Assembly (NCBI GenBank): GCA_037974965.1
Contig: JBBPFI010000001.1
Coordinates: forward strand, 248,001-312,000
Direction of reading: 5' to 3'
Source: Dacryopinax spathularia
Lineage: Eukaryota > Basidiomycota > Dacrymycetes > Dacrymycetales > Dacrymycetaceae
DNA length: 64,000 bases
Shown piece after piece: positions 1-64,000 of the stretch (position 1 is its first letter; every line of letters starts with the position of its first letter). Position numbers and translations under genes: made by a program. The notes under the pieces were generated by a model. That model did not search any database, had not been told where the DNA came from, and saw nothing but the letters and a program-made list of their open reading frames with translations.

Positions 1-1633
1 CAAGGCAAATGCTGCTCTGCTTATGGCCCTATACGTGGTACGCATCCACTGGTCCTTGAATGCGCTAAGCTCTAATTCCCATCAGATGATTGTACAACGC
101 AAAGCGCCATGGGAAGCCTTTCACCCTATAGCGGAGATGGAGTTTATGCCATTTCGCGACGCTGGACGTGGAAGGTCGGATTTCAACCTCAGCATCCAAG
201 ATTGCTTGTGGGGTTTATGGAAGGCTCTGCAAAACGGCCTCTGCGATCTGAACGAGTTCTCGGTGGAAGAGTACGAGTATTATGAGAAGGTGGAGAACGG
301 CGACTGGAATTGGATCACCCCTAACTTCATCGCTTTCGCCTCTCCTGTTGATCCCGGATTCATAAGGCGGAATGCGGCTGCAGCCGCAAACTCGAAATCT
401 ACAGCCTCGAAAGTCACGGATGTTGCTTTGCAACGGAAATTGCCGGCGCCATTCCTTAATTGCCTGGATTACTTCAGCAAAAACAATGTGAAACTGGTTG
501 TCCGCCTTAATAACCCACTATACGACAAATCCGTATTCGAGGAGCGAGGGATTGAGCATCTGGAGCTGTACTTCGACGATGGCACGAATCCGACGGACGA
601 TATTGTGCGCAAGTTTATCCAAGTATCGGAGGGTATCATCGAAGCCGGCGGGGCTGTCGCGGTCCACTGCAAGGCTGGTCTGGGTCGTACGGGAACCCTG
701 ATTGGGGGTGCGCTTTTTGCATTTGCCAATGAGCTGGTGTCTTACAATGGCTCTAGCTTACCTGATATACAAGCATGCTTTCACGGCGAATGAGGCAATC
801 GCATTCATGCGTATTGTTCGTCCAGGTAGCGTTGTTGGGCCGCAGCAGGTAAGCCTGGTTTCACTCAGATCTCAAAACCGATCTTCATCACCTACCAGCA
901 ATACATGTACCTCAAGCAACTGGACTGGTGCCGGTGGGCTGCATATGACGAGATCACGAAGGCACGGGCACAGACGGTAGGGCTTCCACGGCCCGTAACA
1001 CCTGAGGCTGAGAAACCGTTACCACCGGTGCCCCCGGTGACCCCATCGAGACACGTCGCCGCTGGGACCGCTGCGACAGCCTCCGTCGCGCCACCAGGCC
1101 AACCTCGGAAGACGCCCACGGCCAAGAGGATAGCGGTCGATTCTGCTGATTCGGACGATGAGGCATCCTTAACTACGCGCCGGCGTCCACAGACGAAACA
1201 TGCTCGTACTGAGTCGGCAGCCTGTGTGCGCGATATGGCGCCGTCTCGACTAGCGCGCCCAGCGACCCGAGCGGCGCTCGGGAGCACCACACGCAAGCCG
1301 GTGCCTGCTACAACGTTGAAACCGCCGCCATACAAATTGGGACATCCACCCGCGACTGCTGCCAAAGATGTACTGCCCAGGCCCCAGCTGCGGCGTGCTG
1401 CTCAGCGCGCTGAGTCCCCTACCCCGACTCCATCTCGTCTGCCTCAACTCGTTCCAGGGAAACGAACCGCAGCTCTCACGCCATTGCCCAGCAGCTCTGC
1501 TATCCGAGGACGGAAAAAAACTGAAAAAGACGCCTGGATAACGTCAGCGCCGACCCATTCGATTGGACGGCCTCTTCTCCGAGGTATGCGACGACGCAGA
1601 AGTAGCTTCAGCGCCGCCGATGTAGTTGCCTGA
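1..1633 (+). CDS. CDC14: CDC14-type dual-specificity protein phosphatase (5' end cut by window edge)
   Basis: Cdc14 dephosphorylates CDK substrates to drive mitotic exit and cytokinesis. The window opens inside the gene; visible exons are about 1-37, 86-707, 757-848 and 899-1633, joined by introns of 48-50 bp. The first visible residues (KANAALLM...) match the N-terminal half of the Cdc14 A domain, followed by FMPFRDA and a DFNLS stretch. The catalytic P-loop HCKAGLGRTG lies at about 666-695, and RPGSVVGPQQQ follows across two splice joins, as is typical of the family. The tail from about residue 300 is a Pro/Ser/Arg-rich low-complexity region, as in fungal Cdc14 regulatory tails. The 48-bp first intron is a multiple of three and has no stop. 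The family call is secure; the true start lies outside the window. Confidence 0.93.
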
Positions 1634-1784
1634 AACTATGTGACCGTTCTTCTTCTACCCTGTATTATAACTGCATATTCTTGTCGACATATTGATACCC
1701 TCGGCCACATTTCTGCCTTGTAGATCATAGGAGCAGCTTAACATTCCATGGCGCCAGTCATGACACGTTCCATGGGGTAACCTG

Positions 1785-3090
1785 CTACATTTTTTGACTA
1801 GAGTACGTGTGCACGCAAGAGAGGAAGAATCTCATATCTTCCGGATCTACTCCAGGTGTGATACCGTGCCCCAGGTTGGCAATCCATGCCTTCGGCCCCT
1901 CGGTCGTGCTATCCCGGAACCCCTCGCACATCCTTTTCACCTCCCGCTCAATTGCCTCCTTGCCACCGTACAAAATATCAGGGTCAATATTTCCCTGCAG
2001 CGACACCTTCCCCTGAGCAAGCGATCGAGCAACAGCAGGCTCAATGCACCAGTCGAGCCCAAGAACATCGTACCCTGCCGACTGCGCCATCGTGCTTAAC
2101 GCATGGTTCGCACCCTTAGCGAACAGAATCAGGGGCACTGGCTCTAAGCCTTCGGCCGTCACGCGCGCTTTGACGTCCCGCGCAATAATGGTGAGATAGG
2201 GTAGAGAAAACTCTCCGAAGTCGTGTGGCGAGAGTTCCCCCGCCCAAGAGTCGAAGACTTGTACGAGCTGAAATGGACACGGAATAAGAGGGCGCCTCAT
2301 CTATACGCAGCACTTAAGGACGTACCTGTGCACCGGCTCTGATCTGCCCTACCAGGAAGTCGACGCAGATGGTTGTGATTTGAGAAAGGAGCCGCCGGGA
2401 AGCATCCGGGTGCTGGAATATCCATCTCTTCGCACCATGAAATCCCCCCTTGCTCCCTCCACCTTGAATCATGTACGCCATCAAAGTCCACGGTGCACCA
2501 CAAAACCCAATCAGAGGCACTTCGCCATTCAGTTCCTGGCGTGTGGCCGTGATGGCTTCGTAGACGTAGCCCAATTCCTTGTCGACGTTGACGGGATTCC
2601 GTAGGCGAAGGATGTCGCTCGGTTCTACAAGCGGCTGGGGAAACGTAGGACCCTTGCCCTCGGGCATTTCCACCGTCATCCCCATTGCTTGGGGAATGAC
2701 AAGAATGTCGCTGAAAATAATAGCGGCATCAAGCAGTCCGGAATAACGCCGTATTGGCTGAAGGGTGATCTCGGTTGCCAGCGCCGGCGTCTGGCAGATC
2801 TCGAAAAAGGGGTGGTCTTGCCGGACTTTACGGAACTCTGTATATGTCGGTTAACCCCTCCCCACTGCAAGACGGCTGTGCGAAGAAATGACGAACCTGG
2901 AAGATATCGACCAGCCTGTCGCATTACCCATACTGGCGCTCTCTCCGTCCGCTCGCCTGGGTCAGCATTGCGTGAGCTCGTGTACGACTGTATTCGGGCT
3001 CTGCACACCTCTCGCCGCACGAAGAATGAGATCGTTTTTCAATGGAGGAAACTGATGCTTGGTATCCAGACTTGCTGAGAGTTGAGTCAT
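1785..3090 (-). CDS. HEM12: Uroporphyrinogen decarboxylase
   Basis: This cytosolic enzyme converts uroporphyrinogen III to coproporphyrinogen III in heme synthesis. I read four exons, 3090-3009, 2956-2897, 2837-2326 and 2267-1785, with three introns of 52-59 bp. The joins keep one frame and give 378 aa, close to the usual 360-370. Both family signatures are present: [12 protein letters not shown] (split by the second intron) and [26 protein letters not shown] carries the catalytic aspartate region. The C-terminal half has LGLDW, LQGNIDP and IANLGHGI, all expected of the family. The ATG at 3090 is the first in frame. It is divergently arranged with the SHG1-like gene. Confidence 0.95.
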
Positions 3091-3435
3091 GAATAGTTGT
3101 GACAAGGAAGCTATGAGATGCAACTGAAGGACAAAAGCTGAGTGTATGCGTTGGGTCGAGGTGGCTGTCGAGCGTTGGAGGACGCTGATCGATTCAGTGG
3201 AATGTATGCGACCAACGGACGGAGACAGACTGGTCCAAACGCGGAAGGATCGATCGGTGGAAGCGCCGTTACGTTACTCTGTGACAATGAGCCCTGATTG
3301 AACAGAGTGCCATGCTCGAACGACTCCGCTGCTGGTTCGTCACAATCAAGAACAGCACCCAGAAGATCGCTCTTTATACTTCAAAGGGCTAACACACCAT
3401 TCGATAACACGCTGCCCTAGCTGCACTCCTCAACT
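3091..3435. promoter_or_regulatory. Divergent promoter region between HEM12 and SHG1-like gene
   Basis: These 345 bp separate the start codons of two divergently transcribed genes, so they must hold both promoters and 5' leaders. I see no obvious TATA box, repeat or coding stretch. The call rests on gene arrangement only. Confidence 0.5.
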
Positions 3436-3981
3436 ATGGCGGGTCAGTCAAAGCATCAGGCGAAAGAAAGCGCGAAGCCTTTGGTTGAAGCGTGAGTTTC
3501 CAGCCAGACGCCGCTACTCTCGGCAACCTATGTTATTCATTCCTGCTCATCAACAGATACAAACGCATGCACTTTGATCATATCCGTGAGCAACTGGTCG
3601 CGACCATCAATTCGGAGGTAGGCGTTGCTTTTACATTCGCGGCACTCAAGCCTCAGCCTCATTAAATTGCAGAGCCGTCAATCCCAGAAAGAACATTTCT
3701 TAGCCTCTGTGCAAGAAAAAGTTTGGAACAAGCTACAAGAAGACGACCGCCGTGGGCTGCCAGAACGAACCGAGGACGAGGCTGTGGAACATCTGCTGAG
3801 AGAGCTCGACAGGTAGTGTGACTGGTATGATTGTTTGTGAACAAGCTAAACGATCGCTCGCATTAGATATCCCGTGTTTGACACATTGCTTGAACAGATC
3901 TTCGATACACCTGAATTGTTAACAAGCATGAAGACGGATCTGCGAGCAATTCTCAAGGACCAACTGGGACCTGCCGAATGA
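3436..3981 (+). CDS. SHG1: SHG1/BOD1-family subunit of the Set1 COMPASS histone methyltransferase
   Basis: Family members are small subunits of the Set1/COMPASS H3K4 methyltransferase in fungi, or BOD1-type proteins in animals. Four exons, 3436-3491, 3557-3617, 3673-3812 and 3867-3981, join in frame to give 123 aa. The protein starts MAGQSKHQAKESAK and then shows the family core: LVEAYKRMHFDHIREQL, NSESRQSQKEHFLASVQEKV, an acidic spacer and LLRELDRYPVFDTLLEQI. It is all-helical with no membrane segment or signal peptide. The introns are 54-65 bp. Assignment is by motif reading, as the family is short and divergent. Confidence 0.75.
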
Positions 3982-4720
3982 AAGCCCTTCTGCCCTCAAT
4001 TGCTACAGCGGCGTATATTGGTCGCATGGGCGGTATTTGGGAACCGCGTTGCAGTCCCATGGGTTGCCATTAGAAGTAGCCGGCGATACATGCAAAGACT
4101 CCGCCTTGCAAAAGGAGCCCTAGTCCAAATCATGATGGAGACGAGGGAGGAATATTCGGCCGCGCTTCCCCCGCCAACCCCCACCCCCCGGGCTGTACTG
4201 TATCTCTTATTGCCCTCCTGCATATCTGCAGTACAGGAGCCTTGTATATTGTTATGTGGAGAAGCACGCATGCGCGCCAGGTGTATTTTTACAGGATCGA
4301 ATGCAATACGAATGACTATCAACACAATATCATTTGCACTTTATTATTGACGTGATATTTGCCATCCCCACTCATGCCAGAGAATACACACGCCTGCCGG
4401 AGTACACATCGCGCGGAAGCAATCACAACGCGCCTGTGTGGCGGTGCGGAGCGGAGCAGTAGCAACTTTGTCCTCGACCCCAACGACCTGACTTCTCCCT
4501 ACCTATCCGGCCCCGTCGACCTCAACATCAACAACGGTGAGCACCACTTTCTTGCACTGTTAGGCGTCGTCGTGGGGTCGCGGAGGTCTGCAGGAGAATT
4601 GCGAGTGAAATGGGTCGCTGAAGATGGATCGGTTGGGTTGGATGCATCGGTCGAGGGATGGATGCAGTCGACCAGCCAAGGGGTTCCAGGAATAAGCGGA
4701 TGCTGACCACTGGAGAGCAG
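3982..4720 (+). other. Intergenic region with probable RPL6 5' leader and leader intron
   Basis: No protein gene is visible in these 739 bp. The right part probably holds the RPL6 5' untranslated exon, ending in CAACAACG at about 4536, and a leader intron from a GTGAGC donor at 4537 to a GAGAGCAG acceptor at 4720, directly before the RPL6 ATG. No ATG in the presumed leader exon fits a coding start. A leader intron abutting the start codon is common in fungal ribosomal protein genes. The left part would be the 3' end of the SHG1-like transcript. Confidence 0.5.
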
Positions 4721-5371
4721 ATGTCTGAACATAAGGAGGTCAAAGTCGGCGGCGAGAAGAACGGACAGACTCGGCTGGTGCCAGTCAAGAAGGCGCCGCG
4801 CTTCTACCCAGCCGAGGACGTACGCCAACCCAAAAAGACGCGCAAGACCCCCAAGCCTGCCGCCCTCCGCAGCAAGATCACTCCCGGGACCGTCCTCATC
4901 CTCCTCGCTGGTCGCTTCCGTGGCAAGCGTGTGGTCTTCCTCAAGCAGCTCGAGTCCGGCCTGCTCCTCGTCACCGGTCCCTATAGGGTCAATGGTGTAC
5001 CTCTTCGAAGAGTCAACCAGGCCTACGTTATCGCTACATCGACTAAGGTGGATATCTCGGGTGTCCAGGTACGTAAAATCACACGCTAATCTCGGCGATG
5101 AAGGCTCATCACGATCCAGCTGTCGGAGAAATTGAACGACGCCTACTTCGCCAAGTCCAAAGCCTCCAAGAGCCAATCTGCGGAGGAGGAGTTTTTCGCC
5201 GAGGGCAAGCCGAAGGCAAAGGAAGCCTACCCGGAGGAGAAGGCGGGAGAACAGAAGGAGGTGGACAGGGCCATTATTGCAGAGATCAAGAAGACGGCCA
5301 ACCTGGACAAGTACCTGAAGGCGTCCTGGGGCTTGCAAAAGGGGCAGTACCCTCATGAGATGGTGTTCTGA
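4721..5371 (+). CDS. RPL6: 60S ribosomal protein L6 (eL6)
   Basis: This is a structural protein of the cytosolic large ribosomal subunit. Exon 4721-5068 joins 5120-5371 across a 51-bp intron to give 199 aa, within the usual fungal range. The eL6 core is clear: [40 protein letters not shown] and [18 protein letters not shown]. After the splice come [14 protein letters not shown] and the family C-terminus with [20 protein letters not shown]. The N-terminus is short and basic ([16 protein letters not shown]). The ATG was chosen because it directly follows a good acceptor and begins the conserved frame. Confidence 0.95.
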
Positions 5372-5585
5372 GGGATGATAGATCATAGGTCGTAGTCCTT
5401 TTATGATATATGCCCATGATGTTTTGCGCTCTCCATTCCCAGTCTGTCTTTTTACGAGCCTACAACCCCGTGCCACGCCCGAGCCAAACGGTAAAGTGGG
5501 TTGCGCCGGTGATGTGAGATGAGGGCCCACGCCCAAATAACTGATGTCCAAACACCGGCATTCGACCAGGAGGGACCCTTACTTC

Positions 5586-6803
5586 ATGTTCATCCTCACT
5601 CGACGAGCAACTCGAGCGGCTCTGACCCTCAGACGACCCCACCGCCCAGCGACGCCTCGAAGGCACTTTTTCGACAGTATCCCACCGATTATCCAGCCTC
5701 TTGCGGATGGATTTGTGCATGTAGCCAACGCCCTGCCAATCCCGGAGGGTTGGCCCCCGTATGCCACCACCATCATCGTCGGCACTCTCGTTGCAAGGAC
5801 TACCGTCACGCTCCCCTTCGCGATCTGGGTACGTTTGCAGCTATGGGCTCTTATCAACCCATTGACGAGTACGACAAGGCGCGGCGGAGGTCACGAAGAT
5901 TGCAAGAGCTTGTTCAGCCGGAGTTCTCGAAGGAAGCCTTGCTGCTGAGGGAAAATTTCATGAAAGCGGTCGCCAGAGGGGAGAAAAGCAGGGAAGATGG
6001 CAACCGGGAACTCCTAAAAGAAGTACGTGACACGATCAGACTCGTATGAAGTACAGCGCAACTGAGATAGCCCCAGATACAAGCAAAATATAGGGAGATA
6101 GCCGCGAAGCACCAAGCCTATCCATGGCTAACCACCATACTACCGGCGATGGCCAACGTCCCGCTATTCGTCACCGCATCTTTAATGCTTCGAGCAGCAG
6201 CAACGCCGTCAAGCCCTATCGCAACAGAGACCTTCCTCACGCTCGGAAGCCTGGCCAGTACCGATAGCTCCGGTCTCATGCCCATCGCCGTTGGTTTGAT
6301 GACTATGGCAAATATCGAGATTAATAGGCAAGACCCGCGAAACTCGACCAACGCTGGTCAGTCAGGATCTCTGTTATCGCTCCTCTGGGCTAAGCGACGA
6401 TCTGTGCTGGAGTTCTCCCTCCGGTGTCTCGCTATTGCCACAATTCCGATAGCGTTGAACATGCCTGGCGTACGTGTGCGATTACAGAATGCGCGGTCAA
6501 CGGCTAAAACTGGGCCAGGCTGTGGTGTTGTATTGGCTCACATCTGCGTCGTACACATTCATCGAACGTCTGACATTTGCGATCATTGATCGGCGCAAAG
6601 CGGTGGAGCTGAAGAACGAGGGCAAGAACGCAAATGAGAGACAGCAGCAGATGCGACCGGTGGTCCCAACGGCGAGTCTTTATCCTATCCGGCGTGAGCT
6701 TCAGCGAGCCGCCGGGCTAAACGCTGGGAGCGCTGCGCGTGGTTCATCACAAACGCAAAGAGATGCTCCGCCTGTGCAAGGTAAAACAACTGGAGACCGG
6801 TAG
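5586..6803 (+). CDS. COX18: Mitochondrial inner-membrane insertase of the Oxa1/YidC family, COX18-like
   Basis: Cox18/Oxa2 helps insert the C-terminal part of Cox2 into the inner membrane. Exons 5586-5828, 5879-6022, 6077-6469 and 6519-6803 join in frame to 354 aa. The start MFILTRRATRAALTLRR is an ideal cleavable mitochondrial presequence, so I prefer it over an upstream ATG at 5544. Family features follow: GWPPYATTIIVGTLVARTTV with TLPFAIW in the first membrane segment, a charged helical hairpin (RRRSRRLQELVQPE), PWLTTILPAMANVPLF, SSGLMPIAVGLMTMANIEI, and AVVLYWLTSASYTFIE near the end. The C-terminal tail is polar. COX18 is favoured over OXA1 by the LPFAIW/LYWLTS pattern; this is inference. 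Confidence 0.8.
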
Positions 6804-7150
6804 CCGTGCAGGCAAACCCGATCGATATACTCGCAGTCTGCTCGGAGGGCAGTTGCGACGGGCCAAAGGTTGGTGGTACGTTCTTCGTTGCACGGACTTC
6901 ATATATGATTTATTCGTGGTTGGCGAGAGAACCGCATTATACGGTTTTCCATGCGTCATTTACTTGATCTAATATGACCGTCATTTTTCCGTTTCTGTAC
7001 ATTACAGCCGCTGATAAAAGCTTCGAACAGGTCCCAGAACGCTAATTCGTCAAGGTGTTCATTGTTCTGTTGCCGTACTCTAGACCGTGCGATAAATTAC
7101 ATTGAAATTTGCTTTCATACTCCTAGCCTGCCCATGCCTCAGTCACCAGT
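6804..7150. other. Convergent intergenic region (3' ends)
   Basis: These 347 bp lie between the stop codons of the COX18-like gene and the minus-strand carrier. They become AT-rich after about 6890, consistent with polyadenylation regions. I see no gene or repeat. Confidence 0.4.
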
Positions 7151-9619
7151 CTATCCAGCAGAGAAGGATTCGCACCTGCGTTTGGTATGCTCATAAACAA
7201 CGTAGGATATAGAAACTGCGGGTATTACCTGCGTAGAAATACCTGAGGTCAATCTTGTCGGCGAATGCATGTGGGGACAAACCTTTGCGAGAGTCGGCGC
7301 TAGACCGCGATAAAACCCTCGCCAGCCTTCTTGCGCATACGTTCTCTGCGCAACATCCCAGACCCCCGTATATCGCTGCGGATGGCCCGAGGATCCGCTT
7401 GCTTGTAGCCTGGTGCGGACAAGATTGATTGGGTAGACGCTAGTCGCCCCAACGCTGCCGGATACACTTCCGAATGCCAACAAAGCCAAGACACCGGGCT
7501 CCTCCTTGCCAGACGCCTTGATGTAGGCCAACTTCAAAGCTTCGAATGTACTCATATCAATGGCTGCGACACATTCCAGTGAAACCTTCTGCACCGGGCC
7601 GCAACGCGAGCGGCATTACGCACCTGAATACGGAAACACTCCAATAAGACCAGCCTACAACTCGTTTTAGTTTAGGCTAGGTCAATGACCTGCAGGCAGC
7701 ATGCGCACCGTCAGACCACGATAATACGCCCTGAATCTAGCATCTGCCCACATTCTTTGCATGGTGGGCACCAGCATCGTTCGAATCTGCCCTCCGGCGG
7801 TACTCTGGAGTTGGGTCTTTCGCCAGGGCGTCATCATATTGGGTTATGCGGTCTAGACATAGACGAACCTTTACGGTCTCAATGGGGTAAATAGCTGACA
7901 GATGTTATGACTAGTGGCGATAGTCCCGCGCGGAAGGTGCGTACCTAACTGGCTTGTAATGCCCCCAATGCCTCCAGCTAAGAAGCGACTCGTGCCAGAG
8001 ATATCTCGTGAATCCTCCACATGATCCCAATAACGTGCGAAGAATCTTTTCTGAAAACTTGCGAGTTAGCCCGAGATAACCTTACAAAACCACAGTTTCG
8101 TTCACCGATGATTCGTACGACAGAAACTTGATTGCTGATTCCTGCTTATCACATGAGACTCACGACGGAAATTCACAATAGGGACTTGTACGGGGAATAT
8201 CTTGATCACATTCAGACCATTGCCAATCTCATCATATCATTAGTACCAACACATGAACGAGATAGGCAGGCTCTCACCCAAAATCCCAAAATCCCACTCT
8301 CTTGATATATACCACGAACAGCGTTCAAGATAATCTTCGCGCCGTGGGCTGGACCAGTAGTCACAGTACCCATTCCTTCCGGAGCGCGTGTTATCAAGTA
8401 GATCTTTAGCCTGTCGAACGGTGCAGTACACGTCCTGCTCACTGTTGAACCTGGGTCAATATCGGAAGGACGAGGGCATTAGGGCACGCACCAGCGCCGG
8501 CAACACCTCCGGCAAGCAGGAACTTCAAGGCAGTCCTCCCTCCTAGCCACGCTTCAGGCTCATCCTCCTCCTCCTCGACTTCATGGGCTGTCTGGGAACT
8601 GTGGTCGCTCTCAGAGCCCTCCATATCGATGGGGATCGGCGACTTGGAAGCGACTGAATCCACGCTCGGTGGACCCAAAGCATCCGACAGCCGTTGCCGT
8701 CCTTTACTGGGAGGCCGATCCTCCGCACTAAGACTGACATCACCTATGCATTTCCCTCAATGTCTGAACGCCAGATCAGCGCCGATGAAAGCTCACCTTC
8801 CATATTAACCCGCGCGGCGCCACGACCATCCTCGCCCAGCCATCTGCGCATTTCATAGTACCGATAAATCTCGTCGACCGAGGGCTTTCGTGGGAGGAGG
8901 AGCAAGAAATCGCGAAATTCTGGAAAACTGATGGAGCGCGAATGGGGAGAGGACGTAAGAAATGACATGAACTCGGTGAGCGTGTTCGCGTCGAGCTCGA
9001 TACCTTTTGCAGAACAGCGTATAAGCACAACGAAATGTCACTGGCGGCAGCGGGGCGCTCACCAGCGTGCGTAAGTGCATGATGTAATTCGGCCGAGTCC
9101 AGCACACCATTGCCGTCCAGATCCAGGTCGTTATGGAAGACTTTCCACAGTTCTGATGAATGATAAACTGAATAAGAAGCATGTTGAGGACGGTACATGC
9201 GATCGCGTACCTTCCTCTTTTTCCCGGGCATACCTCTGGAAACCTTCCCAATCCAGCGGAGCATCGTGGTGATGTCGACCCTCGCCATTGCACTCTTTCT
9301 TGAGTTCCTGCTCATACAGCTTCCTTAATTGTTGGGCTCGCTCCCAACTGGATGGAGGCTGAGCAGTACACGACTCTCCCTCTCCACGTTGAGCAGTCGG
9401 ATCGTGCTGCTCCGACCGTTGGCGCAAACTCTGCCAAAGCGCGCGTAGCCTCGCAGTCTTCTCAGCCTCGCTTTCCAACTGGCGAAAGTCTGACAAGCTT
9501 TTGGGTATCTTTTTCGTCGGATGTGGGTCCGATCGCAAAGGTGGAAGGGGAGGTTGGGCGAGCGACCCGGCTTGGGTGGCTTCGAATACGTCGCGCTTGG
9601 AGTACCCGTGTGGTGGCAT
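7151..9619 (-). CDS. Calcium-regulated mitochondrial carrier, ATP-Mg/Pi (SCaMC/Sal1) type
   Basis: These carriers exchange ATP-Mg for phosphate across the inner mitochondrial membrane and sense cytosolic calcium through N-terminal EF-hands. The N-terminal exon (9619-9211) encodes a basic, helical leader with LDWEGFQRYAREKEE. After a 57-bp intron, exon 2 gives LWKVFHNDLDLDGNGVL with a canonical EF-hand loop (DLDGNGVLDSAE). A second, weaker EF-like part reads SISFPEFRDFLLLLP. Three carrier repeats follow: LLAGGVAGAVSRTCTAPFDR, FLAGGIGGITSQ...YPIETVK and GSVSGSVGATSVYPINLVR. Short exons such as GNGLNVIKIFPESAIKFLSY and VGLIGVFPYSAIDMSTFEA are typical of this subfamily. About eight introns are present, and the last residues are uncertain. 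It is tandem with a second carrier gene. Confidence 0.85.
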
Positions 9620-9937
9620 TTCTGCTGCGGGTTCCGGAGAGAGAGCGGCGCTGCAAGAGTAGAGAGTACTATAAACTAGAGCGATGAACTCCAGGCATTA
9701 TACAACAGGTCAGAGGATAGTTGTAACCGCCCGGTGTAGGTACTGTAATGTGAGCGAGATGACGGTGTTCGGACGCTGTCCGTCGTGAGTCCCTGTCGGT
9801 GGATATGCAGGGCCCGACGTCTCCTGCCTTGGCTTCGCCTCCGACTCCTCCCTATGACGCCCGACGCTCCCGCACGTGCCATCGTCAGACAAGTGACATT
9901 TCACCTCAACCCCGAGCTTCATCAGCGACGGGGAGTA
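9620..9937 (-). promoter_or_regulatory. Tandem intergenic region between two carrier genes
   Basis: These 318 bp follow the stop of the upstream Hem25-like gene and precede the start of the EF-hand carrier, both on the minus strand. They must hold one terminator and one promoter. I see no distinct motif. Confidence 0.4.
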
Positions 9938-11226
9938 TTACCGGCCTCTCCGATCCCGTAATAGCAGCAGCGTTCCTTCATATACCGTCCATGTGATCGC
10001 CGAGCTCAACACCTTACGGGACATTCGCAGACCCAACCCGTTGAAAAATGTTTTCTCCTGCCATGTTACAAAAGATGAGCGCTCTTCTATTGTCGCACTT
10101 TCGGAGGGAGGCAACGCACCTTCACCACGATCCATGTGGTTTTCAAGAATGATGGATACCGCTCCGGCTTCAGCTGCATTTTTGTCTGCAGAAACAAACA
10201 GTCACTTGGGGAGCCAGCCCAACTAGAGCGACAGACGAACTTTAATAACATCAAAGGGGTGGGTTGCGCACGAAGCAAACGCAGCGGCTGTAGCGGCTGA
10301 TACACTATGTATGAGCCCTGGTGACGGTTCCCGATTCGCACGAAGCATGATGCGCTCTGGAGATGTTGGTGAGCGCTGCCACACCAGAGTTCACAATCCA
10401 TCAATACGCACCTCCTTTGTCCTTCATTTGCTCGTAAAAAAGCAGGAAGATGCCCGCGTATGGGGCGTCGCGCATGGCTGAAGGTGTCCATCCTGAGAAC
10501 AGGCCGGAAACGCCCTGTGTACGAAGGATCCCTCGGAACGCTTCGCGCATCGTCTTGTAGTTGTAGAGATCGCTCTGGTCCACAGGTGAGTTGAGTCATC
10601 TCTGACTTTGCAGACGAACACGGCTACCTCGAAGCGCGCCTTGATGACGGTGAACGGATTGAGGACGAAACCTACCGTGGTCCGCGCGATCGCACCTCAC
10701 AAGTTGTGAGCACCTGAGCCATGCATGAGATTAAGGTAGCTTACCGGCCAAAAGGTCGCCTTCTCGAGACAATTTTGGTAGGACAGTCGTGAAAGATTCT
10801 TGACGAACCGGCACAGCGAAGTACGGCATCTTGGTCATTTGCGTACGTATGCCTTGCAACCCATAGAAATAGACGGCGACTCCAGGCACATTCCTTCAGT
10901 AAATCATTGGTGTCGTAGAGCTATCTTTAGAAAGAGGCGCATACCGCAATAAAGTTGCGTTTGTGCCTCGCCACAAGCCCTGCCAACCGTTTGCTTCGAT
11001 AATACCTCTTGCAATGCCCAGCAGTCTGCCAACTCTTGCCATCTTTCAGCACATGGCTAAGGAGCAATATACAGACATAAGGCGTACATCCCATTCCGGT
11101 CGAGCGTCCGTCGACTTGCTGCAACCGTGTTTTCATCAGATCGAACGGTTGGAGGACGATGGCGGAAGCCAAGCCGGAAGATGCTCCGGCAATAAGGTGA
11201 CTACTTGGCCGAGGTTTGTTGGACAT
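9938..11226 (-). CDS. HEM25: Mitochondrial glycine carrier, SLC25A38/Hem25 type
   Basis: Hem25 brings glycine into the matrix for 5-aminolevulinate synthesis, the first step of heme formation. The ATG at 11226 starts MSNKPRPSSHLIAGASSG, followed by the first carrier signature VLQPFDLMKTRLQQ. Later exons give GIIEANGWQGLWRGTNATLL, NVPGVAVYFYGLQGIRTQM, then the second repeat GFVLNPFTVIKARFE and GILRTQGVSGLFSGWTPSAM with RDAPYAGIFLLFYEQ. The third repeat is CATHPFDVIK spliced to TKMQLKPERYPSF, ending FFNGLGLRMSRKVLSSAITW. The NVPG and PSAMRDAPYAG patterns separate this subfamily from other carriers. The gene is cut by about seven short introns. Confidence 0.85.
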
Positions 11227-11526
11227 AGTTGGGTGGTTGCCAATCAGAAGGTGAATAAGTTAAGTAGTAAATTCTAACAGATTATTCGAGTTGAAAGCCA
11301 ATGCCATATATGAATTGCTTGAATAATGGAATGATGGTCAGCACTCTGTGCGTGAGTCCTTCACATGACGCGCCTCAGCCGGCGGTCGGTTGCGGCGATC
11401 GGCGATCGGCGATCGAGAAATGTGCACGGAAGTTGATCCCTGAGATTTCAGGGTTTTCGCCACCGTCGCCCTCAGGCTTCCAATACTCACCACGGACTCC
11501 ATTCATCATCCATCCATCCATCCCTT
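11227..11526. promoter_or_regulatory. Divergent promoter region between HEM25-like gene and SPT4
   Basis: These 300 bp lie between two divergent starts. A GGCGATC/GGCGATCGGCGATCG run sits near 11395-11415 (three close copies of CGGCGATC). A TTCATCATCCATCCATCCATCCC pyrimidine-rich repeat (ATCC units) lies just before the SPT4 ATG. Either may be promoter sequence; no factor can be named. Confidence 0.45.
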
Positions 11527-12011
11527 ATGGCCCAACCCGAGCAAGTCGGCATCGTACCCCCGGCTGGAAAGGCAAGAGGACTTCGCGCGTGTCTACTGTG
11601 TAGCATAGTACAGACCGCAGCCGACTTTCGCAGGGTTGGCTGTCCGAACTGCGAGGAGATTCTTCAGGTTTGTCATCTTCCGATAATTTGAGGCTGCTGG
11701 ATCGAGCTGATTGCATTCGCGATAGCTCAGAGGGAGCTTGGACCGAGTTTCCACTTGCACCACAACGGCGTTTGATGGGATTATTGCTATGATCAACCCG
11801 GACCAGAGCTGGGTGGCGCGGTGGCAACGAACGGGTGCCTTGTCTCCCACATGCGCGTCTTTGATCCCTCCACTAACGTATTCGCATTGCAGAAAAATAT
11901 GTCAAGGGGCTGTATGCGATTCGGGTTAGCGGTCGTATACCACGCGACATAGAAGAGGACCTACAGGAGCGTGGAATCAACTATCGCCCTAGGGATACAA
12001 TTCAGGATTAG
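11527..12011 (+). CDS. SPT4: Transcription elongation factor SPT4
   Basis: Spt4 binds Spt5 to form DSIF, which clamps RNA polymerase II and aids elongation. Exons 11527-11667, 11726-11834 and 11893-12011 join in frame to 122 aa, the expected size. The zinc finger reads [16 protein letters not shown] and [10 protein letters not shown] (CxxC...CxxC). After the first splice come [20 protein letters not shown] and [13 protein letters not shown], the classic Spt4 core. The last exon gives [20 protein letters not shown]. The introns are 58 bp each. No unusual residues were seen. Confidence 0.95.
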
Positions 12012-12144
12012 ATTGAGCAAGAGATCAGGCCAATGCATGCATGTAAATTACTGTGAGATCATGAATACATTAGGGTATACTAGAATGCTAATGATACACC
12101 AGACATCCAATGGGCTACCCAAGTCCTTATACCTTGTAACCACC

Positions 12145-14554
12145 TCACAGAAACTCGTGTAATATCTGATCATAGCGGTGCGGCAGATGACAGCTGGACC
12201 CGGTTCGGTTAACGACCCTGGCTATGTCGATGGCCCAAGCGACCGACTTACCTTAACATATCCCTCGCAAAAGTTATTTGCCCAAAGACGTTCTCTACAT
12301 CATCCACCTCGAAGAGTGTGAGCTCGTCTTCTGACCCCACAGCTACCGGGTGGTCTGAAGGCATGTCGGCGTTTCGAAGCGCAATCAGCACTCGTCCTGT
12401 AGGAAACAGGTCCGCCATATGCATGTTAGCCTCCAGTGTCTTTCTCAGGGCCACAAACTGCTCGTCCTATACCGTCAACTTCGAACAGAGTACGCGCCTC
12501 AAGTGCCTCACCTGCTGGGACATTTCTTCTCGCTCTCCTGGACTTCCCGCTCCCGACTGATAAGATGCAATCCGGGTCAGGATGCTTGCGCAGCTCTCCG
12601 AGGGATTATTCGTGCCGTAGCACAACCACCAGGCACATCTGACAAGATCGCGCACTGAGCCGAGCGACAACCGGCCGACAAGGTCCTGACTGAACACGAA
12701 GGAGACGACCAAGGCGGAGCAGAGTTTTGACAGCTCGGGAGAGGTAACACAAGGCGGGGCAAAGCAGTAAGCTGATACCCGGCGGTCGCCAGGCAGACCA
12801 GAGGAAGCGATCGTCTTGCACGTCACGGGATCTGCCCACATCTGTTGCCAAATGCTCAGATGAAATCCGCTGGCACGGAAGCTAACATACGAGCGCCAGC
12901 ATAGCAGCAATACCAGCTCCAAGGGAATGGCCACACATTACCAAATCTGAGCACATACGTCTCAGCACATATACACAACCTGGACGCAGCAATCACACGC
13001 ACCGTAACCCACGTTCTTATCCAGTGCCGCTGCGACTGCCCTCGTGACAGGCCGGCCAACGTCGCCCATCTCTTGAGCAATCTTCCATATCCCGCTGTGG
13101 ACCTTGTGTGCGCTGTTTTGTGACGACTCGGCGTGCCCTGCTTGAGACGCAGACCCACTTCCGCTGTCCGCTGAATGGCCGATCGTAAAATCCACAGCTT
13201 CACAGGTGAGGTCAATTGCCAGCTCCTTGAAGGACATGGTCCCTGCTCACAGGTCAGAATGACCGCAACTCGGCAGTGACCAGAAAATTTCACCTCTGAG
13301 TACGAGGACTACCTGTTTCCTTCCATGGTCCGTGAGAATCCAAAACCTCGGCAAGTCGTCTTCGGCCCCAACATCCGCAGTCACCTTCTTCTCTATCACT
13401 TCCCCGTTCTCGTCCTTGAATGCGAAGCTTTCGAAAATTTCACGATCGTGTTTCCCCCAAACAATGTCCCAGAACTTCTTCTTCTCCGAGGGTTCAGTAA
13501 TCGACGCGCGCGCTTCCGCCTCTGACTCGTGAACGACATCGACGAGCGTGCTGGCATCGTTCGGAGACATGGCTGGGGAAGGCGTCATCACTGCTGTTCC
13601 TGAGACACTATCTATCGAGCTCGAGGCGGGCATCGGAATCCCAAAGAAGATCATGCCTGCTCCACCATAAGATCCCAGACAAAGCTTGGAGCAGCGTTTC
13701 AGGTTGGCTCTGAGTAACGGGTATTCCAGTCGACCCGGTGTCCCTGGGCCGTTCAAAGGCGTTGTTCCATGCGTCGCGGGATGGGTGTCCTTATCGGCTT
13801 GCCCAATCTCCGCAGTCATCAGCTCTCCCGACTGGTCATCGAAATGTACGTTCGACGTGACGTGTACGTCCTTAGGCTCGGCCGCGACCCGCGCTTCTCG
13901 GGGAAGGGGAGCCTCCCACTCCTTCCGCGGTACAGGCACAAGGGAAGCGAGCATCCTCTTCTGCCCAAAATCCCAAGTGACTGCTTGTAAACTTGCCCAG
14001 GCGATCAGAGCCCTCGTCGTGTCCCATAGAGAGAACTTCTTCTCGGGCAAGTACTCAGCCATGACAGGGTCGCTCCACTCCCTCCGAACGAGCTGAACAA
14101 AGGCACCCAGTGTGAAAGATGGCTCTTCACTTCCTAGTAACTTGGCCAGCGCGTCAAGCGTACTGGACGCAGCTCCGAGCGAGGATGATGCGATTGTTTC
14201 TCCTATGTGCATAGGTGCGAGCACGAGCGTCTCTGCGAACCGTAAGCCGCCGACGACGGCGGCATTGAGTGTGGCAGCGGTGTTCACGTCCGTGCCCCAG
14301 GCATAATCGAACAGCGCGGACCCGATGTTGACGGCGGTGGTGGTAATGCCTCTCGCGATGCCGAACTGTCGAGAAAGGATTTGTGAGCACTCTAACATTG
14401 AACCTCCGAGGTAGGACTACATGCGCACCCCTATCTTTGTGCCAGTCGTCGCTGCACCAAACCCAAGACTGACGCCTACGGTGGCTGCATTTATACCCGA
14501 TCTTGCATATCTTTCGATAGACGCCGCTCTCTTCCCTGGTGGGTCGTCCGACAT
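12145..14554 (-). CDS. Class 3 lipase, sn1-specific diacylglycerol lipase-like
   Basis: This is a lipase_3 family alpha/beta hydrolase, probably membrane-associated and acting on diacylglycerol or related lipids. The start at 14554 gives MSDDPPGKRAASIERYARSG; an intron of about 60 bp then leads to FGIARGITTTAVNIGSALFD. A long region follows with ILTDHGRKQVVLVLRGTMSF, the strand entering the hydrolase core. Further exons read KVHSGIWKIAQEMG and the nucleophile elbow GHSLGAGIAA near 12912-12933, then YCFAPPCVTSPELS. LVVSFVFSQDLVGRLSLGSV and a C-terminal PTGRVLIALRNAD block match DAG lipases. The tail ends CHLPHRYDQILHEFL. Acidic, Ser-rich inserts between 13247 and 13900 are variable in the family. 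The substrate is inferred. Confidence 0.8.
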
Positions 14555-14899
14555 GGATTGGAAGTCGGGAACTTAAGTTAGACTGTTTGTGTTGATTCCG
14601 CGGGAAGAATGTCCAAAACAGAGGTGCGAACGTTCATCGCTTTGGGAACGCGACCGTCATGAACTGTTTGGTCCAAAAAGGGATGAAACGTCATCGATGG
14701 GACCCCTAAGTTACTGTAATAATCATGTGATTTGAGAGTCTGCTTTTGGCTCCCTTCGGAACTCCGAGGAAATGAACGGTTAAAAATCACAACTCGGCAT
14801 AACTCGGCATCGTCCCCTCAGACAAACCAACGCCATTAATTGCGCGCCAGTCGTTTTGCCCACCACTTCAACCCGCACCCTCGCCGTCGACCTCCAACG
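14555..14899. promoter_or_regulatory. Divergent promoter region between the lipase gene and ICP55
   Basis: These 345 bp sit between two divergent start codons. AACTCGGCAT occurs twice in direct repeat at about 14792-14811. Nothing else stands out. Confidence 0.45.
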
Positions 14900-16934
14900 A
14901 TGACAGCACCGGCGAGGACAGCATCTCTCACATATGGCATCGCGGCTTGTCGGTGCACACCTCGCCTCGCGTCTCATCCAACACACAGGCTCGCAGCAGG
15001 TTCTCGTACGCCCATGCACGCCGTGCGGCGACCACAAGTCCGGAGGTTGGCCACCGCTGTCGACCTACCTGTATGCGCGAAGCCGCCACTGTATGGCCAG
15101 CCTATGCCCGACACCCACCCCCACCTCATGAGCAACGGCGAGCTCACGCCTGGTATCACTCTCGAGGAGTATCACACGCGCAGGAAGACTCTCATGGATT
15201 CCCTGCCCGAAAAGAGCGTAGTCATTGCTGTCGGAGGCAAGATCAAATACATGAGCCAGGGCATCTTGTGAGGAGTAGACCTGTACCCTCATTGACTGAT
15301 GGCCTAACTAGACCACAGCTATAAGTTCCGGCAGGCGTCGGATTTCTGGTACTTGACCGGGTTTGAGGAGCCAGACTCAGCCGTCATACTTGGTGAGCTC
15401 TGTGAAAAAGCAGGCACGACGATGGTCTCATCTTTTCTGGCAGAGAAAACCTCTAAATCGAAAGGTTACCGTATGACCCTCTTTGTACACCCAAAGGACA
15501 AGCGCCAGGAGCTCTGGGAAGGCGCTTGGTGCGTTTGTTTGCCCGCATATACACGCATACATTAATACATGCGCAGCACTGGTATAGAGTCCGCCATCAC
15601 GCGGTTCGGAGCAGACGCGGCCCACCCATTGGAAGACTTTCCCACCGTCCTCCGCACGCTGATTTCCCCCACAGTGTCGGAGAATGTGTATGTCGACGGC
15701 AGTCTTGCCCCTAAAGGCCGCGCCAAGAGAGGGATATTCGACTTCCTAACCAAGGGACCCAAAGGGGACTACGAGGGAATCCTGAGCGCTGCCAGGACAA
15801 GAATCCGAGAGCTTGCTCCTGAGCTCGGGAAGATGAGGGCGGTCAAGAGTAAGGCCGAGCAGAGGGTGATGAGGAAATCAGGCGAGATCAGCGGGAGGGC
15901 TCACGCTAAGGTACTTAAACCCTCCTGAATGTGAGGAACACGATTGATATTGAACATTCGGTGCTAGACCATGACGTTCACAGCCGATGCGCAGACGGAG
16001 GCGCAACTCGCCGCTCACTTTGAGTTTCAATGTGCAACGCAGGGTGCACAGCGGCCGGCTTATGTGCCTGTTGTTGCGTCCGGGTAAGACTCGTGGATCA
16101 GGTGCCGCTCTCGTCCCATGGCTTATTCGGTTCGCAGGGCCAATGCGAGAATAATACACTACGTCAAGAATGATTGTACAATGCAGCCGGGAGAGCTCAT
16201 TCTCATGGATGCTGGAGCCGAGTACAACGGCTACGCAAGTGACATAAGTGCGTTACCGTATCGAGCCAGTATCCACCATTCTAAAGTTCGACTTGAAGCG
16301 CGCACCTGGCCCGTCAATGGGAAGTTCACCGAACCACAACGAGATCTCTACCAAGCTGTACTCAACGTCGAGAAGGCGTGTATCGAACTGTGCACGGCAG
16401 AAGCAGGACTCTCGCTTAACGATCTTCATCGCCGCAGCTGCGAGCTCCTCCGGCAAGAACTCTTGCAGCTCGGATTCAGCCTTAAGTCAGCGGACGTGGA
16501 CAGAATTTTATACCCGCATTTCTTGAGCCATCCCATCGGCATCGGTGCGTTGCCTGCGTTGCCTACGTTGAGTTGCGAATCGGGATCTGATTATTACCAG
16601 ATCTACACGAGTCTTCAACCATTGATCGCAGCAAGCCGCTACAATCCGGAAATGCCATCACCAGTAAGTGTCACCGGTCTTCCTCCACAATGGACCGCTA
16701 ACGCAGATCAGTCGAACCTGGAGTGTACGTTCCTCCAGCCGACAATTTCCCAAAGCATTTCCACAACATTGGGATCCGTATAGAGGTGAGAAGTTGCGCA
16801 ATCGTCACGCTGAATGCTCAACCTGGTCCCAGGACTGTGTACTCGTTCAGCCAGACAGCAGCATCATCCTCTCAATTGAAGCGCCGAAAGAAATCGCGGA
16901 CGTCGAAGGGGCATGTCAACGTCTTCTTCAATAG
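14900..16934 (+). CDS. ICP55: Mitochondrial Xaa-Pro aminopeptidase ICP55 (intermediate cleaving peptidase)
   Basis: Icp55 removes one residue from imported mitochondrial proteins after presequence cleavage, stabilising them. The N-terminus is a basic, Arg/Ala-rich presequence. The aminopeptidase P N-domain follows: HPHLMSNGELTPGITLEEYH and, across the first splice, YKFRQASDFWYLTGFEEPDS. The M24 metallopeptidase core shows ELILMDAGAEYNGYASDIS (metal aspartates), HPIGI spliced to DLHESS (metal histidine) and EPGVYVPPADNFPKHFHNIG with a metal glutamate. The last exon ends SIEAPKEIADVEGACQRLLQ. About eight exons; donor/acceptor pairs around 16541-16700 restore the frame. The ATG at 14900 begins the frame leading into the conserved part. 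Confidence 0.9.
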
Positions 16935-17013
16935 TATTTGCACGTATGTAACGATAAACCCAAGCTCCATCTAATATCCGAATCTTCAATTTCAGGGGAC
17001 CAGGTGATGCAGT

Positions 17014-19292
17014 CTACTCCATGGTGTTGGGCTTGACGGGCGCCTCATCGTTGTCCGCGCCCTCGAAGAGCTGAGTGGCTTGCGAACGGCTGTACCACTT
17101 ATCCACAGGCGTGAACCACCATGTCAACAAGGCGAGGACGGTTATGGCGCCAAGCATGATGGGTGACTGTGAGACGCGTTAGTGGGACTGCGGCTGCTTT
17201 GTACTCGTACCCACATAGTTGATGTCTGAACTGTCCGTCACAGGAAAGAAGAAGGGTGAGCAATTGGTCTGTGATAGATCTGTCAATACCTGGCTGGAAG
17301 GTCCCATATTCATACTAACCGCAAAAACAATTCCGTTGAACAGAATGGCGCAGACATAGAACGGCTTCGCCCAGCGTCCGAGATTGAACTTGCTGGTCTT
17401 AAAGTCGTTCGGCGTGAGGAAGAGTCGAAGAGCCGCAATAAGACCGTATGCCGCGACAGTCGGAATACCAGCTGCGGAGACAAGGGAGGTAAAGGCCACG
17501 TTGCTCGGAAGGATGGTGCACAGCAGTATGAAGGCGAAAACGAAGATAAAGGTGACGGCGTTTCTCGGCTGTCCAAGCTCGTTGACCTGCCCGAGCCAGT
17601 TCGAGCCTGGCAGCACTCCATCGCGCGCAATGGCGAAGATGAGACGGCTTGAGGCGACAATGGCGCAAGTGGTGTTCAAGATGAGGCCAATGGTTGCCAC
17701 GATTGTCGGGAAAATGCTCGCTCCGGGTCCGAAGGCCAAGGCAAAGATTTGCACGAATGGCTGAGGAGCGCCCAGGGCGAACAGCGTGTCGAAGTCCGGC
17801 GTACAGAAGAGGAACAGGATCGTGGTTAGGAATCCGAGCGTACCGGTAGCAACCGCGCTCCAGAAAATACCGCGAGCCGAAGTCACACTCGCATTTTTGG
17901 TCTCTTCTGCAATATGACCCGATGCGTCGAAACCGACCAAGGTTCCGGAAGCCACATAGAACGAGAGCACCCAATTCCACCCATCCGATGCACCGGTGCC
18001 ATTGTCTGAAAAACCCTTAGTCAGTCTTGGCGACGAGCCGTCCCGGCGACGTGACGTACAGGTCATCGTGAACACGTCTGAAGCCGAGCGGAAGCCGTAA
18101 CTTCTAGACACTCCAATAGGGAGCCAGATGACCATGAGAAGGAAATCAAACAGAGCCCAGACGACGGAGAACCGGAAGATCCAGGAAAACCATTTGGCTA
18201 CCAATTTGTGTCAGGATGATGCGATAACCGAGTAGGAAAAGAGAGACGCACGGTGGAGGTAGTTCATCGCAATTGATAAGATCAGCAAACCCTCTGAGAT
18301 AGCCCAGATAAGCGCTCTCCACTTCACGTTATCGTTATCAACACCGCCCGGAAAGTCGATCTCCCACACTGCAAGCTGTGACACGATGTAGTTGGCCGTT
18401 GTCTGGCAGTTGCTCGCGGCGAATGTTGACCAGGCTGCTGCGCTCCAGAATGCGACGATGAAACCGAAGAATCGCGCATACTTTGGACCGGCGCTCTCCG
18501 CGGCCCAGGTGTATATGGAACCACTCAGGGGAAGTGCAGAACAGATCTCCGCGAGGACAGCGGCTGTCATCCACATGAAGACGCAAGTGATGACGTAGGA
18601 GGACCACATCGCTGCCGGACCACCAGCATAGATGCCCAAGAAAAAGACAGCGCTTGAAGAGAGTGAGAAGACGATGTACAAGCTCGGAATGGATATGCGT
18701 ACCGAACGCCGTTGATGAAGTCGAGAGCAGCGAAGCTAGCCGCAAAACTTTCGATAAAGTGCCACGAACGGTGCAAGGTCTGACCAGCTCATCAGTACAC
18801 TTCGGTGCACACCATGGTCGCTGCGCAGCAATGCCTACCGGCTTATAACCGAGCTTTTGCTAAAGACATAACGAGGAAAGGTCAGTAAAATGTCCCTTTC
18901 AAGCCTCTCCCTTGGGAGAGGTAGATTGGAGCAACTCTAGGGGGCTTCCCTCCGCAGGTATGGACACTGTTCAGGTTCAAGCGGTATAATCTCAATCCAG
19001 TCATGCTTCCGGTCTCCTTCGTTATGCGCCGCTTGTCCCATGCCTTGGAGGGAATGGGAAGCGGACACATAAGCGAAGTCGACGTTCAGCTGACATGGAT
19101 ACCCGCAGCCCGGTTGGTTACTCCGCTAGAGAGGCTACGTTACCAGTAGATTATGGCTCAGGAACACTCCAATGCATTTATCCTGCGGACGGATCACCGT
19201 CCCAAGGGCGCCTCCAGACAGCCGTAATTCACCAGCTGCAGATCGTCGGTCGTAATTGACTCGGTGCCTTCGGTGTCGTGATGTAGAGCCAT
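17014..19292 (-). CDS. APC-superfamily transporter, probable thiamine importer of Thi9 type
   Basis: The encoded protein is a roughly 12-segment amino acid/polyamine/choline-type permease. Exon 1 (19292-19233) encodes MALHHDTEGTESITTDDLQL and joins, across a 373-bp intron, the 21-nt exon 18859-18839 (QKLGYKP), then TLHRSWHFIESFAASFAALD. Membrane segments follow: GGPAAMWSSYVITCVFMWMT, EICSALPLSGSIYTWAAESA, SFYVASGTLVGFDASGHIAE and LSLGSV-free hydrophobic stretches to the C-terminal SPIMLGAITVLALLTWWFTP. The family includes GABA/choline permeases and the S. pombe thiamine transporter Thi9. I favour thiamine because intron 1 holds a TPP riboswitch. That substrate call is inference; membership of the UGA4/Thi9 branch is seen in the sequence. 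The last intron, about 44 bp, precedes the final exon. Confidence 0.85.
18904..18921 (-). repeat. Perfect hairpin downstream of the riboswitch, near the intron acceptor
   Basis: CCTCTCCC and GGGAGAGG form an 8-bp inverted repeat with a 2-nt spacer. It lies about 15-20 nt 3' of the aptamer and about 45 nt before the acceptor at 18860, ahead of a CTGAC-like branch site. It may be part of the expression platform; that role is inferred from position only. Confidence 0.6.
18935..19045 (-). ncRNA. TPP (thiamine pyrophosphate) riboswitch aptamer in intron 1 of the transporter gene
   Basis: On the minus strand the intron contains the conserved blocks of a TPP aptamer in order and spacing: TTGAGATTATACC (18995-18983), TTGAACCTGAAC (18980-18969) and CTGCGGAGGGAAGC (18957-18944). 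The second and third closely match the plant THIC riboswitch. AAGCGGC (19033-19027) can pair with ACCGCTT (18985-18979) as stem P2. The P5 loop (AGTGTCCATACCT) departs from the consensus by about one inserted base and a few changes. Fungal TPP riboswitches lie in introns of thiamine genes and act on splicing; the location here fits that mode. P1 and P3 edges are approximate. Confidence 0.87.
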
Positions 19293-19624
19293 CGCAGTAA
19301 TTCTCAGAAAGGTGGTAGCAAAGGATTCGAGGAGGAAGGGGTGAGAGAAGTTTTGAGGGAATAAAATGACCGAGCCATGTCCGCTTTATTTATCATTGGC
19401 GTGTTCGGCGTGCGCTTCCGGTCCTTCCCACATGCAACTCAATCTGTGGCGCACATCTTTCGTCGGGTGTTTCTGTGGCGGTCCGAACGGCAGTTCGGCT
19501 TCACCCTTTCGGGTTCTGATCAAAGGACGTGGGAAAGTGTGTACATTGAGGTTACAAGTGTGCAGGGGATATGCAACCCAGTTGTGCAATGTAGATAAGG
19601 GGATCAAAGAACTGAGGCGTGTCC
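19293..19624 (-). promoter_or_regulatory. Intergenic region: transporter promoter and eIF5B 3' end
   Basis: These 332 bp lie between the minus-strand transporter start and the minus-strand eIF5B stop. They must contain the transporter promoter and 5' leader. No open frame with recognisable similarity is seen. Confidence 0.4.
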
Positions 19625-22600
19625 TCATTGGATGTCCAATCTTGCCTTCAGTGCTACAATGAGGCGCCATTCCTCCTTCGATACGTCGTCTCGGAAATTC
19701 TCCTTCAGAACGTCAATGCTTTGCCGTGTGATGTGACTGAGGATCTCGTCCTTCTCATCAAAATGTCTGCCAAACATCTTTGCTGACTGATACACGGCAT
19801 GCTCGATCTTCACGGCCACGCCTGCACCGGCTTGGGACTTCTTGACAATCTGTAGCAAGGTGAGCAGCAATCAAAACAGGTAGGCGAGAAGATCCTTACC
19901 TCCTGACTCTTGTGATTAATCTCAAGGGAGGTAACCTTGCCCAGATCGATGATTTCCTTCTTCCCAGTGGCTTGATCCACGTGAACGACGCACAGCGGCG
20001 TGCCAACACGGAGCGTGCCATCTAAGATATCGACACCGATGATAATGGGATCGCGCTTGGCAAATGCTTGGATAATCTTCAGACGGCAGGGCCAAATAGC
20101 TTGCGGCGCTGCGTCCCGTCGCCGAGCCTCCGTCATCTCTGCTGTATATGCGGTGAAAGCATCGAACAGGTGATAAATAATATCGGCTAGAGGCGATGAT
20201 CAGGTTTGACGGAACCAAGAATGAAGGTTCACCCACCCTTGAAAATCCGAACACCGATCTCTTCAGCCATTCTCTCTGCATCTTTGTCGACCGGTACATC
20301 GAATGCAAGAATGCAAGCCAGTTCTCGTTGCCGCTCAAGCATGGTGGCCGCACGCATTACATCCTTCTTATGCACCGGACCTATGTTGATACCTGAGACG
20401 GGAATCTTGCTGGACTTGAGGAAGTCTAGTAGAGCCTCGAGTGAACCTAGGGTGCTGGCTTGCACGCAGACCCCACGACCAGATTTGTCAATGCTGCTCA
20501 AGAGAGTCGTCAGGTCCGACATGACTTCTTCCATCAGCTCTTCCTCGTCGTCATCAGGGCCAACTACTAGCAGCCTGGAACCCGCGATAGCGTTCTCCAA
20601 ACCAGGCGCGGTAATCTTGACACCCATGGCAGCCTTGATCTCCTTGTGATGTACATATTGGCCCTGTTGCCGGGGTCAGCCAGTTCTAACGGAGACCGAG
20701 ATGGGGATACTCGCCTTGACGCGCAGTTCTCTCAGCGGCTGTGGCGTGAGCAAAGCACGGACGTTTGTCACAATGGGCCCATTCAATCCACAAACTACTA
20801 TCCTGTCACCCTCGTGCAGAACGCCGTTGGACAAAACGACATCAATCGTGGTCCCAAGGCCTTCTATGACTTTGACTTCAAGCACGGTGCACTCCAGCTC
20901 CGACAGATACATAAGGCTGTCGCTCATGCGCTGCTGTGTGAGGTTGACAAGCAGCTGAATCATGTCGGGTACCCCTTCGCCGGTGACTGCTGATGTTGGG
21001 ACGAGCGATACGTTCCTGGCGAAGTTCTTGTTCTCGTAATACAGAACTGAATTCAAGCCTTGCTCAGCGAAAGCAACTATCGTCTTTTGCACCCGATCTA
21101 CGAACTCGCGCTGCACAGCGGGCTTCTGCTTCGCCAGCGACTCTTGGAAGGCGCCGTCGGGCGTGGGCACCCAGCCATAGAGACGATCAATTTTGTTCAG
21201 CGCGACAATGAAAGGAGTCTTCTTGTCACGCAGCATGCGAAGCGACTCCAGAGTTTGAGGCTCCAAACCGTGCTATGATACAGTCAGCCTGTTTGGTGAG
21301 GAGAAGATCCACAAGACGCACCATGATATCAACGACGAGAATAGCAATATTACAGAGGGAGCTTCCTCGGCTTCGTAAGTTGGTGAAGGACTCGTGGCCA
21401 GGCGTGTCGATAACCAAAAGACCAGGAATCTTGTACTCGAATGACCCGTCCTTATTAAGGACTGCCGTCTTTTGCTTGATCGCATCAACCGGGAAGTATG
21501 TGGCACCGATCTGCTGCGTGATTCCACCAGCTTCACCCTCCTGGACGTTCGTCTGTCGGATTTTGTCGAGAAGCTTCGTCTTCCCCGTATCGACGTGACC
21601 GAGAATGCAGCAAATAGGACTGCGAAGGTTGTCCTTGCTACGTGCAGCGAGAGCAGCGGCCATACGCTCCTTGCGTCGCTGAGCGGCTTCTTCCTTACGC
21701 CGAGCGGCTATTCGTTGGGCTGTAGTCAAGCCCTCTTCGTCAGACTCCTCCAGATCCTCATCCGAATCCTCGTTCGAGTCTTCCTCTGAGTCATCTTCGT
21801 CAGAGTCTTCCTCCTCTGAGCTCGAGGGATCGGCTGCCTTGGCCCGCGCTGGCTTCATTTCAGGTTTTGGAGGCGCTGTTTTCTCCGAAGCCGCTATGGC
21901 CTTGAGTAACGCAGGGGCAGATGCCTGGGCTGTGGGAGCCGATAATTTCGCAGTGCCTGCCTTCTCCCTAGGAGCAGCCTTGCCATTCGCATTAGAATCG
22001 CCGGCCTTCGTTACTGGAGCAGCAGATTGTTTGATGGCCTCAGGCTTAGCAGGTTCAACCGCTTCCTCCTCCTCAGTACTCGCATCCCAATCGTCCTTGA
22101 CATCATCTTCTGCTTCAGCATGCTTGGCTGACTCCTCAGGCTCCGAAGCATCCCAGTCGTCCTTGATGTCATCCGCGACTTCGGCTGCCTCTGGAGCAAG
22201 ATCGGTCGGGGCCGTAGATCCGGGCGACTGAATGCTCGGGAGATCGGGAACACTCGACGCAGGCGTAGAGGGCGACGCCGGCAGCTCATTCGCGACAGCG
22301 GCTGGGATAGGCTTGCCGTTCTGGGTCGGTGCCTTCTTTTTCGGCTTGGCGTATGACACTTTCCGGGGCTTGCTGTCCTCGCCTTCTGCCTTCTTCTCCT
22401 GCAAACCGGCGATCTGCACACCAGAGGCCATAAGGGCGCGCAGGCGAGCTTCGGCAGCTGCCTTCTCCGCCTTTTGTTTGGGTGTAAGTAGTTTGCCTTC
22501 CTTCTTGAGTTGCTCGCGCTTTGCTTTCTCCTTCTCCTTGCGTCGTCGCTTCTCTTCCTCCTTTTGCCGCTCCTCCTCTTGACGCCGCTTCTCCTCTTCC

Positions 22601-23781
22601 TCCAGGCGTCTGCGAAATAATCAATACGATTACACGAAGTGGGAGGACGTCCGACGCACTTTCGCTCCTCCTCAGCTTTCCTAGCAGCCTCCTCCTCAGC
22701 CGCACGAGCAGCTTCCTGAGCGGCCCTCAGCGCAGCGAGCGCTTTGCTCATCTTCTTTGGCGGCTCCTTAGGCTCTTCCTTTGCTTCTGTAGCCGCTGGC
22801 TTCTTCTTTTTCTTCTTCTTGTCCTTTTTCTTTTTATCCCCACCGCCGTGTTCATCATCATCGCTTTCGTCCTCTTCATGAGCCTGCGCCGGCTCAGGTG
22901 CGGATGTAGGCGCAGCAGGAGAATCCTCGGGAGCAGCAGCCGCCTTTTTGGCCTCAGCCTGCGCCTTCTTCTTGGCCTTTTCTCTCTCCTTCTTCAGCTT
23001 CTCCTTCTCCTTCTTAGACAACACTTTTCCCCCGGCAGGCTCTTCCTCTTCTTCCTCCCGGGCGACGGGTTGCTTGGTTGGCGCAGACTGAGGATGCTCG
23101 GCTTCGGCTGCCGGGGCGGGCTCTTCCTCGTTCTCAGCAGTAGGTTTGCTCTTTCCGCCTGCGCAGTATTGAATGCCAGCAACAGGGGGAGAAATAACAT
23201 TACTTACCCTTCTTGTCCTTCTTCCCTTTCTTGGGCTTCGCCGGACCCCACTCCTCGTCCGCCAGCTCTTCAGCGGTCATCTCCACCGGCTTCTGCGCAG
23301 CTGGAGTATCTCCGCCTGCGACAGCGGCCTCGCCCTCATCCCCCTCGCCGGGAGCAGTACCATCCTCGAAAGTGACGTCGTGTTTGTTCTTCTTTTTCTT
23401 GTCCTTTTTGCCTTTACTTTGCGAGGCTTTTATGGTGGACTATGCGGGATCATCAGTGATCGCTTTTGGGAAGACGAAGAAGAGCGCACCATAAGGCCGC
23501 CGAAGTCCTCCTGTTCATCCTCCTCTGGTCCACCCTCATCACCAAGTGCGGCAAACGCCGAGAATCCAACCTTGGGCTTTGGCGGAACGTAGTCGTCCTC
23601 GTCGTCTTCAGCAGGAGGTGGTGAGGTGATATTAGGTGAAACCGTCTCGCCCGCTTTCTCCCTGAAGATGTGAAATGGTCTCGATCAGTCCCATGTTTCT
23701 AGACGGTCACACCACACTGTCTCACCAGAAATCATCATCGTCCTGCTTCTTGCCCTTCTTGCCCTTGTTTTTAGGTGCCAT
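19625..23781 (-). CDS. FUN12: Translation initiation factor eIF5B (IF2 family GTPase)
   Basis: eIF5B drives ribosomal subunit joining at the end of initiation. The start at 23781 gives [18 protein letters not shown], the standard eIF5B beginning, split by an intron after about 18 codons. A long Lys/Glu/Ala-rich N-terminal region of low complexity follows, with runs such as [12 protein letters not shown] and acidic [14 protein letters not shown]. The GTPase domain then shows [19 protein letters not shown] (G1), DTPGHESF (G3, about 21385) and NKIDRLYGW (G4). Domain 2 has the [20 protein letters not shown] stretch. Domain 3 and the C-terminal helix and domain 4 follow, including [17 protein letters not shown], ending [12 protein letters not shown]. 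Several introns interrupt the gene, including near 22620, 21275 and 20180. Length and domain order match fungal eIF5B. Confidence 0.95.
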
Positions 23782-24079
23782 TTCGGTGTAATATCAATGA
23801 TGCCTCAACCCTACAGTTAACGCTATCAGCAAAGTTGACAAAAGGCTGGCTACGAGTGAGACGGTATATGAGTTGTGATGAGGAGAGATGGGGTAAAGCG
23901 ATGACTTGCAGAGTTGCAGAGTGAATTATGGCCCGAACCCGCGAGTAGTAATTCCCAATGAGATGCGACGATCAAATTGCACCCGCTGACAATGCGCTTC
24001 CACCGCGTCACTCATTGACTCTCCCAAAGCGGCCGTCCCCTAACTTGCTACATTCAACGTTCAACCACCTCCGCCGGCG
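23782..24079. promoter_or_regulatory. Divergent promoter region between eIF5B and the BIG1-like gene
   Basis: These 298 bp lie between two divergent start codons, so both promoters are here. A pair of GCAGAGTTGCAGAGTGA near-repeats sits at about 23909-23925. No other signal was recognised. Confidence 0.45.
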
Positions 24080-25137
24080 ATGATGAGAAGATTAAGCATC
24101 GTATCGCTGCTCGCCATTGCAACCACCGTCGTAGGATTCAGAGGGACAGTACCATTGGTGGCTTGGTCAACAGAGCCGTACGTCTTATTCCATCTCCCGC
24201 TTTCCCTTGATCAAGTCACTGCAGTTGCTGATTGGGGGGACGCAGCTCATGTCACCTCGGCAACTTGCAGACCGAGGCAGCAGTAACGGACTGGGACAGC
24301 GCGTTGCGCATACTCTCGCCTCAAGACCTTTGTTCACATGAAGGCATCGTCCTCGTTCAACATAGCGGGGTGCGGTTCGAGTATCTGCCGTCCGTCTACA
24401 GACCACTGACCTTTCTCCGTGCAGTTGCATGCCTCCGATCTCTCTTTCCTCCCTTCCTCATCCCGCCTATCGCGTCGTTTGCGCTCGGCACCCTCCTCCT
24501 TCCAGGCACCACGGGTTAAGCTCCCCTCTGACCTGCCCTTCGACGCTCTTGCGAAGAATATCAGCTCGCATTGCGGACACGTGACGGTCGATGACTGGGA
24601 GGGGTCCGACCTTGGCTCATTCAGGCCGGATACACGCTATCTCTTCCGTATGGAGCTGCCTACTCTCGTAGGTAGCCCAGCAGACAGGAGGATTGCCATG
24701 AAGGAATACGGTATGTCCGCCTCTGGTTACCGACGCAGCTAGCCTCATACATGTTGATAGAATCCCTTCTCTCCGACAGGCTCGACGCTGTCGCCTCCCT
24801 CTTCCCTTCCCACCTCGTGCTCCTTTCGGGCGCACCTCTCGCGCCTTCTGCATTCGCAAAGCGCGCCACCCCGTCCTCGTCCTCCTCGGACGAGGTACTC
24901 TCTCATCCTCCCGCTCCATTCTGGGATACGATGCAGCTAGCGCCCACAACGCCGACGGGCACGTCCCTCCTCAGCAAATACCAGATCCTCACGCCGGGTC
25001 TTATTTCGGCGCTGCTTGTGGTGTTTGTCGTCTTCTTGCCTATTCTGATGGTGGGCATCGGTGCGGTGGCTAGTATCCAGAGTCCGGGAAGGATGGAGGC
25101 GCCGAAGGGTGTGACATTGGAAAAGAAGCACCAGTAG
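24080..25137 (+). CDS. ER type I membrane protein, BIG1/VOA1-like
   Basis: Members of this family act in the ER in cell-wall beta-1,6-glucan synthesis (Big1) or V-ATPase assembly (Voa1, Ac45). The protein starts MMRRLSIVSLLAIATTVVGF, a clear signal peptide, followed by PLVAWST. The lumenal part is spread over several short exons with TDWDSALRILSPQDLCSHEG and KLPSDLPFDALAKNISSHCG, plus a FRPDTRYLFRMELPTL stretch. The last exon ends YQILTPGLISALLVVFVVFL and LMVGIGAVASIQSP, one transmembrane helix with a YQ-x-TPG entry and a short cytosolic Lys tail ending EKKHQ. Exon joins between 24180 and 24760 are approximate. The family call rests mainly on the signal peptide plus C-terminal segment. Confidence 0.6.
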
Positions 25138-25591
25138 ACTTCTTCACCGCGATAGCAGGTCGAGAGGCTGGAGTGAGGCTTATGTCGGATGTACCCGTGT
25201 CTGTCCTATAGTACAATACAACGAGACGCATGTTAGTTGCCCGCAGCGCGGCTGGGGCCGGTGGACGTGTCGTTCGAGAAGATCCGGGTGAGGCAGGACC
25301 TGGGTAAAATCAGAGGAACAGTCCGAGATTCGCTCAAAAGCTACCACAAAAGTAGGGAAGGGAGTTGTTCGCAGCATAATTTGGAACTGCCTTGAATTGA
25401 GAAGGAAACATAGAGTACAATGCGATTGATGTTAGTTTACAATGAGTTCATCCAGCGAGTGTTAGAGAGGGTTAAGCGAGAAACCAGAGTGTTGTACACA
25501 ACCAACTTTGTGCAGGATAGTAACATACAACAGCAACCCAGGAAAACGATAAGGAAAGTGCGGAGGAGGGCTCGAGTCCGCGCTGCAGAAC
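25138..25591. other. Convergent intergenic region
   Basis: These 454 bp separate the stop codons of the BIG1-like gene and MED13. An ATGCGATTGATG stretch with short frames occurs near 25420, but none looks conserved. It probably holds the two polyadenylation regions. Confidence 0.4.
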
Positions 25592-28500
25592 TCAACGCTG
25601 CATAGATAGCAGACGCTCCATAAGAACCACGGCGGCGATGTGCCAAGGCAGAATTGCGGATCCGATGGGTTTGCCCCACTTCTCTCGGCTGAGCAGTGCC
25701 AGTTCCTGGTAGTTCTGCAGCAGGTCAAGCATGAATTTGGACCGAGAAGGAAGGACGTGGTTGTAGTCCAAGAAAGAGTAGTATAAAAGATGGACACGCG
25801 TGGTGCTCATCGTCGTCTCCACTTCGTGCAGGTCGACCGCAGGGGTGAAGGAGCCGTTCGATGGAGCTTGTAGGAGAAGGGCGGTATACAATGGTCGGAT
25901 CCACTCCTCAGGCGGATCGGAGTTATCCAATAATTCGAGGTAGGCGGGGTTAGATGAAATGGGTATATCTTGCTGCAGTCTTGCGGATGGGCTTGAGATC
26001 TCGAATCGCTCTGAGAGGCATAGCCCGTAGCTGCTACCCGAGGCATCCACCATATATGAGTGGCCTTCGGAAGATGCAGAATGTTGCGGCCGACGCCAGT
26101 CCTCCTTGTTGGGAAGCGTTTCCTGCCACGGAGCAGCTTCGATAGAGACAAGGAAGACGGACACCGTGAGAGGGAGAGATGTGCACAGCTTGAGAAGCGA
26201 TTGCCATGCTATAAAGCGGATGAGCACCTTTCCTATGCTCCTGTGTGCAAGGCACTCACCCTCCACTTCCGCCAAGGTGCAACCACCCCACCGTGCAATC
26301 ACCACCTGCCACTCTTTCCGTGCGCGTCTTGCAAACTTCCACGTGAACGCCCAGATCTTGGCAACCAGCGCTTCCGTCGTGAGGGGCTTTTCTCCTTGCT
26401 TTACCGACCATATTCGCTGGGTGTGAGCTTCTCCCAGTTGATCGATACAAGCAGCGAGCACCCAGTCTGAGGTCCGGCTGTAGGCCACATGCAGATACGC
26501 AACAGGAGTCAAAACGTCCGCGTTCTTCAGGGGCCACTCGAGATTGAACTGGACCTGCGGAATAGACGGAGGCGCTATCGTGATGGCCGGGTATTGCAAT
26601 GCTCGCCTCTCCTCTGGCTGAACAGGGTATAACTTGCGCAAGGTTGTTCGCTTCACAGTGCGCAGGAGGCGGTCATACACGGTCGAGGCGGTGATGTCGA
26701 GGATATCCGGGCGGGAATAACCGGTGCGGGAGGCGTAAAGCAGGCACCACGCGGGCAAGACATGGACGAGTAACCGACCACACGAAAAAGCTTCGAAATT
26801 GCCTGCCATGACCCGCCCGACTTTTTGCAACTGTTCAGGGCTGCAGAACACGTATACGGCGACATGGGGAACAGCGGGCGCGATTTCGCTTTGCAAAGCG
26901 CCTAAAAGGCCGGTGAGCACGCGCTCAATCAAAGTAACGAAGGCGGCGAACCTAATTGAGATTCCAGGTCTTCCAGCTGTCCGGCTATAACGCCATTTCT
27001 GATATTCATGTCGGGCAATTCGCCAACCTTGTGGTGGCCATATCCAAGTTGCTGTTACGCTTTGTCAGCACCTCCCAATGATCAGGTCAAACTCAACCCA
27101 CCGCATATACATCACCTATAGCCATTAACCAGTCCCGCAAGGCCGCTTGATTATCTTCTGCTTTGTATGCAGATCGATCGTAGATCGCAAACGCTAAGAC
27201 GTCCTTTTGCCCACCCAACGGACCGAGCGACAGCTTGTCCCAGAATCGAACCGCGGCCAAGGAGACATCGATCACGGCTCCATCCAAGCCTACAGCGAAG
27301 GCGAAAGTGCGCTGAAGGACCGCGACTGAATTATCTGATTTGGCTTTCGTCATCGCGCTGCCATCCATAAGGACAGTGTCTGGCACGGAAAGGTGAGCAA
27401 CCGATTCATGAAGATGGTTGAGCGGCGCACCTAATCTATCCACAACGTCGCTCACGGTGAGCGTCTTCGTAGATAGTATCGCGCCGTCAATCGTTCTTTT
27501 CAACTTCGCCATGTTGAAAGTACTTGTCCAGCGAATCTCTTTTGAGAGCGTCACTGTCGTCCGAAGTATCCACTCCGCTAAAATGGGATTCTCCAACAGC
27601 TGCACGCACTGAGCATTGACAGCATCTTCTTGCTTCCTCAGATTATCCTGCATCTGCGTGAAGTTAGCTGGTGACACCGGCGTCAAAGCTGCGATCGGTG
27701 GCGGTGAAGGCGCTCTCAGCAAGTCCGGAGGTAGAGGCAGTATTGGAGTAAACCCGGGAAGGTGGAAATGGCCCAAAAGGATAGCAACGGTCCAAGCGAG
27801 TTGCGCCGGCCATTGCACAAACTCGGACCTGACTTCAGGCTCTTCTTCGTCCTCGTCCGCCACAACCAACGTATCATCATCCAGCGTAGTATCCGATGTT
27901 GTGTCAAGCTCATGGTCCTCTCGCCTTCGTGCTTCCGCAGCCCTTTTGACTTCTTCCACGTCGATCCAGGAGCATCGAATACGTTTGACTGGCATCTCCG
28001 CGATCGCTTCTCCTCCAAAAGCTGTACTCCTTGTCCGCTTCAGGCCTTGCAAACGCTTGATCAAGCCGACGTGAGGATTGCTGTACGGTTCCATAAGCGT
28101 CTTCGGGACGCTGTTCCATGTAAAGAAGCAGGATTGACCAGGTAGGTCGTCGGCTATTTGAGGGAAGTCTGTCTTATCAATGGCGAATTTTCCCAGTAGA
28201 TATTTTTCGTCCTTCCATTCTCGCTCAGCAAGCGGGCCCAGGGGATCCGCAAACTTCACGGATACCGACATGAGGGGCGACCCAGGCGCCACCGGCGTGC
28301 ACTCGCCGTCACTGGGTGTAGATGGCGCCGGCTCAAAAAGTTCTTCGCCTTCGCTTTGAACTGCTGCAGCGGGATCCGAAGAAGGTTCCTGTGTAGCGGC
28401 TTCAGGAGAGCCCACATCTTGTAGGGTCTCGATAACCGGATTACGAGAATGAATGGGTTCCTCCGGTGGAGAGGGGAGAGCTGCAGGTGGAGCAAACATT

Positions 28501-30831
28501 GCGAAGGTACCATCTGCGACAGTAGAAGCAGGAGGAGAATCTGGCTCCCTGGTCGGCGCATCATAGAATGCAAAGTCATCCTCCGTCAGGCCAAGCCCGT
28601 CCATACCCTCGTCGCCAGACACGTCGCTTCTCGGCGCCAAAGGTCGGCTCGTTGTAGACGTCGTTCCCAACGATGTTGGGGGATTGAATAATGAGGGTAT
28701 AGCAAGGGAGGCACCGTCGGCCGTTGTGTGTCGAGCGTTCCAGGTTGGAGAGGAGGGATTGACCGGGATCCGCGCTTCAGGCTGATCGGGAAAGTTATCG
28801 AAGGGTCCTTCCTCCTGTGCTTCAGGCGTTAAAGGCTCGTGGCTTCCTGGCATCTGCGACCTAGCTCTTGACGGCTTCTTAGGATGATACGGAATTGAAG
28901 ACATGGACGAGACTGATGGAACAGTGGCCGGAGACGCCAGGTCGGTGTCTTTCGGGCTTTCACGAGCACTGATGTGGTCTACCTCGTCCTCCGGAGATAA
29001 CGCCACTCCTGGGATGTTGTCAATCATGGCAAAGTCGCGCGTGGATACGGTACCAATTTCGGAGTCGCCGTCGTTGGATTCCTGATCCACATTTGTGGAA
29101 GCCGACACATCCGGATCGAAGGGTAGCTCCGAAGTCCTTTCACCTTCACGGCCCCGCTCTGTACAGGGTAACCACCGCATAAAGGCAGCTGCCAAAACCT
29201 GGGACGGTCGCCTTCCGGTGAGTTCGCCTTCTTGTTCCACTTTCTCTCTGTCCCGGTCCTTGTCACGCTCGCTCAGTGTTCGCCCTATGCGTGCTGCATC
29301 CCTAGCGGCGACTGCGCTTCGTGTAAATTCGTAAGAAGCCATAGAGTCTGCCAAAATGAGACGAATCCCATTCAACGCCCTCTTGCGCGAAGACTTGTCA
29401 GACGTGGCTGCATCGGAGGCAACAATTCGCTCTGCTTCAGCATCGACCGAGAGTTTATAATCGAAGCCATCGAGGGTGTTCCGCAGGATGTGATGGGATA
29501 AATCGGATGCCGAGTTCCATGGAGCTTTATAGCACGCTTGCTGACTCAGCTTTGTCCGAATCTCGTCAGGTAGCCTGTGCTGAGAGAGGGCCTCCTTCGA
29601 GAAGTCTTGTAGCACGAGGTATTCAGGCCAGATAATCGAAATTCCTTTGTTGGCGTTGGCAAGACTCGGAGGCGTGAGGATCCAACATTCCACCCAGCCA
29701 GTTTCCTTGTGGGCGAGGCTCCATGAAGTCGTACCGAATCCGAGCAGATAGGGATCCAAGATTGCAGAAGATATCGACGTAGGATGTCGCGATAAGAGGT
29801 ATGCCGGGTAGCCGTGCGGGAGCAGCGTCACGGCAGCGAGCGAAGGAGGCTCGGTCGGACCAGAAACGCAGAGTTTGCCGAGTGCGGATGGTCGCAGGGA
29901 TGGATGGATAAAAAGACATCGGGGCTGGAGGGAGATCTCAAGCTGGGCGTGTATGATTCCGCTGCTGTCAAGTGAGTAGCCTGCATATATGCACTATATT
30001 TGACTCACGATATCAGGTCGTCCATATCCCATGCAGCATCAATGCCTCTGGTCAATCTATCCTTGGATTCGTACAGCATGCCATCTCCACAGCGGCAACC
30101 ATTTCGCGCCGTTGCCAGACGGTCTAGGAGCTTGTCGCGTAACGAGGACAGATACAGCCATAGCGGTCGACGGTATTGCTCGCGAGGCACAAGAAGATGC
30201 GGTGTTGAGTCTGAATGATTGTCTGGCTTGCATTTCGGGCAAGGCCGGGGGTGACCGACACAATCCGGACATGGATAAAGCCATGACGGGTGAAAGTGAC
30301 CTTCGATCCTCCCTGGAAGGAGATGTGAGCACATCATATCGGCCTCGTACTCCGACCAGACGAACCTGAGAGACCGGGGACGGAAAACTGGGCGATAGAG
30401 CCTGCGTCTCGCACATCTCCTACCTCAAATAGCCATAACTCTGATGCGCCGTCGCCGCCTCGCCGCACGCGTCCCACCAGACCATCCAGCAATCCCTCTT
30501 TCCATTCAGCGACTATCTTTCTCCTCGCATATTCCAACAGCTCCTCCCTCTCCCTTTCTGCCATCTCCAGATCTTCTTTGAAGCTGAAGACTTTCCATTT
30601 GACGCAGGCATCCTTTGGCCACTCGACCTTTGAGAGAGACAAGGGCAGTGAGTTGTTGAATGTCAGAGATGTTGCTATTGGGAGATGTGACGGCAAATGT
30701 GATGACGAAGAGGCATCCTTTGCCTGCGTTACTGAGCCAGTTTTCGGATTTGCAGGACTTGACGCCGACTGCGGGCTTGTGAATGTTGGCTTGTCGGGAA
30801 GACGGTTTCTCGTGTGCGAAGCCGGCTGCAT
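25592..30831 (-). CDS. MED13: Mediator complex subunit 13 (kinase module)
   Basis: MED13 links the CDK8 kinase module to core Mediator and represses or tunes RNA polymerase II transcription. The start is set at 30831 (MQPASHTRN...). N-terminal exons include LSKVEWPKDACVKWKVFSFK and a GASELWLFEV stretch typical of the Med13 N-domain. After an intron near 29970-30015 come SGIIHAQLEISLQPR, then the exon 29900-27093 with KGISIIWPEYLVL. The middle is a Pro/Ser-rich disordered region. The conserved C-terminal domain shows WDKLSLGPLGGQKDVLAFAI, then, across introns near 26935-27090, ATTRFAAFVTLIERVLTGLL, and finally the WGKPIGSAILPWHIAAVVLM motif. The last motif is a hallmark of the family. Exon boundaries in the first 900 bp and around 27000 are approximate. 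Confidence 0.88.
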
Positions 30832-32397
30832 CGCACACGTCGCCGTGAAGCAGCTCAATAGTGTATAGAAAGACGACGGAAGGAGGGTATATGCGTGGTG
30901 TCAATCACACCGGGTGATAATGGCGGTTGAATGCTGCCAGTGCAGAGGTAGTTTCGATGGTGACGTGCCGGTGTTTGGGTCCCAACTTCCTGACGCATGG
31001 ACGCAATCCCCGTCTCAACAGCGTCGTTGGGTTGACAAGAAGTGGGATCCAACCAAGGATAAGAAAGCGGCGGTCCAAGTCGGGAAGATTGGGAAGGACA
31101 GCGGCTGGTTGTGTGGATGTCGTACGCTGAATGGAGGCGAGGCAGGGGACGTCCCGTGACTCTAAGGGTTGGAAGGGCGCTATGTGGGGTTTTGCAGGGG
31201 TTGCCGCTCGTTTGCTGAGTTGCAAGTTGTGGCTATCCTGGATGCAAAAGCCAGGGGTATGAGGCTCCCACGGCACGATCCACCACGATACGCCAGACGT
31301 GGATTCTGTTGGCGTGGAGAGCTTTTATTACACCTTCCGTCGAGCAGTTCTTATTCAGCCAGCGACTGCAGTTGCGCACGGCTGCGATGGTCGCGTCATC
31401 ACCCAGTCAGAGTACTAGCTATCCAGCCGGTTGTCTACCGCCTCGTCCGCGTTCTGGGCGATGGCAGTCATGATTACCGCATTGGGCTTGTCGGATGCAA
31501 GAAGTTGGCACAGCTCTCCGGCCGCGATCGCTGCGCAGTGCTGCCGAGAAGTTGGCTGCGCGATGCCGCCCAGTTCTACTCGCCCGTTGGCTTCAAATCC
31601 CTCGGGGCAGTCCTGCGCATTCATACATTTTTCCGTGCCACATTTCGTTCTGGCCCACTTGGCCAGCATCCTACTCGCCTTCCAGCGAAGCAGTTAACCC
31701 CCGGCTGTCACCGCCGAGTGCCCGCAGGGACACGACGGCTGACCACGAGCAACATTGGAGCTCTGGCCTCCTCTGGAGTAAACGTGAACCTAGTCACATG
31801 TGTTGTGGAGTGGCCTATAAGCCTATAACATCCACCCGCCTGAAACATAACGGAAGCCGCGCACCATAAGCAAGCAGTAGCCGTTTTGTCCACTTTACAA
31901 AAACAAGAGCACATCAGGCGGGAAGACCAAGCACCTCTTGAATACCTAAATACCTGAGGTCTGATCGCCGTATGGTACGATAATTTCCACTAATAAACAT
32001 ACTGCAACGCTCGCTCGCCGACTAATCTAAGAGGTTTTCTCACACCGTTATTATTCCAGCGATTCCCCAGCCACAGTACCCGAGGGTTTTTGCCAGCATT
32101 TTCACAGACAAACTGATGTGTATCTCTGCATGATAGAGCTTTGTACTAGTAGATGCAAGAACAGTCGGGGGTGAGCTGCATCTTCATAACTCCGTTCGAC
32201 CGTTTCAGCAACGAAAGAACCTCCGCACGGAAACAATCGCGTAAACTCCGCTGGACGAGGGCAGCGAGCGCGCGCGATGTGGGCGAGGTCCATTTTTTCC
32301 TCATCGTACGCCCTGCATATCGACTATTAGAGCGGCACACTTCATCTCCAAAACACGTAGCAGCCTGTTCACATCGACGCCCTACGCTTCGCCAGTC
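30832..32397. other. Gene-poor region with unassigned short open frames
   Basis: No recognisable gene lies in these 1,566 bp between MED13 and the DUF2433 gene, which are divergent. A plus-strand frame at 30914-31159 encodes 81 aa beginning MIMAVECCQCRGSF and ending with GWLCGCRTLNGG, a possible small zinc-binding protein with a CxxC and a CxC. A minus-strand frame at 31415-31669 has five cysteines and a plausible composition but no family. Both overlap longer frames on the other strand, so neither is called a gene. The rest is probably promoter sequence. Confidence 0.35.
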
Positions 32398-34944
32398 ATG
32401 TCTTCTGCGCAGTCAATTCAGTCTCCTCGTCCGCCGCCTACGACCGCCAACACCCAGGTCAAAGTCATCGACACGAACGGCGGTCGTATCCTATGTCTGG
32501 CGGACATCCGGGGCAAGATCAGCATGATCAATGAGCTGGCGCGGGAGACGGGTGCGAAGGCTGTTATCCATACCGGAGACTTCGGCTTCTTTGGTACGCA
32601 TATATGTGGCTCATCAGGAGGAAACATGTGTTGATACCAGCGCTTGTTTACCAGACAACAACAGTCTCGACAGGATAAACGACCGGTATGTCTAAGATTT
32701 CTCGTGTATGCCACTCTTCAATGAAGCTATATGCGCATATATATGTCTCGCTTGCGTGTCTTGGCCGATATATCGTGTACTGACTTCCACGTCCAGCACA
32801 CTGCGGCACCTGGTTCTTTATTCTCCTCTCATTTCCCCACAGCTACGCCAGACGCGGCTAGGAAGCGACGCCATGCCAAATGTTGTCCGACAAACGATCC
32901 TCTCGCATCCTACGCCGCTATTGAGCGAGTTTCCGCTGCTCCTTTCGGGTGCTCTGCGGCTGCACGTCCCTGTGTATACCGTCTGGGGCGCGTGTGAGGA
33001 TGTGCAGATCCTCGAGAAGTTCAGGACCGGGGAGTTTGACATTGAGAACTTGACTGTTCTTGATGAGGCTACAACCCGTTGCCTGGATATCGGAGGAGTG
33101 AAGTTGAGGCTGTTTGGGTTGGGTGGGGCGCTGGTCATGCATAAGCTGTTCGACAACGGAGAAGGGAGGGCTACCATAGCTGGTGGTCAGGGGACAATGT
33201 GGACGACCGCTCTACAAATCGGCGAATTGGTGGATACAGCACAAAGGGTATGTTCAACTTCCATCTCTCTCAAGCGAAAGCGGCTTACTGATTCTCGCCT
33301 GACAGACCTTCGACCCGACGGAGACTCGATTGCTTGTCACTCACGCGTCTCCTGGCCGTGAAGGCCTGCTCGCCCAGCTCGGTCTTGTTCTAAAGGCTGA
33401 CCTCTTCATCTCCGGTGGGCTTCATTTCCGATATTCGTCCTCCTACAATGAGTTTTCCGTCCAAACCGACATGGAAGCTTTCCGTACCAAGATCCTGTCA
33501 GGTCAGGCCGCTTTCAATAAGGTCTGGGAAAGCGTGAAGGTGCAAGTTGAAGCTGCTGCCGACGAAAATCAGCGACAGCTCTTCGATAAAGCCCTGAGCG
33601 TTGTCGCCCGTGTCCCTCAGCCCACAACCGCCACAGGCCCAGGAGGCGCAGCTGGTACTGAAGAGCCTGCTTGGAAGAACTGTTGGCATTGGAACTTATG
33701 CGATGCTGCATATGGGAACCTTATCCTTGATATCAAGGATGGCCGTATCAGCGCTGATCTGAAGTCGCAAGGTTTCAACTACGCATATCGTCGGACTGCC
33801 CCTACCCCCGCCGCCGCACCGGCCAGCACATCGGCCCCCTCCCCTCAACACGCTGTCATATCCTCTTCGTCGCCTGCACCAACATCCGGACCGTCGCAGG
33901 CGAAACAGCAACTACCTCCTCGTGCTTCTCCTGCCCCTGCCGCAGGTTCTGCCCCCGCACCTGCCGCACCTGCTGTGCCTGCCCATACCGTTCGCCCGCC
34001 TCCCACTGGTCCGCGTGCTGCAAACGGGGTGCCTGTACAAGGGCCAAATCAACAGACAAGGAGAACGCCTAGAATTGACAGCCCAAAGGAGAAGGAGGGC
34101 TCGGACAAGGAGAAGAGTACGGGCAAGGCGTCCAAACCCGCCACCCCCAAGCCTGCTGATAAGACCGAAGCCACTGCGTCCAGCACGTCCGCTCCAGAAA
34201 CCGCAGCTTTGCCTGAGGCGGCTAGTCCGGGCCCTGCAAAGGACGGTGCAAGCTCCGCCGGGGGACGCACCCCTACCACACGCCGACCGCCCAGAAATCC
34301 GCATACCCTTTTCATGAACAAAATCACAGACTTGCCCGTCACTGAGGCTGAGATCCGTGACTTCTTCCTGGACGCGAAGTCTGGCGTAAGTCTTGACGAT
34401 CTTGTTTATTAAATTCCTTTCTCACGTCATTCAGATTACATTCGTTAAGATACCCATCAACCATCATACCCGTCAACAAAAAGGCTTTGCCTATGTGGAG
34501 TTCGGAGATGAGGAGACGATGAAAGCCGCGTTGGAGAAGCATGCAGAAGTACGTCGTTAGTCTGGCATCTATCGCCCGTGCTAAACAGTCACTTTGCAGA
34601 AACTCAAGAATTGCACACCCCGTGTTGTCATCGCCGAGCCTCGCGACAATGTGGAGGCGGACGGGCCTGCTCCTTCGAACCCGCCCACTCGAGGAGGTGG
34701 CCCGTTCCGCGGCGCTGGGCGAGGTGGGCGAGGTGGATTCGCAAGGAATAGTGTAGTGGCAGCGGCCGCTGCTGCTGCCGGTCCAACCGGTCGCCTTGCA
34801 GGTCGCGGGAAGGGCGAGAACGGGACCGCTGATGGTTCAAAACCTGAACCAGCTCCGAGCAGCTCGCCCGCGTCTGCTCCGACTTCCACTTCGGCTCCTG
34901 CTGAAGCGAAGAAGGAGGCGACCGCGGATAAGCAGGGGGAATGA
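32398..34944 (+). CDS. DUF2433-type phosphoesterase-like protein with C-terminal RRM
   Basis: The N-terminal half resembles fungal DUF2433 proteins, which have a calcineurin-like phosphoesterase fold. It reads [63 protein letters not shown] and [18 protein letters not shown], matching in order the metal-binding blocks D-x-G, GD, GNH-like and H-x-H-like, with degenerate residues. [13 protein letters not shown] follows. A long Ala/Pro-rich linker with [14 protein letters not shown] leads to an [23 protein letters not shown] and, across an intron, [21 protein letters not shown] Gly/Arg-rich tail ([15 protein letters not shown]) suggests RNA binding. Six or so exons. The biochemical role is unknown. 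Confidence 0.8.
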
Positions 34945-35224
34945 AATTTGCATGACCTGTTGTGGAAGGGAGTTACGTTCGGATTCTGATGTTGTCCAAT
35001 CATTTTACCCTTTACTGCATTGCTCATCTGGGTTCGTACTTGCAATGAATTGCGTTGGGCTAATGATCATTTCTACCAAAGGAGGTATACACGCGGTGCA
35101 GGGCAGAACTGGAACATTGGAAGGTAGCCAGCAAAGGAGTCGCACGTGGCGTCGCAGACGGCGCGGCATAGCAGCTTCGACGGTCAACGCTGAACACTCG
35201 TTCGTCGTTCATAGCGCTTCTCGG

Positions 35225-36061
35225 TTACTTGGCCATGCCATCCGCAACAAAATCTAAGCCCAGAAAACGGACCACGGGTTCCCAAAATGAGGCCTTGGAC
35301 GGCGTTTGCGGCGCTGATGCACTGGTGCTTCTGTTTTGCAGTGTCTCGAAGTTTGGCCGACTTTCATAGCCCATTATCGTTCGCCTTCTCGCCTGTGCCC
35401 ATCGCTTCTCCTCAGCCTTGTCCTTCGACTCCACCGACTCACCCTCCTTCGCTTCTTTCGCCTTCTTGCCCTTCTTGGCCTTTTCTGGTATTGGCGGCGC
35501 TGGCGTTCGAGGGGGTGGAACGTCCTCCAGGCTCTGGTAGTAGTAGAACAGCCGCGTGGCGATCGAACAGGCCAGGACCAGAAAGAGGAATGCATCCCTT
35601 GGCAGGGTGCTTATCGCGAATCGACGAGAGACTCTTCTGTCCATGATCGCCAGCGTGAGGTGGAGGCCAGCATGTGTGGCGAGCCAGCCCAAGAGGAGCC
35701 ATTTCCTCCGCACGGCATAGTCCCGTCTGTTGCTGGGCGCACCGTCTCCGAAGGAAAGGGAGAGGTGGGCAATGCACGGAACGCCCCATGCGAGCCAGAG
35801 CGGGGCGGTTCGGAAACCGGCCAGCGCGCAAGTAGACGTGATGATGAACATGTCTGCCCAATATGTGGGTTGACGGAAGGGCGATGTGCGGGAGAAAGGC
35901 GAGTACGGCGCCTCAAGCCAGGCATCGATAGCCTGCTCGATCGACTTGACTGACTTGAAAGACGGCTTCGTGGGGCTGCTCGGATTCCCAGGGATATTAA
36001 ACTGCACTCTGGTCGGCGACCGCGTTGTTGGCAGCTTATCGGACGTTGGTACTTTCAGCAT
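35225..36061 (-). CDS. Unknown fungal multi-pass membrane protein
   Basis: I do not recognise this 278-aa protein. It starts MLKVPTSDKLPTTRSPTRVQ, then has three or four hydrophobic stretches: YWADMFIITSTCALAGFRTA with PLWLAWGVPCIAHLSLSF, KWLLLGWLATHAGLHLTLAI and DAFLFLVLACSIATRLFYYY. The C-terminal third is Lys/Glu-rich (EKAKKGKKAKEAKEGESVES) and probably cytosolic. The frame is one uninterrupted exon. A TAG lies in frame shortly upstream after a CCTTAG that could be an intron acceptor, so a small upstream exon encoding TPEALPD and more is possible. It is convergent with the RRM-fusion gene. Confidence 0.6.
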   Translation of the reverse strand: MLKVPTSDKLPTTRSPTRVQFNIPGNPSSPTKPSFKSVKSIEQAIDAWLEAPYSPFSRTSPFRQPTYWADMFIITSTCALAGFRTAPLWLAWGVPCIAHLSLSFGDGAPSNRRDYAVRRKWLLLGWLATHAGLHLTLAIMDRRVSRRFAISTLPRDAFLFLVLACSIATRLFYYYQSLEDVPPPRTPAPPIPEKAKKGKKAKEAKEGESVESKDKAEEKRWAQARRRTIMGYESRPNFETLQNRSTSASAPQTPSKASFWEPVVRFLGLDFVADGMAK

Positions 36062-36663
36062 GTCGGGCAGCGCTTCGGGTGTCTAAGGCGAAGTTGGGTC
36101 AGTTGGGGATGTGAGAAGTTCGGAATAGCATCGCAGGCCGGAGACTTACGCTTCATATAGCAGCAAGCATACTCCAAGCCCATCCACCCGGGTCATTGTG
36201 CATACCCAACCAGCCTTCACGTCATGCGTTGGCTCGCAAGCATAGTGGACCTTACCAGCCATCTCAGCCGCCACAGATCTCAGACATCGGTACGGCGGGC
36301 TGATGATAACAATGACTGAACCAGGGGAGTCCACTCAGCCATTGTTCAAACAGTTCGGTTCATTGTCAAGAAAGAAGTACCGAAATCATCGCGGAAGGCA
36401 GTGAGAAGAACAAGTTTCGTAACAGCGACGGGGTTCAGTGCCGTAACGAATCGCTGTCAGAAGTCGTCGGAAGGGACGGCATGCGACGATGTTCACCGGA
36501 AGCAACCATTCGAGAAGCTTCCGGCTGAGCGCCCTGTCCCTACACCGCCGGGCTCGCCACCCACACCAGCCCACTTCACTCGCAGCATACATACCCGTAT
36601 ACAAGTCACACATTCCTCCTCCACTCCTATTCCTCTGTTCTTTCACCATCTCTGAGACAAAGG
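36062..36663. promoter_or_regulatory. Divergent promoter region upstream of RBM42-like gene
   Basis: These 602 bp lie between the membrane-protein start and the RBM42-like start. A possible small first exon of the membrane-protein gene may lie near 36150. The last 100 bp before 36664 are pyrimidine-rich, common in fungal promoters. No gene is called. Confidence 0.4.
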
Positions 36664-37437
36664 ATGGCAGACTCGGGCGACTACTCGGCCTCGGGATACG
36701 ATTACTCCAACCGGTATTACAGTCAGTACGGAGCCGGATACGACCCCTCGGCTTACTACGGCGCTGCCGCTGGAGCATCGACCTCGTCATACTTCCCCGG
36801 AGCGAGCAGTAGTGGAACGGCAAGGCCAGTTGTGGCCAACGCGGCGGAGTACGATCTTGGAATTGCGGCTCAGCAGAGTGCGTATGTGCCAGGCGCGCAG
36901 CTGGGAAGGGGCGGGGCGGGAGGAAAGGTTGCGCCAGGGCAAAAGAGGACGACTGTGCTGAGGAAAGGGGCTGGGAAAGTCTGGGAAGATAGGACCCTGC
37001 TGGAGTGGGACCCGAGTACGTTCTCTTTCTCTGGTGTGAGCGACGTGTTCGCTAACCGTGGTATAGAGTGGTTCCGGCTCTTCGTGGGTGACTTGAGTAA
37101 CGACGTGAGCGACGACATACTGTCGGATGCGTTCCGCAAGTATCCCACGTTTACGAAAGCACGCGTGATTCGCGACCGCCTGACTCAGAAGGCGAGGTAC
37201 GGGTTTGTCGCCTTCTCAGACCCGGAGGACTTCTTGAAGGCCTGGAAGGAGATGGATGGTGAGCACCGTCTACATGCGTTTTTGAGGGACGTACTGACTA
37301 TCAATTCAGGCAAGTACGTCGGGAACCGTCCTATCAAGCTCAAGAAAGCTGAGACACAGGTGCGGCCCGTGGAGATCGGTGCGCGGAAGGCGAAGGCGCT
37401 GGAGGTTGAGCGGAAGAAGAAGCACAAGAACTACTGA
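36664..37437 (+). CDS. RBM42-like RNA-binding protein
   Basis: RBM42 is an RRM protein linked to pre-mRNA splicing. Exons 36664-37015, 37067-37258 and 37310-37437 join to 223 aa. The N-terminus is Tyr/Gly/Ser/Ala-rich (SGYDYSNRYYSQYGAGYD). Before the RRM is the family KRTTVLRKGAGKVWEDRTLL then EWDPEWFRLFVGDLSNDV. The RRM continues DAFRKYPTFTKARVIRDRLT and ARYGFVAFSDPEDFLKAWKE, then after the second splice GKYVGNRPIKLKKAETQVR. The end is basic. Both introns are exactly 51 bp, multiples of three without a stop, so unspliced RNA would stay open. Splicing is supported by GT/AG ends and by the match to the RRM with the introns removed. Confidence 0.88.
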   Translation: MADSGDYSASGYDYSNRYYSQYGAGYDPSAYYGAAAGASTSSYFPGASSSGTARPVVANAAEYDLGIAAQQSAYVPGAQLGRGGAGGKVAPGQKRTTVLRKGAGKVWEDRTLLEWDPSTFSFSGVSDVFANRGIEWFRLFVGDLSNDVSDDILSDAFRKYPTFTKARVIRDRLTQKARYGFVAFSDPEDFLKAWKEMDGEHRLHAFLRDVLTINSGKYVGNRPIKLKKAETQVRPVEIGARKAKALEVERKKKHKNY

Positions 37438-37666
37438 GTTCGCTCGCATGTCCATCCGGTGGGTTGACGCACTTTCCGGAGAGACAGGATGGTTCAGCTT
37501 CGATCAGACATCGGTGTCTTATTATAGATCAATGCATTCCTGCTGTATCGCTATGTTACAAGGTCGGTGTACGCTGTCTTCACCTGAGTCAGATACGCTG
37601 CTTTTTCCAGTCTAGATTGCACGCATACACGTAACCCGGCCGATGAGACAGCCTGTAAGGTCAACG

Positions 37667-37996
37667 TCACGATCTTCGCCCTCTCCTCTCCATCTCCCAC
37701 TCCTCACCGTACACTTCTCGTGGTCCTCTTCGCATTCTGCCCGTCGGAGTGTACTGTATCGACCGCGATCCTTCCACAGCTGCTTCCCAAAATGCCCTTG
37801 ATGCCCGTGCAAGCGGTCCTCCAAGACAGGTCGAGAGTAAGAACCAAAAGATCAGACTGACGCTGTGCGCGAATGTCAGTATGATTAGCATGTTCTTCGG
37901 TGGATAGACATACAATAGCGTTATGAGGAGAATGATCAGCCAGTAGAGTGAATCCATAGCGTGGGGCACGGCACCGTTTTCGTGGCCTGATGGCAT
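37667..37996 (-). CDS. Small unknown membrane protein
   Basis: Frame of 109 aa with no recognised family. MPSGHENGAVPHAMDSLYWL is followed by two hydrophobic helices, LIILLITLLYVYPP and MLIILTFAHSVSLIFWFLLS, then a basic, polar tail rich in Arg and Glu (GRMRRGPREVYGEEWEMERR). MDSLYWL may be the true start. Upstream minus-strand sequence to about 38249 stays open in another frame and could be an earlier exon, but I could not make a convincing join. It is convergent with the RBM42-like gene and divergent from TSC10. Confidence 0.4.
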   Translation of the reverse strand: MPSGHENGAVPHAMDSLYWLIILLITLLYVYPPKNMLIILTFAHSVSLIFWFLLSTCLGGPLARASRAFWEAAVEGSRSIQYTPTGRMRRGPREVYGEEWEMERRGRRS

Positions 37997-38354
37997 GCAG
38001 TCGATGGTAGACTGACGTTTCTGGGGAATGGTCGTACAGGCGATAGTGGTGGAACCCTGCCCCGCAAGACGCGTTGGAACTTCGATCGCGTCTCAGTCGC
38101 ACCAAATTCCGGACGCCTGCGATCAGTACTTCCGGCGCGTACAGAGAGGATGGTGAGCCGTAGTTAAGCGGTCTGGGAACGTTATAGATGAGGAGCTCTC
38201 TAAGATAGTGTCTAATAAATGGGGGCTCCTTGAATTGAAGATGAGCCAAATATAAACCATCGGATTCGGAAGTCTCAAGCGCTTGGCGCCCTATGCATCG
38301 AGACAGACTCGGTTTCGAGCGTCTTTCTTGAGGAGGGCACAGCCGATCAACTCC

Positions 38355-39693
38355 ATGCCGTATCTCTACACGTCGCTGGCCGTCGCTGCTGCTGCCCTCC
38401 TAGTCACTTGCATTGTTAGCGGCATGGGTAAAAAGTGGTCACCTAAAGGCAAGGTACGCACCGTGTTGCAATTCAATGTCAAGAGTCGAGACTAAGAAAG
38501 GCGCGCAGCATGTCTACGTCACCGGCGGGTCGCAGGGCCTAGGACTTTGTGCTGCCTTGCAGCTCGTTAAGGAGGGTGCGAGCGTGTCGATCGTAGCGCG
38601 CAACCAAGCAAAATTAGACGAGGCGCTCAAGCAGTTGGAGGTACGTTCAGCTCCCAACTCTGGCACGGCAGCTCGATCCTCTGACACTGCACGACGACAG
38701 GCAGCGCGAACGTCGCCGTCCCAAAAACTCGCAGCTTACTCGTACGACATCTCCACTGTTCAAGGAGCGGAGCAGGCATTGCAAGCAGCGTGCGAACCTT
38801 TCGGGGGACAGGCACCAGATGCTGTCTTCTTGTGCGCTGGCGCGGCTCGACCAAGATATTTTGTCGAAGCGACGGAGGAAGACTTCAAGTGGGAGGTGGA
38901 CACGATCTACTATACTGCATTATGGACTTCCTGGGTACGCATCTGTAGCCTATTTACGCAGCAGAAAGAGTGCTGATACCGCCGTAGGCCGCAACAAAGC
39001 TCATGGCCAAGCAAAAAGTCCAGGGCAAAATCGTGTTCGTATGCTCCACACTGGGCCTGATGGCATTCGTCGGCTACGCTCCTTATTCCCCGATGAAGTT
39101 CGCTCTCCGTGGTATGTACGCCTTACTCCGTCTCACGCAGGTTTTGCTGACAAGTTACGAGGCCTGGCGGACACGCTTCGGTCTGAGCTGCTGTTGTACG
39201 GGATCGACGTGCATATATTTTATCCCTGTGGGATGTTCACACCCGGGTACGATGAGGAGAACAGGGACAAGCCCGCGATTACGAAGAAGATCGAGGAGGG
39301 CGATAGGCCGATGCCACCCGAGAAGGCGGCCGCGGTGATGTTAAAGGGTGAGCGCCAGTTCAGCACTACTGGTGGGCGAGAGCACAAACGACTGACACCG
39401 CCGTGAAGGAGTGAAGAACGGCACATACTCCATAGCTGCCGACTTCAACACCAAGGTCTTCCGTGCAACCACACAAGCAACGTCGCCATATGGGAACATA
39501 GCGGTGAAATTCGTCTACGAAGTGATCGGCTGGGTAGGCAATTCACGTTACGCTCGATCGCGAGACTGATCGTCATTCTCTCCAGTTCGGCGTCCCAATT
39601 TGGCGACGAGGTGTGGACGCGGACATACGGAAGTTCGCCCCAGAGCATGAGAAATATCTTAGGGAGAAGGGGTTCTTTAGCCAGGCCGAGTAG
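38355..39693 (+). CDS. TSC10: 3-ketodihydrosphingosine reductase (short-chain dehydrogenase)
   Basis: This ER enzyme reduces 3-ketodihydrosphingosine to dihydrosphingosine, the second step of sphingolipid synthesis. The start MPYLYTSLAVAAAALLVTCI is a membrane anchor. After a short intron the Rossmann motif reads VYVTGGSQGLGL (TGxxxGxG), then GASVSIVARNQAKLDEALKQ. DAVFLCAGAARP and the catalytic block VFVCSTLGLMAFVGYAPYSP with MK give the Ser and Tyr-x-x-x-Lys residues. Later exons read GLADTLRSELLLYGIDVHIF and YPCGMFTPGYDEENRDKP, a signature of this reductase. The end is DIRKFAPEHEKYLREKGFF. About seven exons. Assignment to the KDSR/TSC10 branch is strong. Confidence 0.9.
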
Positions 39694-40114
39694 GGTGTCA
39701 TGCAGACGTTGGATGCGGACGATGTTTGCCAGGCACACATTATACCAGGGTTTCTTCGTTTAGGTTAGTCCCATTCAGGGTGGTAATCGGTACTTGCATC
39801 CAGTATTGGACAGAGCTTGTTGCAGTTTAGGAGCTTGTGAACGCCGCTCCGGAAGAACCAAGGACAGCACCAAGCCAAGAATAGCACCCAGCGGAGTCTG
39901 CGAGGCTCCGAAGGCGGCACAGCGATGTTTCCACTCCCAGAATGAGTCGAATTCTCTAGCATGACAAGTTTCTTGCCATCCCAGTCCCAGGTCAATGCCC
40001 ACTGAAACGCAGATATGCCCATCACATAGCATTCATAAAGCGTAGTGCATGCAACATAATCCACTCTCCGACCCACACATCCCACACGACGACCGATACA
40101 ACATGATGACCCGC
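39694..40114. other. Convergent intergenic region (TSC10 and RPL36 3' ends)
   Basis: These 421 bp lie between the two stop codons. A minus-strand frame extends from RPL36 through this stretch only as an out-of-frame continuation. I see no gene or notable repeat. Confidence 0.4.
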
Positions 40115-40532
40115 TCAGTGGGCCCTCCTGCTCTCGGCGATAACGTTGGTGAGCTCCTCGAGCTTGCGCTTGGAGCGAAGTAATGTGCCGAGGCGCTTCT
40201 TGGTGAGCTTGCGGGCCTTCTTGTCCTTCACCGACGGTTAGGATCATCATTCACGATAAGACATGCACATTTACGCACCTTGCTGTTCCTCAGCAGCTCC
40301 ATAACCCGGCGCTCATACGGGGCAAAACCAGCAACCTCTCTCACGACCGAGCGGACGAACTTTGTCTTCTCGCTCTGCACGCCCTTGCGGTGGCTCGGCT
40401 TGGGCGCCTTCTCGATGGCAGTCGTCTGGCGGCCGGTGGTGGTACCGTACCTGAGGTCTATCAAGCAAGTACGTTAGATACTATTCTCCGAAGTGATGAT
40501 ACGCTAAGCTCACTGTTGCGGGTAGGTGCCAT
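40115..40532 (-). CDS. RPL36: 60S ribosomal protein L36 (eL36)
   Basis: This is a small basic protein of the cytosolic large ribosomal subunit. Three exons are joined by two introns. Exon 1 (MAPTRN) ends in a split Asn codon at a GTGAGC donor. Exon 2 gives [40 protein letters not shown] and [19 protein letters not shown]. Exon 3 gives [20 protein letters not shown] and [16 protein letters not shown]. The FAPYERRxMELLR and KRLGTxxRxKRK motifs are diagnostic. Total length is about 103 aa, the usual size. An intron right after the first codons is typical for fungal ribosomal protein genes. Confidence 0.95.
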
Positions 40533-41400
40533 TTTGATGTTGTCGGTTGTCGGTGGTCTGCGAGGGACGTTCAGCGATGATTGCCTAGCGTACATGGCTC
40601 AGAATGCTTCCGATCAGCCAAGGGTGCGCGCGAACACTTGCAGTTTCAAGCCACAGCTTTGTTTAGGGTAGGACCCTTACTGGTCCGAAGCGCTAGTGCT
40701 CCTCTCTTCCCGCACCCACCATCTGTACCAGTGTAACAATGTCCATTATTTCGGGCGATAATAACTACCTGATGGTCAATAAAGGACCTCGTGCATCCTT
40801 CACGAGTGATCAACGCATCGGTATGGGTGATCTCTTGGCTTCTCAAACCGGGAATAGGTCGAGCCTTGCGTGCTCGTGCAGGATGTGTCCCGGCAGGTCC
40901 TCGATTTCACAGCTTGCTCACAGCCTAATGTCGAACTGTATCCTGATAACCGTAACAGTTCGAGTCGTCTCTGTGCTTGTCGTCTTTCGCGGTGCACATC
41001 TCTCCGTCAACTCTCGGCTCGTCGGATTTGCTTCTGAGATGCCCTTGAACCCTGTCTTGGCAACGTTCTTGGCACATTCCCTGCCCATCACTCGTCCTTC
41101 CAAAGCCTGAGGCGCCTCCTCTGTTATGGTCTTTCGGTAGGCGGAAGTCTCATAACGACCCGATTCCGTGATGCACGGCATAAGGGATGGGCAGTGACTC
41201 TCCCTCGCTGGTACCGGTCTCGACTTGCTTGGCTCACACTAACTTGTTGTTCTCTCTTGGCGTCTTGACACCATGTGCTCCTCTTGCAACGGGAGGACCG
41301 CGAGGTCGTATAAGAGTCCTCCTGCGAGGAGAAGGAGCTCGGCATTGCGCCTCTCAGCCTTGTCCGAAGCACTCTGTTCTCTATTCTTCCTGCCGACAAC
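40533..41400. promoter_or_regulatory. Divergent intergenic region (RPL36 and secreted-protein promoters)
   Basis: These 868 bp lie between the RPL36 start and the secreted-protein start. Open frames on both strands (40739-41110, 41124-41531) show no domain and overlap each other. I read the region as promoter and leader sequence. Confidence 0.4.
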
Positions 41401-42472
41401 ATGAAGCTGTCTACCTTGCTCTTCACGTCGATTGCCTTTGCTGCCTTGGGCGTGGATGCCGCCGATTCGCGCTCCATCCTCCGCTCTGCCGTTGAGAGGA
41501 ACACGGTCTCGAAGAGGTCCCACGGCGACATCGTCAGGCGACAAGCGACAAGCCAGTGCGCGAACGCATGTGCGAGCCCTGGTGATGCCGCGGCTGCCGC
41601 CGGTCTGGAGAGCTGTGATGGGAGCGATCTTGGTTAGTCCTCCTGCAAACTATGCCTGTCCTACCTCACGTTCATACATGGCATATAGTGTGCATCTGCG
41701 GTTACCTCTCACAAATCACCGCCAACTGCCTGAGCTGCGTTGCCACGGCCGAACAAATCACCCTCGGCGAGCTCCAATCCGGCTGCGCGGCCGCAACAAT
41801 GAGCGCCCCACTGGACTCGGTCACAATCACTGGCGGCTCGACCATATCCATGACGCCCACTCGCACAGAATCCAGCTCGGCAGCAAGCGCCACTTCAACT
41901 CAATCGAGCTGTCAGTCGCTTTGCTCGTCTGCGAGCGACCGCGCTATCGGGCAGGAGATCTCGGTATGTGCTATTTGTCGTCTCCAAAGGGTGTAATCAT
42001 TGAAGAGCTGGGCAGCAATGTGACGATGACGATACGGCGTGTATCTGTGAAGCCAGTAACAGGCTATCTTCTGCGTGTCTCACCTGCATTCTGCAAATAG
42101 AAGATCTCACAGGTATGTGCTTTGATGAGCCTCATTAAATAGCCCGGCCATCTTACACCGGACGCAGCTGCCGACTTCCAGGCTGTCTGCGCCGAAGCTT
42201 CGGGGAGCAGCAGCTCATCTTCGACGACAGCGACGAATACCGGGGTGGTACCACCCATCTCATCAGCGGCAACTCGCATCTCGTCACTCGCCTCATCAGC
42301 TACCAGAACAAGTAGTGGCAGCTCCTCGTCACACAGCAGCAGTACCGCCCGTACATCCAGCTCCTCTACCACGCCGAGCGCGACGTCCGCGAGAGGTGCG
42401 GCGTTAACGAACGCTGCGCCCGTAGGATTGATGGGAGGGGTGGCTGTTCTCCTAGGTGTTGTTATGGCTTGA
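41401..42472 (+). CDS. Secreted, probably GPI-anchored protein with two CFEM-like 8-cysteine modules
   Basis: Exons 41401-41632, 41689-41963, 42016-42112 and 42168-42472 join in frame to 302 aa. MKLSTLLFTSIAFAALGVDA is a signal peptide; a KR-rich stretch (SKRSHGDIVRR) may be a Kex2 site. Two modules follow with the same spacing, C-x3-C-x14-C-x6-C-x-C-x9-C-x2-C-x15-C. Module 1 has CDGSDLVCIC and CLSCVATAEQITLGELQSGC; module 2 has CDDDDTACIC and CLTCILQIEDLTAADFQAVC. The Asp before the CxC resembles CFEM domains, though the first spacing is one longer and the CxxC one or two shorter. The tail is Ser/Thr-rich and ends in a hydrophobic GLMGGVAVLLGVVMA, as for a GPI signal. The role is unknown; cell-surface or heme/metal binding is only a possibility. 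Confidence 0.75.
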
Positions 42473-43152
42473 GCGGGCTCCGGATTTTGCCGGCGATAAT
42501 TGTTGTCCTGGATTATATCAATTTATTGGTTGTTCTGCTCGGGCCGGTGGTTGCAAGCTACGGTAAGGCGGAGAATTCGTATCCGTGTCCTCGGTTGCGG
42601 GGCGAATGGCGGAAAGCGAGGACTTGTCTTCTCCTGACGTACATAAATATCTTGTAATACTCGGCGACCGCAACTGCTTCTCGCCAGTTATTGCAGATGA
42701 TCAATGGGATAGATCCAGTATCGCAAGATAGAGTGTACGATGATTCTAGAATCTATGCGGATAACAACCTTTGCCTCGTGTAGAGATGGACAAGTTGTGA
42801 TTTTTGGCGTGTAGTAATCCGTAACCACGTTTCTCGTGGCTGGGCATGGACCGGGCGGCCGAGAACAAGGAGAGAGAAGACGGGGCGAGAAGCGATTTCT
42901 ACTTCCGGACGCGCGGATTCGAGACCAACCCCCCAAGCACGCTGCCTGCGAGGCACGCTGCTGAACACCCTGAACGCGCAACGCTGCCATCGCCATCTCG
43001 CACTTCTTCGTCGACTACCTTCGTCGCACGACATCGTGCTCACACACTGGGTGCGCAGCCATATCTCTTCTCAGCACATAGACGGGGAACCGATACCTCC
43101 GCTCTAGTGCTAACCTCCTTGCACCCTCGACGTCGTCAACGCTCGCCAGCCT
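42473..43152. other. Intergenic region before CK2 beta
   Basis: These 680 bp contain the 3' end of the secreted-protein gene and the CK2 beta promoter. A plus-strand frame at 42846-43208 runs into the CK2 beta start region in another frame and shows no family. Nothing further is seen. Confidence 0.4.
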
Positions 43153-45041
43153 ATGACAAGCAACTCGAGCGACATAGGAGCACTTCAGGCCGCCGAAGAG
43201 GACGCTGAAGGATTCGACGACGGCGCTGCTTTTGTGGACGAGGAGATCATGGATGACGCTTCAGGCAAGTGCTGGTCTTATCTCGCCTTCCTGCGCCTTT
43301 TGCGGACCGCAAGCGAGTGGCCTCCGTCGTCAAGCTATTTCTGTCCTACCGCACCCCTTTTATCCGCCTGCAGGCCGTCTCAGCTTGCAGCATCGATATT
43401 GACCAATGATCAAAGTAGGATCATCGACCCCCGGGTCGGGCTCATTAACATGGATCGCGTGGTTCTGTAGCCTGCCGGGGCACGAATACTTTGTCGAAGT
43501 GACGGAGGACTTTATCGAAGACGACTTCAACCTGACCGGGCTGAACGGAATGGTGCCTTTCTGGAAGGAGGCTCTGGAGATGGTCTTAGACATTGAGCCA
43601 GGTATATGCTCCTTATCTGCTCAGTTGTGGCCGAACTAACGCTGTCTGCAGAGGATTCGCATAAGATACCGGACGTATCGATAGTCGAATCATCCGCTGA
43701 GCTGCTATACGGCCTCGTACATCAGCGATATATTGTTACACGGCAAGGACTGCAGGCGATGGTATCCCTTCTCCGTTCAGCACTATGTTTAGGCCATATT
43801 GACGCATATATGCAGCACGAAAAATACCAATCAGCCATGTTCGGCACATGCCCAAGAGTATACTGCCAAAGCACACCCGTAGTCCCATGTGGACGATCCG
43901 ACCTGCCAGGGCTTGAGTTCGTACGCCTCTATTGCCCCAACTGCAACGATATCTACACGCCGGCCAGCAGTCGCTACCAAAACATTGATGGTATGCTGCA
44001 TGTATGCGTCCGGATACGGCAGGAAAGCTGATTATCGCTGGAATAGGGGCTTTCTTTGGCACCACATTCCCGCATCTCTTCTTCCAAACGTATAATGGGG
44101 ACCTGCCAGCACCGTTCTACCCGCCGTCGGCAGCTCGGACCGCTTATTCGCCCGTCCGCTCTCCGCAGGGCACGCCAAATAACAGCCAGGCGGTTCCTTT
44201 CGCAAATCCCAATCCTTATGGCGGGCAGAAGCTTCCCTTGGCACGAGTATACACCCCCAAGATATTCGGCTTCCGCGTATCCGAGCTGGCACGTAGTGGA
44301 CCGCGCATGAGATGGCTACGGGCTCGACCGGAGACTTATCAGGAGCTGGACATGGTCGATTGGCGAGGCCGATGGATCCACGGGGACGGGTTTGAGGATG
44401 AGGACGATGAAGACCAGATCATGGATGATCGGGATGAGCCTGAGGAGGACGATGATGCCGAAGAGGAAGAGGAGGAAGAGGAGGAGGAAGAAGACGATGT
44501 CGTGGCTGAAGCACAACCACCACCTCAGCCGTCGAGGAACACTAAGCCCTTGAAGAGGGCAACTGGTGTGCAAGCGGCCCAAGATGTTGCCCTTCTCGGT
44601 GCCATTGGCGAAGTTGACGAGTCGGAAGAAGCGATATTGGCTGGTGAGACGGCGGCAGAGGATGACGACGACGCGGCGTCTCTATTGTCCGACACGGGGT
44701 ATGAGGAAGACGACGAAGATGATGAGGTCCCGGCCGCTTCTACTCAGCCAGTCCGATGGAGCAGCGACGTTCGGGGTTGGGACTGGCAAGGGGAGGTGGA
44801 TGCGGCCACGAAGGTACCGGAAGTCGAGCGCACGCGCATCTCCCCACGGCCAGCTGTTGCGGAACGAACGATGGTCTCCGATTCGGATACTGCTGTCGAA
44901 ACGCCGGCTGAGCAACCGACGAAGGCCAACCTGCCGTTCGCGAAGCACACCATCGCCCTTCAAGTGACCGAGCCAGACGTAGTGGTCCTCAAGCAGCTCG
45001 CCTCAGGAGAACAGTATCGGGGCGCTGCTGTAGTATTGTGA
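43153..45041 (+). CDS. CKB1: Casein kinase 2 regulatory (beta) subunit with long acidic C-terminal extension
   Basis: The beta subunit dimerises and docks two catalytic CK2 subunits. Exons 43153-43264, 43419-43601, 43652-43761, 43816-43990 and 44047-45041 join in frame to 524 aa. The core shows LTWIAWFCSLPGHEYFVEVT, DDFNLTGLNGMVPFWKEALE, AELLYGLVHQRYIVTRQGLQ, and the zinc finger CPRVYC...CPNCNDIYTPASSR followed by GAFFGTTFPHLFFQTY. The first intron uses a GC donor (GCAAGT) rather than GT. After the finger the protein continues for about 300 residues, including a near-unbroken Glu/Asp run at about 44430-44500 (EEEEEEEEEEED) and other acidic patches. Known beta subunits end much sooner, so the extension is unusual. 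The core identification is secure. Confidence 0.92.
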
Positions 45042-46718
45042 GAGCTTGGGATGTAGGGTGTGGGACGAGGGGTTGTAGCTATTGTAGATGATTCTAGGCT
45101 AAACACGGTTTGGGGATCCCTTTTCTATACATTTTACCGGCCCTTTCTGGGTTGGCGCCTGTTCTGGACGAAATGGACATATACCCCGCAGCAGCGTTCG
45201 ACGGTTTCTGGTTGTTGTAGACAATTCATGCGTGACTTGCTATGCAATTGCGATAGTCTCTTGCTCGACTGAGTATCGGATCACAACTAAGTATGCTAGT
45301 GCTCGGGGTTCCGGCGAGAAACAGTGCGGATACGGTATCCAGATAATTCATAAGCCATCGCCCAAGGCACGAGCACCCACAACGATAAAACCGCACTGCA
45401 AACACCGTAAATACACATCTAACAGCAAACAGCCTGCAAAAAGTAACAAAAAACTTAGGCTTCGGTTGCACCGAATGCAACGATATACTGAAAAATTCGC
45501 AATACGGCATTAGCGGACAGCGGACACGGTATCCTCTAGTAAAAGGCGAGAGGGTAGTACGTGATGTCCACAGCCCTGCCGTTAAAAGCCTGCGGACGGA
45601 GGGAGGGGGGTAGGAGCAGGGTTTGGGTTTGACGCGAGGGTGGGTGTGCACGGACCTAGCTCCCTTTGGGGGGATGTTTAGGGCAGGACCCTGAGCACTC
45701 CGGCGCTGAGGCCAGTGAGTCGCTGGCCTGCTGGCATGGGTTACCTGAATGTAGCATGTCCTTTATTTAAATGTATCGTCCTGTTTCCGAAATAACGGCC
45801 AGTATCCTGTTATGAATCTCCTTTGAAGCCTTGGCTGTCGGTGAGAATGGCTGAGTGGACGACTACTGACGCACTGATGGACACAACCGAATCGTCGCCC
45901 TCTGGAGTAGCATTCAACCCCTTTCACCCATCCCGCCGGTAAGACCGGTCGAGGGTGATATCCGTATTCTTCAGCAAGCGCACGAACAGTACTGTCGGCG
46001 TTATAAACGTGTAGAGCATTAACCAACTAGTGATACAATCCCCACCCTTCCACACAAGCGGGATGATCTATCTACCCAATCCAATCCAATCCAATCCAAA
46101 TAGTTATCGCCAATAACAAAACAAGCACTCGTTTCCTTTCCTTCCCGGTCTGCAGTGTGAGGAACATGAAGATCGATGTTGAGTTTGAGTGTCATGTGTT
46201 GCGTGTTGCGTGTCGAGAAATGGATGTAGTCGTACACGGTGTTGATGGAGTGTTGTTTGGTCTTGCGTTGTCTCGTCGTCTCGTTCATGAAGTTGTTGAT
46301 GTCTGTCGGCCCTGCCTGCGCCGGGCGTCTTCTCCAGTGAGATCCCATAGCGTGTTGGGGACCTCGGCTCGGCGTCGTGCGTGTCAACCTTGCAAAGCCG
46401 GTGGGTTTCCACCCGCAGCCGCTGACGAATTCCTTCGTTGTGGAAAACAATCGTAGCTGTACGGCGTCCTAGCGAGTCTTGCCACAACAAGGGAGAGGCC
46501 GCACTCTTCCCAGCGGAAGTGGCGGTATCCTTCCCCACCAACCCGCACCGAGCCAAGACGTTCGCCAACAACAGGTCGTCCTCGTCACGATCCTGCACGC
46601 CAGCCCGTGGGAATAGAGGCTCATCCCTCTTTACTCGGACCCCTCATTCTCCCTGCGAGACCCGCTCGTACCCCTCTTCCTTCCTTCCCCAAGCCCACCC
46701 CCCCACCCACCCCAAGCC
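45042..46718. other. Gene-poor convergent region with a CCAAT microsatellite
   Basis: These 1,677 bp lie between the CK2 beta stop and the TVP38-like stop (both 3' ends). A (CCAAT)4 run plus a partial copy is at 46076-46099. An inverted repeat AGGCCAG/CTGGCCT is at 45709-45729. A minus-strand frame at 46104-46598 directly follows the TVP38-like stop and is more likely 3' untranslated sequence. No tRNA or other RNA gene was found by eye. Confidence 0.4.
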
Positions 46719-48287
46719 CTAGCCCCACCCCGCCGCAGGCCTAGCAGTGCTCACCTCCTCCTCCCCCTCCTCCGCACCACGCTCAACAGCAGCCACCCCC
46801 AACCACCCCCTCACCCACCCCTTCATCAACACCGGCCCCGCGCCCACCAGACTAAGACCCACAAGCCTCCCCACAACCCCAGGGCGCCTCAAGACCTCAC
46901 TAACACTCTGCGCCCCCAGTCCTCCAGCGCCGAGCTCGGACAAAAGGGAGCCAATTTGAGCAGTGACGGCACACCAGGGGGCGCAGCCTACTAAGCAGGT
47001 CCAGAGGATCGTTGTTGCTGGAGTACGGTGCAGCGCTGCGTAGATGTTTAGCAGGGACCAGGGGGCGATTCCGGAGAGGCGGAGGAGGACGAGGTGGGTT
47101 GGTGTGAGGTGGGGGAGGGAGACGAGCGTGTTTGGTTCTCCTTGTGCTCCTGCTCCTGCTCTTCCTGCTGCGGAGGAGGAGGGAGGGGAGGGAGGAGAAG
47201 GGGAAAGGGAGAATGACGGCAGAAGTGGGACGGCGGGGAGTGTTAGAGCTGTTGCTAGGAGTGAGCCCACGGCAGTGCAGGTAGTGAGGAACAGGGTCGA
47301 GCTGATCGGGGAGAGGAGTACTCCGCTCAACACGTTTAACACGATACTCCCCGGGATGGACCACGCGTTTGACCAGAGCAGCGCATAGGCCAGAACGGTC
47401 AATACGTGGATCTGGCCCGACCAGAGTTGACCGGGTGCGGAGGTCGTTTCCGCGTACGTGCGCAGTTGACTTCCTAGTGCGGAGAGATCGGCGAGCGTGC
47501 GTGGGAAATGGGCTACGCGCACGGGGAGCGAATAGAGAGCGGCGAGGAGGAGGGCGGTGCTGATGAAGAATAGCGAGCCGAGGAGGAGCACGACGGTCGA
47601 TATCCTCGCTCGCGTTAATGGCCTACCGGTGGCGGTCGATGAGGAGGAGGAGGAGATGGAGAACGCGGCCGTTGTTGGGCTGCTCGCGGGCAGGGGGAGG
47701 GAAGTCGAGTCGAGGATTATTGGCGGCGGGGATGGGGGTGGCGTAAGCACGTCCAGTGGGATAACCTGCACGGCGGGCAGGGCGATCGGTACTGAACGCA
47801 GGCTCTTAGAAGGAGGGACGCTCTTCTGCCTCTTGTGGCCCCATAGCCTGCCCAGGGCGGACTTGGCGCCTCCTACTGCCCCTACTGCAGCGGCGTATAC
47901 GGTGCCGGGTCTGTCGATGGCCAGTGCTACTGGTGCTGGGAGATATGTGCCCGCCTCCTTGAGTGCGGAGAGGTGCGCAAGTTCGTCAGCCTCGTTTGGG
48001 GGCGAAGGCGGTATAACAGTATAACCGACTCCCATGCCTATCTCGTCCTCGTTGTTGTGCTCTGCTATGACTGCCGCTGCTGCTGCTGATGGCCCCGAGG
48101 AGGATGGGGAAGAGGAAGAGGAGGCAACAGCGTTAGCCGCCCCCGAGTTGGACCTTGGCCTGGTTGTCGAGAGCTGCGCGAGGGCCAGCGGCTTCAGAGC
48201 GATGGAGGACGAGCGTGCGCGGAGGGGGGAAGGACGGAGCGTCGTATATTTTGAAGAGGATGAAGAAGTCGAGGGCGTCGAGTCCAT
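46719..48287 (-). CDS. TVP38/TMEM64 family (VTT/DedA-type) Golgi membrane protein
   Basis: Tvp38-family proteins are multi-pass membrane proteins of Golgi and vesicles, part of the VTT/DedA superfamily. I use the ATG at 48287 (MDSTPSTSSSSSKYTTLRPS) because a longer frame upstream has no ATG. The first 230 residues are Ser/Pro-rich and disordered. The membrane part includes ISTVVLLLGSLFFISTALLL, LWSNAWSIPGSIVLNVLSGV, LFLTTCTAVGSLLATALTLP and a family-typical LVLLRLSGIAPWSLLNIYAA then TILWTCLVGCAPWCAVTAQI. It is a single exon of 522 aa, unusual among its intron-rich neighbours. The long N-terminus is longer than yeast Tvp38. Confidence 0.82.
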   Translation of the reverse strand: MDSTPSTSSSSSKYTTLRPSPLRARSSSIALKPLALAQLSTTRPRSNSGAANAVASSSSSPSSSGPSAAAAAVIAEHNNEDEIGMGVGYTVIPPSPPNEADELAHLSALKEAGTYLPAPVALAIDRPGTVYAAAVGAVGGAKSALGRLWGHKRQKSVPPSKSLRSVPIALPAVQVIPLDVLTPPPSPPPIILDSTSLPLPASSPTTAAFSISSSSSSTATGRPLTRARISTVVLLLGSLFFISTALLLAALYSLPVRVAHFPRTLADLSALGSQLRTYAETTSAPGQLWSGQIHVLTVLAYALLWSNAWSIPGSIVLNVLSGVLLSPISSTLFLTTCTAVGSLLATALTLPAVPLLPSFSLSPSPPSPPSSSAAGRAGAGAQGEPNTLVSLPHLTPTHLVLLRLSGIAPWSLLNIYAALHRTPATTILWTCLVGCAPWCAVTAQIGSLLSELGAGGLGAQSVSEVLRRPGVVGRLVGLSLVGAGPVLMKGWVRGWLGVAAVERGAEEGEEEVSTARPAAGWG

Positions 48288-49931
48288 CCGTATCCGCTCT
48301 GTTGTCCCGTCCACGGGAAGAGAGGAGGGGGAAAAGGGAAGGGGCGGGCGATGCACACCGTGGGGATGGGATTATGAATGCTGCAGTTGTTGGGTCAGCG
48401 GTGAGCGTGGTGATGGCTGACGGCTGCCGGGGCGTGGAGGGCGAGGGAAGTGCAGGGCGAGTGGGTGAACGCGCAGTCGATGCCGGATGGGTTGACGGTT
48501 TAGAGTGGCCGGCACAGGGCACAGAGTAGGGGTTCGCCAAGTCGCAATGGACGATTACTCAACGCCGTCAGCGTTGATGCAATGCAAAGCAGAAGAAAGA
48601 GAGAGGAGTCAGAGGATCGAGAAAGTAAGGCAGGAAAATGGCAGCCGATGCGAGCAGGTTAGGCATCAAATACGTATGTCATCACTCATCCGACCGCACT
48701 CAACAGGAAACGGCCGATCCGGTCCCCTGCTCTTGGCTCTGCCGAACACTCAGAAAGGCATCAGAGCGCGTTGCGTAATATGAGCCGGGTTCGCCCGCCG
48801 TCCTCTCGGTGGGCCCGCGACAGCCCTGCTAAGCCTGCAGGGTACTCGGCTCTGCAAGTGGGCAGGAGAGCGGCGGGCGATGAGCCGCCTTCACTCATGG
48901 AAAATGGGTGGCTTACCCAATCCCGGCTCTCGTGCGCGGATAAGCTGCGACCGCGCCTGGGAGTGAAAAAAGCCTCACACCGCATCACACATCGTCAGCT
49001 CAGCTCACTCGCTCAACATAAGCGGACGGGCGGGCGGGCGGATCGATCGGCAGCCAGCTGGCTCGTGCTTACCCCACACCAGCGGGCCCCTGTCTGCGTT
49101 CATGGGCCGGAACGCACACCGGACGAAGATGAGCTGAGAAGACGCGCGATGGGTGGCCGGGAGCGGGAGCAAAAACTTGACATCGGCATGCCTCTGGGTT
49201 TACGTGTCAGCGTTCCTGACGCATTTGATTCCGCCGTTATGGCCGATGAGGTAAGCTGGGTTGGTCAGCGTAGGCTGCAACAGCTGTTGCTGCTGATGCT
49301 TGTTGTGAGAAGCTGGATTACGCCTGCGACTGTAGAGTACGATTTCGTCGACTGGATCATGTCGACCAACGGCCGTATCGCACGTCTATAGCACTTGCAG
49401 CAAGTCGGACGATCTTATCTGAAACATCTCTCCCCCCACGGGCAACAGTCGCGCATACATTGTCTTACCTACGAGGAGCGAAACCAGAAGCGGGAGGGTT
49501 ATCCCGCTTCACATACCAGGTGGTCCGAGACACTATCATCCCCTCCGTCCAGGTCTACACCATACGCGCTGCCTTGCTGGCTATTCCAAGACAAGACTCG
49601 CGCATATACTCAGGTTGTTGCTATGTACGAGTCCGGACCCGGGAAGCGTATCGCCCTCGTCCAGGGGCGATGATGCTTGATACCGCGTCTTGCCGACCGT
49701 CGCATCCACGGCTGCCCCTCCCATATATACGACGCGCGTTTACCCGCTTATACATTGTTTGCCAACAGCAAGGCAAGGGAATGTCTGACGGATTGCCCTT
49801 CCCCAGAACGCCTCGCCATCATATAGTATGAGACAGACCAGACGCGTATATGCAGCTACGATTACGAACGCTCGTGAGACCTCCGAGACCTAAGACAACG
49901 TACGTACTGGAATGGACCGAGACACCCCCCA

Positions 49932-50070
49932 GCCTGGGCTCTCATCGCTACCTGTTACATCCCCTTTCCTTGCCGGGCATGTTTGTTGCTGTTTCCGATG
50001 CCGATCAGACGTTGGTTTAGCAGCGACATCAAGACAACTTGAATGGGGGTTTACCTTTCTGGTACGTCAT
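49932..50070 (+). repeat. Duplicated segment, copy A
   Basis: This stretch aligns with copy B at 50296-50441. Shared blocks include TTTCCGAT, CGATCAGA, TGGTT and TTACCTTTCTGGTACGTCAT (identical, starting 50051 and 50422). Identity over the rest is roughly 70 per cent by eye. The copies lie about 370 bp apart in the same direction. Confidence 0.7.
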
Positions 50071-50295
50071 ACCCACGCGTTCCCCTTGTGAAACTCCAAC
50101 TCCTCGAGCCGCATCATCCCTTCCATACATAGTTCTATGATAGCGTCGTCCCCACCTCTTTTCTTTCCTCTCAGGTTTTCACCTGAGGAGACAAGCTTCG
50201 GACCATATGACAGAGGGATGGATTGGGCGTCAGGGAGAGATTAGAAGGCGCCTCTGTAGACGGGTGAGGAAGGGTGAGGGATGAGACAGGCCTAT

Positions 50296-50441
50296 GTCTG
50301 GGATCTCGTTGCTCGCTCCCTTACATTCCACCTTACTTGCTTGATATGTTTCTTGGTATTTCCGATTTCGATCAGATGCTGGTTGATCAGCGAGTCGCGG
50401 TGATATCGAAGACATTCTGCATTACCTTTCTGGTACGTCAT
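50296..50441 (+). repeat. Duplicated segment, copy B
   Basis: Copy B is slightly longer than copy A, mainly near 50395-50420. It has a short open frame (MFLGISDFDQMLVDQRVAVI) that is closed in copy A. No protein family is recognised, so it could be a non-coding duplication. A CTCAGGT/ACCTGAG hairpin at 50170-50187 lies between the copies. Confidence 0.7.
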
Positions 50442-50871
50442 GGTGATGCGATGGCGTCGTCAGCACCTATACAAAGCCCACAATAACATCGCCCTTATTT
50501 CTCTTCAAAGGGTTTCTCACTCTGAACACGCAAGTTCGGGCCGGATGTGGGAGCGAAAGGTAGAGGGCCAAAACAGCAGGAAAATCCATTCCACCCTGCG
50601 CAGACAAACAAGGCATCAAGCCTGAGTGCCACACCGAAACGCAGGGCGGTCTGTATCTAACTACTAAAAAATACAACGCTGCGGCCAATTTCTGCGAGAC
50701 GAGACGACAAAACAAGAACCAGAACGGAACGGAACAGAATGGAACACAACACAAGAGTCTCGGGCGTGGATTGGGGATCCGACGCTGGCGAGCTGTACAG
50801 GAAGGAAGTATGATACGAGCAGAAGCAGAAGAACTGAACGGGAAGAGAGGAGACGGAAGGGAGGCCAGGCT

Positions 50872-50968
50872 GTGGACGTGTATACCAGCAGCTGATGGCG
50901 CGAGAGACGCAGACGAGAGACGAAGCCGGGCGAGACGAGAGAAGTCGGCGGCGGTGGACGTGTATACC
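50872..50968 (+). repeat. Short direct repeat in a purine-rich tract
   Basis: GTGGACGTGTATACC occurs at 50872 and again at 50954, 82 bp apart, each followed by a related GAGACGCAGA(C/T)GA block. The surrounding 50780-51500 is strongly GA-rich on the plus strand. This looks like local tandem duplication in low-complexity sequence. Confidence 0.6.
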
Positions 50969-51681
50969 ATCCGCGGACGACCGGAAAGAGACGCAGATGA
51001 CGAGCAGCCAGAGGAGATAATCAGGCGGAGGGCGGGTATTCCTCCTTCGACTTCGACTTCGGTCGCAGAGGCAACATTTGAGATTCGAGAGAGAAATATG
51101 GAACAGATAGAAGACGTTGAGATGAGCTGATGTTCGGTCGCAGGCGCTGCTGCTCAGGGCCGTGCTGGTCGACTTGACTGATGAACAGTACTTGACGAAG
51201 TCGACAGCACGTGGGCAGAGGCGAGCGGAGAGCAGAAGGCAGAGTGGAGGGCTGCAGGGTATTGGAGGCTGCAGCGCTGGCGCTGTTCTTCGAGGGACGG
51301 TCGTTGGCGAACGTGTTCCGACTTGCTGGCGGCGGAGGAATGTGGGAACGCCGTGAACCGGGAGTCGCGAGACCACGAACTGCGAGACCAAGCCAGACCC
51401 GGAGGACCCTGGGTCTGGCGAAGAACAAAAGCGCGAGTTGACCAGAAGAAACAAGAGAAAAAGAAGCAGGAGAAAGAAGATGGTGGAAGGGAACAATGAA
51501 CAAAGGACAGGTCGATGAACGGACACAGGGACGTTGATCTGACGACCGCCGACACGCTGCTACACGTTCCAAGAACTGCCAAATGAGATCAAGAAGTAAA
51601 GATCAAGCCCTGGACATGATACACCCCTGCAACACAGGAAAACGCGGGCGAAAGGGAGAGGAAAAGATATACGAAATGGTA

Positions 51682-54600
51682 CTAAGCAGTCGAATAGAAC
51701 CCACCGCCCGGGAAGGGGGGCGGCTGGTAGAGGTGCTCGGGCGGGTCCACCCAACCGTTCCCTGATTGGAAAAAGGCATTAACTTGAAGCAGACCGTTCG
51801 GGAGGCGGACGGGGTTTCGAAGAGCGCCGTAGCGAGCCCAGTCGTATTCTGGTTCGGGCGGGTCTGCAGGTGCCTCGTGCAGATCAAATGGTGATAACGG
51901 CGGTGTGAGTGTCCCGTCTCGGAACGGCCCTGGCTGGTATTGGGACTGGGCGTGTCCTTGCATCCCAACTGGTTCCTCCGAAGGCGCTTTGAATACCTGC
52001 TGGGAACCAGCCCGCACGGGCGTGGCGACAAGCGTGGTGCCGCTGGCACGACGGCCGTCCGATGGCCCAGGCGTAGGCCCTCGGTTGACGTTCACGTTGA
52101 GCATGGACGCGTTGCTGGGCTGGCGAGGTCGTTCCACCAGAGTCAGGGTCGATGGGTCGACGCCATACATGTTCTGGCGCATCCCATGGGGAAGAGAGGT
52201 TCCAGTGCCTCCGTTGTGGGGCGCTGGAGGAGTAGGGATAGGCGCTTGGGCAGCCAATTCGGACGGAGTCTGCACATTAGCCCGCCAACTCTCGATCTGT
52301 GCCTGCCTCTCAGTCTCCCGCGCCGCCTCGATGAAGATCTGCTGAATGTGAATGAGGGCTTCAGCATCCTCCTGAACAGTCCGCTGCCGCCCGCCTGGCC
52401 CAGGCGAACGCGGGTTTTGGGCCCACTGAGTTGCTATATGCCTGACGAACGAAGGGACATGCCGTTCCGGGATGGTGCCAGTCATACCAGGCATGACCAC
52501 GAACGTTGTAGGGGCGGGAGGCGTGGAGGGAGGCGTGGGTCCCGCACCAGCAGGCGGAGGGGGAGGGGGAGGAGGCCTGGTTCCTGCACCGGCAGGGGGA
52601 GGGGGAGGGGGAGGAGGAGGCCTGGGTCCCGCACCGGCACGGGGCCGGACGCGCTGTTGAGGAGGCTCACCCGAGAAGGTCGGCGGCAGGTGAATCGCCT
52701 CCCCTTCGTCGGTGTCCATGGAGTCCGACGAGTGGCCGATATTGTTCTGAGAGAGTTCCTCCGCCTTCACCTCGCTCAGATCCAGGGGTGACATGTCCCG
52801 CTCGTGCGCCAGACCGCTCACTTCGTGGACCCGGCCCATTCCAGGACGGCGACCCGTTCCTTTCGAGGAGCCAACCCGGGTAGCATCATCCCGGGCGTAC
52901 GGAAGCGTGGCGGGCGCTTTGCCCTTACCCTTGTCTCTGCCCTTGCCCTTCCGGGAAGGCCCTGCTTTCGGTAAAGGGGTGACCGGGGACGAGGGCCCTA
53001 CGCGCCGACGCGATGCCGGCAACGGTCTGATGACTCTGGGATCGCCGGATCCGGATGGCCCTTCCATAAAGACATCTGCACCAGCCGGTCCGTCATTGGC
53101 AGGTAGGCGGTCGTCGGAGGGAGCGGGCCTCTTTCGCGGCGGCGCCGGGGCTCGATAATCGGCGGGAGCACCCTGACCATCGTCCGGCGAGGCCACGTGT
53201 TTGCCTTTAGAGTCGTTCTCCCTGGTTAGGGAGAACTTCAAGGAGAAGCCATGGCGGAGGCCCTTATGCAGCTGGCCAACCACAGTATCGTCATCGTAGA
53301 CACGGTAAAAGCCGTCGGCGCCCCTCCAAAGATGTTGGCGGATTTGCGCCTAACAATTGCGTCAGTCTATGTGTAACAGCAAGCACGCATCAAAACCTTG
53401 CGCACCTGCCAGTCCCATTTCGACTTCATCCCGTCCTTGGGCATGTAAGCATGCAGCTCGGGCCATGCTTCCAAACAAGCATCGTATATTTCATTCACCT
53501 CCAAGCATTTGTTGGGCGAAGCCAGAATGATGATTTGCAGAATGCGAGAACAAGCCACGGGGAACTTGAGCACTTGGCGTCTGTCGTCGCGGCCAAGGGG
53601 CCCTAGCCCATGCAAGTTGGGAGGTGGGAACTGGTGAACCAACTTGGCGTGATAGGGAGGAAGCGTCGACCCCGGTTGGCGAGACGCCTGAACGTGCTTC
53701 CTGACCATATCATCCCATTCCTCTTTGGTGGTAGGGTTGGGCTGCAAGCGATAAAGTCCACGCGCTAGACACTCTTCATCTGTGGCGGTTCTATGGTTGT
53801 CAACGGGGCGTTCCTTTCCATTGTCGGGCGCGATAGGGTGCTCGTCCACGCTAGGGGCGCTGGCATTCTGCCCCGACACCTTGCGACGCTTGCGGGTATC
53901 CGACAAGTCGACGGGGACCTCCTCCGTCTTGACGACAGGTTCGCACACGTAGTCATTGCGTGGAACTTGATCGGCGACGGTGTTCATCGTCGGTTGATTG
54001 TAAGGGATGGATGGAGGAGGTGGAGGAACGCGGAGAGGAACATAAGATGGTTGTTGGGAGGAAACGCTGGCAGACGGAAGAGTTTGCTCCCGCGTTGTTC
54101 TCATTGAGGCAGAAGGACCAGGAATATCCACGTGCTGAATACGAGCTCCGCTTCCGTTCGTCTCCGTGTTTGGCTGTGCGCCTGCTCCCGTCTCCAAGCG
54201 CACCTCACGTACACGCGAGTGGCTTTTGTTGACATCGACCGCACTCGTGGGAAGAACGGCTGGATTCGGGAGAGCTGTCGCTGGGCGAATCGTAGCGGTG
54301 GGATAATTAGGGTTCATGCGGACGGGGCCCGGCGCGGACTGCCATTGGGAGGGGGGTGCAAGTCCACTGACGCCGTTGTGGAAGCTGGCGGGGGCTCCGT
54401 TGACGACAGGGACGGACACAGAAGCGGGTGTAAGGTGAACAGGAGGAGGAGCGGCGGACTGGGATGACTTGTTCATCTTGAAACGCTTCAACGCTTTGGC
54501 GCGCATGTCCTATCCTCCATGTCAGTGAACGTGTCTAACAGCTCTATCAGCAGGACTTACCGCCACAACCGTGTCGATTTCTTCCTGGGATGCACCCATG

Positions 54601-55247
54601 TCTGCGTACTCGGCAGCCACTCTGGCACAGCTCGCCGCTATCTTAGCCTGGACGGTCGTTAGAAGAGTGTCGATGATGGCGCGTACCGCACTTACCGCAT
54701 CCTCTGGGGAGATATCTTCGGGCATCGGGTCCAACCTCGAAGACTGGACATTGGCCATCGGAGTGCCGTTGTTGGCAGAGTTGAGGGAGGAGGGACCAGC
54801 AACGACATGCTCGTGGGCGAGAGCCATCGCCCTTTTGTCTTCCACGGGCGTCTGCTGCTGGCTCTCTTGTGTGACGCTGGAGGGTGCGTCGCCGTTGAAC
54901 TGCTCATCGTCACTGAGACTGTTGATCAGCTGCTCGAACGTGAGCTCGTCTTCTTCAACCTGCTGCGATGAACCATTCGTCCAACCGGCGGTACCCCAGG
55001 GAGCAACAGCGCTCGAATCCGGATTGGGAACCTGAGGCTGGGTGGTCGGGACGGAGGGGCCAGCCGGTTGGACGACCGAGTGCTGCTGGACGGGTGCGAA
55101 GTACGGCAATCCGTACTGGTCGTAGAAAGGTCCGGCAGTGTTGTAGAACGCGGCGTGGTCGTGCGTGTTGACGTACACTGCCGGGGGTGGTTGATTAGGA
55201 TTGAAGTTGCCACCGTTGATGATAGGCTGCTGGTGCCTCGAGCCCAT
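51682..55247 (-). CDS. Putative winged-helix (forkhead-like) regulator with proline-rich tail
   Basis: Three exons: 55247 to about 54570, then 54506 (joined as DMRAKALKRFKMN) to 53407, and 53340 to 51682. N-terminal 400 residues are Gln/Pro/Ser-rich. The conserved-looking block reads FPVACSRILQIIILASPNKC, LEVNEIYDACLEAWPELHAY and, over the last splice, KWDWQAQIRQHLWRGADGFY, which resembles a forkhead wing-helix (helix, helix, W-x-x-x-IR-x-x-L). It lacks the strict forkhead signature, so this is a weak match. Downstream is RKGKGRDKGKGKAP and Pro runs (PPPPPPPPPAGAG, twice) near 52530-52660, then a Ser/Pro-rich tail to the end. A nuclear role is plausible from the basic patches. No other family is recognised. 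Confidence 0.6.
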
Positions 55248-56069
55248 GATGACAGCGGCGACGGGGGGACACTTTCTGGAGGTGCTATAGTGGAGAAGGG
55301 GATGTCAGGTGGTGGTAAGAAGGGAAGAGGAGGAAGGGGGAGCGAACCGGCGAGCCTTGGGCGGCTTTGGGTAATAGAGGCCAAGGGCGGTGGGCTTCAT
55401 GCTGAGGGTCTGGTAACCAGGTGGACGGGCGGGGGTGAAGAACAATGGGCGAGAAGGTGGGTTGTGGTCTGAGAGTGAGTGAGGACGGGGCTGGTGAGAA
55501 GGACGAGGAGAACCCGAGGGTGAGGGGGAATCATAACAAAACGGTGGGCCTTTTATGCGATTCTGCTTCTCCATGGAACGGCCATTTCAGCCTAGGTTCT
55601 GGGGTGCACCTGACCCGTTTTGGGAAGCGAGTAGCAGCGAGTACGGAACGGGGGGTTACACCGCCGGTGATCGAGCCTGATATCGGCTGGGGTGCCACCC
55701 GTACGACAACCTTCGATAGTGGTGACAGTTGTTCGCGGGTCTTCGTGGCAAAGCGAATAAGGAAAACAGATGTGGGTCTGGACAGCCGCTCAGCGTGTGA
55801 ATTTGCATCTGTGATTTGAATGGGGTCCGCCACTCACCACAGATCAGCCCCTGTTCGGTGGAAAAGGCATGCGGTCAAATTCTTGCAACTTCCCCGCTAG
55901 TCCGCGCCAAGCTGGCAGGGCGGCCGAACAACGCGGCGTGGCTCCTCTGCCCTTGTGACCTCCCAGGGACAGGATTCGTCGTAATTCTTCCCCAAATGGC
56001 AACAGGTTGTTCAGCAGAAGCGTCGTCATAGGACAGGTCTGCGGCGTTAGAAGCCTGCACAACACGTCG

Positions 56070-56122
56070 AAACGTAAAATTGTGGTCCACAATATTGAAT
56101 TGTGGTCCACAATATTACGTTT
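56070..56122. repeat. Near-perfect 53-bp palindrome holding two copies of a 15-bp palindrome
   Basis: AAACGT at the left end pairs with ACGTTT at the right end. Between them lie two copies of ATTGTGGTCCACAAT, itself a palindrome apart from its central base. Only a few positions break the overall symmetry. It could be a factor-binding site cluster or the remnant of a small mobile element; no evidence decides. Confidence 0.75.
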
Positions 56123-56228
56123 TGACAGATCGCTCACTGTCTTTTGCCAGTGCTCTTGATAGACGCACCCGCAGTGCTTCCTAAAGCGAGTTCAGAACGC
56201 TCCGTGTATGCGCACTGGACGCAGTTTG

Positions 56229-56264
56229 TCAAGAACCCGAGCTTCAGCAAGCTCGGGTTCTTGA
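56229..56264. repeat. Perfect 16-bp inverted repeat with 4-nt loop
   Basis: TCAAGAACCCGAGCTT (56229-56244) and AAGCTCGGGTTCTTGA (56249-56264) are exact reverse complements around CAGC. Such a long perfect stem is unlikely by chance. Confidence 0.85.
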
Positions 56265-56309
56265 AAAGGCTACCTGGTCGGAAGGGAGGTGGGAAATTCC
56301 CAGTCCAGC

Positions 56310-56341
56310 GGTAGCTCTGGCTAAATGTGGCCAGAGCTACC
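56310..56341. repeat. Perfect 12-bp inverted repeat
   Basis: GGTAGCTCTGGC (56310-56321) and GCCAGAGCTACC (56330-56341) are exact reverse complements around an 8-nt loop. It follows a 13-bp palindrome TGGGAAATTCCCA at 56290-56302. Confidence 0.85.
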
Positions 56342-56357
56342 ACTTTGGAGGAGACTT

Positions 56358-56396
56358 GGCTGGCCCTTTCGCCACAAACCACAATCGAGGGCAGCC
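56358..56396. repeat. Bulged inverted repeat
   Basis: GGCTGGCCCT (56358-56367) and AGGGCAGCC (56388-56396) pair with one bulged base around a 20-nt loop. It is the last and weakest of the cluster. Confidence 0.55.
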
Positions 56397-56713
56397 ACTT
56401 GGATAACTTGATGACATATGCATGCTGATGAATACCTGGGTCATTTCCGCCTGGTATCTGCCGTCGGTACGCCAATATTCCGCTCTACAGGAGCTAGCGG
56501 AAGTGGGGTTGCTTCTTTAGTTTCTGTTCGCGGGGTGGCTGAAGCAAGTGGGAAGCAGAAGCGGGGACCGGGAAGCAGGACGCGTGCCGGGATGAGCGCT
56601 TCTCGCGGAGGGCGGACGCGCTGTAGTATAGGACCCTGATCTCTGTATAGCGCATACATCCTGCCCTAGTTAGCACACTGCACATATTGTCGTAAGGCAC
56701 AGTATTTCGAGAA

Positions 56714-58990
56714 ATGGACATCAATAAGCTGTTCAATGTGCGTAAAATATTGTCTTATCTGCATGTTTGTATCCTAATGCGAGATGGGATAGACGAGCTC
56801 GGTCCCAATCACCGGTAACAAGCGCAAGATGCGCGAGCTGCCGCCACCTGGTACGCACCTTCCTTCGGTCGTTCCCGGTGAAATGATACCTGATGCTCGA
56901 TGTAGAGGTGCTAAAGCGCATGCGGTTAGCATCACCCGAGCGGACAGAAGCGGTGGAGTTTGCCCCGCCCCCCTCGAAGCCGAATAAGGGGAAGGGCAAG
57001 GCGGTGGAGATCGAGGACGAGGACGAGGATGGCGAGAGGGAGGAAGTCGGCGAGTTCGCACCTGGGGGCGATGCGGACTATTTCGCAGAGGAGGACGAGG
57101 AGGGCCGGTTCTACGGAGGAGGGTTGACAGGGGAGCAGAAGCAGATCTTGGATATATTCGATAATGCCCAAGGGGAGGGAGCGATTGATGTGCGTTTGTG
57201 GTCTCGGATTCAGGTGTGCATATATGTGACTTACTCCTCGGAACAGCCAGAGAATATTACAGCACCGACTGTGCGACGCTTGGCGCAGCGGTTCGAGCGC
57301 GCTGCGAACAAGAACCAGGATCAGCGCTCGAAATACCCGGATGATCCGACTAGGTTCATCGACTCTGAGGCGGATCTGGATGCCGCTATTCGGGCGCTTC
57401 TGCCCCTCGCTCAGGCACCGGCTGTCGCATACCCGGAGATTGTCAAGGCCGGTACTGTGGAGCGGCTAGTCGGACTCCTGGCGCACGAGAATGTCGATAT
57501 CGTGATCAGCGTGGTCCAGGTCATCCACGAGCTGACGGATGAGGAAGTGGGCGATGAGGTGCCAGAAGACGAGGAGGACGAGAAGAAGAAGTCGGAGACG
57601 ATGAAGATGCTTGTGGATGCTCTGATAGCGAGCTCCGCGCTTGAGTTGCTCGTCGACAACCTGCCGCGGTTTAACGAGGAGGAGGAGTCCGACCGGCAGG
57701 GCATCTTCCACACCCTGGGTGCGTCTCACCATGTTGAGAGTTATCTCCAGAAGCTGACCCACTGCAGGCATATTCGAGAACATGATTGAATTCGACCCGC
57801 AACTATCGCGGACGCTCGTGTCCAAAACGAGCGTCATGAAGTGGCTCCTCGAGCGCATACAAAGAAAGGGCTACGACGAGAACAAGGGGTATGCGGCCGA
57901 GCTCTTGGCCATCACGCTCCAGAATAACCGGGAGAACCGCCTCGAGTACGGGAAACTTGACGGCGTGGACATCTCCCTCCGGGTACTCTCGGTGCGCCTG
58001 ATTCTGTCCAAATATGCACGGCGTCGAACTAAGCCAAATACAGCAATATCGCAAGAAGGACCCCGAGGAAGGCGACGAAACCGAATTCATGGAGAACGTG
58101 TTCGACGCCCTCTGCTCCGCGCTCGCCGAGCCAGAAATCAAGAAGCTCTTCGTCGATGCGGAGGGCGTCGAGCTGATGGTGATCATGATGAGGTGCGTCA
58201 TGGTCCACTCTTGCGCGCTAGCGCGGGTCTCAACATCTGTCTGACATCCGAATAGGGAAAAGAAGGTCGCGCATTCTCGGTCGATCAAGGTGCTCGACCA
58301 CGCGCTCGCCGGACCCTCAGGCACTCCAGGGTGCGAGGCGTTTGTGGAGGCGCTCGGCCTCAAAACCCTATTCTCGGCATTCATGGGCAAGGGCGAGAAG
58401 AAGAAGAAGGGGTTGGCAACCGCGGCTGAGGACACGGCGCATACGCTCGGCATCATCGCGAGCCTATTCACCAACCTCGCCTCCGACTCGCCCGCGCGCA
58501 TCCGGCTCCTCGCCAAATGGGTCGAGGCGGATTACGAGAAAGTTGCCCGATTGATTGAGATCCGCGAACATGCACAGCACAGACTGGATGTGGCCGAGCG
58601 GGAGATTGAGCAAGAGAAGAAGGACCTCGAAGTGGATGGCGTCGAGATGGGCGATGACGAGGCGATGGTCTGGTACCTGCGGAGACTCGAGAGCGGGCTC
58701 GACGTGCTCCAATTGGTTGACTACATCGGCGCGTGGATCAGCATGGAAGACGACGGGGTGAGTCGCAGCGCGCGCTAGCATGCAAACATTCGCTGACATA
58801 GACTCAGGTTCGAGTGCGCATGCAAGAGCTCCTGAAACAGAAGGGCAAGTCCTTCGCGGACATGGTAAAAGTCCTGATCGAATTTCACGACAACATCGAC
58901 GAGGAATCCGAGAGCGACCAGCAATCCGATTCCCCATCGCAACGCACTATCCTCGAGCAGTTGATACCCTTCCTGGAGGCATACGGGTGA
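56714..58990 (+). CDS. CTNNBL1: Beta-catenin-like protein 1 (armadillo/HEAT spliceosome-associated protein)
   Basis: CTNNBL1 is an armadillo-like protein associated with the Prp19/CDC5L spliceosome complex. MDINKLFN is joined, across introns, to KMRELPPPEVLKRMRLASPE. An acidic leader (EIEDEDEDGEREE) precedes the conserved body: RLAQRFERAANKNQDQRSKY, PDDPTRFIDSEADLDAAIRA, VERLVGLLAHENVDIVISVV, QVIHELTDEE. Later exons show IFENMIEFDPQLSRTLVSKT, GYAAELLAITLQNNRENRLE, KVLDHALAGPSGTPGC and YLRRLESGLDVLQLVDYIGA. The end is FHDNIDEESESDQQ...LIPFLEAYG. The order and spacing match the animal protein throughout. About eight introns of 48-60 bp. It is convergent with UTP15. Confidence 0.93.
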
Positions 58991-59069
58991 GGAATTATAT
59001 GTATTATACAATGCTAATATATCCAAGCATCTATCGTGATTGGGTATCAAAATGTAACAACGTATATAA

Positions 59070-60758
59070 TCATGAGCTCAATGCAGCGGATGCAAGAATC
59101 ATATCGAGTGCGCCTTGTAGCTGTCTCAACTCTCGCTGGAACCTTAACTCGGCCTCGACTTTTCGGTGTAAGGAACGCAATAATTGGTCAACCAAAGGCG
59201 ACTGGCCGATGACCGGCCGATAGATATCTGCAGAATGCGTTAGTCTGAAGTGCGAAGCTAAACGCTATGCCGCGCACCAAGTACGATCGCTGCAACATCA
59301 CACACAGCGTCGCTGAAGCGCGGATCCGCAACATGCTTCAGAAGCAATCGCAGAACAGGTTCGAGGAAGACATCATCTCGTCCCGCAAGCGCTGCCCGCA
59401 ATCCGTCGCGCTGAACCAGTTCTTGGATAAGAGAAAATACCACCGTCGGCGCTTCCTGTACCAGCGTAAGCCAAAATTCCACGGTAGAGCGGAATGCGCA
59501 CCCCCTGTAGCACCGTATCCAGGGCAGCGCCATACTGGAACTGCTTGAGCATCACATCATACTTCTTCAGCTTCTTCCGCTTTTCCTGCTTGACCTTGAC
59601 CTCTCCCTCCACCGGCCTGACAGGTTTTGGGGCCTTAACCTTCCGCCTCCCCTCGCCCAGATGCTCCAACTCGCCACCCATGAAGAACTCATACGCTCCA
59701 CTCTTTAGCGCTTCCCGCTTCCCGTCCACCTCCGCGCCTTCGCTCGCTTTCGGCTGTCGTCGCCGGATGGAGAAGCTTCCGTCTGTCATCCCTGCCGCAA
59801 TATGGGTATCATCCGGTGATAGCGCTAGTGAGAGGACCGGGGCTGGGTATCGCATCGAATGCACAACCTTGTAAGTCGAGACATCGTACACTTTCACCAT
59901 CTGGTCCAGTCCACCTGAGAGCACGCGGGAGCTATCGCCATTGAATGCAAGAGAGGTGATCGTCTTCTGATGGTTCGAGAGCGCGCGGACACATCGACCT
60001 CCCGCTACAAGATCCCAGACCCGTAGAACAGGGCCAGAAACGGAAATTGCCATCCCGCCCGAAGGGAACATGAGCACGTCTTCGACCGGCGCTTTGCACG
60101 CCATGACCATTTCTGCTGCACCCGATCGCGCATCAAATAGACGCACAGTGCCATCATAGGACCCCGAGAGGACGAGAGAGGGGTTGTTGGAGGAGACGAG
60201 ACCCGATCGGACGTAGTCGGCATGTCCGCGGAAGAGGGAGACGCAGGTTTGGGAAGGAATGTCGAAGAGCCGAACAGTGGCGTCGTCCGAGCAGGAGAGG
60301 AGGTGGGTGTTGTCCGGTGAGAACTTGGTGACGTGGACGGGTCTGCATATCGTCAGGTCCATCCCAACTTGTCTACGAAGGAATGACACGCACTGCTTGT
60401 GATCATCCATAGACCGCAAGATCGCCCGCGTGCCCATATCAAACAGCTGTATCAACCCACTATCATCACCCGCCACCACAAGCTTCCCATCGCCCCTGAT
60501 GTGTCCACTCCTCGCTATCTCTTTGAACCTCGAAATAGTCTTGACGACCTTCTGCGTTCTCGGAGCATAGATCTGCACCCTCGTAGACGCCGTGACGGCA
60601 TACCGATGTGGCTTGGACGGTGAGAAATGGATGCATGTGACAGGCGCATGTTCTTTGACGAATACGGGATGTTTGAACCGCCGCCAGTAGCGTGACTCGG
60701 GGTTGTGCTTCGCCGCTGGTCGTGGCTGCTTTTGGACGACTACGGGTTTGTAGTCCAT
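59070..60758 (-). CDS. UTP15: UTP15, U3 snoRNP WD40 protein (small-subunit processome)
   Basis: Utp15 acts in the t-UTP/UtpA complex for 18S rRNA processing in the nucleolus. MDYKPVVVQKQPRPAAKHNP is followed by YWRRFKHPVFVKEHAPVTCI, the family start. WD40 repeats include HRYAVTASTRVQIYAPRTQK, VHVTKFSPDNTHLLSCSDDA, FRGHADYVRSGLVSSNNPSL and FNGDSSRVLSGGLDQMVKVY. The Utp15 C-terminal domain follows a Lys/Arg stretch (KQEKRKKLKKYD) with FQYGAALDTVLQ, then EAPTVVFSLIQELVQRDGLR and DIYRPVIGQSPLVDQLLRSL. It ends ALDMILASAALSS. About four introns. Domain order matches the family. Confidence 0.93.
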
Positions 60759-62501
60759 TTTGATGAGGAGGCGAAGGGAGGATTGTTAGGTATGCGGACC
60801 TCAAGCGCCCGACAGCGTCTGAGGGTCCTCAATGAAATTTCGACAGGTCACGTGCCTACGAAGTCCCATGCGGGGCGCATCGTTCTCTCATTCCTCTCAC
60901 CATCAACGGGATAAGAAAATCGGAGAACGCCTTATACTACTGGGATTTGGAAATTGCTCAAAAATAGTTTACTGAGTTGGGTTCGCACGGAGTGAGATGT
61001 GCTATGCGCATATCTATCTTGCAAAAACTGGGGCGTGCACCGTGCTACGGGGCAGGTGCGCTAGTGCGCAACCAAGCACGCACACTTCAAGTCATTATGA
61101 CCTGCACTCCAGACTTAGGGAGGTGCAGCTTGTGTACCAACAGCCCGTCGGACAGGAGTGCACGGATACATATCAGGAAGGCGGTCCATCAGATGTGTGG
61201 CGCGTCGAGTTCAATCTGAGAAAGCTGGCCGCGGTCGCTAGAGGTCCCCAGTTTTTAGTATGTTTCGGATGCAGCGAGGTCAAGGAAGGACGTGTTGGTC
61301 TTCCGAAAGGAAAGAAGTGATGCATTCTCCCAAAAACATGCAGATGAGACCCAGCTCACTTCGATGCGCACTGGAGGGGCATGGCACCTACTTCCGGGGT
61401 GGGGACATCATACCGCGCTTGGCGGACCTTCAGGACTCTGGCTGAACGAATGGATATGGGTCTCGATCTTCCAACTGATGGCATGGCACAGCTTCTGCAA
61501 ACTGTATTAACCTGCATTGAAGCTTCCATACAAGTCTGTATAGAACATTCTGCACGGTAACACATGCTACCGCTGCAGTCCATTTCCGGGTCTGAAAAAC
61601 GCATCGAGCACATGTCAAAACCCAAAATCGGGGAAGCGTGCTGCAGAATATCACAGACTTCGGCGGTATTTGCGTCCCGAGCCAAAAGAGCCTGCGCGAA
61701 GCCCGTGAAACCAAGCAACCGAAGATCGCGCGGTGCTCCAATACACTCCCCGATCCCTGAGATCTTTGTGCGCTTTATAAGGCTTAGCGCAGGTAAACTT
61801 TGCGCGCTGCGACTCTGCCAGGAACCGTGTGAGACCCTGCTCATTTCGGATGCAAGCAGACGGCTTCTGCCGCAGAAGACTTTGACGTGGTCTTTGGATG
61901 GGTCCACCCATCAGAATCATCAGCAGCTCCCAAAAGGGAGTGGCCGATCACTGGCGAATTGTGGCACTCGTACACACAGCATATCTGTTGGGTTTTCTTT
62001 TCCGTAAGCGGGGGCTCTAGACATGATGCAACCCCAGAAATCGAATGCAAAGTTCTGCGAGCATTGGCTGATCCGATCGTGATGTGTGACCAAAACTACT
62101 GGCGCGAAGGTGTGATCCCGGCGACAACAACCTCGCGCAGGTATTTCGAAGAAATTCCCCGACATCTGATTCCATCGACGGAGATCGTCAAGATATTCGC
62201 TCGATCTAGTATGCTGGGCATTTCACACCCCGCGCCACATCACAGAAGCGACGGTGGTGCAGCCCCTCTGCTTAATTTGGAAAGTAAGGCGCTCGACGCC
62301 TGCCGCAGAAGGTTCACGCGCGCGCACAATGTCTCAAGTCACACGGTGAGACAACAAGACATTTGATTCTCTACAGCTAGACAGACAGGATGACGACGGA
62401 TAGGGAGAGTACGGAGATCCGGAGGGCGGGGCGGGGCGGGGCGGGCCTAGTCCACGCTAGTCCAGACTCGTTTAAAGTTTCACCCTGTTGTGCGCGAATA
62501 G
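60759..62501. other. Unresolved region with coding-like stretches on the plus strand
   Basis: No family is recognised in these 1,743 bp. A plus-strand frame at 60997-61320 (108 aa) has plausible composition (RLREVQLVYQQPVGQECTDT, DVWRVEFNLRKLAAVARGPQ). A later plus-strand stretch near 61380-61555 reads WRTFRTLAERMDMGLDLPTD and LLQTVLTCIEASIQVCIEHS, helical and free of stops. A third at 61887-62366 is open for 159 aa. They could be exons of one unknown gene, but joins are not convincing and a minus-strand frame (61356-61907) overlaps them. The left end holds the UTP15 promoter; the right end the TCTP 3' flank with a GGGGC run at 62423-62445. Confidence 0.3.
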
Positions 62502-63680
62502 TCAGCGATTGGTCCGGCACGGGTTTTGGGGCGCAAGATAGACGTACTCCTTGACGCCATCCTTCCAGACGATGAAATAGGGCTGTACGACCATACGTCA
62601 GCTTGGCTGTTCTAGAGCTCTTCACAACAAAGGGAAGCGGCCACGCGTCGAAAAATAGGGGGACCAATGCCCGAGGAAAGCGCGGAAGCGCGCATGCCGA
62701 AGCGAAGATGTGGCACGGCGGAAATGAAGACTGTTGACTCACCGTGACGCCGTCCTCGCGGTAGTTCAGCAGCAGGACCATCCCGTCCGGGTTCATCGAC
62801 TCCCCGGTATAGAACTCGTAGTCCTTGAAGTTAGCCACGACCTTCTTAGCGTACGCCTGGGCACCCTTCTCGAACGCCTCCACGCGCTCGGGGGCGTGCT
62901 CCGCAAGGTAGGCCTTGATGGACTTCATGTAGCCCTAGAGATTAGAATAGACGCCGGGTCAGTTTCGCGTCCGACAAGAAGATAGGATAAATGTGATAGA
63001 TCGGGTAGGTGCGTGTAGGAGATGCTGGGAGGACCGCGGAGGTCGGGAAGGGGCAGCATCAATGCCACAACGGTGGAGCAGTCGCCGTGGATCGCCCTTG
63101 GGCACGCAGATCGACGGTAACGACGTCTCTTGCTTCTAGCGCCGGCGCCTCCTATCCGTCAAGCGCCCCAGTCCGCCGTACGCCGCCGTGGCGTCCCAAG
63201 GGAGCACCCCAAAACTTCCCAACGCCGAAAGAAGCCAAAATCCGACCACAAAGCCGAAATGGGAATGAATGCAACCGAACGCACCTTCAGATACGTCAAA
63301 TAGCTCTTCTTGTCGAAGCTCGTCTGCTGGAGACGGAAGGAGTAGACGACATTGTTGACCTGCTGAACGCCATCCTCGACCTGCTCCTCCTGCTCCTCCG
63401 CGCTCGCGTTCGCGCCAATGTCGACATCGCCCTCCTTGACGGTGATCAGCTTTGAGTCGATCTCGTAGACGATGTCGTCGACGAGCTTGGGGTCGAAGGC
63501 GTCGGAGAAGATCTCGTCGCCGGTGATACTATGGCCGAGGGGTTAGCATACAGTTGGTGCGGGAGCCGAGTAGGGGCGCAGGGGCGTAAGGGGTGATACG
63601 CACACATCAGTGTAGAGCAACACTGCAACGCAACGAGTCAGCCCGCCGCCACCAAACCCCTTGTAAGACGAATACGCACT
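62502..63680 (-). CDS. TMA19: Translationally controlled tumour protein (TCTP)
   Basis: TCTP is an abundant ribosome-associated cytoplasmic protein. Five coding exons, 63680 (one base), 63622-63604, 63528-63285, 62934-62743 and 62582-62502, join in frame to 178 aa. The protein begins [20 protein letters not shown] and continues with [60 protein letters not shown] and [20 protein letters not shown], all family hallmarks. The start codon is split by the first intron (A|TG) and the second exon is only 19 nt. The third intron is long, 350 bp. The last residues after [13 protein letters not shown] are longer than usual, so a further intron near 62540 is possible. Upstream 5' leader extends beyond 63680. 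Confidence 0.9.
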
Positions 63681-64000
63681 GGTTGGTTAGACGAAGTGGT
63701 TGACAGTACAAATGCACAGATGCAGACAACGAGCAAGAGAAAAGAGAGATGCAAAGAAGATGCAAAGCTGAAGACTTTGGTGTCAGGTCGTCCCGCAGGG
63801 GTCTATAGCCGTCCTCGAGGCACCCCACCGCCCACAGAGAGCCAGCGCGCCAATTTTCGCAACGGGTCTTTTTTGGCACGTGCTCGGCTACCCGCGCACA
63901 AAATCTCCCCAACTGGCACCAGGCAGCGACTCCCTCCTAAGCTCAAGGTCTGACAATACCAATGCTCTACAGCCTGCTCTTGTCTATCTATTTGACGGGG
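63681..64000 (-). promoter_or_regulatory. TCTP 5' leader and promoter
   Basis: These last 320 bp lie upstream of the TCTP start base. On the minus strand they contain CT-rich stretches (CTCTTTTCTCTTGCTCG) near 63740-63760, typical of highly expressed fungal genes. No other gene is visible before the window ends. Confidence 0.45.

Follow-up and report, generated by a model that had tools for sequence, protein, structure and literature searches.

The window that we analysed, a 64,000-nucleotide stretch of the genome of Dacryopinax spathularia, carries on its minus strand the gene for an APC-family (PF13520) transporter (17014..19292), recognized from a gene model, Pfam and homologues. The model has eight exons (19292-19233, 18859-18839, 18779-18703, 18652-18252, 18197-18060, 18005-17320, 17268-17215 and 17166-17014), with splice sites predicted on the basis of sequence and of similarity to homologues, and it translates without a stop into a protein of 529 residues in which the AA_permease_2 (PF13520) domain scores 164.3 bits. 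Intron 1 of this model (18860..19232, minus strand, GTGAAT...TTTAG) measures 373 nt and stands out because the six remaining introns have only 48–59 nt; a branch-like TACTGAC lies within it at 18887-18881. An earlier note on this DNA had named the 373-bp first intron of an APC-family transporter as the host of a TPP riboswitch aptamer, and as regards the host both the gene model and the PF13520 match confirm this.

Directly upstream on the same strand is the 3' end of an eIF5B gene (19625..20500; its upstream part was not delimited), identified by Pfam matches of the translation to IF-2 and GTP_EFTU_D4, with its stop (19627-19625) 332 nt before the transporter ATG. Elsewhere in the window there is a U5 spliceosomal RNA gene (45467-45582, minus strand; 74.1 bits, gathering score 40). 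Of 8000 candidates scored in a homology search with the transporter, 763 were homologues at E≤0.001, and 120 of these were listed; among the latter the closest match was a metagenome protein (P0001, 89% over 87% of the query), and the closest named homologues, from Mycena, Heterobasidion, Lentinula and others, were roughly 60–70% identical and come from basidiomycetes (mushrooms and their kin). The homologue P0002, used as a query, found no relative in viral or genome contigs.

Sequence and fold of the aptamer core

Three conserved blocks had been claimed for the minus strand of intron 1, and they are present in the order given: TTGAGATTATACC (18995-18983), TTGAACCTGAAC (18980-18969) and GCGGAGGGAAGC (18955-18944), which together span 52 nt, end bases included. 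This stretch (18944..18995) is the conserved core of a TPP-type aptamer, as judged by its sequence, by its RF00059 alignment and by the bases it has in common with five relatives. It holds P4, P5 with a variant loop L5 (UCCAUA), and both ligand-contact motifs intact, GAGAU of the pyrimidine pocket at 18993-18989 and GCG of the pyrophosphate pocket at 18955-18953, each placed by sequence and by the RF00059 alignment; passages of PMC5882874 describe GAGAU as contacting the pyrimidine and GCG the pyrophosphate in TPP riboswitches.

The covariance-model match to RF00059 (18929..19022, minus strand), which includes weak P1–P3, scores 24.9 bits, less than half the gathering score of 54.3. This is formally the outcome that the earlier note had listed as refuting its claim, and we make no claim of RF00059 membership by the Rfam threshold. 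The E-value was 0.038 when 2 kb were compared with all of Rfam, 1.2 when the full window was set against every Rfam family, and 0.129 with RF00059 as the only family and the 29.2 Mb genome as the target. In that genome search, which scored 49 of 1328 first-look candidates, intron 1 gave the sole RF00059 match listed at E≤10. Allowing three mismatches or fewer, a 23-base core pattern likewise occurs once in the genome, at the intron 1 element and with 0 mismatches, and the reversed control of this pattern also had one genome match at ≤3 mismatches. Rfam searches of 8 of 24 loci (THI4, four other APC-like genes and three further thiamine-gene loci) gave no TPP match at E≤1, and a DNA pattern of the aptamer had no match in viral or genome contigs. 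Alone, a score of 24.9 bits is weak, and a single sequence with this score would not support a riboswitch call; part of PMC11683625 reports that fungal TPP riboswitches are better detected by fungal-specific models than by the generic one.

In the Rfam alignment, standard pairs account for 3/4 positions of P4, 4/4 of P5 and 3/5 each of P1, P2 and P3, those of P3 all being G-U; P3a, which is optional, is missing. The P2 stem, which had been said to be able to form, is marginal by this alignment. Both P4 and P5 are part of the minimum-energy fold in three of seven stretches (19016-18940, 18975-18944 and 19130-18929) and absent from it in the other four, the whole intron included; in the fold of 19016-18940, P3 differs and is CCGG/CUGG. 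The P5/L5 layout is CAG-U-G[UCCAUA]C-CUG, with one bulged base in P5 and a six-base loop, and the RF00059 alignment shows UAAU to be missing from L5. The departure of the P5 loop from the consensus, pointed out previously, is thus real, but it is not peculiar to this copy, as it has already been published for the whole TPPsw-AA group, described in passages of PMC11683625 as being without 5'-RUAAUR-3' in L5. Two further structures flank the core on the minus strand. Folding places a strong stem-loop just upstream (19024..19070), the apical part of which, TTCCCTCC (19054-19047), is complementary over 8 bp to GGAGGGAA of the aptamer (18953-18946), and between the aptamer and the branch-like site a perfect 7-bp hairpin, CCTCTCC-CAAG-GGAGAGG (18904..18921), is seen in the sequence and in the whole-intron fold.

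Conservation in relatives and the TPPsw-AA group

When all 120 listed homologues were scored against two translations of the window's aptamer, five scored 62–93 and the next best 29. These five, P0035, P0042 (Lentinula raphanica), P0058 (Gymnopilus dilepis), P0065 (Cyclocybe aegerita) and P0086 (Mycena olivaceomarginata), are public proteins whose gene models contain a translated intron piece that matches the window over the aptamer, and for each of them 0/200 intron shuffles reached the score. Where the relatives' residues fix the base, 130 of 139 bases are the same as in the window (27/29, 25/29, 26/29, 24/24 and 28/28), the nine clear differences falling at 18970, 18964, 18962 and 18952; at seven more positions a codon choice remains that excludes the window's base. 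Position 18952 is G in the window alone, within GCGGAGGG, the three informative relatives sharing the U of the consensus GCGUAGGG. The aptamer is read in one frame by three relatives and in another by two, and because the five models use two reading frames we take the conservation to be at the nucleotide level, i.e., of the RNA, and rejected a protein-coding reason for it. The five were picked because the aptamer shows in their models; in the 115 remaining models the aptamer is not recognisably covered, and they neither support nor contradict its presence. In a blind comparison, the pieces of the five relatives upstream of the aptamer did not match significantly, between 61 and 153 of the 200 shuffles scoring as well, and two protein searches with the translated aptamer alone returned only their own query (11 and 1 candidates). 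Judged by their residues, all five relatives could have the window's P5/L5 plan, codon degeneracy preventing proof.

Above all because of this conservation in five relatives, the reading of the intron 1 element as a TPP-type aptamer in an APC-family transporter gene is well supported. The previous proposal of a TPP riboswitch at this site therefore stands as far as the type of aptamer is concerned, with the RF00059 score below gathering on the other side of the balance, and its reading as a TPP riboswitch, which would sense the active form of vitamin B1, is probably right.

The element belongs to TPPsw-AA (Thi9-type), a published group that includes its odd loop and to which this copy adds a member. 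It agrees with the group in host phylum, transporter family, GAGAU and GCG, and in an L5 without RUAAUR: its host is a basidiomycete gene for an amino-acid-type transporter, its L5 lacks RUAAUR with the pocket motifs kept, and it is conserved with orthologues, being included in the models of 5 homologues out of the 120 listed and 763 found. According to passages of PMC11683625, no other TPP riboswitch group is as common in Basidiomycota as TPPsw-AA, and passages of PMC5882874 report TPP riboswitches to be widespread in amino-acid-type transporters of Basidiomycota and state that the conserved motifs, UAAU included, occur in all. The one-base P5 bulge and the eIF5B neighbourhood described here did not appear in the published passages on the group that we consulted. 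Riboswitches have also been reported for Thi9 orthologues in Basidiomycetes (part of PMC5997356, citing Moldovan et al.); S. pombe Thi9, cited in the same paper, is of the same amino-acid-transporter-like (APC) family, the likeness here being at family level (PF13520) only. The thi9-type fungal switches are called experimentally uncharacterised in passages of PMC5997356 and PMC8786325, the latter suggesting that they may have lost function. For such switches, conservation through two frames across several agaricomycete genera argues for selection, and the intron 1 aptamer gives a compact construct with which they could be tested. A bolder idea, which we consider doubtful, is that TPPsw-AA represents a separate aptamer architecture, in which a bulged P5 carrying a YNCAUA-like loop would take the place of the L5–P3 docking that closes other TPP aptamers. 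Affinity or choice of ligand would then differ from classical TPP riboswitches, and mushrooms may have kept this architecture to tune the import of a thiamine precursor, one that D. spathularia, in whose genome no NMT1/THI5 domain was found, may be unable to make.

Predicted control of splicing and thiamine uptake

Reading from exon 1 into intron 1, as in a retained intron or after use of an alternative donor, meets an in-frame TGA at codon 33 (19194..19196, minus strand). Retention of the intron, or use of a candidate donor GT at 19190, 19143, 19121 or 19102, leads to a 32-residue product, and a candidate donor at 19197 to one of 39 residues. Passages of PMC5882874 describe a Type III splicing switch with an internal intron of 200–400 nt in which an alternative donor precedes the aptamer and a stop codon in frame separates the two donors, and say that this type had not been observed experimentally; the layout here corresponds to it, with an intron of 373 nt, the TGA at 19196-19194 and several GT sites between the TGA and the aptamer.

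Part of the same source describes how, in the N. crassa NMT1 switch, P4-P5 pairs beside the proximal donor (5' splice-site pairing), and because of this analogy upstream complements of the aptamer were sought. The longest is 19108-19099, which pairs with 18961-18952 of the aptamer over 10 bp (2 G-U) and lies in a candidate switching element, GCTGCGGGTATC (19098..19109, minus strand), with a possible donor CGG|GTATCC (GT 19102-19101). A run of 10 bp or longer occurs in 268/1000 shuffles, and we accordingly do not accept this 10-bp pairing of the donor element with P5' as showing the mechanism; the overall duplex energy between the upstream intron and the aptamer (-62.0 kcal/mol) was reached by 25/1000 shuffles. 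The gene models of P0042 and P0086 both start with MAAGIL upstream of the aptamer, and an AAGI pattern (GCNGCNGGNATH), chosen after the match had been seen, occurs once upstream of the window's aptamer, at 19109, and in 78/20000 shuffles. A second candidate anti-aptamer, TCCGCAGG (19182..19189, minus strand), could form 8 Watson-Crick pairs with 18958-18951, as judged from the single sequence, and directly before the acceptor there is an 8-bp complement of aptamer positions 18952-18945. As far as PMC5882874 describes it in the passages on N. crassa NMT1, that switch resembles the present one in its intronic aptamer, its nearer upstream donors and a possible P5'/J4-5 pairing with the donor region; it differs in that here a transporter is the target and coding exons flank the intron, which holds an in-frame stop, whereas the N. 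crassa intron lies in a 5'UTR with a uORF; L5 differs as well.

From these features we infer a switch of the following kind. With little TPP, splicing from the distal donor (19232) would take out all 373 nt of the intron, and the full transporter would be made. When TPP is plentiful, the aptamer would fold and bind it, so that its P5'/J4-5/P4' strand would become unavailable for pairing with the intron upstream; a nearer donor, the best candidate being that at 19102, or retention of the intron would then be favoured, and the mRNA would meet the TGA at codon 33. Most likely, then, TPP would alter the splicing of intron 1 such that the premature stop is kept, and donor choice would be the likeliest means. 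The transporter itself most likely imports thiamine or a thiamine precursor. Taken together as one joint reading, a TPPsw-AA riboswitch in intron 1 of this agaricomycete-like APC gene which by TPP-dependent use of a nearer donor, or by retention, would bring in a stop at codon 33 of a transporter for thiamine or a precursor, is one in which we have good confidence.

Domains for THI4, TMP synthase, an HMP/pyridoxal-type kinase and thiamine pyrophosphokinase (TPK) were found in the genome. An NMT1/THI5 domain was not found genome-wide with two NMT1 models (PF09084 and PF13379) in a six-frame search, which can miss split genes. HMP (pyrimidine) auxotrophy of the fungus is thus possible: if NMT1 is truly absent, the pyrimidine half would not be made by the NMT1 route and thiamine or a precursor would have to be imported. 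Uptake of thiamine or a precursor may therefore matter for this fungus, and the absence of NMT1, if true, would give the switch a plain purpose.

Alternative readings and the eIF5B neighbourhood

That the resemblance to a TPP aptamer is due to chance, with no RNA element present, might be suggested by the E-value of 1.2 for the window over all of Rfam, but we rejected this since the intron pieces of five relatives match far above the other 115 listed homologues (62–93 vs the next 29; 0/200 shuffles each), which leaves it barely conceivable. A former riboswitch now decaying and unable to bind TPP in D. spathularia would agree with the low covariance-model score, the weak P1 and P2, the private G at 18952 and the loss of function raised for thi9-type switches in part of PMC8786325. 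Such a vestige is nevertheless improbable, as the core is kept in five relatives whose proteins are about 30–36% different from the window's transporter, both ligand pockets are intact, and the L5 change is group-wide and no private decay. The departures of L5, across the whole group, and of P3 from the TPP consensus, together with a downstream gene that encodes a transporter, could instead point to a functional aptamer with a related ligand other than TPP, e.g., thiamine, TMP or HMP phosphate; with GAGAU and GCG, the contacts for pyrimidine and pyrophosphate, unchanged, we regard this as very improbable.

The remaining alternative accepts a real TPP riboswitch but has it work otherwise than by donor choice, through hiding of the branch site or the 3' splice site or through simple intron retention; as retention belongs also to the joint reading given above, the two overlap and their likelihoods do not add up to one. 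The hairpin at 18921-18904 sits between the aptamer and the branch-like site, the complement of 18952-18945 lies just before the acceptor, and the donor-pairing duplex is itself without significant support (268/1000 shuffles), all of which would suit such a mode of action. Against this, the N. crassa precedent in passages of PMC5882874 is one of 5' splice-site pairing with P4-P5, and the element with the donor GT recurs in the models of two relatives; we consider a mode of action of this other kind possible, if on the unlikely side. The reading we prefer remains a TPPsw-AA riboswitch that would act on the choice of donor or on retention.

The position of the transporter directly behind eIF5B also bears on unusual exceptions reported in part of PMC5882874, namely TPP riboswitches of Gloeophyllum trabeum, in an eIF5B intron, and of Postia placenta, where two copies of eIF5B carry them in the 3'UTR. 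In the library searched, this paper alone mentions both the TPP riboswitch and initiation factor 5B. We propose that these odd eIF5B riboswitches are probably explained by the arrangement seen here, each being the riboswitch of the next gene, and the neighbourhood would thus offer a plain answer to the published oddity of a riboswitch in a translation initiation factor. It probably also accounts for the name eIF5B borne by at least four listed homologues out of 120 (P0003, P0012, P0084 and P0098) which contain only permease domains, as if neighbouring gene models had been fused or names carried over.
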